DNA of 64,000 nucleotides from positions 62,001 through 126,000 of the forward strand of contig JANYHH010000057.1 in assembly GCA_025359505.1 (NCBI GenBank), read 5' to 3'. A program made the position numbers and the translations under genes. The number at the start of each line of letters is the position of its first letter. Positions within the stretch are counted from its first letter, which is position 1. Source of the stretch: Deinococcales bacterium (lineage in GTDB: Bacteria > Deinococcota > Deinococci > Deinococcales > JAAFIG01). Positions 1-64,000 of this stretch are shown piece by piece. Under the pieces are notes generated by a model. The model was given only the letters and a program-made list of their open reading frames with translations, searched no databases and was not told the origin of the DNA.

Positions 1-133
1 GGGTGCAAAACACACTACCTAGCCAATTCCAAGATTCATTTTTTGCGTAGCGAACCTGTACCTTTTCTCCGACAATCAATGTGATCGGATTTTCGACTTC
101 TCGAGTGCGTGCTTTGGTGACAACCAATCTCAT
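1..133 (-). CDS. partial CDS (C-terminus outside window), small SH3-like/hypothetical protein, MRLVVTKARTREVENPITLIVGEKVQVRYAKNESWNWLGSVFCT...
   Basis: ATG at 133 on minus strand directly abutting the stop of the next CDS; open to the window edge. Confidence 0.5.
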   Translation of the reverse strand, partial: MRLVVTKARTREVENPITLIVGEKVQVRYAKNESWNWLGSVFCT

Positions 134-814
134 TTATTCGTTCCAACCTATATCTGGATTGCGCCAGACGATCATCACGCCGTAATTCGCGCAGCTCGCA
201 TCCTCGAGATACTCTGGGATCACGCCGTAAATTCGGTAGCCGCGTTTGAGTTGAATGCTCAGCACAGGATCGAAGCGCTCGTTGCGAATGACTTCGTGCA
301 GATAAGCTTCTATCGGCATCTCGAGACTCATAGCACCGTAGCCTTTGGGCATTGCGCCCGCGAAATGCCCGTGCAAGCCTAAGCGCTGCACCAAATCTTG
401 ACGCGCTTTGTAGAGCAGGCTCGAGAGGCCTTGGCTGCGGTAATCGGGGTGGACGCCGATGTCCGCGCCGTACAGCCACGGGGAACTCGAGTCATGCGTG
501 GTGAAATAGCCGTCACCGACGGCGGGGAAGAACTTGTGCTGGTAATGGTTGAAGTCCAGTGGGATTTGAATGTCGCTCGAGGAGGCGACGACTTTATCCT
601 CGAGCGTATCCAGCACGGCGTGTTGACCAGCGGGGAAGATTTTGATGTGCGATGCGAAGTGATCCGCGCTCATGATCTCGGCATCTGCTAGATCAGGGAA
701 GGAAATGCGCTGGATCGTCTCGAGGTCGCTCACCATCTCGAGCATGCTGTTCACAACGCGGTAACGCCCGTCGCTGCTCGAGACGAGGCTTGGTAAGTGG
801 CTGTAGTCTGGCAT
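134..814 (-). CDS. GNAT family N-acetyltransferase
   Basis: 226 aa ORF; GADIGVHPDYRSQGLSSLLYKARQDL acetyl-CoA-binding-like motif. Confidence 0.75.
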   Translation of the reverse strand: MPDYSHLPSLVSSSDGRYRVVNSMLEMVSDLETIQRISFPDLADAEIMSADHFASHIKIFPAGQHAVLDTLEDKVVASSSDIQIPLDFNHYQHKFFPAVGDGYFTTHDSSSPWLYGADIGVHPDYRSQGLSSLLYKARQDLVQRLGLHGHFAGAMPKGYGAMSLEMPIEAYLHEVIRNERFDPVLSIQLKRGYRIYGVIPEYLEDASCANYGVMIVWRNPDIGWNE

Positions 815-868
815 TGAATTCCAATCGCAACGCCCGCGATCAACGAAGTCGCGGCGCTGCTCGAGGGT

Positions 869-2230
869 TTAGGCGCTGACCAGTGCGGGCTTCATCGCGG
901 CGTCAGCGGCGCGGAACGCGTTGGCAACGACATGCAACGCCTCGCGCAGCATCTCATCAGAAATGTCCAGCGTTGGTAGGAAGCGAATGCAGTTGCCGTA
1001 CAAGCCTGCACGCAGCAGCACCACACCGCCTTGCAAGGTGCGCTTGGTGATCTCGGGGATGATTTCCATCCACGGCTCTTTGGTCACGGGGTCTTTGACG
1101 AACTCCACGACCATCATGCCGCCAATGCCGCGCACGTCGCCAATGCAGGACAGCTCGAGCTTCATGGGTTCAAAAATCTCGCGGATTGTCGCCTCGATGC
1201 GGGCGGCTCCGGCTTGCAGTTCTGGTGATTGCAGTAATTCCAGCGCCTCGAGCGCCGCGACGCAGGCGAGGGGGTTGCCGCCGTAGGTGCTGCCGACGCC
1301 GCCGATGTGCGGGCTGTCCATGATTTCGCTGCGTCCAGTGATGGCGCTGAGCGGCATTCCGGCTGCCAAGCTTTTGGCGCTAATCACCATGTCTGGCACG
1401 ACGTTGCTGTGCTCAATTGCCCAGAGCTTACCCGTGCGACCGCTGCCAGATTGGATCTCGTCAGCGATCATCACCGCGCCGATGCGGGTGCAAACCTCGC
1501 GGATTTTCTCCAAAAACTGCTTGGGCACGGGAATGAAGCCGCCCTCGCCGACGACGGGTTCGATCACGATACACGCGACCGCGCTGCCGTCAATGTGCGC
1601 CACGAGCGCGTTGTCCAAGTTCCAGCAGCACCACTCGAGGTAATCGCTCTCAGACATGCCGTTGGGGGTGCGGTAGAGGTTCGGCAGTGGCAGGCGGTAA
1701 ACTTCCGGCGCGAACGGCCCGAAACCTTTCTTGAACAGTCCGTACTTGCTGGTCATCGCCATTGTCAGGTTGCTGCGCCCGTGATACGCGCCTTCAAACA
1801 CGATCACGCCAGCGCGACCCGTGAAACGGCGCGCGATTTTGACGGCGTTCTCCACGGCTTCCGCGCCGCCGTTGCTGAGCAGGGTTTTCTTGGCGAAATC
1901 GCCGGGCGTCAAGCGGTTCAGCGCCTCGCAGACCGCGACGTATGGCTCGTAATTGGCGACGATGCTGCACATGTGCAGGTATTTGTCCACTTGCGCGTGC
2001 AGCGCTTTGGTCACGCTTTCCGGGCGATGCCCGACTGCAAGTACGCCGATACCGCCCGCCAGATCAATCAGTGTGTTGCCATCGGCGTCGTGCACCAGCG
2101 ATCCCTCGGCGTGCGTGACGGCGATACCATTGGCCATTGCCAACCCGCCAGATACTGCCGCGGCGCGTCTCGCGTTGAGGCTTGCAGATTGCGGGCCGGG
2201 GATCGCGGTTTTCAAATCGATAAATGCCAT
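869..2230 (-). CDS. class III aminotransferase (4-aminobutyrate aminotransferase-like)
   Basis: 453 aa; GGAEAVENAVKIARRFTGRAGVIVFEGAYHGR, IADEIQSGSGRTGKLWA, PLP lysine region ISAKSLAAGMPLSA. Confidence 0.9.
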   Translation of the reverse strand: MAFIDLKTAIPGPQSASLNARRAAAVSGGLAMANGIAVTHAEGSLVHDADGNTLIDLAGGIGVLAVGHRPESVTKALHAQVDKYLHMCSIVANYEPYVAVCEALNRLTPGDFAKKTLLSNGGAEAVENAVKIARRFTGRAGVIVFEGAYHGRSNLTMAMTSKYGLFKKGFGPFAPEVYRLPLPNLYRTPNGMSESDYLEWCCWNLDNALVAHIDGSAVACIVIEPVVGEGGFIPVPKQFLEKIREVCTRIGAVMIADEIQSGSGRTGKLWAIEHSNVVPDMVISAKSLAAGMPLSAITGRSEIMDSPHIGGVGSTYGGNPLACVAALEALELLQSPELQAGAARIEATIREIFEPMKLELSCIGDVRGIGGMMVVEFVKDPVTKEPWMEIIPEITKRTLQGGVVLLRAGLYGNCIRFLPTLDISDEMLREALHVVANAFRAADAAMKPALVSA

Positions 2231-2456
2231 AAAACACCTTTCAAGCTCGAGGTGGCTCGAGCGGGCAAACTGGATTCAGACTTGTAGGGGAGACTCGAGC
2301 CTCGAGTCTGGCGGCATGGATTCTTAAACGCCTGCGGGGGGCGGAATCGCATCGAGTTGCCAGTTGGGTTTCATGTGCGCCTCTACTGTACCCGATTTCG
2401 CGCCGTGTCTCGAGTGCCTCCCGATGCTCAGCGTCTCCAGCAGCTAGAATGACGGT

Positions 2457-2918
2457 GTGCCACTGCCCGACATCGACAATTCGCAAACGCTGCACTTGCG
2501 TAAAGCCGCGATGCGCGATGTCGAGCCGATGCTGCAACTGATCGCGCACTGGGCGCGGCGCGGCGCGATGCTGCCGAAATCCCGTGACGTGCTGTACAAG
2601 GAAATCAGGGATTTTTACTTGCTGGAAACGCAGGACTCGAGCATCGCGGGGACGGTCGGCTTGCATATTTTGTGGAGCGACTTGGCAGAGGTGCGTAGCT
2701 TAGCGATCCACCCGAGTTTTCAGGGTCACGGCTTGGGGAAGCGCTTGGTTTTGGGACTCGAGGGTGAAGCTCGAGAGTTGGGCATTCTGCGTTTGTTCGC
2801 GTGGACGCTCGAGCCGGAGTTCTTCAAGCGCTGCGGGTACAGTGAGGTCACGCTCGAGGAACTGCCGCCGAAAGTTTATAAAGAGTACTCAAAACACGCG
2901 ATGCACAAGCGCATCTGA
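2457..2918 (+). CDS. GNAT N-acetyltransferase (ArgA/N-acetylglutamate synthase-like)
   Basis: LRKAAMRDVEPMLQLI..., EVRSLAIHPSFQGHGLGKRLVLGLE..EARELGILRLFAWT. Confidence 0.75.
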   Translation: MPLPDIDNSQTLHLRKAAMRDVEPMLQLIAHWARRGAMLPKSRDVLYKEIRDFYLLETQDSSIAGTVGLHILWSDLAEVRSLAIHPSFQGHGLGKRLVLGLEGEARELGILRLFAWTLEPEFFKRCGYSEVTLEELPPKVYKEYSKHAMHKRI

Positions 2919-2935
2919 CGGGCTAGACTGAACCC

Positions 2936-3457
2936 ATGACCGATCCGCGCTACCCCATCGGCAAGCACCAGCGTCAAGCCAGCTACTCACCCGCCGATCT
3001 CGAGGGAATGATTCGCACCTTGGAGCAGTTCCCCGCGCAGTTTCGCGCTGCGTTTGCCGGTCTCACAGCATCTCAACTCGAGACGCCGTACCGCGAGGGC
3101 GGCTGGACGTTGCGGCAACTGGCGCATCACGTGCCAGACAGCCACATCAACGCTTACGTGCGCGTCAAACTGGCATTGACTGAAGCGAACCCGACGATCA
3201 AACCGTATGCCGAAGAGTTATGGGCGAACCTGCCCGACTCGGGCCTGCCCATCGAGGTCAGCTTGTCGCTGCTCGAGGGGATTCACTCGCGCTGGACAGT
3301 GATTCTGCGCTCATTGCAGCCCAGTGACTGGGCGCGAACTTTTGAGCATCCCGAGAACGGTTTGACGCGCTTGGATCAGAGCTTGGCGCTCTACGACTGG
3401 CACTCGAGGCATCACTTGGGTCACGCGGTGAACCTGCGTTCGAGGATGGGCTGGTGA
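2936..3457 (+). CDS. YfiT/BstA-like DinB-superfamily metal-dependent (bacillithiol) transferase
   Basis: DPRYPIGK...GGWTLRQLAHHVPDSHINAYVRVKLALTE...YDWHSRHHLGHAVNL. Confidence 0.85.
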   Translation: MTDPRYPIGKHQRQASYSPADLEGMIRTLEQFPAQFRAAFAGLTASQLETPYREGGWTLRQLAHHVPDSHINAYVRVKLALTEANPTIKPYAEELWANLPDSGLPIEVSLSLLEGIHSRWTVILRSLQPSDWARTFEHPENGLTRLDQSLALYDWHSRHHLGHAVNLRSRMGW

Positions 3458-4179
3458 AACGCGGACTGCCGCTGGCGCTGTTGTTGACGACACTTGCACT
3501 AGCTCAGGTCAATGGCATCGTCACGCACGGGTCTCGAGCCGCGCCGCGTATCGCGCTGACGTTTGATAGCGACATGACGCCCGGCATGAAAGCCAACCTG
3601 CTGTCCGGGCGCGTCGCGTCGTACAACAACACCCGCATCTACGAGATCTTGCAGCGCTACGGCGTAACGGCAACGTTTTTTATGACTGGGATGTGGATGG
3701 AACTCTACCCGGCGCAGGTGCAGGAATTCTTGAAGCGCGGTTATGAGTTGGAAAACCACAGTTACTCGCACCCCGGTTTTTTGTGGCCGTGCTACGGTCT
3801 GCCCGGCGTGGCGCAAAACCTCAAACTCGAGCAGGTCGCCCGCACCAAACGGATGCTCGAGGCGCTGGGTGTCAAAAACAAATACTTTCGATTCCCCGGC
3901 GGTTGCGCTTCCACGAGCGATGTCAAGCTGGTCGAGTCGCTGGAGTTGCGGGTCGTGCATTGGGACGTGATCGGTCTGGACGGCGGCGCTCAAAACGCGC
4001 AAGTCATCATCAGTAACGTGCTGAACGGCGTCAAAAACGGCAGCATCATCGTGCTGCACAACCACGGCGGCCCGAAAGTGCTGTACACCGCCCCGGCGCT
4101 TAATGTGATCGTACCGAGCTTACTCAAACGCGGCTTCAAGTTCGTGACCGTCGCGCAGTTGCTCGAAGGGCAACCGTGA
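3454..4179 (+). CDS. polysaccharide deacetylase family protein
   Basis: IALTFDSDM...ATFFMTGMW..., ENHSYSHPGF NodB motifs; GTG start overlaps upstream stop. Confidence 0.85.
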   Translation: MKRGLPLALLLTTLALAQVNGIVTHGSRAAPRIALTFDSDMTPGMKANLLSGRVASYNNTRIYEILQRYGVTATFFMTGMWMELYPAQVQEFLKRGYELENHSYSHPGFLWPCYGLPGVAQNLKLEQVARTKRMLEALGVKNKYFRFPGGCASTSDVKLVESLELRVVHWDVIGLDGGAQNAQVIISNVLNGVKNGSIIVLHNHGGPKVLYTAPALNVIVPSLLKRGFKFVTVAQLLEGQP

Positions 4180-4796
4180 TCCGAGTCAACAGCGAAGACC
4201 AGTACGCGCTCGTCAGCAGCGCAATCACACTCGAGGCGATTCACGCGGCGTTGCCCGTAGGATTGCGATACCGCGCCCCGCGTCTCGAGCTGAGCATCGA
4301 GGATTGGCTGCTGTCTGGCGGTGTCGGTCTGCTGAATGCCCCTGCGCTCCGCGGTGATGTGCTGGGCCTCGAGTACAGTGGCGCTCACGGTACGGTCAGC
4401 ATTGGTGGCGTGGTCGTCAAAAACGTGTCGGGCTACGACCTGCGTTTCATCATCGGCTCTGACCCAGCCCTAGCAAAACCCTTGCGGCTCGAGACGGCGA
4501 CCCTGCGCTTGCGCCCCGCTGCGCCGCTCGTCGTTCTCGAGCTGGAGATTTCAGAATCTGAAATCCCCTCGAGCCTCGCTGCACTGCGCGACCTCGGTGC
4601 GGTCTACGGCTACGCGTTCCCAAGTGCTGAGGCTTGGCAGGTGCGCGGCGAGTTTCGCGCCGAGCAACTGCCGGACTGGGGGACTCGAGCCTCGAGCGCT
4701 GTGGCGGGTCTGCCGCTGTTCGATGCGCTTGGCGCGTTCCCTCGAGTTGCACCGCAACGCTCAGACCTCGAGCGAGCGCTGCTGGCGGCGTTGTGA
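4176..4796 (+). CDS. FAD-binding oxidase domain protein (GlcE-like, short)
   Basis: GVVVKNVSGYDLRFIIG FAD-binding type 4 motif; overlaps previous stop. Confidence 0.65.
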   Translation: MIRVNSEDQYALVSSAITLEAIHAALPVGLRYRAPRLELSIEDWLLSGGVGLLNAPALRGDVLGLEYSGAHGTVSIGGVVVKNVSGYDLRFIIGSDPALAKPLRLETATLRLRPAAPLVVLELEISESEIPSSLAALRDLGAVYGYAFPSAEAWQVRGEFRAEQLPDWGTRASSAVAGLPLFDALGAFPRVAPQRSDLERALLAAL

Positions 4797-4807
4797 CCAG
4801 ACCAGCT

Positions 4808-5593
4808 TCAAGAACTGGCGCTGGTGTACCCGCGCAATGCAAAGCGCCAGAACACCCTCGAGATCACGATCAGCAGCAGTGACACACCGAGCGCCCCGAA
4901 GACTGCACCAATTTCTACGCGCCCGACCAGCGCCTCGGCGGGCACGGTCGTGATAAAGGCGACGGGGATCACGAAGGTGAACAGAATCCTGCCCCAACCG
5001 GGAAACGCCGTGACTGGGAACTGCCCGGCGCGAAAAAATCCCCAGAACAGCTCGGTGATGTTCTCCACACCGATCCACCAAAAAGCGGTCGTGCAGAGCA
5101 TCAACCAGATCGCATAGACCGACGCGAAGCCCGCGACGATCAGCAGCGCTGCCGTCAGCACACCGCTCGCGCTCGAGCTGCCCAAGTGAGCGGTGGCGTA
5201 AACGATCATGCCTAGCCCGATTAGCAAATCTGTGACGCGCAGAATGCCGATGTTGCGGAATGAAACGAGAAACTGCGCGTCCAGCGGTTTCAGGAGTGTG
5301 AAATCCATGCTGCCCGTGCGGACGGACTCGGCGATTTTGTTGAGGTTCGGATACAAAAACACGCCCATGAAGCCCTCGACCAGCGTAAAGACCCCGACCA
5401 CCACAATCGCCTCGAGCTGATTCCAACCGCCGAGGCTGCTGCCCGTGCCGAGCAGGATCGACAGTCCGAACAGGCTTCCAAGCGCCGTCAGCAGCGATCC
5501 GACCACATTGACGACGAAATTGGCGCGGTACTCGAGCTGCGCCGAGATGCTGGAAGCCGCGAAGATGCCGATCAGCCGCCAGTAGCGCCTCAC
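4808..5593 (-). CDS. ABC-2 type (DUF990-like) transporter permease
   Basis: multi-TM protein; GTG start MRRYWRLIGIFAAS preferred over track start at 5677, whose extra N-terminus is translated CTCGAG repeat sequence. Confidence 0.75.
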   Translation of the reverse strand: MRRYWRLIGIFAASSISAQLEYRANFVVNVVGSLLTALGSLFGLSILLGTGSSLGGWNQLEAIVVVGVFTLVEGFMGVFLYPNLNKIAESVRTGSMDFTLLKPLDAQFLVSFRNIGILRVTDLLIGLGMIVYATAHLGSSSASGVLTAALLIVAGFASVYAIWLMLCTTAFWWIGVENITELFWGFFRAGQFPVTAFPGWGRILFTFVIPVAFITTVPAEALVGRVEIGAVFGALGVSLLLIVISRVFWRFALRGYTSASS

Positions 5594-5601
5594 GGTGTCA
5601 C

Positions 5602-5655
5602 CTCGAGCTGCGTGACCTCGAGAATAAACTTGACCTCGAGCTGCATTCCCTCGAG
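5602..5655. repeat. intergenic CTCGAG array
   Basis: CTCGAG at 5602, 5617, 5635, 5650 between two permease genes. Confidence 0.9.
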
Positions 5656-5678
5656 TTGCTTGACTTGAAGTGGCCACC

Positions 5679-6518
5679 TCACGCGCCGACCGCCCCGTAG
5701 CGTTTGAGTCCAGCTTTCCACAGCACGGCTCGCAATACGAAGAATACGGCGATCCACAGCAGTTGTACGCCGATTACATGCAGAATTTCCGGCGCGGTCA
5801 ACGCCCCCGTCAGCACTCGAGCCGGGTAATACACCAAGTACGGGAACGGCGTCCATTCGATGATCGCCCGCGCCGCTGGCGGGTAGAACTCCAAGGGTGC
5901 GAAACCGCCCGCGAGGAAGGTCAGCAGCACGTAAAAGAACTCGTCGAACGCCGTGGCGTTCTCGAGCCAGAAGCACAGCACGCCGATGCAGTACGCGATC
6001 AAGAAGCGCATCGCAAACGCCAGATTGATGACCAGCAGGTACAGCAGTACGTGCCAGAGATCCGGCGTCAGGCGCGTGCCGGGCACGATCAGGCTGCCCG
6101 CGATCACGATAATCAGAATGAACGGCCCGCGCACAAAGCGCTCGGAGAAGTGCCGGAAGAAATGCTCCCAGAACGGATCGAGCGGTCGCAGCAAGCGGCT
6201 GGACAGCTCGCCCTGACGAATCTGGAAGTCCATTTCCCATGCGACCCACGCGACCGTTAACTGCTGCGAAACCCATGCGGCTAAAAAATACGCGGCGAAG
6301 CTGGCGGGCGTGAAGCCTTCAATCTCGCCGCCGCTGGCGGCTGCCTTGCCGATCCAGACGCTCATCATGATCAGCGGTACGACGCCTGACAGCATCCAAA
6401 TCAGAATCTCGGCGCGGTAGACGGTCATGTGCGCGAACCAGACGCTGAACAGCGCCTTGGATTTGCGCCACATCTGCTCGAGCGACCCGATTGTGCGCGG
6501 CTCGAGGCTAGGGTTCAT
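5679..6518 (-). CDS. ABC-2 type transporter permease
   Basis: multi-TM ORF between paralogous permease and ATPase genes. Confidence 0.75.
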   Translation of the reverse strand: MNPSLEPRTIGSLEQMWRKSKALFSVWFAHMTVYRAEILIWMLSGVVPLIMMSVWIGKAAASGGEIEGFTPASFAAYFLAAWVSQQLTVAWVAWEMDFQIRQGELSSRLLRPLDPFWEHFFRHFSERFVRGPFILIIVIAGSLIVPGTRLTPDLWHVLLYLLVINLAFAMRFLIAYCIGVLCFWLENATAFDEFFYVLLTFLAGGFAPLEFYPPAARAIIEWTPFPYLVYYPARVLTGALTAPEILHVIGVQLLWIAVFFVLRAVLWKAGLKRYGAVGA

Positions 6519-7522
6519 TGCGTCACCGACTCGAGCGTTGGGAGTGGCTGGACGCGCTGACTTTGGAACAGTTGCCCGATGATTTCCTCGATGTCGGGGT
6601 CTTCGATCGTCACGTCTGCGACGGGCAGCTCGGACAATAAGCGTCCAGACACGCGGCTGGTTTCCGCTCGAGGCACGAGCAGTTCGGCGAACAGCCCATC
6701 CAAGCGCTGCACGGGCGCGTAAGTCTCGAGGTGTTCGCGGCTGACGCTTGACTCGAGTTGCAATTTGACGATCTTTGCGGGTGAGGACTGCTCGATCAGG
6801 GCGCTCAGATCGCCATCGAAAATGATCCGCCCTTTGTCCACGACGATGATGCGTTTACACAGCGCCGTCACATCCGCCATGTAATGCGAGGTCAGGATCA
6901 CCGTGGCGTTGAATCGTGCGTTGTACGCCGCGACGAACTCGCGGATCCGCACTTGCATGTTGACATCCAAACCAATCGTCGGTTCGTCCAGAAACAAGAC
7001 CTTCGGGCGGTGCAGCAGCGCCGCCGCCAGCTCGCATTTCATGCGCTCACCTAAGGACAGTTTACGCACCTGCTTTTTTAGAATCCCCTCCAAGTCCAGT
7101 AGCTCGGTGAACTCGAGCATCGTCGCGGCGTAATCCGCATCGCTGATCTCGTAAATCGCTCGGTTGACTTGGAAGCTGTCCAGCGCGGGCAGATCCCACA
7201 GCAACTGCTGCTTTTGCCCCATCACCAAGGTGATCGTTTTCAAAAAACTGGCGCGGCGCTCGAAGGGCGTGAACCCCGCCACCGTTGCCGTGCCTGCTGT
7301 GGGATGCAACAGCCCAGAGAGCATCTTCAGCGTCGTGGTTTTGCCCGCGCCGTTCGCACCCAGAAAACCGACCATCTCGCCGGACGCGATACTGAAGCTC
7401 ACGCCGTCCACGGCTTTGACGGTTTTCGACTTGCGACTGAAAAAACTCCGAATGCTGCCTGATAGCCCCGGTTCTTTCTCGGCGACTGTGTAGTGCTTTT
7501 CCAAACCCGTGACTTCGATCAT
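6515..7522 (-). CDS. ABC transporter ATP-binding protein
   Basis: GANGAGKTTTLKMLSG Walker A, LSLGERMKCELAAALLHRPKVLFLDEPTIGLD. Confidence 0.95.
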   Translation of the reverse strand: MIEVTGLEKHYTVAEKEPGLSGSIRSFFSRKSKTVKAVDGVSFSIASGEMVGFLGANGAGKTTTLKMLSGLLHPTAGTATVAGFTPFERRASFLKTITLVMGQKQQLLWDLPALDSFQVNRAIYEISDADYAATMLEFTELLDLEGILKKQVRKLSLGERMKCELAAALLHRPKVLFLDEPTIGLDVNMQVRIREFVAAYNARFNATVILTSHYMADVTALCKRIIVVDKGRIIFDGDLSALIEQSSPAKIVKLQLESSVSREHLETYAPVQRLDGLFAELLVPRAETSRVSGRLLSELPVADVTIEDPDIEEIIGQLFQSQRVQPLPTLESVTQ

Positions 7523-7572
7523 CTGCTGTCTAGCCTAACCGACGCGCCGCCGCTCGAGATCAGCCAATCGGA

Positions 7573-8025
7573 TTACTCGCGCAGAGTCTCGAGGTTGTCC
7601 ACGACCCAGCGCGTGATTGGGCCCGCCAACTCGAGCGGGATTTCATGTGGTGCAAACCAAGCCAGCTCGAGGCTTTCATGATCGACTTGCAAGTCACCTG
7701 TCAAGCCTCTGGCGATGAAGACCGCGCCGACGTTGTAGATTTGATCACCGTTCGGATACGTAAACTGGTAAGCCACGCCGCTCAGTACGGTAATGAACTC
7801 GAGCCGATCAGCAGTTAAACCCGTCTCCTCGAGCAGTTCGCGCCTTGCCGTGTCTTCCAAACTGTCGCCCAACTCGCTCGAGCCGCCGGGGAAGCCCCAC
7901 GTGCCCGTGTCGCTGCGAAGCTGCATCAGCACTCGGTTGTCCTCGTTAAAAGCGACGACCGTCGCGCCCGGACTGAACAGTGGGCGTTTGCCGACCAACT
8001 CGCGCAGCTCGAGGATGTAACCCAT
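7573..8025 (-). CDS. NUDIX hydrolase
   Basis: GFPGGSSELGDSLEDTARRELLEETGL Nudix box. Confidence 0.95.
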   Translation of the reverse strand: MGYILELRELVGKRPLFSPGATVVAFNEDNRVLMQLRSDTGTWGFPGGSSELGDSLEDTARRELLEETGLTADRLEFITVLSGVAYQFTYPNGDQIYNVGAVFIARGLTGDLQVDHESLELAWFAPHEIPLELAGPITRWVVDNLETLRE

Positions 8026-8037
8026 GCGGTGAATGTA

Positions 8038-9012
8038 TCACTCGGCGCGGGCTGTCTCGAGCGGCCGCAGATACGTCACGAATGCCGGTTGCTGCGTGAC
8101 GGGCAGCGCCGCGATCAGTGCCATGCCGTGCAGATCGTCGGAATCGACTTCAAAATGCAAATATTCAACACCGCTCGCCTGCAAGTAACGCACCTGCGCC
8201 GCGACGATAGCCAGCGAAATCTCGAGTTTCAAATCCGAGTGCGACTCGAGCGTGCCGTACATGAAGCCCGTCGGGCCAGAGAAATGTTCACGCTCGGACA
8301 GCGCTCCGAAGCCGATGTATCGACCGTCCTTGAGGGCGATCATCACACCGTCGGCTTGCAACTGGCGAATTTCCCACAGCCAGTCTGCCATCGGTGCGTC
8401 GCTGGCGGGATTGGCGACGTGGCTCGAGGTGTAAATCGTTTTGTAAAGATGAGCGGCGTTGTCCTCGCCTTTTAAATCACCCTGCAAACTGCTGAGGCTG
8501 CGAATTTCGATGCCGTCCGCCCGCAAACGCTCGAGCACATCCTCAACGAGCGGGGCGTCGAATCGCGCCAACTCGAGCATCGGCAGGTGCGTGCGGCTTT
8601 CCTCGCTGAACCCGCGCCGCTCGAGGAAGCGTTTGGAGTCAGGGTGTGCTTCGTTGGCCACGGCTCGCAAGGGTTTCAGCCCATGCCACTGAGTCCACGT
8701 CTCGAGCAGCGCCTCGTACAGCGCCCCGCCGACGCCGCATTTGCGAACACTCGGATCGACGTTGATCCCGAGCATCGCGGCGCTTGCGTGCCACTCGTGC
8801 TGACCGATCATGCCAAAACCAACGACCTGCCCATCGCGCTCAGCCACAAGGGTTCGCCCGCTCGGAACGGGATCGTATTCCGACGTGACGAAAAACGCGT
8901 CGTAATGGCTGCGCCCGGCCCGCGTCCCCCAATTGAGCTGCAAGATCTCCTCGAGCCGCTGCGTGTCAGCGATTTCAAAGACTCGAGTCGTGATTGTGGA
9001 GTGGGTAGACAT
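8038..9012 (-). CDS. GNAT family acetyltransferase (two-domain)
   Basis: INVDPSVRKCGVGGALYEALLETWTQWHG; tandem GNAT-like halves. Confidence 0.75.
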   Translation of the reverse strand: MSTHSTITTRVFEIADTQRLEEILQLNWGTRAGRSHYDAFFVTSEYDPVPSGRTLVAERDGQVVGFGMIGQHEWHASAAMLGINVDPSVRKCGVGGALYEALLETWTQWHGLKPLRAVANEAHPDSKRFLERRGFSEESRTHLPMLELARFDAPLVEDVLERLRADGIEIRSLSSLQGDLKGEDNAAHLYKTIYTSSHVANPASDAPMADWLWEIRQLQADGVMIALKDGRYIGFGALSEREHFSGPTGFMYGTLESHSDLKLEISLAIVAAQVRYLQASGVEYLHFEVDSDDLHGMALIAALPVTQQPAFVTYLRPLETARAE

Positions 9013-9101
9013 CCTTAGATTGTAGCGAGTGCATCACGCAACAGGAAGCTCGAGTGAGCCAATACCAGTGGCCAGCGCAGCCCTGCGCTATACTCCAACC
9101 C

Positions 9102-9629
9102 ATGCAACTCGAGCTGACGTGGGTGGATGCGGTGCTGATGGTTTTGCTGGCCGCAAGTATCGTGCTTGGCGTGCGGCGCGGTGTGTCAATGCTGATCGTC
9201 GCATTGGGTAGTTTGGTCGTGTGGATCGTGCTGAACATTCTGGGGCTGTTCTTCCCGCCGCTTGGGTTTGTGATTGCGCTCGCGGCTGGCTACGCGCTCG
9301 GGGCACTGGCCCGCACACTCGTCAACGGCCCGCTCGAGGCGCTTAACGAGGCGGCGCTGCCCGCGATGGTGCTCGGGGGATTCGGTGGACTGCTGCTCGG
9401 GCTGGGTTTGATCGCGGCGCTGGCGCTTTCGATGCCGATCAGCGCGAACTCGGCTTCGGGCGGTTTTGATTACCCCAGCACACGGCTTCCAACTTGGCTT
9501 GGCAACGGCGTGCGCGACTCGGCCGTGCAGCAATTCCTCAGCCAGCCAGCCTCGCGTGGCGGCTTGGGCGTCTGGGGCAGCAATTCGGCGTTGCGGAATC
9601 TGCTCGTGCCAGACAAAGCCTCGCGCTGA
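9102..9629 (+). CDS. cvpA: CvpA family membrane protein
   Basis: LTWVDAVLMVLLAASIVLGVRRGVSMLIVALGSLVVWIVLNILG. Confidence 0.65.
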   Translation: MQLELTWVDAVLMVLLAASIVLGVRRGVSMLIVALGSLVVWIVLNILGLFFPPLGFVIALAAGYALGALARTLVNGPLEALNEAALPAMVLGGFGGLLLGLGLIAALALSMPISANSASGGFDYPSTRLPTWLGNGVRDSAVQQFLSQPASRGGLGVWGSNSALRNLLVPDKASR

Positions 9630-9638
9630 TCTGCGTGA

Positions 9639-9720
9639 CTCGAGTTCAGTTTTTTAGGCACTCGAGCTGGTTGTCGCTGCGTCACTCGAGCTGCTGGGCG
9701 CTGCGTCACTCGAGCTGTGA
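9639..9720. repeat. intergenic CTCGAG array; 24-bp imperfect tandem repeat CTCGAGCTGnnnnnCGCTGCGTCA
   Basis: CTCGAG at 9639, 9661, 9685, 9709 (spacings 22, 24, 24). Confidence 0.9.
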
Positions 9721-9842
9721 CGGCTTCGTGGTTTAGCCCGCCTTGTCCCGCGTGGATTTATTGCTAAAATGCGCGGGTTTGAAGCTTGAGAGTAGTCTCG
9801 AGCGGTGAAAGAAAAAAACGTTTTCCAAAGAGGTATCAACGC

Positions 9843-11693
9843 ATGACGCAACTCGCAGAACGTCCCAGTGCTGGTAGTGATAGAGCGACCATCGTCAACG
9901 ATTTCACGATCAACGTCGCCACGGTCAACGGTTCGGGTTCACAGACCGCCAACGCGACGATCGTCAACGCCTTGTTTCACATGGGCATCCCGGTCAACGC
10001 CAAAAACCTCTTCCCGAGCAACATCAAAGGTTTGCCGACTTGGTACAACATCCGCGCCAGCAAGGACGGCTTCACGGCCCGCCGCGACACGGCGGAAGTG
10101 ATGGTTGCCTTCAACGCCAAGACGATTCAACAAGATTTGGCTGATTTGCCCTCGGGTGGCGTGATGCTCTACCCGGATCACCTCAAATTTGAGCAAAACC
10201 GCAGTGATGTTAGCTATTACGCGCTGCCCGCCAACGCGATCATGAAGTTGCACAACGTCGACGTGAAATTCCGCGACCGCATGATTAACATGGTCTACGT
10301 TGGGGCGTTGGCGCAGATTTTGGGTATGGAAATGCAGGAAGTTCACAATTACTTGAGTAAAACCTTCGGTGGTCGCGCCAAGTTGGTCGATCCCAATTTC
10401 AACATCGCCAAGAGCGCCTTTGAGCACTGCGAGCAGAACATCGTCAAATCCGATCCGTTTCGCCTCGAGCGTATGGACGGCAACAAAGACAAGATCATGG
10501 TCGACGGCAATACGGCGGCGGCGCTCGGCGCGGTTTACGGCGGTGTCGGTGTCGTCGCGTGGTATCCGATCACGCCCGCGACCAGCTTGGCGGACGGCTT
10601 GACAGACTTCCTGCCGCGCCTGCGTAAAGATCCCGCGACGGGCAAGGCGACCTTCGCCATCGTGCAAGCCGAGGATGAACTGGCGGCCATCGGTATGCTG
10701 GTCGGTGCGGGCTGGGCGGGCGCGAGGGCCATGACCAGCACCTGCGGGCCGGGCATTTCGCTGATGAGTGAGCTGGCGGGTTACGCGTATTTCGCCGAGA
10801 TTCCACTGGTGATCTGGAACGTGCAGCGCATGGGGCCCAGCACGGGCTTGCCGACGAGGGTCAGTCAGGGCGATTTGCTGGCGACCTATTACCTGTCCCA
10901 CGGCGACACCAAGCACGTCGTCTTGCTGCCCAAAGACCCCAAGGAATGCTTCGAGTTTGGCTGGCGCAGCTTTGACATCGCCGATCAGCTCCAGACACCA
11001 GTCTTCGTCAACAGTGACCTCGACATCGGCATGAACCTGTGGATGAGTGACCGCTTCGAGTACCCGACCGAACCAATGAAGCGCGGCAAGGTGCTGAGCG
11101 CCGATGACGTGAAGGCGCTGGGCAACACCTTCGCTCGTTACCGCGACGAGGACGGCACGGGCGTCGGCCCGCGCACACTGCCCGGCACGGACGCGCTCGG
11201 TGCGGCGTATTTCACACGCGGCACGGGTCACACCGACACGGCCACCTACTCGGAGCGCCCCGGTGACTGGCAGAACAACCTGATTCGCTTGGATCGCAAG
11301 CACGAGTACGCCCGCACGCTCGTGCCCGCCCCAGAGATTCACAGCGCTGGCAGCAAGCTCGGGATCATCGCCATGGGCAGCGCCGATCCAGCGATTCTCG
11401 AGGGTCGCGCTATTTTGGAAGCTCTAGGGTTGACCACCGATTACATGCGCGTTCGCGCCTTACCGTTCAGTACCGAGGTGCGCGAGTTTATCGCGGCACA
11501 CGATGAGCTGTTGGTCGTGGAACTCAACCAGCACGGTCAACTGGCGATTTTGCTGCGTACCGAGTACCCGGAGCTGGCCACGCGCATCAAGAGCATCGCG
11601 CACTGCGATGGCTTACCGCTGAGCGGCGAGTTCGTCGCGGCTCGAGTCACGAAGAATCAGACCGTCCTAACATCGAAAGAGGTGAACGCATGA
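9843..11693 (+). CDS. korA: 2-oxoacid:acceptor oxidoreductase, fused gamma/alpha subunit
   Basis: TVNGSGSQTANATIVNALFHMGIPVNAKNLFPSNIKGLP; AEDELAAIGMLVGAGWAGARAMTSTCGPGISLMSE. Confidence 0.9.
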   Translation: MTQLAERPSAGSDRATIVNDFTINVATVNGSGSQTANATIVNALFHMGIPVNAKNLFPSNIKGLPTWYNIRASKDGFTARRDTAEVMVAFNAKTIQQDLADLPSGGVMLYPDHLKFEQNRSDVSYYALPANAIMKLHNVDVKFRDRMINMVYVGALAQILGMEMQEVHNYLSKTFGGRAKLVDPNFNIAKSAFEHCEQNIVKSDPFRLERMDGNKDKIMVDGNTAAALGAVYGGVGVVAWYPITPATSLADGLTDFLPRLRKDPATGKATFAIVQAEDELAAIGMLVGAGWAGARAMTSTCGPGISLMSELAGYAYFAEIPLVIWNVQRMGPSTGLPTRVSQGDLLATYYLSHGDTKHVVLLPKDPKECFEFGWRSFDIADQLQTPVFVNSDLDIGMNLWMSDRFEYPTEPMKRGKVLSADDVKALGNTFARYRDEDGTGVGPRTLPGTDALGAAYFTRGTGHTDTATYSERPGDWQNNLIRLDRKHEYARTLVPAPEIHSAGSKLGIIAMGSADPAILEGRAILEALGLTTDYMRVRALPFSTEVREFIAAHDELLVVELNQHGQLAILLRTEYPELATRIKSIAHCDGLPLSGEFVAARVTKNQTVLTSKEVNA

Positions 11694-12730
11694 CCGCCGT
11701 CGCCACACCAGAACCGAAATTCAATGCTGTGGGCTTGGAGAAAAGCGATTACAAAGGGCTGACCAGCACGCTGTGCCCCGGTTGCGGGCACGACAGCATC
11801 AGCACGCGGATCATCGACGCGGCGTATCAGCTTTCCATCAAGCCGCACGAGGTCATCAAGCTCAGCGGGATCGGCTGCTCGAGCAAGTCGCCTGCGTACT
11901 TCCTGAACGGCGCTCACGGCATCAACACCGTTCACGGGCGGATGCCGTCAGTCGCCACGGGCGCAATGCTCGCCAACCGCCATCAGCTCGCCATCGGCGT
12001 GTCCGGCGACGGCGATACCGGCAGCATCGGCATGGGGCAGTTCAAGCACATCGTGCGCCGCAACGTGCCGATGGTCTACATCATCGAAAACAACGGTGTG
12101 TACGGCTTGACCAAGGGTCAGTTCAGCGCGACCGCCGACGAGGGGCAATCCTTAAAATACGCGGGTACGAACGAGTTGCCGCCGCTGGATCTGTGCGCCG
12201 AGGCGATCATTGCTGGCGCGGGCTTCGTGGCCCGCAGCTTTGCGGGCGACGCCAAGCAGGTCTCGGAGCTGCTGAAAGCCGCGATGTCGTTCAAGGGAAT
12301 CGCTGTGCTGGACATCATCAGCCCGTGCGTGACCTTCAACAACGACGACAAAAGCACCAAGTCCTACAGCTACGGTAAGGAACACGAAGTGCCGATCCAC
12401 GACATCACCTTCGTGCCTGAATACAATGAAATCAGCATCGATTACGACCCCGGCGAGGTCGTCAGCGTCAAGCTCCACGACGGCCCGGCCGTGCAACTGC
12501 GTAAGCTCAGCAAGGATCACAACCCGACCGACAAGATGAGCGCCCTGCAACTGCTCGAGGACGCCAAACGCAGCGGCGAACTGGTGACGGGCATCGTCTA
12601 CATCAACGAAAGCCGCGAGACGATCGTCGATACCGAAGACGTTCACGAGATCGCACTGGCGCACCTGCCGGAATCGCTGCTGCGCCCAAGCCGCGAATCG
12701 CTCGAGGATGTGATGAAGGACTTCGTTTGA
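11690..12730 (+). CDS. korB: 2-oxoacid:ferredoxin oxidoreductase beta subunit
   Basis: TLCPGCGHDSIS...SGIGCSSKSPAYF, TPP motif SGDGDTGSIGMGQFKHIVRRN; ATGA overlap with korA. Confidence 0.95.
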   Translation: MTAVATPEPKFNAVGLEKSDYKGLTSTLCPGCGHDSISTRIIDAAYQLSIKPHEVIKLSGIGCSSKSPAYFLNGAHGINTVHGRMPSVATGAMLANRHQLAIGVSGDGDTGSIGMGQFKHIVRRNVPMVYIIENNGVYGLTKGQFSATADEGQSLKYAGTNELPPLDLCAEAIIAGAGFVARSFAGDAKQVSELLKAAMSFKGIAVLDIISPCVTFNNDDKSTKSYSYGKEHEVPIHDITFVPEYNEISIDYDPGEVVSVKLHDGPAVQLRKLSKDHNPTDKMSALQLLEDAKRSGELVTGIVYINESRETIVDTEDVHEIALAHLPESLLRPSRESLEDVMKDFV

Positions 12731-12788
12731 AGATCAGGCGAAGGGCGAAGGGCAAAAGTTAACAGCCAAATTTTTTCAATCTGCTCTG

Positions 12789-12815
12789 ACCGTCTCAAGA
12801 CTTGAGGCGGTTTTT
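12789..12815 (+). terminator. rho-independent terminator after korAB
   Basis: ACCGTCTCAAG-A-CTTGAGGCGGTTTTT. Confidence 0.8.
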
Positions 12816-12826
12816 GCTGCATTCGA

Positions 12827-13189
12827 TCACAGGCAGCTCGAGCGCAACTGGCTCGAGCGTTTAACGCCATCACCTGAAACGGTGAATTGCACGGGATCGC
12901 CCAGCCGCTTGCCAGCCCAGCAAAACCCGTCACTCGAGGACTCGAGGCGGGTGACGGTGAAGCCGTCGGGTACGCTGGCTAAACCGATAGATTGCAGTTC
13001 CTCGAGAGTCACAGCGTAAGTGCGCCGCTTGGTGAAATACTCGAGTTGCTTTTGCTGCAACGCGTTCAGGTAGCCCTCCAGACCCGCTTCGTTGTCGGTG
13101 TAGCGCGTGCCGAACAGCGCGAACGCCACTGCACCCAGCGCGATCAGTGCGAGCGCGGCAAAAATACCGACCCCTCGAGATGCCGTCAT
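12827..13189 (-). CDS. hypothetical membrane-anchored protein (pilin-like N-terminal helix)
   Basis: single N-terminal hydrophobic segment then soluble domain. Confidence 0.5.
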   Translation of the reverse strand: MTASRGVGIFAALALIALGAVAFALFGTRYTDNEAGLEGYLNALQQKQLEYFTKRRTYAVTLEELQSIGLASVPDGFTVTRLESSSDGFCWAGKRLGDPVQFTVSGDGVKRSSQLRSSCL

Positions 13190-13245
13190 GTCGTCAGCCT
13201 TTCACGCCTTTATGAGCGATGCTGAGGCGGCGTAGTATTAGCGCC

Positions 13246-13728
13246 ATGTACTACATTAAAGGGCGCATCGGTGGGCTAGCGAACGGGCTGGACGTGGATT
13301 TGCAACTGAACGGCGATCAGCTCACAGGACGGATCGGCGGCGATCAGGTCGGTTCGGACGTGCAGCTCGAGGTGAGTTCAGGTCATGCCAACGGGCGGAT
13401 CGGCGGGACGCACCACGGCTTTGATGTCCATGCGACGGTGCTGCCGGATGGCGTGAGAGCCAGACTGGGTGGTTTGGTCGGTGGGGATAACCTCGAGTTG
13501 CAGATTGGCGACGGCGTTCACGGGCGTTTCAGCGGCGCGGTGATCGGCAAAGACGTGAACTTTGAGCTGCATGGAAACATCGTTACCGGCTTGAGTCTGC
13601 AAGGGCGGATCGGCGGCGGCATGGACGGCAAGGACGTTCATGTCACCAGCAACGCGCCGACTGGTCTGGCGGCGCTCGCAGCCGTCATCGCGTTCAAGCT
13701 GCTCGAGGATGGCGCAGTTCAGTCGTGA
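13246..13728 (+). CDS. hypothetical GRIGG-repeat protein
   Basis: about six ~22-aa repeats with GRIGG...G.DV.L. Confidence 0.75.
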   Translation: MYYIKGRIGGLANGLDVDLQLNGDQLTGRIGGDQVGSDVQLEVSSGHANGRIGGTHHGFDVHATVLPDGVRARLGGLVGGDNLELQIGDGVHGRFSGAVIGKDVNFELHGNIVTGLSLQGRIGGGMDGKDVHVTSNAPTGLAALAAVIAFKLLEDGAVQS

Positions 13729-14831
13729 GCGGTTCGGTTGCAAGTGACGACACGCACGCGCTGGTCAACCTTGAGGCGATTCGCGGCAATGCCCGCAGAT
13801 TATCCGCATTCGCGGGCAAGCCGATTCTCGCCCCCATCAAAGCCGATGCTTACGGTCACGGCGCGGTGCGCGTCGCCATCGCGCTCGAGCCGCTGGTCTG
13901 GGGCTTCGCGGTCGCCACGACCAGCGAAGCGCTGGCGTTACGCGCTGCGGGTATCGTCAAAGACGTATTGCTGCTGACGCCTCCCCGCCCTTCTAGCCTC
14001 GCGGCGCTCGTTCATAGCGGCGTGTCGTTCGTGGTCAGTTCCTTAGAGGAACTTGCGCTGCTGACCCGCGAGGCAGCGACGCAAGGCGAGACCGTGCGCG
14101 TTCACCTCAAAGTCAACACGGGCTTGAATCGCCTTGGGGCTGCGCCCGAAGCAGCCGCTCGAGTCTTGTTGGAAATCGGGCGACACACCTCGAGCCTCGA
14201 GTTGGTCGGTGTGATGACGCATCTGGTCGACAGCGAAGACGCTGCTCCAGAATGGGCAGCCGTGCAGCTTGAGCGCTTCAATCAATTCCTCGAGACGCAT
14301 CGGGTGTCCGTCCCGTACCGCCACGCCGCGAACACGGGCGGCGTGCTCAATCGCGCCTTGGGCGCACATTTTGACTTGATTCGCCCCGGCATCGGTCTGT
14401 ACGGCTACGCGCCCGGAACAAACTTGGCAGGCATCATTCTACTCGAGCCAGCCATGACCCTGCGCGGGCCAGTGATTCACGTCAAAGACCTCGCGGCTGG
14501 GCAGCCCGTGTCGTACAACGCCACGTGGCACGCCCAAACCGACACTCGGGTTGCCACGGTGCGGATTGGCTACGCCGACGGCTACCCGCGCAGCCTATCC
14601 AACCGCGCTTCGGCGCTGGTGAACGGTTCACCTGTGCCACAAATCGGGCGCGTCTGCATGGATCAGCTCTTGCTCGAGGTCGCGGGTCTCGAGGTGGCGG
14701 TCGGTGATCTGGTCACGCTGTTCGGGGCGGGCGCGATCACCGCCGATCAGGTCGCAAGCTGGGCGGGCACGAACAGTTACGAGATTCTGACCGGGATTGC
14801 CGCTCGAGTCCCAAGGGTTTATCTCGAGTGA
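13725..14831 (+). CDS. alr: alanine racemase
   Basis: PIKADAYGHGAVRVA PLP motif; NTGLNRLG; RPGIGLYGYAP. Confidence 0.95.
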   Translation: MSGSVASDDTHALVNLEAIRGNARRLSAFAGKPILAPIKADAYGHGAVRVAIALEPLVWGFAVATTSEALALRAAGIVKDVLLLTPPRPSSLAALVHSGVSFVVSSLEELALLTREAATQGETVRVHLKVNTGLNRLGAAPEAAARVLLEIGRHTSSLELVGVMTHLVDSEDAAPEWAAVQLERFNQFLETHRVSVPYRHAANTGGVLNRALGAHFDLIRPGIGLYGYAPGTNLAGIILLEPAMTLRGPVIHVKDLAAGQPVSYNATWHAQTDTRVATVRIGYADGYPRSLSNRASALVNGSPVPQIGRVCMDQLLLEVAGLEVAVGDLVTLFGAGAITADQVASWAGTNSYEILTGIAARVPRVYLE

Positions 14832-14975
14832 TCCGGTTTGAAGCGTTGGTGCGTGGGTTCGCTCCTGAGAACCCCTAGAGATCAAATAGTAAGGGCTTGC
14901 CACTGCAACATTGACTCCAACGCAATCTGGAACACGTGCTGTACAGCCTCTGTACGAATCTCGAGCGTCGCACAG

Positions 14976-15063
14976 CCCTCTCCCCCAGCCCCTCTCCCGC
15001 CGGTATTGACTTGTACGCATGGGCGTGACCGGGAGAGGGTGGCGCTTTAGCGACGGGAGAGGG
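14976..15063. repeat. inverted repeats CCCTCTCCC / GGGAGAGGG
   Basis: CCCTCTCCC at 14976 and 14990; CGGGAGAGGG at 15030 and 15054. Confidence 0.8.
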
Positions 15064-15160
15064 TTGCGACGGGCGAACGACTTTACACGGTCAAACGGTC
15101 GTGTCTCACGGCATCAGTGATGAAGTCGGAGTGTATGGCCACTGCAAGCCCCCGTCGCCA

Positions 15161-16420
15161 TCACGCTCGAGCGTCGTACACCACCCGACCGCCGACAATC
15201 GTTGCAACCGCCCAGCCGCGCAACGCTTCGCCTGCCCACGGGCTGCCAAATCGCGCTTTGGACTTGAACGCGCTCGGGTCGACGCGCCGCTCACTGCTCA
15301 AGTCAAACAGCGTCACGTCCGCGACCGCGCCGACCTCGAGACTCGGATGCGGCAAGTCCAGCAACTGCGCTGGGCCAGCGGTCATCAGTTCCACCAATCG
15401 TGTCAACTCGAGCTTGCCCGTGTGAACGAAGCGCGTGTAGAGCAGCGGGAAGCACAGTTCAATATTGGCGATGCCGAACGGAGCCTCGAGCAGATCGCGC
15501 TCTTTTTCAGCAGCCGTGTGCGGCGCGTGATCCGTGCCGATGCAATCGATTGTCCCGTCCAGAATCCCTTGGAGCAATGCGTCGCAATCGCTTTGCAAGC
15601 GCAGGGGCGGCGCGACTTTATAAATCGCGTCGAAGGACTCGAGCGCCGAATCCGTCAGCGTCAAATGGTGTGGCCCGACCTCGCAAGTCACGCGCACGCC
15701 CTGAGCCTTCGCCCCCCTGACCAACTCAAGGCCCCTTGCAGAGGACAGGTGCTGCACGTGCAAACGCCCGCTGGTCGCGGCGACGATCTCCAAATCGCGG
15801 GCGATGCGGGCGGCTTCGGCGACGACGGGATTGCCCGGCAGTCCTAACGTTTCCGAGACCAGCCCCTCGTTCATCACGCCGTCGCCGCGCAAACCGGCGT
15901 CCTCGGCGTGAACACTGACCACCAGCCCGAGCGCCGCTGCGTAAATCAGTGCTCGGCGCAGCAGTCCCGCGTCTTCGTTGGTGCGCCCGTCATCGGTCAG
16001 CATCACCGCGCCAGCGGCTTTGAGCGCAGCCGCGTCGCTTAATAACTTGCCTTGCTGCCCTTGCGTGACGGCGGCCGCTGGCAATAGCCGCGCCAGACCG
16101 AGCTGGGATGCCCGCTCGAGCAATGCCCGCACGACCTCTGGCGTGTCAATGACGGGCGCAGTGTTCGGCATGCAAACCACGCTGCCGTACCCACCTGCGA
16201 CCGCTGCCTGCAATCCAGTCTCCAAACTTTCCTTTTCCTCTTGCCCCGGCGAGCGCAGGTGCGCGTGCGGGTCGATCAGCGCGGGCGTGACCAGCAGCCC
16301 AGCGCCGTCAATCTCGAGGTCTGGTGCTGCGGACAAACTCGAGACGATCACGCCGTTTTCGATCAGCACGTCTCGAGATTTGCCGTGCATGTCGGTGGCG
16401 TTGGATATTCTTAGTTTCAC
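15161..16420 (-). CDS. pyrC: dihydroorotase
   Basis: ALIDPHAHLRSPGQEEKESLETG; DCIGTDHAPHTAAEK; downstream of pyrB. Confidence 0.95.
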   Translation of the reverse strand: MKLRISNATDMHGKSRDVLIENGVIVSSLSAAPDLEIDGAGLLVTPALIDPHAHLRSPGQEEKESLETGLQAAVAGGYGSVVCMPNTAPVIDTPEVVRALLERASQLGLARLLPAAAVTQGQQGKLLSDAAALKAAGAVMLTDDGRTNEDAGLLRRALIYAAALGLVVSVHAEDAGLRGDGVMNEGLVSETLGLPGNPVVAEAARIARDLEIVAATSGRLHVQHLSSARGLELVRGAKAQGVRVTCEVGPHHLTLTDSALESFDAIYKVAPPLRLQSDCDALLQGILDGTIDCIGTDHAPHTAAEKERDLLEAPFGIANIELCFPLLYTRFVHTGKLELTRLVELMTAGPAQLLDLPHPSLEVGAVADVTLFDLSSERRVDPSAFKSKARFGSPWAGEALRGWAVATIVGGRVVYDARA

Positions 16421-16444
16421 TGATTCCTCCAGTTGCTGGACTCA

Positions 16445-16464
16445 GGGCGAAACATGTTTCGCCC
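16445..16464. repeat. dispersed palindrome GGGCGAAACATGTTTCGCCC (followed by CCTACGG)
   Basis: perfect inverted repeat between pyrB and pyrC. Confidence 0.85.
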
Positions 16465-16489
16465 CTACGGTTGCTCGGGCGATACGCGT

Positions 16490-17401
16490 TTAGTTTTTGC
16501 CGACCAGCAGGTGATACAAAACCGCCATTCGCACCGGCAAACCATTGGCGACTTGCTGCAACACCAAACTGCGCCCTGAGTCCGCCAATACGCTCTCGAT
16601 CTCGAGGTCGCGGTTCATCGGGCCCGGATGCAAGACCACTGCGTCGGGTCGCGCTTTGCCCATGCGCTGGGCGTTGACCTGATACGTCTCGCGGTACTCC
16701 TCCAAGCTCGGCAGGTAGCCCGCACTCATCCGCTCGAGCTGCAAGCGCAGCGCCATCACCGCGTGCGCTCCGGTGAGCGCCTCGCCGATGTCGGTCGTGA
16801 CCGTCACGCCGTCCGCCTCGAGTTCTGCGGGCAGCAGCGTCGCGGGCCCGCACAAGCGCACTTTCGCGCCGAGTTTCGGCAGCAACTCCGCGTTGCTTCG
16901 CGCCACGCGGCTGTGACGCACGTCGCCAATGATGGCGACCTCCAGCCCCTCGAGCGAACCGAATTTTTGCTTCAAGGTGTACGCGTCCAGCAGCGCTTGC
17001 GTCGGATGGGCGCGGCGTCCATCGCCGGCGTTGACGACCTTGGCGTTCGTCCAGCGTGACACTTGATGCGCTGCGCCTGAAGCGCCGTGCCGCACGATGA
17101 AGGCATCAATCTTCATCGCCTCGAGCGTCTGAATCGTGTCCTTCAAACTCTCGCCTTTGGCGGTGCTGCTGTTGGCAGCCGTGAAGGTCACGACATCGGC
17201 GCTCATCCGCCGCGCCGCTAGCTCGAAACTCAATCTGGTGCGCGTGCTGTTCTCAAAAAACGCGGTGCAGACCGTGAAGCCTTGCAGCGCCGGAACTTTC
17301 TTGACGGGCCGCTCCAGCACACCCGCCATCACGACCGCCGTCTCGAGCATCCCCTCGAGCTGGGCGCGGTCGAGCTTCGAGAAATCGAGTAGGTCTTTCA
17401 T
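16490..17401 (-). CDS. pyrB: aspartate carbamoyltransferase catalytic subunit
   Basis: FFENSTRTRLSFELAARRM; GDGRRAHPTQALLDAYTL; HPGPMNRDLE. Confidence 0.95.
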   Translation of the reverse strand: MKDLLDFSKLDRAQLEGMLETAVVMAGVLERPVKKVPALQGFTVCTAFFENSTRTRLSFELAARRMSADVVTFTAANSSTAKGESLKDTIQTLEAMKIDAFIVRHGASGAAHQVSRWTNAKVVNAGDGRRAHPTQALLDAYTLKQKFGSLEGLEVAIIGDVRHSRVARSNAELLPKLGAKVRLCGPATLLPAELEADGVTVTTDIGEALTGAHAVMALRLQLERMSAGYLPSLEEYRETYQVNAQRMGKARPDAVVLHPGPMNRDLEIESVLADSGRSLVLQQVANGLPVRMAVLYHLLVGKN

Positions 17402-17490
17402 AGGCGCACCTCGAATCCAGCAGCGCTCGAGCTGCATCTGTTCACCGTAGGGGCGCGACGCATTGCGCCTTTACCACCCTCGAGTGCCGC

Positions 17491-17521
17491 AAAAAAACGC
17501 CTCCCGCAACGCACGGAAGGC
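17491..17521 (-). terminator. terminator-like hairpin between pyrR and pyrB, possible attenuator
   Basis: minus strand GCCTTCCG-TGCGTTG-CGGGAGGC-GTTTTTTT, enclosed by 9-bp inverted repeat ACCCTCGAG/CTCGAGGGT. Confidence 0.7.
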
Positions 17522-17543
17522 TCGAGGGTCAGGGATGAGCGCT

Positions 17544-18107
17544 TCACGACTTGACCTCGCCGCGCAGCTCGTACAATTCAACCGCGTCCTCGCCATCAGT
17601 CTCTAGGAGTTTGACTTTGACGATTTCCTGCTTGCTCGTCGGAATGTTCTTACCGACGTAATCGGCCCGAATCGGCAACTCGCGGTGGCCGCGATCAATC
17701 AACACCGCCAGTTGGATGCTCGTCGGGCGACCCAAGTCAATCAGCGCGTCCAGCCCAGCCCTCGCCGTGCGCCCTGTGTAGAACACATCGTCCACCAAAA
17801 CAATTCGGCGACTGCTGATATCGAACGGTACTTCCGTCTGACGGACGATCGGCTGCAAACCCACTTCGGACAGGTCATCGCGGTACAAGGTGATATCAAG
17901 CTTCCCGCTCGGAATCGTCACGCCCTCGAGTTCACTGACTTTCAAAGCGATGCGCTCCGCCAGCGGAATGCCCCGCGTGTGAATGCCGACAATCGCCAGA
18001 TTACTCGCGCCTTTGTTGCGCTCCAGAATCTCGTGCGCGATCCGCGTGATCGCCCGCCGCATATCGTCTGGCTCGAGCAGCTTGGCTTTAAACTCGAGTC
18101 GCGCCAT
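17544..18107 (-). CDS. pyrR: bifunctional pyr operon regulator / uracil phosphoribosyltransferase
   Basis: [28 protein letters not shown] motif, [28 protein letters not shown] at 18107. Confidence 0.95.
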
Positions 18108-18306
18108 ATGTCCCCCGGTGATCTGCGAGCGGCGAAAAAATATGCCCAGCAACGGTGTGCAGGGCAAGTGGCAAGTTGCTCATGATTCCCCCTTCGCCGC
18201 CTCGCGGGACGACATTAAAGTACACCCGCAATTCTAAGGCGAGGCTCGAGGGTCGCGCAAGGGGAGAGGTGATTTGCTCGGCGTTAATCGAGCAACGACC
18301 GCGTTG

Positions 18307-18335
18307 CAAGGGCGAGCGGCCGCTCGCCCCTACGA
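18307..18335. repeat. dispersed palindrome GGGCGAGCGGCCGCTCGCCCCTACG
   Basis: inverted repeat in intergenic region. Confidence 0.85.
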
Positions 18336-18371
18336 AAACTATGCATGGCTCGAGCATTTGCCACTATCACC

Positions 18372-18399
18372 GCAGGGGCGAGGCGTGCCTCGCCCCTGC
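18372..18399. repeat. dispersed palindrome GCAGGGGCGAGGC-GT-GCCTCGCCCCTGC
   Basis: 13-bp perfect arms. Confidence 0.9.
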
Positions 18400-18470
18400 A
18401 ACGCTCAAAACGCCATTGAGCTTCACATCGACCGATTCTCGAGCCGGAACGCCCCGCGCCGCCACCGCGT

Positions 18471-19598
18471 ATGACAGACTCGAGACATACCGTGACCTGC
18501 CCAACTTGCAATGCCCCAACAAACTCGAGTAACCCGCATTGCCGCACGTGCGGCGCGTCGCTGACCGCTCCACCGACGGTCGCGCCCTCGAGCGAAGATT
18601 TAGCGCCGGGCACATTGATTGGCAAGCACTACCGCATCCTCGAGCGGCTGGGACGCGGCGGTTTCGGCATCACATATCGCGGCTTCGATGCGATCACCAA
18701 AAGTTACGTCGCCATCAAGGAACTTTTCCCAGACGGTGCGGCGACTCGAGGTCAAGGCGGATGGGTCGTGCCGAGCGACCGCAACGAATTCGAGCGTTTG
18801 CTGGTGCGGATGCAGTTTGAATCGAAAACCCTGCAACTGCTGCGCCACAAAAGCGCGACTCGAGTGATTGACCTGATTGACGCCAACGGCACAGTGTATT
18901 TGGTGATGGAGTTTCTGGGTGGCGAGACCTTGGAGGCGCGGATCGCGTCGGGTCGCAAGCTGCTGAACATCGAGGCTCGAGAAATCCTGTTCGTGGTGCT
19001 GGCGGTGCTCGAGGAATTGCACGGGTTGGCGCTGCTGCACCGCGACATCAAACCCGCCAATATTATGTTGAATTTGGAAGGTCAGGGCGGGCAGCGCGTA
19101 GAGTTGATCGACTTCGGCAGCCTCGTGAAATTTCACGCTGGGCAACGCGCCCGCTTCGAGCGGCTGCTGACGCCGATGTACGCGCCGCTCGAGCAGTACG
19201 GTGAGTTGGTCGAACTCGCGCCCGCCACGGATTTCTACGCGCTCGGCGCGACGCTGTATCACGCGCTAACGCTGCACGCCCCGCCCAGTGCGCTCGAGCG
19301 AGCCAAGGGTACAGTGCTGACCCCGATTCGTGACCTCGAGCCTGCGATTGACGCGGGACTGGCGCGGTTCGTGACGATGAGTTTGGAGATGCGGCTTGAT
19401 GACCGACCGCAGAACGTCTCGAGCGCATTGCAGGTACTGCACGCAGGAGCAGTCTCGAGTTTCGGCGTTGGTGCGACTGGGCCGACACATTTGGGAACAC
19501 GAATTGATTTGAAATGGCAGATTCCGCTGGCAATTTTCGGGTTGCTGCTGATTGCCGCGTTTGCGAACTACGTTTACGACTTATTGATTGGTCGCTGA
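18471..19598 (+). CDS. serine/threonine protein kinase with N-terminal zinc ribbon and C-terminal TM helix
   Basis: CPTCNAPTNSSNPHCRTCG; LGRGGFGITYRGFD; LLHRDIKPANIML; IDFGS; C-terminal hydrophobic segment. Confidence 0.9.
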   Translation: MTDSRHTVTCPTCNAPTNSSNPHCRTCGASLTAPPTVAPSSEDLAPGTLIGKHYRILERLGRGGFGITYRGFDAITKSYVAIKELFPDGAATRGQGGWVVPSDRNEFERLLVRMQFESKTLQLLRHKSATRVIDLIDANGTVYLVMEFLGGETLEARIASGRKLLNIEAREILFVVLAVLEELHGLALLHRDIKPANIMLNLEGQGGQRVELIDFGSLVKFHAGQRARFERLLTPMYAPLEQYGELVELAPATDFYALGATLYHALTLHAPPSALERAKGTVLTPIRDLEPAIDAGLARFVTMSLEMRLDDRPQNVSSALQVLHAGAVSSFGVGATGPTHLGTRIDLKWQIPLAIFGLLLIAAFANYVYDLLIGR

Positions 19599-19644
19599 AC
19601 CTCGAGTCTCGAGCCACTGATCTCGAGCGCTGACCTCGAGCCAT

Positions 19645-19672
19645 GAAAAAAGGGGCAGCGCGTGGCTGCCCC
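19645..19672 (-). terminator. terminator downstream of BMP lipoprotein gene
   Basis: GGGGCAGC-GCGTG-GCTGCCCC; T-run on minus strand. Confidence 0.85.
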
Positions 19673-19703
19673 TCTGATTTGCGTGCTGCTTACTTCACAG
19701 TAT

Positions 19704-20825
19704 TTACTTCTCTGGAACGTCCAACGCGCCGTTGATGATGCGGGCTTTGGCTTGCTCGACGCCTTTGATCGTGTCGGCGCTGATGAGCGCTTCATTGTAT
19801 TGATCCAGTGCGTAACCGACGCCGCTGTTGTCAAGACCAAACTCGGTCATGCCCTTGACCCAAGGACGGCCCTTGCTGACGTTGCCGATCAAGTTGTAAA
19901 CCGCCAGATCAACGCGCTTGAGCATGCTGGTCAGCACGTAGTTCATGGTCTTGGGGTTGTTGTCGCTGTCACCCAAGTAGTTCTGGTTGGCGTCCACACC
20001 GATGAAGAACATCGGGCGGTCATTCATGCCTTTGCACTTGGCGGTGTAATCGGCTGGCTTGGCAATCGCCTTGATTCCTGCAAGCATTGGCTTGAGTTTG
20101 ATGCCCGCTGGCAATTTGGCGCTGTTGACGCACTTGGTATCTTTGATGTATTGCAGTGGCCCGCCGCCGGAAGCGCCCGCAGCGGCGTAGATGATGTCCG
20201 CGCCTTTGCTGGCTTGCGAAGCGGCGATTTCCTTAGCCTTGGCGGGGTTGTTCCACGCTTCTGGCGTCGTGCCCGTGTAGGCTTCGATCACTTTGCAGGT
20301 TGGGCAGGCGGCTTTGACGCCCGCTGCGTACCCGGCGTAGAACTTGTGAATCAGTGGGATGTCCATGCCGCCGACGAAGCCGACGACGCCGGTACTGGAG
20401 GTTTTGCCAGCGATGTACCCGACGAGGAAGCTGCCTTCGTGCTCCCTAAAGACCGCGCCGACGGTGTTGTCACCGGTTGGTACGCTGTCGATCACAGCAA
20501 ATTTGGTGTCCTTGAACTCGGCTGCGGTTTTGGTGATGCTAGGTTCGTTGGCGAAGCCCACGCCGATCACCAAGTCAAAGCCGCTCTCGGCGAAGTTGCG
20601 GATGCCCTGACCGACTTGGCTTGGGTCGCTTGGCTCGAAGTCTTTGACTTCGACACCGAAGGCTTTGGCGGCGCGTTGAGAGCCTTCAAAGGCGCTCTGG
20701 TTGAAGCTGCGGTCGTTCTTGCCGCCCGCGTCGAATGCGATGCCGATGCGGACTGGTTGCTGCGCTGTCGTGATGCCCACTGCGAGCAACGCAGCCACCG
20801 CACCCAAAGCCAATGGTTTCTTCAT
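19704..20825 (-). CDS. BMP family (purine nucleoside-type) ABC transporter substrate-binding lipoprotein
   Basis: MKKPLALGAVAALLAVG signal; IGIAFDAGGKNDRSFNQSAFEG; GFVGGMDIPLIHKFYAGYAAG; AGGAGG SD before ATG. Confidence 0.95.
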   Translation of the reverse strand: MKKPLALGAVAALLAVGITTAQQPVRIGIAFDAGGKNDRSFNQSAFEGSQRAAKAFGVEVKDFEPSDPSQVGQGIRNFAESGFDLVIGVGFANEPSITKTAAEFKDTKFAVIDSVPTGDNTVGAVFREHEGSFLVGYIAGKTSSTGVVGFVGGMDIPLIHKFYAGYAAGVKAACPTCKVIEAYTGTTPEAWNNPAKAKEIAASQASKGADIIYAAAGASGGGPLQYIKDTKCVNSAKLPAGIKLKPMLAGIKAIAKPADYTAKCKGMNDRPMFFIGVDANQNYLGDSDNNPKTMNYVLTSMLKRVDLAVYNLIGNVSKGRPWVKGMTEFGLDNSGVGYALDQYNEALISADTIKGVEQAKARIINGALDVPEK

Positions 20826-20971
20826 ACTGCCTCCTAGATTATGGGGTGAACCCATGCGTGATTATGACAGACAACTGGCTCGAGCGTAAGGTCTGTGACA
20901 GCTTGGCTTGTCGGTGGTAAAGGAACGCTCAGGTAGGGTGACAAAATAGCGTCATTCTCGAGGCTCGAGGG

Positions 20972-21226
20972 TCAGTTGAACTCGAGGTCGTCAGCAAAAG
21001 TAGCTTGGCGACTCAATCGGCTCGGTTTGCGGTCGAAATCCTCGATCAGCACGCGAACGATCGCCTCGTAAACGCCTTTGCTCGAGCGCTGCTCAGCCTC
21101 GAGCTTGCGGATAGTGAACTGCTCGAGATCACCGATGGTGCGAATTTTCTCGGCTTCGCCATCGGTGATTCGGACACCGAAGGTTTCTTCGATCCTGATG
21201 ATGAATTCGATCGCCTCGAGTCCCAC
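20972..21226 (-). CDS. acyl-carrier-like protein, apparently permuted and lacking the DSL serine
   Basis: MGLEAIEFIIRIEETFGVRITDGEAEKIRTIGDLEQF (second half of ACP) followed by EAIVRVLIEDFDRKPSRLSRQATFADDLEFN (first half). Confidence 0.7.
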   Translation of the reverse strand: MGLEAIEFIIRIEETFGVRITDGEAEKIRTIGDLEQFTIRKLEAEQRSSKGVYEAIVRVLIEDFDRKPSRLSRQATFADDLEFN

Positions 21227-21250
21227 GCGCTCACCCTCGAGTCAATGATC

Positions 21251-21310
21251 TCGGATTGACTGCCCTCGGATTCACTGGCCTCAGATTGACTGCCCTCGGA
21301 TTCACTGGCC
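21251..21310. repeat. two-copy 30-bp direct tandem repeat
   Basis: TCGGATTGACTGCCCTCGGATTCACTGGCC / TCAGATTGACTGCCCTCGGATTCACTGGCC (1 mismatch). Confidence 0.95.
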
Positions 21311-22531
21311 TCGAGCCTGCCCAAAGCGCCCTTCGATATAGGTTTGCACCATCTGCATGAACTCACTGGCGATATGGGGGCCCTTGAGTGTCGTGACCAA
21401 CTCGCCGTCGCGGTAGACGGGCGCTCGAGGTTCCTCGCCCGTGCCGGGCAAGCTGATGCCGATGTCGGCGTGTTTACTCTCGCCGGGCCCGTTGACGACG
21501 CAGCCCATCACGGCGACGGTCAGGTTTTCCACGCCCGGATACTGCTTTTTCCAGACGGGCATGTTCTTGTCTAAATCGCTCTGAATGTTCATTGCCAGTT
21601 CCTGAAACAACGTGCTGGTCGTGCGCCCGCAGCCGGGGCAAGCGGTGACTTGTGGACTAAAAACCCGTGAGCCGGCCGCTTGCAAAATCTGCTTCGCGGC
21701 TTCGACCTCCAATGTCCTCGAGCCTCTGGGTTCTGGCGTCAGCGACACGCGGATCGTATCGCCGATGCCGTCTGCTAGCAGCGGTGCGAGCGCGACGCTC
21801 GAGGCGGCGATGCCTTTCATGCCCATGCCCGCTTCGGTCAGCCCGAGATGCAATGGGTAGTTGCACAGCGCCGCCAGGCGACGGTAGACAACCCACAGCA
21901 TCGGCGCGTTGCTGATCTTGGTGCTGATGATGATTTGGTCGCTTCTCAGCCCGTACTCTTGAGCCATTTCAGCGCTCTGGATCGCACTCTCGAGCATCGC
22001 GTCGATCATGATCTCGTTCGCGCTGCGCGGCACGGGTAGGCGCGTGTTCTCGTCCATCATCCGCACGACTTTTTGCTGATCCAAACTGCCCCAGTTGACG
22101 CCGATTCGCACGGGGCGGTCGAACTCTTTAGCGACCTCGATCATGGTCTTAAAGTTATCGTCGTGCTTCTTGCCGACGCCGACGTTGCCGGGATTGATGC
22201 GGTACTTCGCTAGCGCTCGAGCCGCTTCTGGGAACTCGCGCAGTAGGATGTGGCCGTTGTAGTGAAAATCCCCGACAATCGGTACGGGATAGCCTGCGTC
22301 CGCGATGCGCTCTTTGATCTCTGGCACGGCCCTCGCGGCGTCTTGGTTGTTGACGGTGATTCTGACGATTTCGCTGCCAGCGAATGCCAGTTCGATGATC
22401 TGACTGGCTGTGCCCTTGGCGTCCGCCGTGTCCGTGTTGGTCATGCTCTGCACGACAATCGGGTGCTTGGAGCCGACCATCACCCCGCCGATGTTGACCG
22501 ACACCGTATCGCGTCGCTTGATTTCAAACAT
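21302..22531 (-). CDS. ispG: 4-hydroxy-3-methylbut-2-enyl-diphosphate synthase (flavodoxin)
   Basis: [48 protein letters not shown]. Confidence 0.97.
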
Positions 22532-22629
22532 GACTTCAGTCTACTCGAGGGTCGTGCGGGAATCTCGAGCAAAAGTGTTACGGCTACTGTCACGGCGCGA
22601 ACATATACTCATAACAGGAGGCTCGAGCG

Positions 22630-23664
22630 ATGAAGATTTGGAGCATCACAGGTGCGGCAATCGTTGTTTTACTGCTGAGTTCGTGCGGGTTGCTGACCGA
22701 CCCGACGGCCGACGGAAGCTGGCAGTGGTTCTCGGTCGGTGCGAAGCGCAGCGAATTTGGGGGCGTCCGGTTAACGCAGGACGGTACGCTGGTGTATTTC
22801 GCCAACGGCGCGGGCAACTCGCGTTTCGATCCGGCGCTCAACGACTGGAGCGACATTGAGACCCCGGGTGGTTTGGGCGCTGTGTATGACATCGCCCGCG
22901 ATGGTACAGAGTTCGTCACCAGCTACGGCATTTACACCAGAGCATCTCCGACCAGCGCGTGGACGTTGCTGGAGGGTTCTCGAGCCTTGCAGTTGAAGTA
23001 CCTCGGGCTTGACCGCGACGGGAATTTGTACGCCACCACAAACTCGAGCGTCGCGCCGGGCAAGGTTTACGTCAAGCTCAAGGGCAGCAGCGCGTGGACG
23101 CCGGTCAGCGGCTTGCCGACATCGTTTCTCTCCGCTCAGAGCGGCGTTGACCCGATTGGGAGGGCCTACCTGTACACCACCAGCGGACTCGCGTTTGAAT
23201 TTCAAGGCTCGAGTGCCGTCGCACTGCCGCTGCCGCAGGCGATGACCTACGACTTCGCGGGCAACCGCTATGTCAGTATTGGGACGGCGATCCAAAAAGT
23301 CACGCCCAGCGGCACGCTCGAGCCGTGGGTCAACTTCGGTGGTGCGGGGACTGCGGTCGTGCCGAATCTGATTGGCTTCGGCAAAGATGGACGTTTTTAC
23401 GGCATCGCTGGGGATAACTTCACGCCCGGAATCGGTTTTCAAAAAGGCGACATCGTGGCAGTCTCGCTGAGTGATCCAAAATGGACGAAGGTCGCTTCGG
23501 GCGTGGTCGATGGCGCGGGTAATCGCACAGCGCCACCACTGACGACGACTGGATACAACGTGAGGTTCGCACCGGACGGCAGCTTGTACTTTTACGGTTG
23601 CGAGAGCGGCTGCAACCCGAGCGGCAATGCGTTCAGTTACGGCATCTACCGCCTGAAATTTTAA
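22630..23664 (+). CDS. hypothetical lipoprotein, propeller-like
   Basis: lipobox LLSSCG; repeated DG..Y..T motifs. Confidence 0.6.
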   Translation: MKIWSITGAAIVVLLLSSCGLLTDPTADGSWQWFSVGAKRSEFGGVRLTQDGTLVYFANGAGNSRFDPALNDWSDIETPGGLGAVYDIARDGTEFVTSYGIYTRASPTSAWTLLEGSRALQLKYLGLDRDGNLYATTNSSVAPGKVYVKLKGSSAWTPVSGLPTSFLSAQSGVDPIGRAYLYTTSGLAFEFQGSSAVALPLPQAMTYDFAGNRYVSIGTAIQKVTPSGTLEPWVNFGGAGTAVVPNLIGFGKDGRFYGIAGDNFTPGIGFQKGDIVAVSLSDPKWTKVASGVVDGAGNRTAPPLTTTGYNVRFAPDGSLYFYGCESGCNPSGNAFSYGIYRLKF

Positions 23665-23676
23665 CGGGAGCGAACG

Positions 23677-25062
23677 ATGAAACAGATTTTGTGCCTATTC
23701 CTACTGGCGGCTCTGAGTGCCTGCGGCAATTTGAGCGGCTCCTACTCCCTGAACGCCTCGAGCATCACCGTGACTCGCGGCTCGAGTGCGCGGGTTGGCG
23801 TGGTCGCGCCGGGTTTGCTGGCTGCGCCGGAAGTCACCGCGCAAGCTGGCAATACTACTGGCGGTCTGACCGTCAGCGTCGCTAAGGCATCACCAAACCC
23901 AGCCGATGTCCGCGCTATCGTCTCTGTCAGCGCTGGATTCAACGCCCCGCTCGGGCAGCAGACGGTGCTGGTCAACTTCCCCAGCGGCTCGGCGACGCTG
24001 ACTGTCAACGTCACCGCTTTAGGCAGCCTCAAACCCGTGCGCGGCGTTGGCAGAACCATCACCGTGGCGAGCGGTGCTCGGGCGACCGTCTTGATCAAAA
24101 ACGACGGTTCCGTTTGGCAGCGTGGAGCGACGGTTGGCGCGACCTCGAGCGCTGTACCGGGCATCAGCAACGCCGTGGCGGTCGGGTTGATCGATTGCTG
24201 CGGCAACCTCGAGACTGTTTCAGTGGCTGCGACGACTGACGGCACGATCTGGACTTGGGATTCCAAACTGACGCCGCAGCGCGTCGCGCAAATCGCGGGC
24301 GGCGTGGTGGATTTGGCGGTCGTGCCGTTCCCGACGCTCTCGCTGGTCGGCTTTGCACTTGGCACGGATGGGCGGGTGTGGCGCTTGAACCTCAAGACTG
24401 GCAATTTGGCTGCGACCCTCGAGCCGGACATCGTGGACGTGGCGGCGCTTCGGGCGTTTGGGCGCTCGTTTTTTATCAGCAACGGGCAAGGCTTACTGGA
24501 CAACCAACTGGTCATGACGTACCTCAAGCTGGACGGCACGGCGCAAACGGTTGTCACCAACGAGTACCTCGGTGGCCCGCCGGGTCAGCAACCACCCAAT
24601 GATCAAAAGGTCAGCAGTGCGGGTCAAGATTTAATTGATATCACTTACGGCTTTGGTCAATTGGCAGACGGGCGCGTGTACTACGGCAAATACCGTGTTC
24701 ACGACGCGCCTGTCAAGCGCGTTGAGAGCAGTTACCGCATTGCCCAGCCCAACGGCAGCAACACGACTTCAACACTGACCGGGTTTTGCCTGTTCGCGGA
24801 TGGCAGCCTGTGGCAAACCGCGTTCATCAACGAGCAGAGCTTAGGTCAAGCGGGCAATCCCTTGGCCTCGCAAAACACCATCCAGCAACCCTTGACGCTG
24901 CCAAGCTACGCTGACGTGATTGACTTTGTGGTGCTGTACAACGGCGTGCTGGCGTGGACAGCGAACGGCTTGTACTTCGCGGCGATGCTGCCGAACTCTT
25001 TTTCGACTGCCTACGATTTTCAGCCGATTGATCTGCCCGACGTGCGCCGCCCCAGTCAGTAA
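23677..25062 (+). CDS. hypothetical lipoprotein, RCC1-like
   Basis: lipobox ALSACG; repeated DG..W / VA... motifs. Confidence 0.6.
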   Translation: MKQILCLFLLAALSACGNLSGSYSLNASSITVTRGSSARVGVVAPGLLAAPEVTAQAGNTTGGLTVSVAKASPNPADVRAIVSVSAGFNAPLGQQTVLVNFPSGSATLTVNVTALGSLKPVRGVGRTITVASGARATVLIKNDGSVWQRGATVGATSSAVPGISNAVAVGLIDCCGNLETVSVAATTDGTIWTWDSKLTPQRVAQIAGGVVDLAVVPFPTLSLVGFALGTDGRVWRLNLKTGNLAATLEPDIVDVAALRAFGRSFFISNGQGLLDNQLVMTYLKLDGTAQTVVTNEYLGGPPGQQPPNDQKVSSAGQDLIDITYGFGQLADGRVYYGKYRVHDAPVKRVESSYRIAQPNGSNTTSTLTGFCLFADGSLWQTAFINEQSLGQAGNPLASQNTIQQPLTLPSYADVIDFVVLYNGVLAWTANGLYFAAMLPNSFSTAYDFQPIDLPDVRRPSQ

Positions 25063-25077
25063 CGCTCGAGCGTTTTT
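25061..25077 (+). terminator. CTCGAG palindrome AACGCTCGAGCGTT followed by T-run, possible weak terminator
   Basis: 14-bp perfect palindrome overlapping the stop codon. Confidence 0.4.
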
Positions 25078-25194
25078 GAGGTCAACGCACCCTCGAGCAG
25101 CGGTTTGAGATCAAGCTCGAGGGTGCGGTTGGCGTCTCGAGCGAATGCGGTTGTCGTCATCGTCTCGAGGGGTGTCAGTGCGCTGACGCGCACC

Positions 25195-25214
25195 GGGTTA
25201 AGCACACTTAACCC
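25195..25214. repeat. dispersed palindrome GGGTTAAG-CACA-CTTAACCC followed by CCTACGGTT
   Basis: perfect arms; same right-hand flank as other copies. Confidence 0.75.
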
Positions 25215-25321
25215 CTACGGTTGGGGCGGTGGTGGCGCGGTCTCGAGAAGTCATTCGAGTATGGCTCGAGTGACGGATTTTGAACGGATGCCGAACAGTC
25301 GTACTTCGAGTTGTTCTCTCG

Positions 25322-25537
25322 TCAGTGCTCGAGATCGTAAAATTCCTGTAATGCGCGTAGGCAATTGATCGCGTGGGAGATCTCGGTGTGTAACCGTTCG
25401 CGGTCTCCAACCTTGACCCAATTCGCTTTCGAGCCGATTCGCTCGAGCAGCGCGACTTCTTGCGCGATTTCACCGATTTCTTCGGTCAGGGCGAGCATGA
25501 TTTCTGCTGGATTTTTGAAACGAGTTTGCTCCGACAT
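25322..25537 (-). CDS. MazG-like NTP pyrophosphohydrolase domain protein
   Basis: MSEQTRFKNPAEIMLALTEEIGEIAQEVALLE; MSEQ start at 25537. Confidence 0.55.
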   Translation of the reverse strand: MSEQTRFKNPAEIMLALTEEIGEIAQEVALLERIGSKANWVKVGDRERLHTEISHAINCLRALQEFYDLEH

Positions 25538-28239
25538 CAGCGCACCCATCTCGAGGTCGGGATCGTGAACACGACCGTCAAGCCGCCGCCCGGCGTGTCC
25601 TCCAAGCGCAATTTGCCCTCGTTGAAATCTAATATGCGCTTAACCATTGCCAGTCCCACGCCAGTCCCCTCTATGCTCGGCTCGAGCCGCGAGAACAGTT
25701 CTAAAGATTTGCTGCGTAGATGCTCGGGAATGCCGCGCCCGTTGTCGGCCACGCGAAACTCCAAATCACCGTTACTGACGTTCCACGTGATCTCGAGGCG
25801 CGGCGTTGATTGGTGATCGGGCAGGAATTTGATCGCGTTGCCGATCAAGTTGCTAAACAGTTGGTACAGGCGCTCTGGGCTGTAACTGACGAACGGGAAG
25901 TCGGGGCTGCTGTCCACCGCGATCTGGTTGGTGATGATCGCCACGGCGTGTTCGCTGAGTACGGTCTGGATCACCGCGCCGATGTCCACACTGTCCAGCG
26001 TTTCCTCGACGCGCCCGATGCGGCTGAGTTCCAAGAGTCCCCCGACCAGCCCCGTCATGGTTTGCACGTTGGCTCTGAGGCGGGAAACAAAAAACTCGAG
26101 TTCCGTGCCGTCGCCCATTCTGACGGCTTCCTCAAGGAGCGTACTCATGCCCTCCAATGACACCATCGGGGATTTCAGGTCGTGCGAGACGCTGAAGACG
26201 AAGGCTTCCATCTCGTTGGTTTTCTCTTCCAATGCCCGCGCCCGCTCCTCGAGTTCCTCGCGGTTGCGGGCGCGTTCCATCGCCAGACCGATGGTCACGG
26301 CAGCCCGGGTCATCAGCTCGCGTTCGTTGTCCGTCCAACCGCCGATGGCTGCGTCGCGCCCGACAGAGAAAATTGCGATCACCTGACCAAACGCGTCTTT
26401 GATTGGTTCTAATCCCACGCTGACGCGGCGTTCTTGCAGCCCAGCGGTATCGGGATCGACGTAATCGGTGTGATAGTACGGCTCGGCGGTTTCGATGATG
26501 CGTTTGCTGACGCGGGTCGAGTTGATGTTGACGCCGGGATTTTTGAAGTAGCCGCTATAAGCCTCGGGCAACTCGCCCCAGACGCCCATGCTGCGGAGGA
26601 ACAGTCCCAGTTCGCGGCGCTCAATTTTCAGGGTGATGATGTTCGTGGCGTGCAGTGAAGGCGCGAGCAGCTTCATCGAGAACGCGGCTGCGTCCTCGGC
26701 TGTGTGCGCGTTTTGCAGGGCGTTGGAGAGGCTAGCCAGCACCTGAGCGCGACTGCGTGAACCCTCGAGTTCCAGCCTGACCTCGGCCCGCTCCAAGGCG
26801 AGACCGACGGTCGCGGCGGCCCTCGCCAGCAATTCGCGCTCGCTCGAGTCCCACGCGCCGAGCGCCGGATCGCGCCCGACACTGAAGACCGCCAGCACCT
26901 GCCCGCTTGAATCCTTGATCGGCTCTAAGCCCAGCGCGACTTTTGATAAGAGTGGGTCTTTTTGGCGCACGTAGCCAGCGTCGTAATACGGCTGGCGGGT
27001 TTCGAAGACTTGGCGGGTCAGCTTGGTCTGCTCCAATGCCAGCCCCTCGGGGTGCAGGTGATTCTCGTACAGCGCGGGTACGTTCCCCCACGTGCCCATC
27101 GCATTGACGCGGATGCTGTTGTTGACACGTTTCAGGCGCAGCGTCAAAATGTTCAATGCCCTGACATTGGGGCCGAGCAGCGCCATCGCGGTTTGGCAGA
27201 CCTCTTCGGGGGTAGCGGCGCTTTGCAGCGCGTCGGACAGCCCGGCCAGAAACTCGGCCCGCGCTCTGGACTGCACCAACTCCTCGAGCGCCCGCATGCG
27301 CTCCAAGGCCGCACCGAGGGTTTTGCTGGCCAGATGCAGCAAGCGCTGCTCGGAATCGCTCCACGCGCCCGAGCGCGATTGCCTGAGCGCCAGCAGCGAC
27401 AGTCCGGGGCGGGCGGGCATCGCGCACCACGCGCTGATGCCCAGTGGGTTGGCCTCGAGCGCTTGGGTGCAGGTCACGCGATCAGACTCCAAGGCTTTAC
27501 CGAGGTCAGAATTGCTCAGCCAGTGACCGCTTCTCAACAGCACCTCGAGCGGCTCAAAACCGTCGAACTCCAAGACGTTCAAGTTCGCGGTTTCTAGCCA
27601 CAGCAAACTGACGCCGGTCAGGTGTGGGCGCAGCACCTCTAGAGCAGCGACCCGCAACTCGCGCTCAGCGTGCACGCCGTCCAGCAGACGCGACAGGTTA
27701 CTGAGCGCCACCCCCTCGCCGCTCGAGGTGTCGACGGTGGAGAGGCTGCGCTCCAAGTTGACGGCGATCACGCGACTGGCAGCGATCAGGGTTTTTTGCA
27801 GTGCGGGTGGCCAGTCGTTGTGTTCACGTCCCCGGGCGAAGCACAACGCGCCGCGCAGAGCGCCGTTGGAGCTTGGCAGCGGCAGCACGGCCAGCGCCGC
27901 GAAGTTCAGTCCGCCAAAACTGGTTTCAGTCGCGAAGACCGCCACGCCCGCCTCGAGCGAGCGCCAGAGGGCGTTGTCCGTGCGCTGCACGGGTTGCAAG
28001 GCTTTCCCAACGTCTGCAAATTCACCCTTGCCTGTGCCCGCGATGGGTTGCAGACTGTCGCCCTCGAGCGCGTACAGCAGGGCGCAATCCAAATCGAACA
28101 GCGGTTCCAAACCCGCGAAGGTCTCGTCGGTCAGCAGCGTCAGCGGCGGATTGGCCACCAAGAGCGCCGTGAAGCGCTCCAACGTCGATGCGGGCAGCCG
28201 CACCTCGAGCGCATCATCGTGAACCAGCACCTGAGCCAT
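25537..28239 (-). CDS. multi-GAF sensor histidine kinase
   Basis: three GAF-like repeats; FSVSHDLKSPMVSLEGM H-box; LIGNAIKFLP, DNGRGIPEHLR, GTGVGLAMVKRI. Confidence 0.93.
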   Translation of the reverse strand: MAQVLVHDDALEVRLPASTLERFTALLVANPPLTLLTDETFAGLEPLFDLDCALLYALEGDSLQPIAGTGKGEFADVGKALQPVQRTDNALWRSLEAGVAVFATETSFGGLNFAALAVLPLPSSNGALRGALCFARGREHNDWPPALQKTLIAASRVIAVNLERSLSTVDTSSGEGVALSNLSRLLDGVHAERELRVAALEVLRPHLTGVSLLWLETANLNVLEFDGFEPLEVLLRSGHWLSNSDLGKALESDRVTCTQALEANPLGISAWCAMPARPGLSLLALRQSRSGAWSDSEQRLLHLASKTLGAALERMRALEELVQSRARAEFLAGLSDALQSAATPEEVCQTAMALLGPNVRALNILTLRLKRVNNSIRVNAMGTWGNVPALYENHLHPEGLALEQTKLTRQVFETRQPYYDAGYVRQKDPLLSKVALGLEPIKDSSGQVLAVFSVGRDPALGAWDSSERELLARAAATVGLALERAEVRLELEGSRSRAQVLASLSNALQNAHTAEDAAAFSMKLLAPSLHATNIITLKIERRELGLFLRSMGVWGELPEAYSGYFKNPGVNINSTRVSKRIIETAEPYYHTDYVDPDTAGLQERRVSVGLEPIKDAFGQVIAIFSVGRDAAIGGWTDNERELMTRAAVTIGLAMERARNREELEERARALEEKTNEMEAFVFSVSHDLKSPMVSLEGMSTLLEEAVRMGDGTELEFFVSRLRANVQTMTGLVGGLLELSRIGRVEETLDSVDIGAVIQTVLSEHAVAIITNQIAVDSSPDFPFVSYSPERLYQLFSNLIGNAIKFLPDHQSTPRLEITWNVSNGDLEFRVADNGRGIPEHLRSKSLELFSRLEPSIEGTGVGLAMVKRILDFNEGKLRLEDTPGGGLTVVFTIPTSRWVR

Positions 28240-28350
28240 TGAGCGTAAAGGCTATCACCAAGCGCCTTACTTTACTCTTTTGCTACTTAAAACATCCGTC
28301 TCACACGCGGTCACTGCGTTTCAATGGCTCGAGGTGATAGGCTTTAAGTT

Positions 28351-29085
28351 GTGAGCGTTGATTTGCTACTGATCGTGGCCCACCCCGACGACGAAGTGTA
28401 CGGGACGGGCGGAACCCTCGCTGAGTACGCGCAGACCGGGCGCAGGACAGGGCTGATTACGTTAACTCGCGGCTCGAGCGGGCGCAGTTTGGGTCTGTGC
28501 GCCGCTGAGGATTTGGCGGACTTTCGCGCCGCTGAGTTGCAAAAGAGCGTGGACACGCTCGGGATCAGCGATTTCACGCAGTACGACTATCCAGACGCCA
28601 GCCCGGTAGACCGGATCGCGTCGTTTTCAACCAGCACCCCAGCCGAGTTCGTCGGTGGTCTGCAAGCCGTCCCGCGTGAGGAAGCCGTTTCCCGCGTGCA
28701 GCGCGACTTGGAGCGCATGCAGCCGCAGGTCGTGATCGGTTTTGCACCCGACGGTGGCAACCGCCACCCGGATCACATCGCCAGCCATGAAATCATGATG
28801 GCGGCTCTGGAGCGCGGCCGGCATTTGGCGCGTGGCACGCGGGTGTACTACTTCGCCAACCCGACGATTCTCAACCCGGCGTGGGCGGACACGTGGCAAC
28901 CGCCGACGCACCAGCGCGATGTCACCAAGTACCTGTCCACCAAATTGCGGGCGATTGCCGCTCACCGCACGCAGGCGCTCAGCACCATCGGTTTTCTGGA
29001 CAGATTAGCCGAGCGCGTGCCAGTTGAAATGTTCCGGCGCGGACATCCAGTTTGGGACGGCGCTGAAACGGTTGATGAGCTGTGA
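28351..29085 (+). CDS. PIG-L family deacetylase (BshB-like)
   Basis: [50 protein letters not shown]. Confidence 0.85.
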
Positions 29086-29960
29086 ACCTACCACCGCAGA
29101 TCCTTTCGATTCAGTCGTGGGTGGCCTTCGGTCACGTCGGTAACGCGGCCGCCGTGTTCCCGTTGCAGCGCATGGGCTTCGAAGTCGCCGCGATTCACAC
29201 CGTGCAATTCAGCAATCACACGGGTTACGGCGCGTGGACGGGGCAGGTTTTCGACCCCAGCAGCATCGGTGATCTGCTCACTGGCATCGCGGCTCGAGGG
29301 GCTTTATCTGGCTTCGTGGCCGTATTGAGCGGTTACATGGGCAGCGCTGGCACGATTGATGCCGTGTTGGGTGCGGTCGCTCGAGTTCGCATGTTGAATC
29401 CGCACGCGCTGTACTGCTGCGATCCGGTGATGGGCGATGTCGGGCGCGGCGTGTTCGTGCGCCCAGAAATCCCCGAGGCGATGCGCTTGGCAGTCGCGCA
29501 AGCCGACATCCTGACCCCAAACCAATTTGAGTTGGAATTGCTGACGGGACAGTCCGCCGCGACCCTCGAGACTGCGCTGGGGGCAGTGAAAACATTGCGC
29601 GGGCAAATGCGGGCTGGCGGCCCGTGCATCGTTTTATTAACCAGCCTGATGCGCGAGGACGCGCCCAGCAATACCATCGAAACGCTGTGCGCCACCGATG
29701 ACGGTGCGTACCTCATCAGCACGCCGCTGATCGATTTGGAGCCGCCGCGCAACGGCACGGGCGACGCGATTGCTGCATTGTTTCTGGGGCATTACTTGAA
29801 ATCTGGTAGCGCCCAAGCCGCGCTCGAGCTGGCGGTCAGTGCGCTGTACAAGCTGCTCGAGGTCACGCAGGTCGCGGGCACGCGGGAGATTCAGTTAGTC
29901 GCCGTGCAGGACGAGTTCGTGCAACCGACGCATACTTTCGTCGCCCGTCAAGTCGCCTGA
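29082..29960 (+). CDS. pdxY: pyridoxal kinase
   Basis: [59 protein letters not shown]. Confidence 0.9.
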
Positions 29961-30580
29961 TGGACTTCGCCATTCGTCCGTATCAACCTAGTGACTTGCC
30001 GAGCCTGTACCGCATCTGTTTGGAGACGGTGTTCGGTGGCGCTCCGGTCATCGCGCAGTACAGTGATCCAGACCTGCTCGGGCATTTTTACGCTGCACCA
30101 TACGCGGTGCTCGAGCCAGACTTGTGCTTCGTGCTGACGAGTGACGGTGCACCGTGCGGCTACGTGCTGGGGACTCGAGATACCGCTGGTTTCAGAGCCG
30201 CCTGCGAACTCGAGTGGTTCGGCGTGCTGAGAACCCGCTACCCGCTGCCGCTCGAGACGGACAAGAGCCGTGACGCGGCGATGATTCGCTTGATCCACGC
30301 GGGTCAACCCAGTGGCCTCGAGTTTCCCGATCACCCCGCGCATCTGCACATTGACTTGCTGCCGCACGCGCAGGGCGGCGGCTGGGGACGCGCTCTGATG
30401 ACGCGTTTCCTCAAAGAATTGCGGGCGGCGGATGTGCGCGGCGTGCATCTAGGGGTGGGAACGCGCAACGTCGGCGCGGTCAGGTTCTACGAGCGCGTGG
30501 GATTTGTGCTGCTGAAAGAAGACAACGGGGCGCTGTGGTACGGCATGAAGCTCGAGACCAACGAGCGCTCTCAAGCTTGA
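29960..30580 (+). CDS. GNAT family N-acetyltransferase
   Basis: AHLHIDLLPHAQGGGWGRALMTRFLKELRAADVRGVHLGVGTRNVGAVRFYERVGF. Confidence 0.85.
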   Translation: MDFAIRPYQPSDLPSLYRICLETVFGGAPVIAQYSDPDLLGHFYAAPYAVLEPDLCFVLTSDGAPCGYVLGTRDTAGFRAACELEWFGVLRTRYPLPLETDKSRDAAMIRLIHAGQPSGLEFPDHPAHLHIDLLPHAQGGGWGRALMTRFLKELRAADVRGVHLGVGTRNVGAVRFYERVGFVLLKEDNGALWYGMKLETNERSQA

Positions 30581-30605
30581 ATCCGCTGTGTCAAAAACCG
30601 CTGTC

Positions 30606-30641
30606 AAACTCGAGGGGAAAGGTCACTCGAGTTTACTTTTT
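30606..30641. terminator. CTCGAG-stem terminator between convergent genes
   Basis: AAACTCGAG-GGGAAAGGTCA-CTCGAGTTT-ACTTTTT. Confidence 0.7.
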
Positions 30642-31163
30642 GTAGGTTTGCACGACGACGCCTGAAGCCAACGCTTTAGATTCCACCAATTGCAGCGTAG
30701 CGTTGATCCCGTTTCCAAAGAGGCGCTTGCCCTGACCCAGCACGACCGGGTAAATCGTCAAACGGTACTCATCGATCAAGTTGTGCTGCATCAAATACTG
30801 CACCAGCACGCCACTGCCGTAAATCAGCAGGTGCTGACCGGGTAGGTTTTTGAGTTTTAAAACTTCCTCCGCCACATCGCCTTTGATCAGCGTCGCGTTC
30901 CACTCGAGGTCGTGCAGGGTTCTCGAGGCCACAAATTTGGGCAGGCTGTTCATACGATTTGCAAAACCGGTTTCATCCTTACTTTTAAACCAAGCCTGTG
31001 ACAGCCATTGATACGTCACGCGCCCCAATAGCAAGGCGTCGCTTTCAAAAAGCAGCTTGTGTGCCATCGCCATGCCCTCATCGGTCAAATAGGGAGTCTT
31101 CCACTCTGCGACCTCCATCACACCGTCTAAGGTCATGTGCTCTGATGCGATTACTTTTCTCAT
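30633..31163 (-). CDS. dihydrofolate reductase (RibD C-terminal) family protein
   Basis: MRKVIASEHMTLDGVME; LLLGRVTYQWLSQAW; HLLIYGSGVLVQYLMQHNLIDEYRLTIYPVVLGQGKRLF. Confidence 0.9.
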   Translation of the reverse strand: MRKVIASEHMTLDGVMEVAEWKTPYLTDEGMAMAHKLLFESDALLLGRVTYQWLSQAWFKSKDETGFANRMNSLPKFVASRTLHDLEWNATLIKGDVAEEVLKLKNLPGQHLLIYGSGVLVQYLMQHNLIDEYRLTIYPVVLGQGKRLFGNGINATLQLVESKALASGVVVQTYKK

Positions 31164-31269
31164 GGTTGATCTCCTCGAGTTGAATCTGGGACGCTACGCC
31201 ATCAATTCCGGTGTACATCGCCATCCTCGATCACTGGCATTACACTACACTCGAGCCTCGCTGGATCGC

Positions 31270-33675
31270 TCACGTTTTGCGGTTGCCCTGCCGGATGACC
31301 TCGAGCACGTCTCTGACGCCGAGCAACGCGGCGCGGATACCGTCGAATTCGCTTTGATGCCGCACCTCGAAACGCAGGTGAATGTGCGCCTCGCCGCCCG
31401 TGTTGACATTGGCTTCGATCTTGAGGGCGCTCTTGCCAAGCTTATCCAGCACGTCCAGCACGTCTTTGAGTAACCCGGCGCGGTCGTCGCATACGACGTC
31501 GACGTCTACCATGCTCGAGGTCATGGATGTGGCGTCCCAGCCGACGGCGACGAGTCTGCCCGGCTCGTCGATGCGGTAACGATGGAGGTTCGGGCAATCG
31601 TCGCGGTGAATCGTCACACCGCGCCCCCGCGTGACGAAACCCGCGATCACATCACCGCGAATCGGTTTGCAGCACTGCGCGAATTTGACGGGTGCGGTCA
31701 AGCCGCCCTCGATGAACACGCCGCTGGGCGCTGGTTTGGGCGGTGGCGCAAGGCCACGCGGGGGCAGGGCTTGCACCGGCTCGAGTTCCGGCGCAAGCAG
31801 CTTGGCGATCGCCTGAGCGGTGTAGCGCCCCGCGTGAATCGCCATGTACAGATCGTCTGGGTTGCGGCTGCCGAGGAGTTTCAGGGTCAGATCCTCGAGA
31901 TTCTTGGTACGCATCAGTTTGCGGGCGGGTAAGCCGCGCTTCTTCAAGTACCTGTCCAGCGTCTCGTAGCCGTGCGTCAGCGCGTCGGCTCGCTCGGCGG
32001 CCCTGAAGAAACTGCGGATTTTGGATTTGGCGCTGCGCGTCGCCGCGAAGCCCATCCAGTCTTTAGAGGGGCCCGGCGAGCCGCGGTTGACGACGATCTC
32101 CACGCGGTCGCCATTGTCAAGTTTCGTGGACAGCGGCACGATGTTGCCGTTGACGCGGCTGCCGATCGCGTGATGCCCGATGTTGGTGTGAATGTGATAC
32201 GCCATGTCGATCGGCGTCGACCCGAGCGGTAGGGACAGTGTATCGCCCTTGGGGGTGAAGACGAACACGCGCTGCCCAAGCAAGTCCTGCTGCACCGCAT
32301 CGACGAAATCCCCGGCGTCTTTGATTTCGCTGCTGAGCTGCTCCAAATTATCCAGCCAGTGCATCCCCTGACGCAGCTCCTCGAGACCCGCGCTGCGCGA
32401 CTCAAAGCCAGTGCCGTCCTCGACGCCTTGCTTGTAGAGCCAGTGCGCGGCCACGCCGAACTCGGCGACTGAATGCATCCGCGACGTGCGAATCTGCACC
32501 TCGATCGGTTGCCCCTCCAGAGAGATCACGGTGCTGTGCAAGCTTTGATAACCGTTGGGTTTCGGGACGGCGATGTAATCCTTGAAGCGCCCCGGAATCG
32601 GCGTCCAGATGCTGTGAACCACGCCGAGCGTGTGATAGCAGACGCGCTTCTCGCGTTGCAACTCGGCGTCGGCCCGTGCCTTCTTGTGCTTCTCGATTTG
32701 CAAACTCGCAGAATCGGCTTCCAGCGGCGCGAACCCCAACTCCAGTTCCGTGACGGCTCGAGGCTCTAACACGACCCTGATCGCCAGCAGATCAAAAATC
32801 TGCTCCAAATGCTTGTCCTCGCGCTCCATCTTGGTGTAGATGCTGTACAAGTGTTTAGAGCGCCCGGTGATCTCGAAACGGATCAGCCAACGTCCCAACT
32901 CGCGGTCGTTGTCCAGCGTTTCGTTCAAGCTGGCGATGGCGCGTTGCACGAAATCGTCGCGCTCATTTTGTTTGAGCCTGATCTGCGCGGCCAGATCGTT
33001 AAACGCAGCGGCGTTCAAATACTTGAAGCTCAGATCCTCGAGTTCCCATTTTAAGCTACCGATACCCAAACGGTGGGCCAGCGGCGCGTAGATTTCCAGT
33101 GTCTCCGTGGCGATGCGCTGCTGCTTTTCAACCTTCATGTGCTCGAGCGTCCGCATGTTGTGCAAGCGATCCGCCAGTTTGACGATGATGATTCGCACAT
33201 CCCTTGTCATGGCGATCAAGAGTTGCCGCAGGTTCTCGGCTTGCTCGTCCTCTAAGTGATCCTTGGCGCGTTTAGAGAGCTTACTGACCTTGGTTTCGCC
33301 CTCGACGATCCGACGCACGACCGCGCCGAACTCAGCTTCAATGTCGGCAAAGGTGATGCTGGTGTCCTCGACGGTATCGTGCAGCAGTCCAGAGGAAATC
33401 GCCGCTTCGTCCATCTGCAAGCCAGCCAGAATCACCGCGACGGCGACGGGATGCACGATGTACGGCTCGCCGCTCTTGCGAAGCTGCTTTTGATGCGCGT
33501 GCGCTGCGAAGCGGTACGCCCGCGTCACCCGCTCCCGCGCAGCCGCTGACAGGTATGACATCGCCTCGAGCAATGCGGGAAAGCCGTGCAACCCCAGCAG
33601 TTCAGCTCCGCCGTACTCGAGCCACGCGGCTGGCACTGGGGGACTCGAGGTTGATGCGGCGCTGGGAACGTTCAC
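31270..33675 (-). CDS. RelA/SpoT family (p)ppGpp synthetase/hydrolase
   Basis: HD: HPVAVAVILAGLQMDEAAISSGLLHDTVEDT; synthetase YQSLHSTV; TGS; CCKPIRGDVIAGFVTRGRGVTIHRDDCPN; ACT. Confidence 0.95.
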   Translation of the reverse strand: MNVPSAASTSSPPVPAAWLEYGGAELLGLHGFPALLEAMSYLSAAARERVTRAYRFAAHAHQKQLRKSGEPYIVHPVAVAVILAGLQMDEAAISSGLLHDTVEDTSITFADIEAEFGAVVRRIVEGETKVSKLSKRAKDHLEDEQAENLRQLLIAMTRDVRIIIVKLADRLHNMRTLEHMKVEKQQRIATETLEIYAPLAHRLGIGSLKWELEDLSFKYLNAAAFNDLAAQIRLKQNERDDFVQRAIASLNETLDNDRELGRWLIRFEITGRSKHLYSIYTKMEREDKHLEQIFDLLAIRVVLEPRAVTELELGFAPLEADSASLQIEKHKKARADAELQREKRVCYHTLGVVHSIWTPIPGRFKDYIAVPKPNGYQSLHSTVISLEGQPIEVQIRTSRMHSVAEFGVAAHWLYKQGVEDGTGFESRSAGLEELRQGMHWLDNLEQLSSEIKDAGDFVDAVQQDLLGQRVFVFTPKGDTLSLPLGSTPIDMAYHIHTNIGHHAIGSRVNGNIVPLSTKLDNGDRVEIVVNRGSPGPSKDWMGFAATRSAKSKIRSFFRAAERADALTHGYETLDRYLKKRGLPARKLMRTKNLEDLTLKLLGSRNPDDLYMAIHAGRYTAQAIAKLLAPELEPVQALPPRGLAPPPKPAPSGVFIEGGLTAPVKFAQCCKPIRGDVIAGFVTRGRGVTIHRDDCPNLHRYRIDEPGRLVAVGWDATSMTSSMVDVDVVCDDRAGLLKDVLDVLDKLGKSALKIEANVNTGGEAHIHLRFEVRHQSEFDGIRAALLGVRDVLEVIRQGNRKT

Positions 33676-33741
33676 TCGGGTGTCATTCTAACGTCATGCG
33701 CCTTACGAAAAAGTGGACTCGAGCCGCTATTCTCAGGCATC

Positions 33742-34581
33742 ATGCGCGATGTGTCCGTCCGTCCAAGCAGCCAGCAGCGAGTGAAAGTCACGCGGCTCGA
33801 GGGTGGCCGCGCCATTGGAAAAGTTGATGCGCTGGCGACCGAAGAGCCGCTCGAGATTCGTGTCGTATTTCAGCGCCAGCGCGTCTGGCAAACGGTGACG
33901 ATGCGAACACCGGGTCACGATTTTGAACTGGCAGCGGGTTTGTTGCTGGCTGAAGGCGTCATCACCTCGAGCAGCGAAATTGCACGAATCACGTACTGCG
34001 CTGACGCGCAGCAGATGTACAACACCGTCAACGTCGCCCTGAACTCGCACCCTTACTTAGATCAACTTGACGCCTTCCGCGTCGCCTCGAGCGCCTGCGG
34101 TGTCTGCGGCAAAGCCAGTCTGGACGCGCTGGGGGCACGGGGTTTAACGCGCATCGACTCAGATTTGCGGCTCGAGACGGCTATGCTGTACGGCTTGCCA
34201 GAGAAATTGCGCTCGAGTCAAGGTGTGTTTGACCGCACGGGCGGGCTTCACGCGGCCGCCACGTTCACGACGGACGGCAGGCTATTGTGCGTCAGAGAAG
34301 ATGTCGGGCGGCACAACGCGGTCGACAAGCTGATCGGTTGGAGCGCCCTGCAAAACGTCTCGCTCGAGGAGACCGTCGTACTCGTCAGTGGCAGGGTCGC
34401 CTTTGAAATCGCGCAAAAGTGCGTCCTCGCCAAAATCCCCGTGCTGTGCGCGATTGGCGCGCCCTCGAGTTTAGCGGTGCAGATGGCAGTGCGCTACGAC
34501 TTGACGCTGATTGGATTCCTGCGCGGTGAGACTGCCAATGTGTACAGTGCGCCAGAACGCATCGGCAACCCTCGAGTGTGA
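33742..34581 (+). CDS. fdhD: formate dehydrogenase accessory sulfurtransferase
   Basis: SACGVCGKASLDAL; FDRTGGLHAAATFTTDGRLLCVREDVGRHNAVDKLIG. Confidence 0.95.
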   Translation: MRDVSVRPSSQQRVKVTRLEGGRAIGKVDALATEEPLEIRVVFQRQRVWQTVTMRTPGHDFELAAGLLLAEGVITSSSEIARITYCADAQQMYNTVNVALNSHPYLDQLDAFRVASSACGVCGKASLDALGARGLTRIDSDLRLETAMLYGLPEKLRSSQGVFDRTGGLHAAATFTTDGRLLCVREDVGRHNAVDKLIGWSALQNVSLEETVVLVSGRVAFEIAQKCVLAKIPVLCAIGAPSSLAVQMAVRYDLTLIGFLRGETANVYSAPERIGNPRV

Positions 34582-34589
34582 ATGCCTTT

Positions 34590-34614
34590 TCGCCTCTCCC
34601 GCAGGGAGAGGCGA
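34590..34614. repeat. hairpin TCGCCTCTCCC-GCA-GGGAGAGGCGA
   Basis: 11-bp perfect inverted repeat between convergent genes. Confidence 0.85.
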
Positions 34615-34664
34615 ACAATCTAATTCGTCTGTGATGCTAAAAGAATGACTCGAGTCGCTATCTT

Positions 34665-35272
34665 TCAGTGCAACGGCTGCTCGAGCAGCGCTTTGACCTC
34701 GAGCGCGGCAAGCTCGTCGCCCGCATGGAGAAACGCGGCGTGGCTTTGGGTCAGCAGAGCGCGGCGCATCGTGACGTTGCCAGCGACTTCCCCGAGCGCT
34801 CTGAGCACCGAAGCCTGAGCGCCGAGGTCCCCGCTGAGCTGCGCGGCCTCCAAAGCGATCCGCAACCAATCGCGCCCAATCTCAATGCGCCCGAGCTTGG
34901 CGTGTAGCACACCGCTTTCAAAGGCGTTCGCGCACCGGGCCAGCGGTGGCTGTCCAAGTGACGCAATCACGGTGCGCTCCGAAGCAAAGACCTCGAGCGC
35001 GGTTTCGAATTGCCCTGATAATCGCTCGACGATGCCGAGCTGATGGAGTGCCGCGTACTCGAGCGCCGAATCACCCAGCGCCAGCGCCTCGAGCCGCAGC
35101 GCTTCGCAACCATCGCGGGCTTCCTCAGAACGCCCCGTGCGGGCGTAGACGTACACCAGCCCACCTCGAGCCTCGCGGGTGATGTCTGGCGTGGCGTCGC
35201 TTTGCCAGAAGGCTTCCTCGGCCGCCTCGAAGTCCTCACTGTGGAATGCCGCCCACGCCGCTGCCAGCTTGT

Positions 35273-35276
<4 letters not shown>
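34665..35276 (-). CDS. hypothetical TPR-like protein
   Basis: helical repeats AWAAFHSEDFEAAEEAFW...; start overlaps downstream gene. Confidence 0.55.
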
Positions 35277-36418
<1,142 letters not shown>

Positions 36419-36558
36419 GGTAAAGAGTCTACCCAGCGGGTAGGCTCGAGGATTGCGTTTGGCGCACACTCGAGCTTGGCTGATGGAGATGTTTAAAGCT
36501 CGAGGTGAACGTGATGGTGAAACGTCAAAAGTTTATTGCGGATCGCCAAGAAACGGCT

Positions 36559-38682
36559 TCAAATCCTCGAGTCTCCCAACCTCGCAATTTGTGCGGTGTA
36601 GGTCACGTCATCGAATGCCTCGAGTTCGCTAGCGAGCGCCGCAACCTCGAGCCGCACTGGGGTGTTGTGAAACGTACTCCCGCCGCCCAGATCGGTCAGG
36701 CGCTGGCTGGTCAACGTGTTGATCCCCAAGCCGTCCGGGGCACTGCCCGCCCACCACGTGCCCTCGGCGATCACCGCGCCCGCGCTGGCTTTATCCGTTA
36801 CTCGAGCAGTGCGTGTGACGCTGCCTTGCTGACTGCTGAGGCGGATCATCGCGCCGTCGGTCACACCGTACTGCGCCGCGTCGCTCGGGTGGATCAGCAG
36901 TACTGGCTCGCCACCCTCGAGCTGCCTGATTTTCTCCAAGTTGCCGTAGGTGCTGTTGAGGAAATGATGCGCGGGCGGCGTCAGCAAGCGCAGCGGGTAC
37001 TCGTCTGACACATGATCCAGCGGCTCGAGATACGCGGGTGGTGGGTCGAGGTGAAACTTGCCGTCGCTCGTCATCGGTGAGCCGTTGGCATACGGCAGAA
37101 ACGTTTCTGGGACGTTCAAGCGCACGAAACCCTCGGTTTTCAGGTGCTCGAGCGTGACGCCCTCGAGCCATACGTGAGTGCTTGAGAGCAGTTCATTGGC
37201 GAGGTCGTCCACGCTCCAGTAGATCGTCTGCTCGGTCAGCCCCAAGCGCCGGGCGAGTTGCTGGAAAATCCACGTGTTCGGGCGCGATTCGCCCAGCGGT
37301 GTGATGGCTGCTTGGTTGTAGCTGAGGTAGTAATGCCCGTAGGCCGTGTGAATGTCGGGGTGTTCCATGAAGGTCGTCGCGGGCAGCACGTAATCGGCTA
37401 AAGCTGCGCTTTCGGTCATCGCGTTCTCCAAAACCACCAGCAGTAAATCCTCGCGCTTCATGCCCGCGATCACGCGACTCGAGTCGGGCGCGACGACGGC
37501 CGGATTGCAGTTGTACACGAACATCGCTTGAATGGGGTTGGGGTGCGAAATTTTGGTGGAGCCAAGTTTTGGACTTTCGGTCAGCTCTGGCTCGAGGGCT
37601 GCGCCGAGCTGGTTCATGTTGACCCGCCGCGTTTCGCGCTTGACGAGGTGAGCCGCGCCAAGACGCGACTTCTCGAGTTTGAACGCGCCGCTGGTGCTGA
37701 GCAGCGCTCCGCCGCCGCGATGCCGCCACTGCCCCGTCAGAATCGGCAGGATCGTGACTGCTCGAGACGCATTCCCGCCACCCTCGTGCCGCGTCAGCCC
37801 GTAACTGGTGCGGATGAAGCTTGGCGTGGCGCGGGCGTACTCGAGCGCCAGTGCCTCGATCACCGCCGCGTCGATGCCCGTGACGTTCGAGGTGCGCGGT
37901 AAATCCCACTCGGCTGCGGCCGCCGCGTATTCCGTGAATCCTCGAGCGTGGGTATCCACGAACTCGGCGTCGCAAAAGCCCCTCGAGATGATGATATTGG
38001 CGATGCACAGCGCCAGCGCCGCATCCGTGCCGGGCTTGATTCTGATGTGCTGGTCGGCGTACAGACTGGTTTTGGTCTGGTACGGATCAATGTGAATCAC
38101 CCGCGCCCCCTTGCGTCGCGCCTGCGTCAGAAACGGCGTCAAATGCGAATTGGTGGCGAGGCTGTTGATGCCCCACAGCAAGATCAGCTTGGCGTGCGGT
38201 ACGTCTTCGGGGTTTGTGCCAAAACGGGCGCTGCCATACGTCGCATCCCACGCGGCCATGCCAGCCGTCGCGCAGATCGTCTCCTCGAGTTCAATCGCGC
38301 CAAGGGCCCGAAAAAAAGCGTGGGCGTGCGAGCCTTCCATCAGGCCCATCGTGCCCGCGTAGTTGTAGCGCAGAATAGATTCTGCGCCGTGCGAACTGAT
38401 GGTCGCCCGCAATCGCGCCGCGATCTCATCCAGCGCCTCAATCCACGTCAAGCGCTGCCATTGCCCCGATCCCTTCGCGCCGACGCGCTTCATCGGGTAG
38501 AGCGGGCGTGACTCGAGGTACATTCGGTCGGTGTACTTGTACGTTTTGCTGCATGCGAAGCCCTGCGTCACGGGATGTGAAGGATCACCGCGCAGTTTGA
38601 GCGCTTGGCCGTTTTCTACGGTAACGAGCAAGCTGCACGTGTCTGGGCAATCGAGCGGGCAGGTCAGGCGCACTTGGGGCAT
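36559..38682 (-). CDS. molybdopterin-dependent oxidoreductase (MopB/formate dehydrogenase-like)
   Basis: LTCPLDCPDTCSLLVTVENGQALKLRGDPSHPVTQGFACSK [4Fe-4S] and MopB features. Confidence 0.9.
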   Translation of the reverse strand: MPQVRLTCPLDCPDTCSLLVTVENGQALKLRGDPSHPVTQGFACSKTYKYTDRMYLESRPLYPMKRVGAKGSGQWQRLTWIEALDEIAARLRATISSHGAESILRYNYAGTMGLMEGSHAHAFFRALGAIELEETICATAGMAAWDATYGSARFGTNPEDVPHAKLILLWGINSLATNSHLTPFLTQARRKGARVIHIDPYQTKTSLYADQHIRIKPGTDAALALCIANIIISRGFCDAEFVDTHARGFTEYAAAAAEWDLPRTSNVTGIDAAVIEALALEYARATPSFIRTSYGLTRHEGGGNASRAVTILPILTGQWRHRGGGALLSTSGAFKLEKSRLGAAHLVKRETRRVNMNQLGAALEPELTESPKLGSTKISHPNPIQAMFVYNCNPAVVAPDSSRVIAGMKREDLLLVVLENAMTESAALADYVLPATTFMEHPDIHTAYGHYYLSYNQAAITPLGESRPNTWIFQQLARRLGLTEQTIYWSVDDLANELLSSTHVWLEGVTLEHLKTEGFVRLNVPETFLPYANGSPMTSDGKFHLDPPPAYLEPLDHVSDEYPLRLLTPPAHHFLNSTYGNLEKIRQLEGGEPVLLIHPSDAAQYGVTDGAMIRLSSQQGSVTRTARVTDKASAGAVIAEGTWWAGSAPDGLGINTLTSQRLTDLGGGSTFHNTPVRLEVAALASELEAFDDVTYTAQIARLGDSRI

Positions 38683-38699
38683 GGCGCATTCTAAAAGAA

Positions 38700-38742
38700 A
38701 TCCCCTCGAGCGCGTCGCCTAGAACAGCAGGCTCGAGGGGAT
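38700..38742 (-). terminator. CTCGAG-stem terminator downstream of rpsO
   Basis: 12-bp perfect arms ATCCCCTCGAGC / GCTCGAGGGGAT; minus strand continues TTTCTTTT. Confidence 0.75.
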
Positions 38743-38761
38743 GGTGTTGCGCGTTGCGCGT

Positions 38762-39031
38762 TTAGCGGCGCAGTCCGAGGCGTTCGATCAGCGTCTTGTA
38801 CGCTGCTGGCTCTTCTGATTTCATGTATTTGGACAAGCGGCTGCGCTGCCCGACCAAAATCTGCAAACCGCGTTGCGTGTGCTTGTCTTTGCGGTTGGCG
38901 ATCAGGTGCTTGGAGAGGTTGTTGATGCGGTGCGTCAGCAGCGCAATCTGCACCTGCGTGCTGCCCGTGTCGTTTTCCGCCGTGCCGTAATCCTTGATGA
39001 CCTGCGTCTTCTCGCTTGCTGTGAATGACAT
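38762..39031 (-). CDS. rpsO: 30S ribosomal protein S15
   Basis: GSTQVQIALLTHRINNLSKHLIANRKDKHTQRGLQILVGQRSRLSKYMK. Confidence 0.98.
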   Translation of the reverse strand: MSFTASEKTQVIKDYGTAENDTGSTQVQIALLTHRINNLSKHLIANRKDKHTQRGLQILVGQRSRLSKYMKSEEPAAYKTLIERLGLRR

Positions 39032-39232
39032 AAATGCACTTCCCTTGTTTCAGTCTGGCAGGCTCGAGCCACTCTAAAAGTTGAGTACCCTCACCCCCGC
39101 AATTGAAGATCGTAGCACGCTGATCTAGGTCTGGGCAAGCTGTGATTGATTGGTGACAGCGGATCAGGATGATGTTTCTCAACTCCCCGCCGTGCAAGAG
39201 CGGTGTACGATTCAAGTGTCTCGAGGATAAAA

Positions 39233-41161
39233 GTGACCGAATCCGCGCCAAACAGCACCAAAACCGTCCTCGGCGGGCGTTACGAATTGCTCGAGCAGGC
39301 GGGCGAGGGCGGCATGGCCGTGGTCTGGCGGGCGTTTGATACGGTCTTGAAGCGCGAGGTCGCGCTGAAAATCCTGCACGATTACGTACCGCCGTCCGAT
39401 CGCCAGCGCTTCCGCCGCGAAATTCGCACACTGGCGGCCCTCGCCCACCCAAACATCATCGGGATTTACGATCTCGGCGAGGCTGACGGGCAGGCGTTCT
39501 TCACGATGGAACTTTTGCATGGCGGCGCGATCAACGACGCTTCGCCGCTTGAAGACTCGAGCGACGAGTTGGAGCGTTTCCTGCGCGTGGCCTGCGAAGC
39601 GGCGTTGGGATTGCGTTACATTCACGACAAAGGTTTAGTGCACCGCGATTTGACGCCGCGCAATATTTTACTGGATCAAGACGGCCACCCGCGGATCATG
39701 GATTTTGGTTTGGTGTACGTGTCCGACATGACCCGCGACCTGACGCGCACCGGCTACACACTGGGAACGCCGCAGTACATGGCCCCGGAGCAAGCCAAAG
39801 GCGGCGCAGTCACCGCCTCGAGCGATGTCTACGCCTTCGGCGCGGTGCTGTACCGCACGGCGACCGGCGCTGCGCCGTTTGAAGCCGACAACGATCAGGG
39901 CATCCTGTACCAGCACGTCTACGAACTCCCAAAGCCGCTCGAGGCGATCAATCCAGTGCTCCCCAAAGCCTTGGGTGAGACGATTCTGCCGTTCTTAGAA
40001 AAAAACCCGCTCGAGCGTCCCAGCGACGCGGTGCTGACGCTCACCGAAGGCTTGGAGCGCCTTCGCACGGAGCATTACCCCGCGCAGTACCGAGGCGGAC
40101 GCTCGAGAAGCGGACAACATCCGGGCGGCGTGACGCGCCCGCAGCGCTTAAAGCTGGCGTGGGAAGCGAACGTCGGTGGTGAAATCTCGTGGGGCAGCGC
40201 GATCACGGGTGCGGGCAGAGCACTTGCGATTGGCTCGAGGAACGGCGTGATGAATGTGCTGGACGCCAACAGTGGGCATGGTCTGGCGCAGTTTAAGTCA
40301 GCCGACGAAATCACTGCCCCAGCCAGTTTTGACGGTTCAAATCTGATTTACGCCGGTTGGGACGGCGTGGTGCGGAGCGTTGATTGGCAAACCAAGCAGA
40401 CCGCGTGGTCGTTCCGCGCCAGAGCAGATGTCGTGGCCGCGCCGACCCAGTGGTATGACCTGTGGCTGATCGCCAGCAAAGACTCGCAGGTCTACGCCGT
40501 CAGGAACGGGCGACTCGAGTGGCTGTACAGGTCATCCAGCGCGATCACGGCCACGCCAACGATTTGGGGCGGGCAGGCGATCATCGCCGACGAGGACGGA
40601 CAGATCAGCGGCGTGAACTTACTGAACGGCAAGCGCATCTGGCAACTGAAACTCGACAGTGTTCACGTCACACCCGCGATCATCCGCGACGCGAGAAACG
40701 CGGCCGGAGCCAGCCTGATCGTGCCGTCGTGGTCGGGCGAGGTCAACGCGATTGCGTTGGAGCGCAATGAAGGCGTGTGGACGCCGCTCGAGCAGCCCGC
40801 GTGGACATACGATCTCGAGGGGGAGGTCTGGGCCTCGCCAGTCGTCACTGGCGATCACGCCATCCTCGCCAATTGGACGAAAGACGGCGCGGGTTGCCTG
40901 CGCTGCCTCTCCGTTGCCACGGGCGATGACCGTTGGAGCGTCAATCTGGAAGGGCAGATCACCGCCAGTCCAATCGTCTCGAGCGGCGTGGTCTACGCAG
41001 TCTCGGAGTTCGGTGAGCTGATCGGCGTGGCGCTGGAATCAGGGCGGGTGCTGTGGCGCGAATCGCTCCCCTGCGGCGTGCAGGGAACGCCACTGGTGAT
41101 GAACGGCGGGGCGCTGTACGTGCCGCTGATGGACGGCACGGTGCGCTGCTACCGCGCTTGA
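39233..41161 (+). CDS. serine/threonine protein kinase with C-terminal PQQ-like beta-propeller
   Basis: GEGGMAVVWRAFDTVLKREVALKIL; LVHRDLTPRNILLD; repeated W.....A/V.A.P PQQ-like blades; GTG start at 39233. Confidence 0.92.
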   Translation: MTESAPNSTKTVLGGRYELLEQAGEGGMAVVWRAFDTVLKREVALKILHDYVPPSDRQRFRREIRTLAALAHPNIIGIYDLGEADGQAFFTMELLHGGAINDASPLEDSSDELERFLRVACEAALGLRYIHDKGLVHRDLTPRNILLDQDGHPRIMDFGLVYVSDMTRDLTRTGYTLGTPQYMAPEQAKGGAVTASSDVYAFGAVLYRTATGAAPFEADNDQGILYQHVYELPKPLEAINPVLPKALGETILPFLEKNPLERPSDAVLTLTEGLERLRTEHYPAQYRGGRSRSGQHPGGVTRPQRLKLAWEANVGGEISWGSAITGAGRALAIGSRNGVMNVLDANSGHGLAQFKSADEITAPASFDGSNLIYAGWDGVVRSVDWQTKQTAWSFRARADVVAAPTQWYDLWLIASKDSQVYAVRNGRLEWLYRSSSAITATPTIWGGQAIIADEDGQISGVNLLNGKRIWQLKLDSVHVTPAIIRDARNAAGASLIVPSWSGEVNAIALERNEGVWTPLEQPAWTYDLEGEVWASPVVTGDHAILANWTKDGAGCLRCLSVATGDDRWSVNLEGQITASPIVSSGVVYAVSEFGELIGVALESGRVLWRESLPCGVQGTPLVMNGGALYVPLMDGTVRCYRA

Positions 41162-42183
41162 GCTGGCCCGAGCAGCCCCCGCGTGATCGCCCGCATCATC
41201 AGCGGGCCCTCGTAGACGAAGCCGGTGTAAACCTGCACCAGCGCCGCCCCCAACTCCAAACGTTCGCGCACGTCGTCAGCCGTGGAAATCCCGCCGACCG
41301 AAACAATCGGCAGGCTCGAGTGAGCACGTAAAAACCGCAGCACCTCGAGCGAGCGTGTTTTGAGTGGTTTGCCGCTCAACCCGCCCGCTTGCTCGATGTT
41401 CGTCTTCAACCCGTCCCTCGAGACCGTCGTGTTCGTGGCAATGATCCCCGCGACGCCGTGACGATCGGTCAACTCGAGAATTTCCATAAGTTGCGATTCG
41501 CTCAGGTCTGGCGCGATTTTCAGCAGCAACGGCTTGGCGTGTGCCTGTAACTTCACGAACCCCATCACAGCACCGAGCAATTCCTCGAGCCGCGCTTTAT
41601 CCTGCAACTCGCGCAAGCCCGGCGTGTTGGGGCTAGAGACGTTGACGACGAAGTAATCGCCGTACTCCCAGAGCCGCGCCAGACTGAGCAGGTAGTCGCT
41701 TGGTGCGTCCTCGAGACTGGTGATTTTGCTTTTCCCGAGGTTGATTCCGAGCGGCACGCGGGGCTGACCGTGCGAACGCTGCCAACGCCCGAGGGTCTGT
41801 GCCACCATGCCAGCGCCGTGGTTGTTGAAACCCATGCGGTTGATGATCGCCTCGTCGCTTGGCAATCTGAACATGCGCGGCGGCGGGTTGCCCGGCTGCG
41901 CGTGCGCGGTCACGCTGCCGACCTCCGCGAAGCCGAACCCCAACGCTGACCAGATCGGCAGCGCGAGCGCGTTCTTGTCCATGCCGGCCGCCAGCCCGAC
42001 GGGATTCGGGAAGTGCAAGCCAAACGCTGTCACCTCGAGCCGACTGTCTGGGACGGCGCAGTAACGCCGGACGATCTCGAGCAACGGCTTTTGTCGCGCT
42101 GTCAGCGCTAAGCCTTTCATCACGAGATCGTGAACCAGTTCTGGCTCGAGTGAAAACAACAACGGTTTTAGTAAGGCGTACAT
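41149..42183 (-). CDS. pyrD: quinone-dependent dihydroorotate dehydrogenase
   Basis: FPNPVGLAAGMDKNA; INRMGFNNHGA; VNVSSPNTPGLRELQ; GGLSGKPL; VGGISTADD. Confidence 0.96.
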   Translation of the reverse strand: MYALLKPLLFSLEPELVHDLVMKGLALTARQKPLLEIVRRYCAVPDSRLEVTAFGLHFPNPVGLAAGMDKNALALPIWSALGFGFAEVGSVTAHAQPGNPPPRMFRLPSDEAIINRMGFNNHGAGMVAQTLGRWQRSHGQPRVPLGINLGKSKITSLEDAPSDYLLSLARLWEYGDYFVVNVSSPNTPGLRELQDKARLEELLGAVMGFVKLQAHAKPLLLKIAPDLSESQLMEILELTDRHGVAGIIATNTTVSRDGLKTNIEQAGGLSGKPLKTRSLEVLRFLRAHSSLPIVSVGGISTADDVRERLELGAALVQVYTGFVYEGPLMMRAITRGLLGPAQAR

Positions 42184-42210
42184 CTCGAGGTGAGAGTCTA
42201 CCGCGCTCGA

Positions 42211-42744
42211 TCAGATTTTCTCGGCGATCACGAATTGATTGAACCACGCCGCGATTTGCGCTTCGTGCGCCGCTGACCACAACGCGTAAACAGCCCTGAC
42301 CCACGACTCGAGCCGAGTGCTGCGCTCGAGCGGCGTCGCAGCGGCGATCACGTCGGACACGGTGATCCCATGCGTCAGATCCGGCGGTGTCAGCCAGTGG
42401 AAGCGTTCATGCTTGGACATCTGGCTCGGGCGTCCGGGGCGTGAGCGCAACCACAGCGCCTGCGATGGTTTGAAACCGCGTTTCAACACGCCGTGCAACA
42501 CCATCAGGTGAATCGCCACCGATTGCGTCGTTTGCGGCGAAAGTGTACCGGGGTGATGCACCGCGAACGCATCAACGCTCAGCGCAGCAAACGCTCCATG
42601 CTCGAGCAGACTTAACTCGTTAAATGCTGACCAGCACGCCGCGCTCGAGGTCATGTAACGGTGGATCGCGCCGTCAGGAATCGCGGGCAGCACCGCGCCG
42701 CAACCCACGCACGTCTCGAGGTGACTCATTGAAGGGCTTGCCAC
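42211..42744 (-). CDS. DUF5946-like protein
   Basis: ETCVGCGAVLPAIPDGAIHRYMTSSAACWSAF; HHPGTLSPQTTQSVAIHLMVLHGVLKRGF. Confidence 0.55.
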   Translation of the reverse strand: MASPSMSHLETCVGCGAVLPAIPDGAIHRYMTSSAACWSAFNELSLLEHGAFAALSVDAFAVHHPGTLSPQTTQSVAIHLMVLHGVLKRGFKPSQALWLRSRPGRPSQMSKHERFHWLTPPDLTHGITVSDVIAAATPLERSTRLESWVRAVYALWSAAHEAQIAAWFNQFVIAEKI

Positions 42745-43472
42745 AGCGCCAACTCGAAGCCCGCTCGAGCGGACAGTCCCAGCGGTGGATAGCCCAGCTC
42801 CACGGCGACCGCATCGCCGTACAGTGCTGCCAACTGGGTTGGCTGATGGGTCGATTCCAGCAGCGGCTCGAGGACGGTACGGGTGTACTCGAGGTCATCG
42901 CTGTTCAGCGTGGGAAGGCGACCCGCGAACTTGGCGACGTAGCTTTCTTGCTGCATCATTGCTCGTAAAGTCTTCGGTTCACCGCGCTCCCAAAAATACG
43001 CGACCCTCGCGCAGCATTCCAGCACCTCGAGCCGCAGCGACTCGAGGCTCGGTGCTTCGCTGCTCCACAGCGGAATCGCCAGCCAACCCGTTGCTCTCAC
43101 TCCCTCGAGTTTGAATCTGAAACCCGCGTCGTTGAAATGCCGATTCGTCCAACTGCCCTTGAGATCATCGACGATCACCAAGCCAACCTTCAATGGTGGC
43201 CATTGAAGCTCGAGCCGCCGAGCCGCTTCCTCGAGCGTGGTCGTCACCAGAGTTTCAGCCTCGAGCGCGATCCACATTTCCAATGCCTCCAGTACGTGAT
43301 CCTTACCCATTGGGTTCATGTACACCAACGGCGGTTTTGCCAAGTCAGCCGTGCGCTCAGCGCCTCCGACGGTCATGTGTAGATACGCCTCGAAACGCTC
43401 AGGATTGCGCGGCAAGCGGTGGTAATCGCGCATCAGCACCAGCAGCGGCTCGAGGATAAACGGGTTTTGCAT
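42726..43472 (-). CDS. hypothetical protein
   Basis: long ORF overlapping downstream gene start. Confidence 0.6.
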   Translation of the reverse strand: MQNPFILEPLLVLMRDYHRLPRNPERFEAYLHMTVGGAERTADLAKPPLVYMNPMGKDHVLEALEMWIALEAETLVTTTLEEAARRLELQWPPLKVGLVIVDDLKGSWTNRHFNDAGFRFKLEGVRATGWLAIPLWSSEAPSLESLRLEVLECCARVAYFWERGEPKTLRAMMQQESYVAKFAGRLPTLNSDDLEYTRTVLEPLLESTHQPTQLAALYGDAVAVELGYPPLGLSARAGFELALWQALQ

Positions 43473-43606
43473 GCGGGCATTCTCGAGGATTGGCGGCTCG
43501 GGTGCATCTGGGATATCTGGGATATGGCGTAGCCAACCCTGCCCCTACGGATACAGTGCGGCTCGAGCGGTAGTAGACCCGTCACCTCGAGCGGTAGAAT
43601 CAAACC

Positions 43607-44926
43607 ATGTTCGAGAACCTTGGCAACAAACTACAAGACATTTTTGACAAACTCAAAACTCGAGGCAAGCTCAGTGACGCCGATGTCAAAGCCGCTTTGC
43701 GCGAGGTGCGCGTCGCGCTCTTGGAAGCCGATGTCAACTTCGCGGTTGCCAAAGATTTCGTGGCTCGGGTGCAAGAAAAAGCCATTGGGCAAGATGTCCT
43801 GACCTCACTGACGCCGGGGCAAACGGTCATTAAGATCGTCTTCGACGAGCTGCGCGAGATGCTCGGCGGCGAGGCGGTGCAGCCGCTCTTAAAAAACGAG
43901 CGCAACGTTTGGTTCATGGTCGGCTTGCAGGGTGCGGGTAAGACCACGACGACTGGCAAGCTTGCAGCGATGTACAAGTCCAAGGGTCGCCGCCCGTTGC
44001 TGGTCGCAGCCGATACACAACGCCCGGCGGCAAGGGATCAGCTCAAAGTCTTGGGCGCTCAGGTCGGCGTACCCGTGCTCGAGGTGGGCGACAACGAATC
44101 GCCCGCCACCACGAGGGCGCGGCTCGAGGCATATCTAAAAACGAACTTTCACGATTTGGTGATCGTAGACACCGCCGGGCGCTTGCAGGTCGACGAGGCG
44201 CTGATGGACGCGCTGGCGGACTTGAAGACGCAACTCGAGCCATCGGAAACCTTCCTCGTGGTGGACGCGATGACGGGACAGCAGGCGCTGAACGTCTCCG
44301 AAGCTTTCGATGCGAGAATCGGCGTGTCTGGACTGATCCTCAGTAAACTCGACGGTGATGCGAGGGGCGGCGCGGCACTCAGCGCGAGGGCCGTGACCGG
44401 CAAGCCGATCATGTTCGCGGGCGTCAGCGAGAAAATCGGCGGTCTCGAGCCGTTCTACCCCGACAGGATCGCGCAGCGCATTCTGGGCATGGGCGACGTG
44501 ATGACGCTGATCGAAAAGGCGCAAGCGGCTGACCTGAAAGCCTTCGCGCCGAAAAAACCCAATGAATTCGACTTTGAAGACCTGCTTGAGCAGCTACGCA
44601 ATATCCAGAAGATGGGCCCCATCGGTGATCTGGTCAAAATGATCCCCGGCATGAGCCGGATGCTGCCCGCCGACATCAACGTCGACGACAAGCAATTCAA
44701 GCGCATCGAGGCAATTATCCAAAGCATGACCAACAAGGAGCGTCGCAACCCCAAGTTGATCGACGGGCAGCGCCGCAAACGCATCGCGCTGGGCAGCGGC
44801 ATGAGCGTACAGGAAGTCAACCGCATCATCAAAATGCACGACTCGATGAAGGACATGATGAAAATGATGCGCGGCACGAAAGGGCGCGGATTGGCGCAGA
44901 TGATGGGCGGACGACTGGGGCGGTAG
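43607..44926 (+). CDS. ffh: signal recognition particle protein
   Basis: [33 protein letters not shown]-domain GMSRMLP...[25 protein letters not shown]. Confidence 0.98.
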
Positions 44927-44988
44927 ACGCTCGAGGCTGCTCTGAATTGCGGCAAACAAAAACGCGCTCGAGACCGATTTTCCGTAGA

Positions 44989-45006
44989 GGCGAATGGCCA
45001 TTCGCC
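44989..45006. repeat. dispersed palindrome GGCGAATGGCCATTCGCC
   Basis: perfect inverted repeat preceded by CCGTAGA. Confidence 0.85.
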
Positions 45007-45080
45007 CGGCCACCAAATGGCGCGGTTGCAACGTACCTCGAGACTCGAGTTCTAGGGGGGCAGGGCGCAAGTCGAGCGTC

Positions 45081-45108
45081 GTAGGGGCGAGGCGTGCCTC
45101 GCCCCTAC
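45081..45108. repeat. dispersed palindrome GTAGGGGCGAGGC-GT-GCCTCGCCCCTAC
   Basis: 13-bp perfect arms. Confidence 0.95.
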
Positions 45109-45147
45109 GGTTGATTGCGGCTCGAGGTGTCGCGTTAAAATCGCGTC

Positions 45148-46512
45148 ATGGCTGATTACGCGATTCGCGGGGAGATCGTTACTGAAGCGGGTGTGCTGCA
45201 CGATGCTTACCTGACCGTGCGGGGCGAAAAAATCAGCGGTATCTCGAGCGACGCGCCAGACGGTCTCGAGGTGATGGATTCAAGCGGCTGCTACGTGCTG
45301 CCCGGCGGCGTGGACGCGCACGTTCACAGCAACTCGAGTCTCGTCAATCCCGAGGGTTGGACGCGGATCACGCAGTGCGCGGCCGCCGGCGGCGTGACGA
45401 CCATCACCGATATGCCGTATGACTCGCCCGTGCCGACGACGACAGCGGCGCGGTTGCTGGCGAAGGTTGCCGCCCTCGAGCGTGAAGGCGTGGTGGACGT
45501 GGCGCTGTACGGCACGGTGCAGAAATTTGGCGGCGCGGCGCAGGTGGCAGGGCTAGTCAATGCTGGGGCGTGTGCGCTCAAATTATCCACCTATGAAACC
45601 GATCCAGAGCGCTTCCCGAAGATCACTGATCTCGAGATCACGCGAATCTTCGATGCGCTCGCCGAGCTGCCCAACGGCAGAAACGTTCCCGTGGCGTTTC
45701 ACGCCGAGAACATGGAACTGGTCGACGCGCTGGTCGCGGAGTTGCGCCCGCTCGGTGAGGGCGACGGAATTTTGCACGCGCAGAGCCGCCCGGAGTTGTC
45801 GGAGATCACCGATGTTTACAAGTTGCTCGAGTTGGCGCGGGGCAGAGACGTGCATCTGCACATCGCGCATCTGACCGTGCCGCACATCTTCGAGGTGCTT
45901 GAAGCCGCTCGAGCCGATGGGATTCACGTGACGGCTGAGACCTGCATTCACTATTTGATGCTCACTGAGAGCGAGTTGACCCGGCAGCGCGGTTTTGCGA
46001 AGTGCAACCCGCCGCTCAGATCGAGCCAGACGCGGGAAGGCTTGTGGCAGCAGTTGCTCGAGGGGCGAATTGAGTTCGTCACGACCGATCACGCGCCTTG
46101 GTCGCCGGAGCTTAAAAACCGACCTAATATTTTTGACAACAAATCCGGTCTGCCCGGTTTGGAGACGCTACTGCCGCTGCTGATGAGCGCGGGTGTGCTC
46201 GAGCGCGGGTTATCACTCGAGCGTTTCGCCTTGCTGACCGCGACCAATCCGGCGAAATGGGCGAATTTGTACCCGCAAAAGGGAGCGCTGCGGGTCGGGG
46301 CGGACGCGGATGTCGTGATTTTCGATCCTCGAGTTTCGCATACAATCAAGGCATCGGACTCGTACAGCATCGCGCAGCACAGCGTTTACGAGGGCTTAGA
46401 GCTGCGCGGTAAAATTGTGCGGACGATCGCACGGGGTGAAACGGTTTTTGACGGCTCGAGCGTCGTTGGACAGGCGGGGCGGGCGCGGTTCGTGCGTCCG
46501 CAGTTCACGTGA
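45148..46512 (+). CDS. hydantoinase/allantoinase family amidohydrolase (predicted hydantoin-propionate hydrolase)
   Basis: GGVDAHVHSNSS; metal ligand Lys region GACALKLSTYE; VTTDHAPW; genomic context. Confidence 0.85.
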   Translation: MADYAIRGEIVTEAGVLHDAYLTVRGEKISGISSDAPDGLEVMDSSGCYVLPGGVDAHVHSNSSLVNPEGWTRITQCAAAGGVTTITDMPYDSPVPTTTAARLLAKVAALEREGVVDVALYGTVQKFGGAAQVAGLVNAGACALKLSTYETDPERFPKITDLEITRIFDALAELPNGRNVPVAFHAENMELVDALVAELRPLGEGDGILHAQSRPELSEITDVYKLLELARGRDVHLHIAHLTVPHIFEVLEAARADGIHVTAETCIHYLMLTESELTRQRGFAKCNPPLRSSQTREGLWQQLLEGRIEFVTTDHAPWSPELKNRPNIFDNKSGLPGLETLLPLLMSAGVLERGLSLERFALLTATNPAKWANLYPQKGALRVGADADVVIFDPRVSHTIKASDSYSIAQHSVYEGLELRGKIVRTIARGETVFDGSSVVGQAGRARFVRPQFT

Positions 46513-46522
46513 AGGTCAACAC

Positions 46523-47743
46523 GTGAAAATCAATGCAGAGCGCTTTCTGGCGCGGTTCGCGGCGTTGTCCGCGCTCACCGTGCAACCGCCGTTCACGCGC
46601 CGAGCCTTTACTCCAACCTATCTCGAGGGTCGAATGTGGCTCAATGCTCAGATGCTCGAGGCGGGATTGAGCGTTGCATTGGACGCGGGCGCGAACCTGA
46701 TCGGGCGGCGCGAGGGGACGCGCTCGAGTCGCGCTTTGGTGACGGGATCGCACATTGATACGGTCGTCGGTGGCGGGCGCTTTGATGGAATCTTGGGCGT
46801 GTTATCAGCGCTCGAGGCCGCCCAGACATTGGCGGATCACGATGTGCAACTGCACCACGCCCTCGAGATCGTGGATTTTTTGAGCGAAGAACCCAGCGAT
46901 TACGGCGCAAGCTGTATCGGTTCGCGCTCGTGGGCGGGCACGCTGTCTGGCGCGATGCTCAAAGCGACGAACGGGGTAGGGGAGACCCTGAGCGCCGCGA
47001 TCGATCGCATGGGCGGAGATGCTTTGCAACTGGGAACGCCACTGCGCTCGAGCGACCAGCTTGTCGCGTATGTTGAGCTGCACATCGAGCAGGGCAGGGT
47101 ACTGGAATCAGTCGGCGCGGACGTTGGTGAGGTCACGGGGATCGTGGCGATTCAGCGCTTTGAATTGGTGTTCACGGGTCGCGCCGACCACGCGGGCACG
47201 ACGCCGATGCTGATGCGCTCGGACGCACTGGTCGCCGCGTCGCGCTTCACCGCAAATTTAAGTGATGCAGCGCGGCTCGAGGCTGGGATCGTCGCCACGG
47301 TCGGGCGGCTGGCGGTAGCGCCCAACAACTCCAATGTCGTGCCGGGCAGCGTGCGCCTGACTTTTGAAGCGCGGTCGCTCGAGGTGGCAAGACTCGAGGT
47401 GTTCTGCGGTTCAGCCCTCGAGCTGGCCCGTGACGCGGCACGACTCGAGAGCGTCAGGCTCGAGTCGACGCAGGTTTCGACCGCCGCGCCGCTGATCGCT
47501 GACGCTCGCGTCCGCGCCGCGATTCGGCATGCGGCTCAGGGCGTGCATTGCCTAGCGTTGCCGAGCGGCGCGGGTCACGACGCGATGCAGGTTGGGAGAT
47601 TATGTCCGGCGGGCATGATTTTCGTCCCGTGTGAGGGTGGGCGCAGCCACTCGCAGGACGAGTTCAGCACACCCGCGCAGCTCGTGATCGGCGCTCAGGT
47701 GCTGCTCAACACGATCCTCGAGCTTGATCGCGTTTTTGCGTGA
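46523..47743 (+). CDS. M20 hydantoinase/carbamoylase family amidase (predicted N-carbamoyl-L-glutamate hydrolase)
   Basis: ALVTGSHIDTVVGGGRFDGILGVLSALEAAQTL; LSEEPSDYG; YVELHIEQGRVLES; GRADHAGTTPM; SGAGHDAMQ. Confidence 0.9.
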   Translation: MKINAERFLARFAALSALTVQPPFTRRAFTPTYLEGRMWLNAQMLEAGLSVALDAGANLIGRREGTRSSRALVTGSHIDTVVGGGRFDGILGVLSALEAAQTLADHDVQLHHALEIVDFLSEEPSDYGASCIGSRSWAGTLSGAMLKATNGVGETLSAAIDRMGGDALQLGTPLRSSDQLVAYVELHIEQGRVLESVGADVGEVTGIVAIQRFELVFTGRADHAGTTPMLMRSDALVAASRFTANLSDAARLEAGIVATVGRLAVAPNNSNVVPGSVRLTFEARSLEVARLEVFCGSALELARDAARLESVRLESTQVSTAAPLIADARVRAAIRHAAQGVHCLALPSGAGHDAMQVGRLCPAGMIFVPCEGGRSHSQDEFSTPAQLVIGAQVLLNTILELDRVFA

Positions 47744-47788
47744 TTTCTCGAGCTGAGAATTTATTGAATGCGTGAACCACAAACCGTA

Positions 47789-47810
47789 GGGGCGAGCGGC
47801 CGCTCGCCCC
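47789..47810. repeat. dispersed palindrome GGGGCGAGCGGCCGCTCGCCCC
   Basis: perfect inverted repeat preceded by CCGTA. Confidence 0.9.
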
Positions 47811-47920
47811 TGCCACCGCGCCGCCCCATTCCAACTCGGCGTGAAGTCTCGAGGGCGACAGTTCCGTACATCCCAGACGGGTTAGATTAACCAGACTTTC
47901 AACGAAGGAGCATTCCACGC

Positions 47921-49639
47921 ATGACACAGGCAACCCTCGAGTCCATCCCCATTCCTACCCCAACGCTCGAGCGCCCGATCGTCGCGCAGCGCGGGGGCAC
48001 ACTCCGCACGAAAAGCTGGCGCACCGAAGGGCTGCTGCGGATGCTCGAGAACGTCTTGGAAGTCGGCGAAAACCCACGCAATCTGGTCGTGTACGCCGCG
48101 CTGGGCAAAGCCGCGCGGGACTGGGCGTCCTACGAGCGCATCCGCAAGGCGTTGATTGAGCTGGCCGACGACGAGACGCTGATGATTCAGTCGGGCAAAC
48201 CAATTGGCGTATTTCAAACGCACGCTGGCGCACCGAGGGTGCTACTGGCGAACTCCAATTTGGTGGGGCGCTGGGCGACGACCGAACACTTTTACGAGTT
48301 GTACGCCAAGGGCAAGATCGCGTGGGGTGGGCTGACGGCTGGGTGTTGGCAGTACATCGGCTTTCAGGGCGTGTTGCAAGGAACCTTTGAGACGTTCGGA
48401 GCGCTGGCTCGAGTCGAGTTTGGCGTGGACGACCTGCGCGGGCGGCTGGTGGTGACGGCTGGCTTGGGCGGCATGGGCAGCGCTCAACCGTTGGCGCTGA
48501 CGATGTTGCACGCGGTGAGCATCACGGCTGAAGTCAGCGCGACTCGGGCGTTGGCGCGGCGCGATGCGGGGCTGGTGCAGCACGTCACGAGTGACCTCGA
48601 AGAGGCGCTAAAAATTGCGCTCGAGGCGAGGGACAGGGGAGAAGCGTGCAGCGTTGCATGGATCGGGAATGCGGTCACGCTGCTCGAGACGTTACTCGAG
48701 CGCGGGATCAAGCCCGATGTCGTGACCGACATGACCAGCGCCCACGATGCGCTGCACGGGTACGTGCCGCAGGGTGTGACGCTCGAGGAAGCGGCGGTGT
48801 TGCGCGAGTCGTTTCCGGAGCGCTTGGTGCAGCACAGCCGCGACAGCATGGTGCGGCACGTGCAATTGATGCTCGAGCATCGTGATCGCGGCAGCATCGT
48901 TTTTGATTACGGCAATAACTTGCGCTCCCAAGCCAGAGATCACGGCTTTCCGCAAGCGTTCGAGATCAAGGTGTTCACTGAAAGCTACCTGCGCGATTTA
49001 TTCGCTCGAGGCATTGGGCCGTTCAGGTGGGTGGCGCTGAGCGGCGATCCGGCCGACATCCGCTGGACGGACGCCCTGTTGGAGCGCTTGTATCCAGATC
49101 ATGCCAACATTCAGCGCTGGATCGCGGCGGCGCGGGCCCACGTGCCGTTTCAGGGACTGGCGGCTCGCACCGCGTGGCTCGGACACGGGCAGCGCACGCA
49201 AGTTGCATTGGAGATCAACGTGGCTGTCGCTCGAGGGGACTTGAGCGCCCCAGTCGCTTTCAGCCGCGATCATTTGGACGCGGGGTCGATGGCGCACCCG
49301 AACATCATGACAGAGAATTTGAAGGATGGGACTGACGCGGTGGCGGACTGGCCGATCCTCAACGCGCTGCTGCTGACCTCGAGTGGGGCTGATCTGGTGG
49401 CCGTGCATTCGGGCGGTGGCGGCTACGCGGGGTACATGACCAGCGCGGGCGTGACGACCATTGCCGATGGTAGCGCGGATGCGGCTGAGCGCTTGAAGCG
49501 CGTGATGAACAACGACACGGGCTGGGGCGTGCTGCGTTACGCCGACGCTGGGTATGAGGCTTCGATCCAAACGGCAACGGAGGCTGGGCTGCAAGCGCTC
49601 GGACTCGAGGTCGACGCGGTGAACGAGGGGAGACCATGA
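47921..49639 (+). CDS. urocanate hydratase family protein (predicted thiourocanate hydratase)
   Basis: SGKPIGVFQTHAGAPRVLLANSNLV; VTAGLGGMGSAQPLALTM; VTDMTSAHDALHGYVP. Confidence 0.9.
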   Translation: MTQATLESIPIPTPTLERPIVAQRGGTLRTKSWRTEGLLRMLENVLEVGENPRNLVVYAALGKAARDWASYERIRKALIELADDETLMIQSGKPIGVFQTHAGAPRVLLANSNLVGRWATTEHFYELYAKGKIAWGGLTAGCWQYIGFQGVLQGTFETFGALARVEFGVDDLRGRLVVTAGLGGMGSAQPLALTMLHAVSITAEVSATRALARRDAGLVQHVTSDLEEALKIALEARDRGEACSVAWIGNAVTLLETLLERGIKPDVVTDMTSAHDALHGYVPQGVTLEEAAVLRESFPERLVQHSRDSMVRHVQLMLEHRDRGSIVFDYGNNLRSQARDHGFPQAFEIKVFTESYLRDLFARGIGPFRWVALSGDPADIRWTDALLERLYPDHANIQRWIAAARAHVPFQGLAARTAWLGHGQRTQVALEINVAVARGDLSAPVAFSRDHLDAGSMAHPNIMTENLKDGTDAVADWPILNALLLTSSGADLVAVHSGGGGYAGYMTSAGVTTIADGSADAAERLKRVMNNDTGWGVLRYADAGYEASIQTATEAGLQALGLEVDAVNEGRP

Positions 49640-50757
49640 GGACATTGACGCATGAAGATGTCGAAGCCGCCTGTCTCGGCGGTGGGGTCTACGCCTGCGG
49701 CGGCGGCGGTTGGCTGGATCACGGCTTGCAGAACGGGCATCTGGCGGTCACGCTCGGTCGTCCCAAACTGATGAGCATCGACGAGATTCCGCAGCACGGC
49801 TTGATCGTCACGATCAGCGCGATTGGTGCGCCCGCGTCGGACGATTTCGAGATGTTCCCCAAGGATTACATCAAAGCCTTTGAACTCGTGCGCGACGCGG
49901 CCCTCGAGCTGACTGGCTTACCCGTCGTCGGTGTGATGAACGCGCAGAACGGCTATTCCTCGAGTGTCAACTCTTGGATGCCGGCTGCGGCTTGCGATCT
50001 GCCAGTCGTGGACGCGGCGGGCGATGTGCGGGCCCACCCGACGATCAAGCTTGGCGCTTTTGGTTACGCGGACGACCCGCTGTTCAGGACGGTGCAGGCG
50101 GTCGTCGGCGGCAAGCGCGACCTCGGCGCTTACCTTGAGGTCGTCGCCAAGGGCAGTCTGTTTCGCACCAGCAACATTTTGCGGGCTGCCAGCGTGCAGA
50201 GCGGCGGTTTCATCGCCAGCGCTCGGCTGCCGCTACCTGTGCCAGCAGTTCGCGCTCGAGCGGCCCTCGGGGCGATCACCTGCGCTCTGGATTTGGGGCA
50301 CGCGATGATGGCGGCCGACGGCGCTCGAGCCAAGCTCTCGGCAGTCGTGCAGGTTACAGGCGGCGAGATCGTGCTCGAGGGTGAGGTCACGGCCGCCAGC
50401 CTTCGCACCGATGGCGGTTTCGATCACGCACGGTACAGCGTGACCTCGAGTGGCAAGTCCTCGAGTGGCAAGTCCTCGAGTGCTGGGCGCGAAGCGAAGC
50501 TGTACCTGATGAACGAGTTCATGGCGATGGACGTGAGCGGGGAACGCGTGACGACCTTTCCCGATACGATCAGCGTCTTTGATGCAATGACTGGCTTGCC
50601 TCTAAAATCTGGCGAGATCAAGGTTGGCATGAACGTCGCGGTGCTGGTCGTGCCCTACCAGAAACTGCCCGTCAGTCGCGGCGTCTTGGATAAAAGCGCT
50701 TACCCTGAACTTGAGGCTGCATTGGGGATTGAACTGATGAGGTACATCTTTTTATGA
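49636..50757 (+). CDS. DUF917 / S-methyl-thiohydantoin desulfurase-like protein
   Basis: LGGGVYACGGGGWLDHGL N-terminal motif; AAACDLPVVDAAGDVRAHPTIKLG; ATGA overlap with hydratase. Confidence 0.8.
   Translation: MRTLTHEDVEAACLGGGVYACGGGGWLDHGLQNGHLAVTLGRPKLMSIDEIPQHGLIVTISAIGAPASDDFEMFPKDYIKAFELVRDAALELTGLPVVGVMNAQNGYSSSVNSWMPAAACDLPVVDAAGDVRAHPTIKLGAFGYADDPLFRTVQAVVGGKRDLGAYLEVVAKGSLFRTSNILRAASVQSGGFIASARLPLPVPAVRARAALGAITCALDLGHAMMAADGARAKLSAVVQVTGGEIVLEGEVTAASLRTDGGFDHARYSVTSSGKSSSGKSSSAGREAKLYLMNEFMAMDVSGERVTTFPDTISVFDAMTGLPLKSGEIKVGMNVAVLVVPYQKLPVSRGVLDKSAYPELEAALGIELMRYIFL
50445..50480. repeat. 15-bp tandem repeat CTCGAGTGGCAAGTC x2 plus partial, inside CDS
   Basis: CTCGAG at 50445, 50460, 50475; encodes SSGKSSSGKSSSAG. 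Confidence 0.95.
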
Positions 50758-50767
50758 AGCGACATCC

Positions 50768-52336
50768 ATGACTCCGAGTCGTCCTCCGATCGCCCTAGAT
50801 CAAGGCTTAAGCTTGCGCGAACTGGTGCGCGTTTCCAAAGGCGCGAAGCTCGAGCTGTCCCGCGCCGCATGGCAGCGAGTGCGCGATGCGCGGGGCGTGA
50901 TCGAGCGCGTTTTAGAGTCTCGAGTGCCGACGTATGGCTTGAACACGGGCTTAGGGAGTTTGAAAAAATACGTGATTTCAGAATCGCAGATCGCGGATTT
51001 CAACGCCGATATCGTGATGGCCCACGCGGTCAGCGTGTCGGCGCGGCCCTTGGAGCAAAATGAGGTGCGGGCCGTGATGGCCGCTCGAGTCAGCGGGCTG
51101 GCGCAGGGCGGCAGTGGCGTGCGAACCGAAATGGTCGAGTTGCTGGTGGCGATGCTGAATGCGGGCGTTCACCCCGTCGTTCACAGTGAAAACGCGTCGA
51201 TGGGCGAATCGGACTTGGCGCAGATGGCGCAGATTGGCTTGGTGCTGATTGGCAAGGGCCGGGCCGTCGTCTGGGGCGAGGAGCTGAGTGGGAAAGAGGC
51301 CTTGGAGCGGGCGGGTCTCGAGCCGCTCCAGTTGAAAGCCAAGGAGGGTTTGGGGCTGATCTCTTCAAACGCCTGCACGATCGGCGTGGGCGGGCTGGCG
51401 ATGCGCGACGCGACGCAGTTGCTGGACGCGTTCGACATCGCAGCGGCGATGAGCTTCGAGGGTTTCGCCGCCAACCTCGGCACGCTCGATCCGGCCGTTT
51501 TAGCCGCTCGACCGTTTCAGGGGCAGCAGCGGCGCGGCGCTCACCTGCGCGAATTGCTGAGCGGTAGCGCTCTGTGGGCAGCGCCGCGCAGCTTGCAAGA
51601 CCCGCTGTCGTTTCGCTGCGTGCCGCAAGTTCACGGCGCGTGCTGCGACGCGCTGGCTTACGCCGCTGGGCAGATCGAAATGATGCTGAACGCCCGCACG
51701 GACAGTCCGCTGGTCGTCGCGCAGGACGATTCGATCATCGCCAACGGCAATTTCGAGAGCACGCCATTGGCGCTGGCCTTCGATACGATTCGGCTGGCGC
51801 TGCACCGCGTGATGGTGATGAGTTCGCAGCGCAGCAATAAACTGCTGTGGAGCGACTTTAGCGGTCTGCCGACGGCGCTGGCGGATCAGCACAACGCCCG
51901 GCGCGGCATGACGTTCAACACGATCTCGAGGGCTTTGGCGACGATTGTGGCCAAAGCCTACTCGTACTGCCTGCCCTCGAGCCTGTCGTACACGCCGCAG
52001 GTCACGGAAGGCAGCGACGATTACGCCAGCATGGCTCCGCTGTCCTTAGAGCATTTGCGTAAACTGATGCGTTTGATGCGCTCGGCGCTGGCCATTGAGC
52101 TGCTGTACGCCTGCCACGCAATAGAACTGCGCGGCGTGGTCGGTGCGCTCTCGCCGGCTTTGGAGCGCGTGCGGGCTTGGGTGATGGACAAAGCGGTGAC
52201 GCTCGAGGACAACGCGGTGCTGTCGGAGTTCATGGCAAGCATTGATCTCGAGGAGCTTTTAGAGCTGTCACGGACGCCAATCAGTGCTGAGGCTGATGTG
52301 GTAAACTCATCAGCGCTCGAGGGAGTCGTCGCCTGA
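50768..52336 (+). CDS. HutH/PAL-family lyase without the MIO Ala-Ser-Gly triad (predicted ergothionase)
   Basis: YGLNTGLGSL; aligned MIO site reads ENASMGESDLAQMAQ; C-terminal lyase features ARTDSPLV, GNFESTPLALAFD. Confidence 0.88.
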   Translation: MTPSRPPIALDQGLSLRELVRVSKGAKLELSRAAWQRVRDARGVIERVLESRVPTYGLNTGLGSLKKYVISESQIADFNADIVMAHAVSVSARPLEQNEVRAVMAARVSGLAQGGSGVRTEMVELLVAMLNAGVHPVVHSENASMGESDLAQMAQIGLVLIGKGRAVVWGEELSGKEALERAGLEPLQLKAKEGLGLISSNACTIGVGGLAMRDATQLLDAFDIAAAMSFEGFAANLGTLDPAVLAARPFQGQQRRGAHLRELLSGSALWAAPRSLQDPLSFRCVPQVHGACCDALAYAAGQIEMMLNARTDSPLVVAQDDSIIANGNFESTPLALAFDTIRLALHRVMVMSSQRSNKLLWSDFSGLPTALADQHNARRGMTFNTISRALATIVAKAYSYCLPSSLSYTPQVTEGSDDYASMAPLSLEHLRKLMRLMRSALAIELLYACHAIELRGVVGALSPALERVRAWVMDKAVTLEDNAVLSEFMASIDLEELLELSRTPISAEADVVNSSALEGVVA

Positions 52337-52426
52337 AAAGTTGTACGCCTCGACACAGGCACATTTGGCTAAGGAACGGTTTAATTGCAGTCGCAGGTTT
52401 ATCTTGCCGCTCAAGAGGAGTTCACC

Positions 52427-53344
52427 ATGAAAAAAGCCGTGATCGCCGTCGCTGGAATCGCTGTGCTGGCCCTAGGACTCGCCACCGCCCAAACCCCAAA
52501 AGTCGTGACCATCGGCTCTAAGGTGGACACCGAAGGCGCGTTGCTGTGCCAGATGACCAAGCAACTCTTGGAAAGTAAGGGCTACAAGGTCACGGATCGG
52601 TGCAGCACCGGCACGACGCCCGTCGTGCGTAAAGCTCTGAAAGAGGGCGAGATCGACATGTACCCCGAGTACACCGGCTCGGCCGCGTATTTCCCGGAGT
52701 ACAAAGACGCGAAGTTCAGTACCAATGACGCCAGAGCATTGTTCGTGCAAGTCAAAACGCTCGAGGCTTCAAACGGCGTCGTCTGGCTGAACCCAGCCCC
52801 CGCCAACAACACGTGGGCGTTGGCTGTGCCGAAGAAGCTGGCCACGGCTGAGAACCTCAAAACCATCGCCGATTTCGCCCGGTATGTCAATGCGGGTAAA
52901 ACCGTCAAACTGGCCGCTAGCCAAGAGTTTGTCGACCGCGACGACGCGCTGAAAGCCTTTGAAAAAGTGTACGGTTTCAAGCTCAAAACCGAGCAACTGC
53001 TGATCCTCCCCGGTGGCAACACCACGCAGACCCAGACGGCCGCGTCGCAAGGCACAAGCGGCGTCAATTTTGCGATGGCGTATGGCACGGACGGCGCAAT
53101 CGGTGCGCTCGGACTGGTCGCGCTGACCGACCCGAAGGGTGCAGTCGCCGTGTACCAGCCAGCGATCACCGTGCGTAAAGTTGTGGCTGACAAAAACCGC
53201 GATCTGGGCAGCATCATCAATCCAGTCTTCGCCAAGCTGACCGAAAGCGTGCTGTCGGATTTGAACGGCAAGATCGCCGTCGGCGGGTTGAGCGCCACCA
53301 AAGTCGCGGGCGATTACCTGCGCTCCAGCGGCGCGATCAAGTAA
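52427..53344 (+). CDS. OpuAC/YehZ-type osmoprotectant ABC transporter substrate-binding protein
   Basis: signal MKKAVIAVAGIAVLALGLATAQ; IGSKVDTEGALLCQMTKQLLESKGY; EIDMYPEYTGSA; GAGGAG SD. Confidence 0.92.
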   Translation: MKKAVIAVAGIAVLALGLATAQTPKVVTIGSKVDTEGALLCQMTKQLLESKGYKVTDRCSTGTTPVVRKALKEGEIDMYPEYTGSAAYFPEYKDAKFSTNDARALFVQVKTLEASNGVVWLNPAPANNTWALAVPKKLATAENLKTIADFARYVNAGKTVKLAASQEFVDRDDALKAFEKVYGFKLKTEQLLILPGGNTTQTQTAASQGTSGVNFAMAYGTDGAIGALGLVALTDPKGAVAVYQPAITVRKVVADKNRDLGSIINPVFAKLTESVLSDLNGKIAVGGLSATKVAGDYLRSSGAIK

Positions 53345-53358
53345 ATCCACTTTTAACG

Positions 53359-53391
53359 CGGGGGCAAGCTTTTTGCCCCCGATTTTTTTTT
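53359..53391 (+). terminator. intra-operon rho-independent terminator after substrate-binding protein gene
   Basis: CGGGGGCAA-GCTTT-TTGCCCCCG-A-TTTTTTTTT. Confidence 0.93.
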
Positions 53392-53430
53392 AGCTCATCA
53401 CCGCGTCGCTTGCAGGTTTTGGGGGAAAAC

Positions 53431-54789
53431 GTGACCGAGACTCGAGGATTGAAGCTGAACGCCATCACCGTGTTGGGCGGCGCGATCGGCGTGTTGAGTG
53501 CGTCGCTACCGTGGTTGCTGTTTCGCCCAAACCGTTTGGTGCAGGGGGATGCGTTGGCAGTCTGGCAACTGAGCGGCCCGTGGCACTGGCTGGCGCTCGT
53601 GGCGTGGGCGCTGATTGGCTTGAGCGGTCTTTGGCGCTCGAGTCTGCGCGGTTACGTCGGAACGGCGCTGCTGGTCGGCGCGATTGCCGCGATCGCCCTG
53701 ACGATCTCCAGCAACGCTGCACTGCTGTTGTCAGGTGCGGGTGAGTTCGCTCGAGTCTCGGTTTCGGGCGGCGTCTGGCTGATGCTGCTGGCGATCTACA
53801 TCGCGGCGTTCGGCGTGGGGACTGAAATGAAGTTCGCCGCGCCGATGGTGTTGCTGGCGCTGCTGGCGACCTTTGTGCTCGGCGCGTACTCGAGGCTCGG
53901 GCCAGCGGTGGAATACGCGGCTGTCAGCGACACGTTTTTCACCGAGCTACTGCGCCACTTCGCTCTGTCCATCGCAGCCGTGATCGTGGCTGTCGTGATC
54001 GGTGTGCCGCTGGCGCTGCTGGCCGTGCGAAACTCGAGGCTCGAGGGGCTGGTGCTGGGCGGCGCGGGATTGCTGCAAACGATTCCCAGCTTGGCGCTGT
54101 TCGGCGTGCTGCTCGCGCCGCTGGCGTGGGTCGGGCGCTCGGTCAGCGTCGGCGCGGTACTGGCGATTATTGTGATCGGTGCGCTGCTGAGCTTTGCAAT
54201 CTCGAGGTTGCCCGTCTCTGGATTGAGCGGCGTGCTGCCCGTGCGATTCGCGCTTGTCGGTGTTACTGCGCTGGTGGCGCTGCCGATGCTGGCGGTGCTG
54301 ATCTACAACGCGCTGATCGGCAATCTGGGGGGGCTGGCTGCGTTCGTGCAACCCGCTGCGTTACTCTCATCCGCCGGAATTCGCGGCATCGGCGCTGCGC
54401 CCGCACTCGTGGCGCTCACCATCTACGCGCTGCTGCCAATCGTCGTCAATACCTTTGTCGGCATGAAAAGCGTGCCGGAAGGCGTGATCGACGCAGCAAA
54501 GGGCATGGGCATGAACCAGCGACAGGTTTTTTTGCGGGCAGAATTACCAATCGCGATTCCGGCGATGCTGACTGGCTTGCGCGGCGCGACGGTGCTGAGT
54601 TTCGGGTTGACGACGGTCGCGGCGCTGATCGGCGGCGGCGGGCTGGGATTTTTCATCCTGCGCGGCGTGGACGCCAACGCGCCGGATCTGATTCTGGTCG
54701 GGGCTGCGCCGATCGTGATTCTGGCGTTGGTGATCGATGCATTGCTCAGGGCATTGTCGGCTGTGGTCACGCCCAAAGGATTGCGATGA
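53431..54789 (+). CDS. osmoprotectant-type ABC transporter permease (YehY-like, N-terminal TM extension)
   Basis: LLQTIPSLALFGVLLAPLAW; AKGMGMNQRQVFLRAELPIAIPAMLTGLRGATVLSFGLTTVAALIGGGGLGFFI. Confidence 0.9.
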   Translation: MTETRGLKLNAITVLGGAIGVLSASLPWLLFRPNRLVQGDALAVWQLSGPWHWLALVAWALIGLSGLWRSSLRGYVGTALLVGAIAAIALTISSNAALLLSGAGEFARVSVSGGVWLMLLAIYIAAFGVGTEMKFAAPMVLLALLATFVLGAYSRLGPAVEYAAVSDTFFTELLRHFALSIAAVIVAVVIGVPLALLAVRNSRLEGLVLGGAGLLQTIPSLALFGVLLAPLAWVGRSVSVGAVLAIIVIGALLSFAISRLPVSGLSGVLPVRFALVGVTALVALPMLAVLIYNALIGNLGGLAAFVQPAALLSSAGIRGIGAAPALVALTIYALLPIVVNTFVGMKSVPEGVIDAAKGMGMNQRQVFLRAELPIAIPAMLTGLRGATVLSFGLTTVAALIGGGGLGFFILRGVDANAPDLILVGAAPIVILALVIDALLRALSAVVTPKGLR

Positions 54790-55724
54790 TCGAATTTATT
54801 GGCGTCAGTAAGAGTTACAACGCGGGCACGGTGATCCTCAACGACATCAGCCTGACCGTGGAGCGCGGCGAACTGGTGATCCTGATTGGCCCCAGCGGCT
54901 GCGGTAAAAGCACGCTGCTGCGTCTGGTGAATCGCATGATCGCGCCCTCGAGCGGGCAGATTCTGATCGGTGGCAAGGACAGTGCGCTGCTCGATCCCGT
55001 CGAGTTGCGGCGCGGCATCGGCTACGTGATTCAGAGCATTGGGTTGTTTCCGCACATGACGATTTTTGAGAACGTCGAGGTCGTCCCGAGCATCCTCGGT
55101 ACGCAGAAAGCTGAGCGCCGCTCGAGGGCCGAGTCCCTGCTGCACACCGTCGGATTGGAGCCGGGTGTGTACGGTTCACGCTATCCTCGAGCGCTCAGCG
55201 GCGGGCAGCAGCAGCGCGTTGGCATTGCCAGAGCATTGGCGGCCGATCCGGACGTGATGCTGATGGACGAGCCGTTCAGCGCGGTCGATCCGATCACGCG
55301 GGGCGGTTTGCAGGACGAGTTTCTGAGGATCAAAACCGAAATCAACAAAACCATTGTTTTTGTGACGCACGACATCGACGAGGCAATCAAGATCGGTGAT
55401 CGCGTCTGCGTCTTGAACGCGGGCGCGGTGCAGCAATTCGACACGCCCGAGGCGCTACTGCGTGCGCCGGCCAACGATTTCGTGGCCAGCTTCCTCGGGG
55501 AAGACCGCGAGTTGAAGCGCCTCTCCTTGATGCCCGTCACCGCATTGATGCGAATACCGCCCAGCAATGCGGGGGAGGCTCGAGGTCAGGTTCTGGCAAG
55601 CTCGAGTGCCAGAGATGCGCTGTCGCAACTGATGGGCGCGAGTGGGCGCGAGTTGAATGTGATGGACGTTGCGGGCAACGTGATCGGACTGATCGCCATG
55701 AGCGATTACGGGCGCAACCCGTGA
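54786..55724 (+). CDS. osmoprotectant-type ABC transporter ATP-binding protein
   Basis: GPSGCGKSTLLRLVNRMI; QSIGLFPHMTIFENVEVVP; LSGGQQQRVGIARALAADPDVMLMDEPFSAVDPITR; CBS-like C-terminus; ATG 54786. Confidence 0.95.
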   Translation: MIEFIGVSKSYNAGTVILNDISLTVERGELVILIGPSGCGKSTLLRLVNRMIAPSSGQILIGGKDSALLDPVELRRGIGYVIQSIGLFPHMTIFENVEVVPSILGTQKAERRSRAESLLHTVGLEPGVYGSRYPRALSGGQQQRVGIARALAADPDVMLMDEPFSAVDPITRGGLQDEFLRIKTEINKTIVFVTHDIDEAIKIGDRVCVLNAGAVQQFDTPEALLRAPANDFVASFLGEDRELKRLSLMPVTALMRIPPSNAGEARGQVLASSSARDALSQLMGASGRELNVMDVAGNVIGLIAMSDYGRNP

Positions 55725-56455
55725 CGCTGGCTCGAGCCGCACTGCTGCCTGTACTCTGGGTTGCGGCGTTTGCGCTGTTCGCGTGGCAGGACGGCTGGCG
55801 CTTGGCGCTCACAGCACTCTTTCCGAACAGCCGCAATCCCGTCTTTGAACGCGCCACGTTGCTCGAGTTGGTCGGGCAGCATTTGGCAATCGCGGGGCTG
55901 GCGTCGGTGCTGGTGCTGATCGTCGGCTTGCCGCTGGCGGTTTGGGCGACGCGCCCGAGCGGGCGGCCGTTCCTGCCGCTGATCGCCAATACCGTCAGCA
56001 TCGGTCAGACCTTCCCGCCGACGGCCGTGCTGTTTTTGATGCTGCCGATTCTGGGCTTCGGCGCTCAAGCGGCGGTGCTGGCGCTGTTTTTGTACGGCTT
56101 GCTGCCCACGGTCAGCGGCGCGTTGCAGGGCTTGGAAACCGTGCCCGCCGATGCTTTAGAGGCGGGCATCGGCAGCGGCATGAGCGAGCGTCAGCGCTTA
56201 CTGCGGCTCGAGTTGCCGCTGGCACTACCGAGTCTGCTGGCGGGGGTACGCACCACGTTGATTCTGGTGATGGCCACGACGACGATTGCGCCGCTGGTCG
56301 GCACGGGCGGTCTGGGCGTGCCGATCATCGGTGGGCTGGGCAACGACAATCTGGCGCAGGTGTTGCAGGGCGCTCTGCCGGTGGCGATGCTGGCGCTATT
56401 GACGGATTACTCGATGCGGACGTTAGAGCGGCGCTTGACGCCGTGGCGCTCCTGA
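55721..56455 (+). CDS. osmoprotectant-type ABC transporter permease (YehW-like)
   Basis: TVSIGQTFPPTAVLFLMLPILGFG; LEAGIGSGMSERQRLLRLELPLALPSLLAGVRTTLILVMATTTIAPLVGTGGLG. Confidence 0.92.
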   Translation: MTLARAALLPVLWVAAFALFAWQDGWRLALTALFPNSRNPVFERATLLELVGQHLAIAGLASVLVLIVGLPLAVWATRPSGRPFLPLIANTVSIGQTFPPTAVLFLMLPILGFGAQAAVLALFLYGLLPTVSGALQGLETVPADALEAGIGSGMSERQRLLRLELPLALPSLLAGVRTTLILVMATTTIAPLVGTGGLGVPIIGGLGNDNLAQVLQGALPVAMLALLTDYSMRTLERRLTPWRS

Positions 56456-56680
56456 GCGGTGCAACGTTCGAGGCGGGCGGCAACGGCGTATTCTCAAATA
56501 CTTGACTTTGAAGTTCAAGATCAACGGCAACTTGCTGCGCTCGCCCCCTTTCGGCGAGATCGAGCGCAGGGAGAGGCAAAAAAACACTTTCGCAGGAGGT
56601 TTATTGCTCGCTCGAGCCTCGAGCGATGGCTTAAAACTGCGCGTCAAACACGGCTTTGACCTCGAGCGCTCGTTTCATAA

Positions 56681-56779
56681 CTCACGGTCAGCGCCCCGGC
56701 CGAGTTGCCCATCGGCGTCATCACCGCGCTGATCGGCGCATCTGTCTTTCTACCGATTTCGCAGCGGGGACACCCGTGA
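56681..56779 (+). pseudogene. remnant of FecCD/HmuU-type permease C-terminus
   Basis: LTVSAPAELPIGVITALIGASVFLPISQRGHP* open only for 33 codons after an in-frame TAA. Confidence 0.65.
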
Positions 56780-56807
56780 GCCTCGAGCACCGCTCGAGGC
56801 TCACGGG
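56773..56807. repeat. 15-bp perfect hairpin CCCGTGAGCCTCGAG-CACCG-CTCGAGGCTCACGGG
   Basis: perfect inverted repeat with CTCGAG at the loop-proximal end of each arm. Confidence 0.95.
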
Positions 56808-56963
56808 CTGAATCTGACTGTCGGGCGCAGTTAATAGTAACCTCGAGTTGCACGTAGGCGAGGCGCTGGCGGTGGTTGGCGAGAACGGCGTGGGCAAATC
56901 CAGCTTGTGCGCTTGCTGTCTGGTGAGTTGCGTCCCTCGAGTGGCGGCGTGACCCTTACTTAA
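56793..56963 (+). pseudogene. remnant of HmuV/FecE-type ABC ATPase, frameshifted
   Basis: LEAHGLNLTVGRS*...NLELHVGEALAVVGENGVGKSSL / frameshift / VRLLSGELRPSSGGVTLT. Confidence 0.7.
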
Positions 56964-56979
56964 AGACTGAGTTCAACTT

Positions 56980-58416
56980 TCAGCTCAAATTGCTGATGAA
57001 GCTGTGCCAGCCGCTCGAGGCTTCGGGCAATGCGTCACGGATCGCTTCGGTTTGCAGCACGCCGTCGGCGTAAGCCCTGACCGCCAGTTGATGTGACCCT
57101 GCCTGCGGTTGCCACGCGACGCGCCAGATCTGCCACGCGTGCTTGGAGCGGCGCGGTAACAGTTGCGCCTCGAGCCATGATTTGCTCCCGTCCAGACTGA
57201 CCTCGACTTTGGTGATCGTGCGCTCGCCCGCGAAGGCAATACCGCTGACTTCTTTGATCTCGGATGCCTTCAAGCTGACCGCGCTCTCCGAGGGCGCATC
57301 GATGCGGCTCATCGTCTGCACGAAGGCGTCTTTGCTCCAGCCGCGCTCGACCCAGTAACCGACGGCTGGCTTGTCGGACAGCTCGATCTCGGTGATCCAA
57401 CGCGGTTGCTTCATGCCCAAGCGCCCCGGAATCAGCACGCGCAGCGGAAAGCCGTGCTTTTGCGACAGCGGCTGACCGTTCCAGCCGTGCACCAGCAGCA
57501 CGTCGTCCTCCAATGCCGCAGCCAGCGGCAGGCTTTCAATGTAGCCGTCCGCCGCCCGCCAGTTGACGAACCGCGCCTTCGGGTCGATGCCGACCTGCTC
57601 GAGTAAGCGCCGCAGTGAAGACCCATTCCAGATCGCATTGCCGATCAGCCCGCCGCCGACGGCGTTGGAGATGCAGACCATCGTCGCTTCTATGTTGTGC
57701 TGTGGTTGGACTTTGAGTTCAGTCAGTGTGTAAGAGCGCGGGTTTTTGACCAGCCCCGTGATTTTCAGCGACCACTTGGCTGCGGTCAGCTTGGGGTCGA
57801 ACGCCTCTAAGTTCTTGGAGATGCTGTAAAACTCGCTCTGCTTTGTAAGTCCCGTCAGCAGCGTCTCAGCGCCAGCGCTCGAGGATGCCGCTTCGGTGCT
57901 CGGTGCGAAGACGTAACGCAACAGCACAGCCGCGCCGCCACTGACCAGCAACCCAGAGCCAGCCGAGAGCCAGCCCAACGTGCGCCGCCGCTCGAGGTTC
58001 GCACTGCCGCCAATTCTGGGCGTCTCGAGCAGTGATCTGATGCCGAAGTAAACCAGTGCCGTCACCAGTGCCACGGGGACTGGCACGAGCAACCCGCAGA
58101 CGACCAACAGCGCGAGCGCCGCCAGCCACGGGCGCAGCCAGCCCAGCGCCGTCAGCGCGACCAGCCACAGGGCGAAGCTGCCCGCAAAAGCAAAGACCTT
58201 GCCGGCCGCGCCGTACCCCAACAGCTTGTGGATGAGCTGAAACATCGCGGGTGTGCCCATCCATTGCGTCAAACGGTTGAAGAGTTCCTGCGGCGGGTAC
58301 GGCACTTCCCACACCAGCCGCGCCACCAATCCCAATGCACTGACCGCGACCAGCGCCACGAAGCCGTGCATCGCCTTCTCGAGCCAGAATCCGCTGAGCC
58401 AAAATCGCTTCGTCAT
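56980..58416 (-). CDS. molybdopterin-dependent oxidoreductase (sulfite oxidase/YedY family) with N-terminal membrane domain
   Basis: LTELKVQPQHNIEATMVCISN..GGGLIGNAIWNGSSLRRLLEQVG; RVLIPGRLGMKQPRWITEIEL; N-terminal TM segments. Confidence 0.9.
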   Translation of the reverse strand: MTKRFWLSGFWLEKAMHGFVALVAVSALGLVARLVWEVPYPPQELFNRLTQWMGTPAMFQLIHKLLGYGAAGKVFAFAGSFALWLVALTALGWLRPWLAALALLVVCGLLVPVPVALVTALVYFGIRSLLETPRIGGSANLERRRTLGWLSAGSGLLVSGGAAVLLRYVFAPSTEAASSSAGAETLLTGLTKQSEFYSISKNLEAFDPKLTAAKWSLKITGLVKNPRSYTLTELKVQPQHNIEATMVCISNAVGGGLIGNAIWNGSSLRRLLEQVGIDPKARFVNWRAADGYIESLPLAAALEDDVLLVHGWNGQPLSQKHGFPLRVLIPGRLGMKQPRWITEIELSDKPAVGYWVERGWSKDAFVQTMSRIDAPSESAVSLKASEIKEVSGIAFAGERTITKVEVSLDGSKSWLEAQLLPRRSKHAWQIWRVAWQPQAGSHQLAVRAYADGVLQTEAIRDALPEASSGWHSFISNLS

Positions 58417-58502
58417 GCTTTGTCATACGCACGTTCAACCTCGAGCGGATGACCCAAGCTGCTCGAGGCTCACGGACTCAGCCTGCTCGAGCTGTCCCGA
58501 AT

Positions 58503-59984
58503 TTACTCCGCTCGAGGTGTCCAGACCGAGACTTTGCCGCCCAGACAGGTGAACTGCGCCCAGCCGTCCTCGTTGGTTGTCACGGTTTCTTTGATGTGTC
58601 CCGTGGCGTCGCCGTACACGCGGTTTTGATGACCGACCTGCATCCACTTCGTGCCCGCGTCCCCGTTGCTGAGCACCACCGCCAGCCCGCCCGGATGCTC
58701 ATCGTTGCCCAGCCTCGTCCAACCGATGCAGTTGGGGTGATCGAAGTAATCGTATTGCTCACCGAACGCTACACTTTTTCGCGCCTCGAGAAAGCAATCG
58801 ATCAAGAATTTTTGGGAGTCGATGACAATCTCGTATTCGTTCCCATCGCGCCCTTTGTCTTTGTACTGAGCGCCGTAGTAATCGGCGTGAAAAATGCACG
58901 GGTAGCCGTCACGGCGCAGCAGAATTAGCGCGTAAGCCAGCGGCTTGAACCAGCCGTCTACATCGGACTCGAGCGCCTGAAGTGGTTGCGAATCGTGGTT
59001 GTCCACCAGCGTCACCGCCAGCGTCGGATGCCCAGCCACCAGCGAACCGTCAAAAATCTGGCGCAGATCGTAACTGTTGCCGGCTTTACTCGCATCGTGG
59101 AAATTCTTGTGCAGCGGCGCGTCGAACAGCGTCACCCGACCATTGGTGGTGGCGATGAAATGCTCGAGCGAGGCCAGTTCGTATGACCAGTACTCGCCAA
59201 CCGCGAAGAGATCCTTGTCGGTGCGAGCGCCGACTGCGTTCAACCAATCTTCAAAAAACTTGTGATCAACGTGTTTGACTGCATCGAAGCGAAAGCCGTC
59301 CACATCGGTTAAGTTCACGAACCACTCGCCCCAATACTCGAGTTCGCCGCGCACCTCGGGGTGAAACACGTCCACGTCGCAACCCATCAGATAATCGTAA
59401 TTGCCGTTCTCTTGGTCAACGTTTTCATCAAATCCCTTGTCCTTAAAAACGTAGACCGCGTTGAAATCTGGGTTGTTGGCGTCTTCGCCCACGCTGTCAA
59501 AGTGATACCAGTGCCACTGCATCGTGGAGTATTTGCCGACTCTGCCTGCGAAGTTAAAATGCGTCCAAACCTTGATTTCTCTCGGTTCACCGATCTGCTG
59601 ATTGCGGTTATCGGGGCTGAAAGGCGTCGCCAGCGCCGTTTCTTGCGCGTCGCCGCCCATGCGGTGATTGAAAACCGCATCGGCGTAAATTCGCACATTG
59701 GCTCGAGTCGCCGCTTGGCACGCCGCCAGAAATTCGTCTTTCGTACCGTACTTGGTTCTGACTGAACCCTTTTGGTCAAACTCACCCAAATCAAACAGGT
59801 CGTACACACCGTAGCCCACGTCGTACCCGCCGCCTGCTCCCTTGTAGGCTGGTGGCAACCACAGTGAAGTCACGCCGCGCTCGGCAAGCTCCGTCACTTG
59901 TTCCGCGACCTGCTTCCACAGCGTGCCGTCATTCGGCGTGTACCAGTGAAAAAATTGCATCATGACGCCGTTCAATTCAGACAT
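58503..59984 (-). CDS. alpha-amylase
   Basis: MQFFHWYTPNDGTLWKQV; YADAVFNHRMGGD; DGFRFDAVKHVDHKF; VDNHDSQP. Confidence 0.96.
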   Translation of the reverse strand: MSELNGVMMQFFHWYTPNDGTLWKQVAEQVTELAERGVTSLWLPPAYKGAGGGYDVGYGVYDLFDLGEFDQKGSVRTKYGTKDEFLAACQAATRANVRIYADAVFNHRMGGDAQETALATPFSPDNRNQQIGEPREIKVWTHFNFAGRVGKYSTMQWHWYHFDSVGEDANNPDFNAVYVFKDKGFDENVDQENGNYDYLMGCDVDVFHPEVRGELEYWGEWFVNLTDVDGFRFDAVKHVDHKFFEDWLNAVGARTDKDLFAVGEYWSYELASLEHFIATTNGRVTLFDAPLHKNFHDASKAGNSYDLRQIFDGSLVAGHPTLAVTLVDNHDSQPLQALESDVDGWFKPLAYALILLRRDGYPCIFHADYYGAQYKDKGRDGNEYEIVIDSQKFLIDCFLEARKSVAFGEQYDYFDHPNCIGWTRLGNDEHPGGLAVVLSNGDAGTKWMQVGHQNRVYGDATGHIKETVTTNEDGWAQFTCLGGKVSVWTPRAE

Positions 59985-60084
59985 GAATTCTCCCCTCGAG
60001 CAGAGTGAGCTGCCCGAGCTTTAGTATCCACGTTGTGCGCCAGCGGGCGTTGATGACCCGACTCAGCCGAGACTCAGCGGCCGT

Positions 60085-60411
60085 TCAATTGGTAAGGGAG
60101 CTTACCGAAAAAGCCCATTCATGCTCGAGGATCGTGGCAAAATGCTCGACCACCGCGCCGTCACGATGCGCCCCCAACCGCGCCTTCCATGCTTGAAACG
60201 CGTGTGAACCGCGAAAACCAGCCTCGTGCGCCTCAAGCGATGTCCAGCGCACCAGCAGCACGTAACGTTCTGGCGTCTCCAGACTGCGCTGGATCGTGTG
60301 ACCCCAATAGCCCGGACTCGAGCCGATCACGGTTTTCAGTTCAATCATCGCGCTTTCAAAGTCGGCAGCTCGGTCGGTAGGGATGTTGAACTCGGCGATT
60401 TCAAGAATCAT
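60085..60411 (-). CDS. antibiotic biosynthesis monooxygenase (ABM) domain protein
   Basis: ILEIAEFNIPTDRAADFESAMIELKTVIGSSPGYWGHTIQRSLETPERYVLLVRWTSLEAHEAGFRGS. Confidence 0.85.
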   Translation of the reverse strand: MILEIAEFNIPTDRAADFESAMIELKTVIGSSPGYWGHTIQRSLETPERYVLLVRWTSLEAHEAGFRGSHAFQAWKARLGAHRDGAVVEHFATILEHEWAFSVSSLTN

Positions 60412-61060
60412 AGGTCAGCGCCTCTCTCAAATACTTGTGCAGCGCCTGCATCTTCGCGCACTTGGTCACGATCCTCTCCAGCACGCCCTCACTGCCCAAC
60501 TCGAGCGCATCGAAGGAGCTGCTGACGGTGAAGCTTTTGAATTTCAGCAGCTCCGAGCCATCGGGGAACCCTTTCGGGAACCTCGAGAGCACCGCGTCCT
60601 TGTCCAGCCCACCGAACGCCTCGAGCAGTGTTTTATTCTTTAACAGCGCATCGGCTCTGGCTGGGTGACGCTCCACGAAGCGCCGGATTAATGCCAGTTG
60701 ATCGTTTGGCGGCGCGTAAATCCCGCCCGCTGTGATCGAGTTTTCGATGCCGAGTTGCACGTAGTAAATCGGCATATTTGAGTGCCGCCCGCCCGCGCTC
60801 AGCGCCGCGCTGAAATTGGTTTTGTACGGGTTCTTGTTGTTTGAGAAGCGCACGTCGCGGTTGATGCGAAACAGGCAATCCTTGGCGTTGATGCCCTTGA
60901 CGCTCGCATCGAAGCTCGAGACACCTGCGATGATCTCAGTCACAAACTGGATGAACTCGAGCCGCAATTCGAGGTAACGCGGGCGATTCTGGTCAAACCA
61001 CGCTTTGGAGTTCGAGAACTCGAGTTCGACCAAGAACTGCGTCAATTTCTCGAGGTTCAC
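60401..61060 (-). CDS. DUF2461 family protein
   Basis: LEFSNSKAWFDQNRPRYLELRLEFIQFVTEII; DCLFRINRDVRFSNNKNPYKTNFSAALSAGGR; GTG start at 61060 preferred. Confidence 0.85.
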   Translation of the reverse strand: MNLEKLTQFLVELEFSNSKAWFDQNRPRYLELRLEFIQFVTEIIAGVSSFDASVKGINAKDCLFRINRDVRFSNNKNPYKTNFSAALSAGGRHSNMPIYYVQLGIENSITAGGIYAPPNDQLALIRRFVERHPARADALLKNKTLLEAFGGLDKDAVLSRFPKGFPDGSELLKFKSFTVSSSFDALELGSEGVLERIVTKCAKMQALHKYLREALTYDS

Positions 61061-61602
61061 GACCCGAACTCGATGCCTGCGTAAATCGCCTCGAGCGTCA
61101 CCGTCGTCTCCAAGCACGGCAGATCAAACTCGCCCGTGTCCTCGAGACTCTCGACCGTCCAGCGTGCCCCCTCGCGGCGATAGACGACCACGAACCTCGA
61201 GTCGGACGCGACCAGCACGTAGCGTTGCAGGCTGGGCAGGCGCGTGTACTCGTCGAGCTTCTTGCCGAAATCCGTGCTGTCCGACAGCACCTCGACAATC
61301 AGGCACGGGTTTTCAAAGTACAGCGGGTCATCGCCAGCGTCGCACGACACCGCGAAATCCGGGTAACGGAAGCGCGTATCTCGAGTTCTGACCTTGACGG
61401 TTTCGACGATCACCTCGCACCCCTTTTCATCCGCCACAGGCTCGAGCAGCAACACGAAGCGCCGGGCGAGGCGGTTATGAACGCGTTTCTCGCCCGCCAT
61501 TGCCAGCATCGCGCCGTCCACGTACTCGTGGCGCACATCGCTGATGCGCTCACGCTCGAGGTACGTCGCGACCGATAAGTGTTCGGTGACTCGAGCTGAC
61601 AT
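61057..61602 (-). CDS. Uma2 family endonuclease
   Basis: TYLERERISDVRHEYVDGAMLAMAGEKRVHNRLARRF; YPDFAVSCD; PCLIVEVLSDSTDFGKKLDEYTRLPSLQRYVLV. Confidence 0.9.
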   Translation of the reverse strand: MSARVTEHLSVATYLERERISDVRHEYVDGAMLAMAGEKRVHNRLARRFVLLLEPVADEKGCEVIVETVKVRTRDTRFRYPDFAVSCDAGDDPLYFENPCLIVEVLSDSTDFGKKLDEYTRLPSLQRYVLVASDSRFVVVYRREGARWTVESLEDTGEFDLPCLETTVTLEAIYAGIEFGS

Positions 61603-61671
61603 GGTTTGATTGTAGCGTTAAATCGCTTGCCTTGCTCATTTTTTACAGCTCCGCCTGCTGTGCGTAGAGCG

Positions 61672-62169
61672 TTACCGAGTTCCAAAATGAGATAAGCGTC
61701 GAGCCAGTTGGGTCGCACGTCGTTGCACAGCTTTGTTCGGATCAGCCGCGAGTAAGTGGTAAACCGTTCTGACCTCATCAGGCGGAAGCCTGCGAGCTAA
61801 CCCATCCAACGCGCATAACCTGACGGCGGCAACAGGATCGAAAATCATTTGTTTAAGCAATGAAGTTTTTTCTTGCCTGAACCACAGTGCTTTTGTAAGT
61901 GGTAATCGAACCGCTGCATGAGGGTGAGCCGCTAGATGATCGAAGGCTTGCTCGAGGTGATCGCTATGTCTGTGCGAAGGAAGTTGCCACAACCGTCTCG
62001 CAAGCCAGCGCTTAACCCGTGGTTCAAATGAACCGACAGCAAGGTTAAAGATGACTTCATCATTGAGTTCATCTTCGTAGCGTTTTTTCCGAAGAAACTC
62101 TTGATTTTGCCACGTTGTCGGATTTCTCAATGCTTGGATAACGTCGGTGACTTTCCATTCTTTTCTCAA
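61672..62169 (-). CDS. hypothetical HEAT-repeat-like protein
   Basis: ORF overlapping leuA stop; helical repeats. Confidence 0.55.
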
Positions 62170-63728
62170 ATCGCCTGCATCGCTTCCTTCTTCACGCCGA
62201 CATTCGCTAAGCTTGCGTTAATCACCTCGAGCCACGCCCGCGCACTGGCTTCGACGATATCGGTGCTGACGCCGTTACCGCTGTAAATGATCTCGCCAAC
62301 TCGGGCGCGGATGCTGACCTCGCCCAGCGCCTCGCCGCCCTCGGTGACGGCTTCGATGCGGTAACTCTCCAAGCTCGGGAAGACTTGTGCCAGATGATTG
62401 ATCGCTTTATACGCCGCGTCGACCGGCCCGTCACCGCTCGAGGCGTGCTGCTGCGGGCCGGATGGCGTCGCCAAAGTCACGGTCGCCGTGGGGACAACGT
62501 GCGTGCCAGAGAGCACTTGGATGCTCTCGAGCTTGAAAACCTCGGGGATCGTGTGATCTCTGGTTTCCACGAGCGAGCGCAGCTCTTCCTTGCCCATCGC
62601 GCCTTTGCGATCGGCAATCTCCTTGAAGCGCGTGAACAGCGCACCGACGCTTTCTTCGGACAGCCCGTGATCGTTGCTGACGTTACTGAGGTCGTAGCCC
62701 ATCTCCTCGAGCGCTTTCTTGAACGCCGCTCGCCCGCTGTGCTTGCCGAGCACCAGCACGCCCGCCTCGCGCCCGACCATCTCGGCGTTCATGATCTCGT
62801 AGGTGGATTTATTCTTCAGCACGCCGTCTTGGTGAATCCCCGCCTCGTGCGCGAAGGCGTTATCCCCCACGACAGCCTTATTGGGCTGCACCGCCATGCC
62901 AGAATGCCTCGAGACCATCCGTGAGAGTCGGTAAATCTCGCGGGTGTTGATCTGCGTCGCGGCTTGGTAGTAATCCCCCCTTGTCGCCAAGGCCATCACG
63001 ACCTCCTCTAAGGACGTGTTGCCCGCCCGCTCGCCGATGCCATTGATCGTGCATTCGACTTGCGTCGCACCGTTCTCCACGGCTGCCAGCGAGTTGGCGA
63101 CCGCCATCCCCAGATCGTCGTGGCAATGCGTGCTGATGCTGACCTCGCGTCCGCGCACGACTTCATCGCGGATTCGCGCAATCAACCGGCCGTACTCGAG
63201 CGGCGTGCCGTACCCCGTCGTATCGGGGATGTTGATCGTCGTCGCGCCCGCGTCGATCGCCACGTTGAACAGTTGAATCACGAAATCAAAATCGGCCCGC
63301 ATCACGTCCTGAGCGCTGAACTCGACATCCCCGCAGAACGTGCGGGCGTACTTGACCATCTCTTCGCTGATCTCTAAAACCTGCGCCCGCGTTTTTTTGA
63401 GCATGAACTCGAGGTGGACATCACTGGCGCTGGTGAAGGTGTGAATCCGCCACTGATCCGCGATCTCGAGCGCCTTGGCTGCCCGCTCGATGTCTGTTTT
63501 GTGCGTGCGAGCCAGCCCGCAGATCACGGGGCCGCGCACCTCGCGGGCGATGCGGCCCACGCAATCGAAATCGCCTTGCGAGGTGATCGGAAAACCCGCC
63601 TCGATCACGTCCACACCCATTCGCGCCAGCCCGTGCGCGATCTCGAGCTTCTGCGGCACGCTCAGGGCCACACCGGGGCTTTGCTCGCCGTCGCGCAGGG
63701 TCGTGTCGAAAATTTTAATGTGCTTCAT
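62166..63728 (-). CDS. leuA: 2-isopropylmalate synthase
   Basis: [80 protein letters not shown]. Confidence 0.98.
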
Positions 63729-63823
63729 GGTGAACTCCTTTTTTCATCGCTCGAGGTGTAAACGGTGTGCGCGGTCAGCGGGACGGAAGAGGTAATCGCA
63801 TGAATGCTCCCTTGGAAGTCAAT

Positions 63824-63853
63824 AAAAAACCCTCGAGCGGCTAAACTCGAGGG
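63824..63853 (-). terminator. leuA attenuator terminator hairpin with CTCGAG stem
   Basis: minus strand CCCTCGAG-TTTAGCCG-CTCGAGGG-TTTTTT. Confidence 0.85.
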
Positions 63854-63871
63854 CAGCATGGCGAGAAACGA

Positions 63872-63928
63872 TTACGCCACGACCCTCGAGTGAACTAGGG
63901 CTAGGCTTAGCGCGGCGAAGTTGTACAT
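63872..63928 (-). CDS. leu leader peptide MYNFAALSLALVHSRVVA
   Basis: 18-codon ORF upstream of leuA; all three Leu codons are CTA; precedes terminator/antiterminator. Confidence 0.75.
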   Translation of the reverse strand: MYNFAALSLALVHSRVVA

Positions 63929-64000
63929 CTGCGAACAATCGTAACAGAGCTTGCAAAAGCCTGTCAAGCGGCTCGAGTTGAAAAGATCGGCGCGTGGCAA

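Follow-up and report, generated by a model that had tools for sequence, protein, structure and literature searches.

A probable ergothionase lacking the MIO triad, encoded beside ergothioneine-catabolism-type genes

Within the 64,000-nucleotide stretch of DNA analysed here (the window), one gene encodes a homologue of histidine ammonia-lyase (HAL, HutH) from which the Ala-Ser-Gly (ASG) triad of the MIO cofactor has disappeared, and the question arises whether such a protein is still a HAL or is rather an ergothionase. The latter enzyme is already known and has been reported to lack MIO (PMC13405746), its Treponema denticola structures (6S7J and 6S7Q) being those of Maurer et al. 2019 as cited in that paper; the catabolic pathway to which it belongs (ert) is likewise known, and is represented by the NCBIfam ert models. 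The gene and the remnant of its cofactor loop are located as follows:

50768–52336, forward strand: candidate ergothionase (ergothioneine trimethylamine-lyase) of the MIO-less aromatic-lyase family, 522 amino acids, matching PF00221 and 6S7J
51197–51214, forward strand: MIO-loop remnant Ser144-Met-Gly-Glu-Ser-Asp149, with ASG shortened to Glu147-Ser148 (codon table and alignment)

In a profile search, PF00221 spans the whole protein (421 bits, cut-off 27.3), which falls under the cut-off for each of the HutH, PAL and TAL equivalogs; against the HutH model TIGR01225 it scores 349 bits, the cut-off being 539. The MIO-loop stretch reads VVHSENASMGESDLAQMAQ, and the loss of the triad is observed directly, codons 51203–51211 (GGC GAA TCG) specifying Gly146-Glu147-Ser148 within an intact ORF of 522 residues. 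An earlier note on this DNA had paired ASG with these three residues without gaps; the codons and the loss of the triad stand, while the pairing proves to be off by one. Indeed, in an alignment of the window lyase and 32 further lyases, the conserved S-x-G...D of the loop is formed by Ser144, Gly146 and Asp149, and the homologous positions run S-[M/V/I/L]-G, E-S and D in turn; by this alignment the ASG is one residue shorter (Glu147-Ser148) and the window clade one residue longer just upstream (ENAS), two compensating length changes that the gap-free pairing of ASG with GES would mask. The same shortening, without the upstream insertion, is seen in T. denticola ergothionase (RSSIGEGDI, motif SIGEGD) and in Burkholderia arboris (GSIGEADI, motif SIGEAD).

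The corrected register leaves unchanged the further claim that MIO cannot form. A scan of the entire window lyase for [A/T/C/S][S/G]G returned no triad (no ASG, TSG, CSG or SSG), so that MIO backbone cyclisation is left without a substrate and no different segment supplies an ASG; (A/S)SGD is present in 19 of the 19 MIO-type sequences compared. GESD recurs in relatives at 46–51% identity (as SLGESD in Deinococcus sp. KNUC1210 and as SVGESD in two Chloroflexales MAGs closely related to each other), and is therefore a conserved change and not a sequencing slip.

Residues of the active site were compared in 33 sequences, 14 MIO-less and 19 of the MIO type; the relevant positions of the window lyase are:

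50933–50935, forward strand: Tyr56, equivalent to Tyr53 of P. putida HAL and Tyr53 of the T. denticola chain, invariant in 33/33
50963–50965, forward strand: Lys66 of the Tyr loop, equivalent to Lys63 of the T. denticola chain (alignment)
51362–51373, forward strand: Ser199-Ser-Asn201-Ala202, in place of the Asn-Gly-Thr-Gln of MIO enzymes (alignment)
51605–51607, forward strand: Leu280, where HAL has Tyr280 (14/14 MIO-less sequences with Leu, 19/19 MIO sequences with Tyr)
51839–51841, forward strand: Lys358, equivalent to Lys355 of the T. denticola chain (alignment)
52016–52018, forward strand: Asp417, corresponding to Glu414 of HAL and Glu411 of T. denticola (alignment)

The Lys66 position is occupied by Lys in 11/11 lyases of the window clade, the T. 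denticola/Burkholderia type and the alphaproteobacterial ert-cluster type, and by Ala, Ser, Gln or Glu, never Lys, in the 19 MIO enzymes; Ser-x-Asn-Ala replaces the HAL Asn-Gly-Thr-Gln in most of the 14 MIO-less lyases. Lys358 is common to the window clade, the T. denticola/Burkholderia group and Azospirillum, is also found in one of the 19 MIO sequences, and is missing from the alphaproteobacterial SIGCAD group. At the Asp417 position all four members of the window clade have Asp and the other 29 sequences Glu; the window clade carries an extra Glu414 three residues before Asp417. As to the catalytic residues of ergothionase, most of the candidates, picked by conservation and not by published numbering, are present: with respect to the 6S7J chain, Tyr53, Lys63 and Lys355 are kept (Tyr56, Lys66 and Lys358), the exception being the active-site Glu411, which becomes Asp417. 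Such a set of residues suits an enzyme with the Tyr base retained and the MIO chemistry replaced by residues that hold a thioimidazole betaine, although the role of each lysine, Lys66 and Lys358, in the window lyase is one that we infer.

The likeness to T. denticola ergothionase thus extends from the MIO-free fold and the one-residue-short loop SxGE-x-D (SIGEGD, compared with SMGESD) to the equivalents of Tyr56, Lys66, Ser199/Asn201/Ala202, Leu280 and Lys358; the two proteins differ in belonging to separate clades, in the Glu/Asp exchange and in overall sequence (about 26% identity over the fold alignment). Burkholderia-type ergothionase is represented in the literature by the HME13 enzyme; this group (B. 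arboris, Paraburkholderia and Sinorhizobium meliloti homologues) is MIO-less and shares the same Lys and Asn/Leu signature, but has its own motif (SIGEAD or SVGQAD), an N-terminus resembling a signal peptide and 29–31% identity to the window protein. The alphaproteobacterial ert-cluster lyases (Shinella, Ochrobactrum, Rhizobium sp. SL42) are also MIO-less, keep Lys66 and lie beside genes for ErtD, ErtE, desulfurase and hydratase; they differ in their SIGCAD motif, the lack of Lys358 and 25–30% identity. With HutH the window lyase shares the fold, Tyr56, Gln277, Arg283 and Phe329, whereas the ASG triad, Tyr280 and Glu414 of HutH are all changed.

Other MIO-less lyases were encountered in different surroundings. 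Azospirillum sp. B510 pAB510a (L071, 5968–7521) encodes one with SIGADDL that shares 39% identity with the window protein and has no ert gene in the flanking 6 kb on each side. In Klebsiella pneumoniae plasmid pKPN-065 (L049, 8920–10452) and Sodalis praecaptivus pHS1 (L073, 5878–7407) the MIO triad is wholly removed (GSVG-Y-LIATAH) from lyases encoded beside a betaine-type ABC transporter; a similar match occurs on many Klebsiella plasmids. The pKPN-065 lyase is without the Tyr-loop Lys and lies within a hut cluster (hutU, hutI, hutG, hutC), and for these reasons may act on hercynine (histidine betaine), splitting off trimethylamine and feeding urocanate into Hut.

The genes surrounding the window lyase are:

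45148–46512, forward strand: hydantoin-5-propionate amidohydrolase, ErtD-like (NF058539 426.0 and NF058538 423.8 bits, cut-offs 650 and 600)
46523–47743, forward strand, start codon approximate: N-carbamoyl-L-glutamate amidohydrolase, ErtE-like (NF058540 500.4 bits, cut-off 520)
47921–49639, forward strand: thiourocanate-hydratase-like protein of the urocanase family (NF058530 791.3 bits, cut-off 930)
49636–50757, forward strand: thiohydantoin-desulfurase-like protein, DUF917/S-Me-THD family (NF058529 401.9 bits, cut-off 440)
52427–53344, forward strand: OpuAC substrate-binding protein, OsmF type (NF049931 340 bits, cut-off 400)
53359–53390, forward strand: terminator-like hairpin and T run, lying after the binding-protein gene and ahead of the permease gene, the region's strongest stem
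53410–54789, forward strand: ABC permease, betaine/choline type (PF00528, TIGR03416)
54786–55724, forward strand, start approximate: ABC ATPase, ProV type (TIGR01186 317.2 bits, cut-off 326.6)
55721–56455, forward strand: second ABC permease, betaine/choline type (PF00528)

The order, which is directly observed, is hydantoinase, carbamoylase, hydratase-like, desulfurase-like and, fifth, the MIO-less lyase, followed by the betaine-type ABC transporter; the five enzyme genes, all on the forward strand, are spaced from a 4-base overlap up to about 180 bases. For all four ert-type enzymes of the window an ert equivalog is the best NCBIfam model, yet the score stays under the curated cut-off: the two ErtD models rank best of 52 families, NF058540 ranks best of 20, NF058530 (791.3 bits) exceeds both hutU (699.2) and S-methyl thiourocanate hydratase (693.2), and the S-methyl model NF058532 gives the desulfurase-like protein just 277.1 bits compared with 401.9 for NF058529. 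The five-step ergothioneine catabolism pathway has reportedly been reconstituted by the Seebeck laboratory; the window operon resembles it in holding all five enzyme types side by side, and differs in the divergence of its sequences, all under the NCBIfam cut-offs, and in its OsmF-type transporter.

The gene order is conserved elsewhere. On the contigs of the two Chloroflexales MAGs the same five enzymes follow one another in the same order, again ahead of a betaine-type ABC transporter, and on a Deinococcus plasmid the same five are found behind an IclR regulator, the ErtE homologue there exceeding the curated cut-off (562.6, cut-off 520); in the Chloroflexales and Deinococcus clusters, too, the plain thio models score better than the S-methyl ones. 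In B. arboris, whose ert cluster lies over the cut-offs (hydratase 1037, cut-off 930; desulfurase 605, cut-off 440), the MIO-less lyase is encoded about 1.5 kb beyond the hydratase and desulfurase genes, and MIO-less lyases adjoin ert genes in Shinella, Ochrobactrum and Rhizobium sp. SL42.

Partial or modified clusters were also noted. A solitary thiohydantoin-desulfurase-like gene, 64% identical to that of the window, occupies positions 1375–2505 (L058) of a 4 kb contig (C365) with no further ert gene, from a genome of the same order that is 58% complete (G016). An ert-like cluster on a Lichenihabitans psoromatis plasmid (L047, 8884–16676) comprises DUF917, glutathione S-transferase, Zn-hydrolase, urocanase and hydantoinase, with a lyase that keeps ASG; since MIO is retained, a primary or secondary amine is its likely substrate. 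Agrobacterium tumefaciens Ach5 pAt (L045, 8995–18487) carries DUF917, GST, Zn-hydrolase, urocanase, a molybdopterin S/N-oxide reductase, an amidohydrolase and a betaine ABC transporter, with no lyase within the 19 kb read.

As for the transporter of the window, the closest solved structure to its binding protein is OsmF (4wep, 274 bits), the ergothioneine transporter EgtUC reaching 111 bits; with this greater proximity to OsmF, ergothioneine uptake by the transporter is no more than plausible. The hairpin at 53359–53390, with a nine-T run, could serve to keep the binding protein at a higher level; terminator-like hairpins in the region are no more numerous than in shuffled sequences.

The window's genome is 92% complete, and within it the window lyase is the only PF00221 protein; neither a second urocanase nor EgtD was found, nor any imidazolonepropionase (HutI) above cut-off. 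On these grounds neither histidine degradation nor ergothioneine synthesis is likely; the standard Hut pathway appears to be absent, and the host would have to import ergothioneine. A hut-pathway role was considered for the urocanase homologue of the window and rejected, there being no HAL and no HutI above cut-off. Across 111 genomes of the phylum, the lyases inspected outside the host genome keep (A/S)SG.

In the tree, 14 of the 14 MIO-less lyases lie on one side of a single branch (93/88), with the HAL and the phenylalanine-/tyrosine-aminomutase sequences opposed to them, which indicates an old subfamily and not a local loss. The window clade is supported at 100/100 and the ert-cluster MIO-less lyases form one side of a branch at 85/68, while forcing the window clade together with the T. 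denticola/Burkholderia ergothionases costs 7.6 log-likelihood units (p-AU 0.05). The tree is unrooted and is compatible with a single loss of MIO, or even with its primary absence. A recent loss within the host lineage was rejected, given that the same-order HALs examined keep (A/S)SG at 31–36% identity and that the window protein groups with the MIO-less relatives from Chloroflexales and Deinococcus. Scans of viral contigs for further relatives returned MIO-type HALs only, or nothing.

The gene is thus very probably an ergothionase that opens a complete pathway from ergothioneine to glutamate, the substrate and the reactions being those that we infer; this agrees with the reading of the earlier note, and neither of the refuting findings named there has come up. 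Over HutH this reading is favoured along two independent lines, by the full set of ergothioneine-catabolism genes adjoining the lyase, and by Lys66, Ser199-x-Asn201-Ala202 and Leu280, all common to 6S7J and foreign to MIO enzymes, together with Lys358. Ergothioneine would be imported by the OpuC/OsmF-type ABC transporter; in the lyase, by homology, Tyr56 would take the beta proton, Lys66 and Lys358 would bind or polarise the sulfur of the thioimidazole, the carboxylate, or both, and trimethylamine would be eliminated to give thiourocanate without the MIO cofactor, the electrophile presumably being dispensable because a quaternary ammonium leaves unaided. The urocanase homologue would then hydrate thiourocanate to thiohydantoin propionate, the DUF917 enzyme would take off the sulfur, and hydantoinase and carbamoylase would release glutamate. 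Against the ergothionase reading we count the ert-type scores somewhat under their cut-offs, Asp417, the tree (p-AU 0.05) and the OsmF-like binding protein.

Some of these points could instead suit a MIO-less lyase of another substrate, a thiohistidine betaine related to ergothioneine (its sulfonate, its S-methyl derivative or a partly methylated form): the sub-branch is divergent, with Asp417 and the extra upstream residue, and separate NCBIfam S-methyl models exist for hydratase and desulfurase. The plain thio models are nevertheless clearly better in the window (791 against 693 and 402 against 277 bits) as well as in the Chloroflexales and Deinococcus clusters, and such a substrate seems quite improbable. 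An unlikely but somewhat more credible proposal is that the window clade forms a MIO-free lyase class of its own: Asp417, or else the Glu414 peculiar to the clade, would replace the active-site Glu in a variant ergothionase mechanism on a thiohistidine betaine, and the MIO-free lyases as a whole would be an ancient branch running parallel to the MIO enzymes and not derived from them.

Structure prediction bears on the remaining alternatives. The AlphaFold model from five input sequences (pLDDT 72, pTM 0.79; pLDDT 44 with three sequences) matches HAL (TM 0.82/0.84) and ergothionase 6S7J (0.81/0.85) about equally, and residues 54–69, 142–147 and 408–420 have confidence below 50, so that it cannot place Asp417 or Glu414 in the Glu site; the overlay on T. 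denticola ergothionase proposed earlier therefore shows no more than an intact fold. The equally good fit of the model to HAL and ergothionase, and the presence of HALs among the best PDB sequence matches, would agree with a normal HAL, working without MIO or building it from other residues; this is very hard to reconcile with the lack of any alternative triad, Leu at HAL Tyr280, a score of 349 bits out of the 539 needed for HutH, the lack of other Hut genes above cut-off in the genome and the sulfur-specific neighbours. Least probable of all, to the point of being negligible, is a decaying hutH pseudogene with the motif loss as its first sign: a normally essential cofactor site has indeed gone, but the ORF is intact, its operon position is conserved, Tyr, Gln, Arg and other active-site positions are kept, and the recurrence of the same substitutions in another phylum, in relatives at 46–51% identity, already contradicts it. 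The intact PF00221 fold agrees with the earlier note's view that the rest of the fold looks intact.

Genes of this divergent branch are as a rule misannotated: public records label them 'histidine ammonia-lyase' or 'aromatic amino acid ammonia-lyase', and no ergothionase model was matched in the NCBIfam profile search. A recent survey found ergothionase to be rare, with the remark that divergent homologues had been left uncounted (PMC13405746). What is new here is the divergent branch, its taxonomic spread, the corrected register and a usable sequence signature. The absence of (A/S)SG, Leu for HAL Tyr280, Ser-x-Asn-Ala for Asn-Gly-Thr-Gln, the Tyr-loop Lys and a DUF917 neighbour together provide a signature with which divergent ergothionases can be recounted, and the trait is extended to Chloroflexales, to a Deinococcus plasmid and to the lineage of the host genome.

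Follow-up and report, generated by a model that had tools for sequence, protein, structure and literature searches.

Leader-peptide attenuation was reportedly demonstrated in 2005 by Tsubouchi and colleagues for a lysine gene, that of homocitrate synthase, in Thermus thermophilus, which belongs to the same phylum as the bacterium considered here. In the Salmonella leu leader, replacement of CUA codons by CUG lowered sensitivity, according to the account of Carter 1986 given in PMC1183508. Actinobacterial ilvB genes are preceded by leader ORFs rich in branched-chain amino acid (BCAA) codons and by terminators (PMC1262725), and the ilvB1 attenuator of M. tuberculosis has experimental support (PMC13236596), while actinobacterial leuA carries the LEU element, a pseudoknot in which leucine codons pair with the Shine-Dalgarno site (PMC1262725). 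Leaderless cysteine attenuator ORFs have been described in mycobacteria (Canestrari 2020, as cited in PMC13236596), and -10 motifs adjoining ORFs are a common leaderless mode in the host's phylum (PMC12340547, a 2025 paper). In the literature we searched, a partial collection from which most subscription journals are absent, we found no relevant report of leu or ilv attenuation in Deinococcus or Thermus.

Here we describe a regulatory module upstream of leuA in a stretch of 64,000 nucleotides from a Deinococcales bacterium (the window): its parts, how far they are conserved, which of their pairings exclude one another, and the evidence that they are under selection. Taken together, sequence comparison and RNA folding make it highly probable that this module is a ribosome-mediated transcription attenuator for leucine, a switch of a known general type, and the leader with its hairpins very probably lets the bacterium make leucine only when leucine is short. 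That the same design recurs in relatives argues that the attenuator is real. The features of the window are as follows.

63967-63938, minus strand: sigma-70-like promoter, with TTGACA at 63967-63962, an 18-nt spacer and an extended -10 TACGAT at 63943-63938
63928-63872, minus strand: leader peptide ORF of 18 codons, MYNFAALSLALVHSRVVA followed by a stop
63896-63910, minus strand: putative regulatory codons CTA-AGC-CTA-GCC-CTA
63897-63911, minus strand: region 1, the CTA-codon segment predicted by RNAalifold to pair with the box (1:2 hairpin)
63875-63891, minus strand: region 2, ACTCGAGGGTCGTGGCG, the antiterminator 5' arm within the leader ORF
63845-63863, minus strand: region 3, the antiterminator 3' arm, which holds the terminator 5' arm CCCTCGAGT
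63854-63824, minus strand: intrinsic terminator (regions 3:4) with a T6 tail
63775-63801, minus strand: short ORF MRLPLPSR followed by a stop, between terminator and leuA, possibly a second small reading frame
62166-63728, minus strand: leuA, 2-isopropylmalate synthase, 520 aa (TIGR00973, 673 bits against a cut-off of 599; PF00682, PF08502)

Leader peptide, promoter and terminator

Re-reading of the minus strand confirmed all the coordinates of the original prediction, and its naming of the downstream gene as leuA agrees with a score above the TIGR00973 cut-off. All three leucine codons of the leader (63910-63908, 63904-63902 and 63898-63896) are CTA. The prediction had called this codon seemingly rare, as indeed it is: CTA makes up 2.5% of the 1718 leucine codons in 38 long ORFs of the window, so that three out of three would arise by chance with a probability of about 1.6e-5. 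Across five leuA leaders CTA accounts for 14 of the 15 leucine codons, the sole other being one TTG in genome G012, and across 35 leuA and ilvB leaders for 75 of 133, against 7.6 expected. The terminator, which reads CCCTCGAGT-TTAGCC-GCTCGAGGG-TTTTTT at 63853-63824, lies 18 bases past the leader ORF and ends 95 nt upstream of leuA. Between 63650 and 64000 there is one such terminator (0.3 in shuffles) and one such promoter (0.1 in shuffles).

The leader start codon falls 9 nt past the -10 element, with no obvious ribosome-binding site. In the 35 leaders compared, all of which have a perfect TTGACA, the start codon follows the -10 by 6-10 nt, which leaves no room for a Shine-Dalgarno sequence because transcription is expected to start only about 0-4 nt before the AUG or GUG. 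This spacing makes it probable that the window leader is translated from a leaderless mRNA; if so, the ribosome loads at the RNA 5' end without a Shine-Dalgarno site. A genome-wide search of the window's own genome (G000) for a -10 adjoining an ORF in this arrangement returned 14 places against 1 in a reversed control, and these 14 include the leuA and ilvB attenuators and a candidate leader before a homocitrate synthase gene.

Alternative pairings and the proposed switch

The original prediction held that a CTCGAGGG box inside the leader could pair with the first terminator arm as an antiterminator. This box (63890-63883) is part of region 2. Paired with its own arm, it reaches a calculated -29.8 kcal/mol in the window, a value that none of 31 arms from other groups matches; over the 35 leaders the mean is -23.7 kcal/mol for a box with its own arm and -18.4 kcal/mol for a box with other-group arms. 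RNAalifold, run on the alignment, returned the terminator together with a hairpin (1:2) that pairs the CTA codons with the box and whose predicted duplex energies range from -6.0 to -20.3 kcal/mol and are weakest in G012. The antiterminator (2:3) is missing from this output because it excludes both 1:2 and 3:4, and it was evaluated apart from RNAalifold by nascent-RNA folding, duplex energies and synonymous recoding. In the four family leuA leaders, only 3, 2, 18 and 0 of 2000 synonymous recodings equalled the real 2:3 pairing, which indicates that the leader RNA is constrained in its pairing beyond what the peptide demands, and the 2:3 pairing itself appears to be selected. In G012 the pairing is unexceptional (equalled by 305 of 2000 recodings), and several leaders of families f3 and f5 give a weak pairing signal. 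Covariation counts are small, as only five leuA leader sequences exist. The predicted 1:2 hairpin completes the classical four-region layout, and the locus combines every trait of a classical attenuator that was examined computationally: codon enrichment, a terminator, an excluding antiterminator inside the ORF and the 1:2 hairpin.

We infer the start site, the stalling, the termination and the leucine response of the following model. Transcription would start at about 63931, which puts the RNA 5' end only a few bases from the leader AUG; the ribosome would probably load at this near-leaderless end. When charged Leu-tRNA for CUA is ample, the ribosome would pass the three CUA codons quickly and reach the stop at 63874, where it would cover region 2, allowing region 3 to pair with region 4 into the terminator. 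When leucine is short, it would stall at the first or second CUA and open the 1:2 hairpin; region 2, now free, would pair with region 3 before region 4 is made, so that the terminator is blocked and leuA is transcribed. Without translation, the 1:2 hairpin may form and favour termination.

Nascent-RNA folding agrees with the earlier proposal that a stall at early CTA codons frees the box and that reading to the stop masks it. When a ribosome is placed on the first or second CTA and region 4 is yet to be made, all five leuA leaders take 2:3 as their minimum-energy fold; with the ribosome at the stop, or region 2 blocked, 3:4 alone remains. A ribosome on the third CTA hides part of region 2 and weakens 2:3; hence only stalls at the first two codons look fully effective. 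Even with a ribosome on the codon, the terminator persists in the full-length minimum-energy form of G001 and G012, and in that of G003 for the first CTA, so antitermination in these cases would need folding during transcription. The window RNA takes 2:3 as its minimum-energy form when no ribosome is present, which makes termination without translation uncertain here.

Conservation, sibling leaders and other readings

LeuA of the window is 85-89% identical to that of three other members of its family (G001, G002 and G003) and 69% to that of G012, from a second family; identity is 67-68% with Calidithermus and Meiothermus and 56% with Trueperaceae, values that point to the Deinococcus-Thermus group. 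The original prediction had staked itself on relatives keeping the leader ORF and the hairpins, and these are conserved in four genomes of two families: each of the three family relatives, and likewise G012, has ahead of leuA the same promoter, a leader with CTA codons, the box and the terminator. The CTAGCCCTA stretch is unchanged in the leaders of all four family members. The leaders of the relatives, each ending at a stop codon, are these.

G003, L114: leuA leader MKFVASLRLALPHSRVVA
G001, L115: leuA leader MKHISQILCLALITSRAVA
G002, L007: leuA leader MKSVVSLFLALNPSRVAA
G012, L008: leuA leader MNQNIRLLSTANSKGVLRR

Genes intervene between terminator and leuA in G001 (a UPF0150/HicA toxin-antitoxin-like pair, L115:6297-6772) and in G003 (a nucleotidyltransferase-domain gene, L114:7207-7629), with the attenuator still intact; from their position between attenuator and leuA, these genes are presumably under leucine control as well. 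Right before leuA, three relatives share a different conserved short ORF, RIxIHSERL (L114 near 7627, L115 near 6777 and L007 near 3060 on the minus strand), whose changes fall mostly at synonymous positions; MRLPLPSR occupies the same place in the window.

A clearly similar leader precedes ilvB in the same four family genomes, again with a stop after each peptide.

G000, L161, G000:C101 at about 138436-138477, on the strand of leuA and some 11 kb upstream of it: ilvB leader MKFQPAIVVVVTLISRVAA
G001: ilvB leader MKFFSAIILVVVVLVQPRVAA
G002: ilvB leader MKNAPIIVVVVALSKGVAA
G003: ilvB leader MKNASIIVVVVALSTGVAA

These leaders carry runs of Val and Ile codons, that of G000 being a Val/Leu leader, and their stems (CGAGGGTCGC or GGGGGTCGC) are not CTCGAG, yet are complementary to their own arms. 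Leaders before ilvB occur in the second family too (G008 and G004), and comparable ones in 24 of 26 further genomes from three more families, which makes them near-universal among the genomes of the order that were compared; the two outside this count are one locus at a contig end and one similar leader that was left out. In G000, a third leader, MFSAKKPSSEDASA followed by a stop, with AAA-AAA lysine codons and a terminator, stands before a homocitrate synthase gene (TIGR02146; L003:1016-1150, in G000:C91) and is, judging from these parts, a probable lysine attenuator. The ilvB sibling, the probable lysine leader, the 1:2 hairpin and the probable leaderless start all go beyond the original prediction.

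This evidence also bears on other readings of the locus. A same-strand gene does end upstream of the leader, and the hairpin could simply be its terminator, with the short ORF incidental; we consider this extremely unlikely, given that a strong promoter separates the hairpin from that gene, that the module is conserved while the relatives' upstream sequences differ, and that selection is seen on both leader codons and pairing. It is very improbable, too, that the leader ORF acts mainly on leuA translation, through coupling or the second small ORF, the terminator playing a minor part. The RIxIHSERL peptide that three relatives conserve immediately ahead of leuA would suit such a role, but the leader stop lies about 140 nt from leuA, whole genes separate the two in G001 and G003, and the conserved features all point to a terminator switch.

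Mutually exclusive hairpins by themselves leave the sensor unspecified, and attenuation might be real with a protein, a small molecule or a tRNA in place of the translating ribosome. Several observations leave this very little credence: in all five genomes the leader ORF is uninterrupted and its rare CTA codons are those of the pathway amino acid, the box lies immediately ahead of the stop codon, the ilvB sibling has its codons switched to Val/Ile runs, and neither the T-box model nor any other in Rfam holds up at the leuA site. Rfam, including T-box RF00230, gave no gathering hits in the window, and only unrelated chance hits at E<=10 within 63400-64000. Elsewhere in G000, T-box-like matches below the Rfam gathering score were seen at C99:2332-2532 and C26:20690-20966. 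We retain ribosome-mediated attenuation as the preferred reading.

The CTCGAG palindrome and comparison with known systems

The window holds 454 copies of CTCGAG, where dinucleotide shuffles predict 26; the presence of the motif alone is therefore uninformative, and the case for the attenuator rests on conservation and pairing. The arrangement CTCGAG-loop-CTCGAG-NN-TTTT is found once in the window and in none of 100 shuffles. The idea that the palindrome had been recruited as interchangeable regulatory stem parts holds locally, at leuA, but not generally, as the ilvB stems differ, CTCGAG pairs are spaced as chance would have it and one of the six terminators in the window uses the motif. As a general terminator stem CTCGAG was rejected, with 26 pairs at 3-12 nt spacing against 29.3 +/- 5.1 by chance. 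Loose CTCGAG-hairpin patterns are numerous in G001-G003, G012 and G016, few in G008 and absent from G004; the distribution suggests a lineage-specific expansion, like that of cyanobacterial HIP1.

On balance we lean slightly towards an evolutionary account in which one ancestral leaderless attenuator before ilvB controls BCAA synthesis throughout the order (by inference including Thermus, Meiothermus, Trueperaceae and their kin) and was duplicated to leuA in the lineage of the window, its specificity passing from Val/Ile/Leu to leucine alone and its stems being rebuilt from the abundant CTCGAG. With two siblings in one genome, tuned to different amino acids and each with stems that pair best with their own arms, nature has set up an experiment on how such a switch duplicates and diverges.

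Like leuL of E. coli and Salmonella, the window locus combines rare CUA leucine codons, alternative hairpins and an intrinsic terminator before leuA; it differs in that no Rfam match or sequence relation to leuL was seen, in being probably leaderless and in stems partly made of CTCGAG. The lysine attenuator of Thermus thermophilus senses lysine and differs in gene, peptide and stems, its candidate counterpart here being the MFSAKKPSSEDASA leader. A BCAA-rich leader ORF with a terminator is common to the window and to actinobacterial ilvB, whereas at leuA the Actinobacteria have a pseudoknot and the window a probable terminator switch, which would explain the site. Our findings extend BCAA leader-peptide attenuation to a deep bacterial lineage in which we found no such report and suggest that leaderless RNAs are involved. 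The mycobacterial cysteine ORFs resemble the window in being leaderless regulatory ORFs with codons for the amino acid of the pathway, whereas the window locus would sense leucine instead of cysteine and carries an intrinsic terminator in a 1:2/2:3/3:4 layout.
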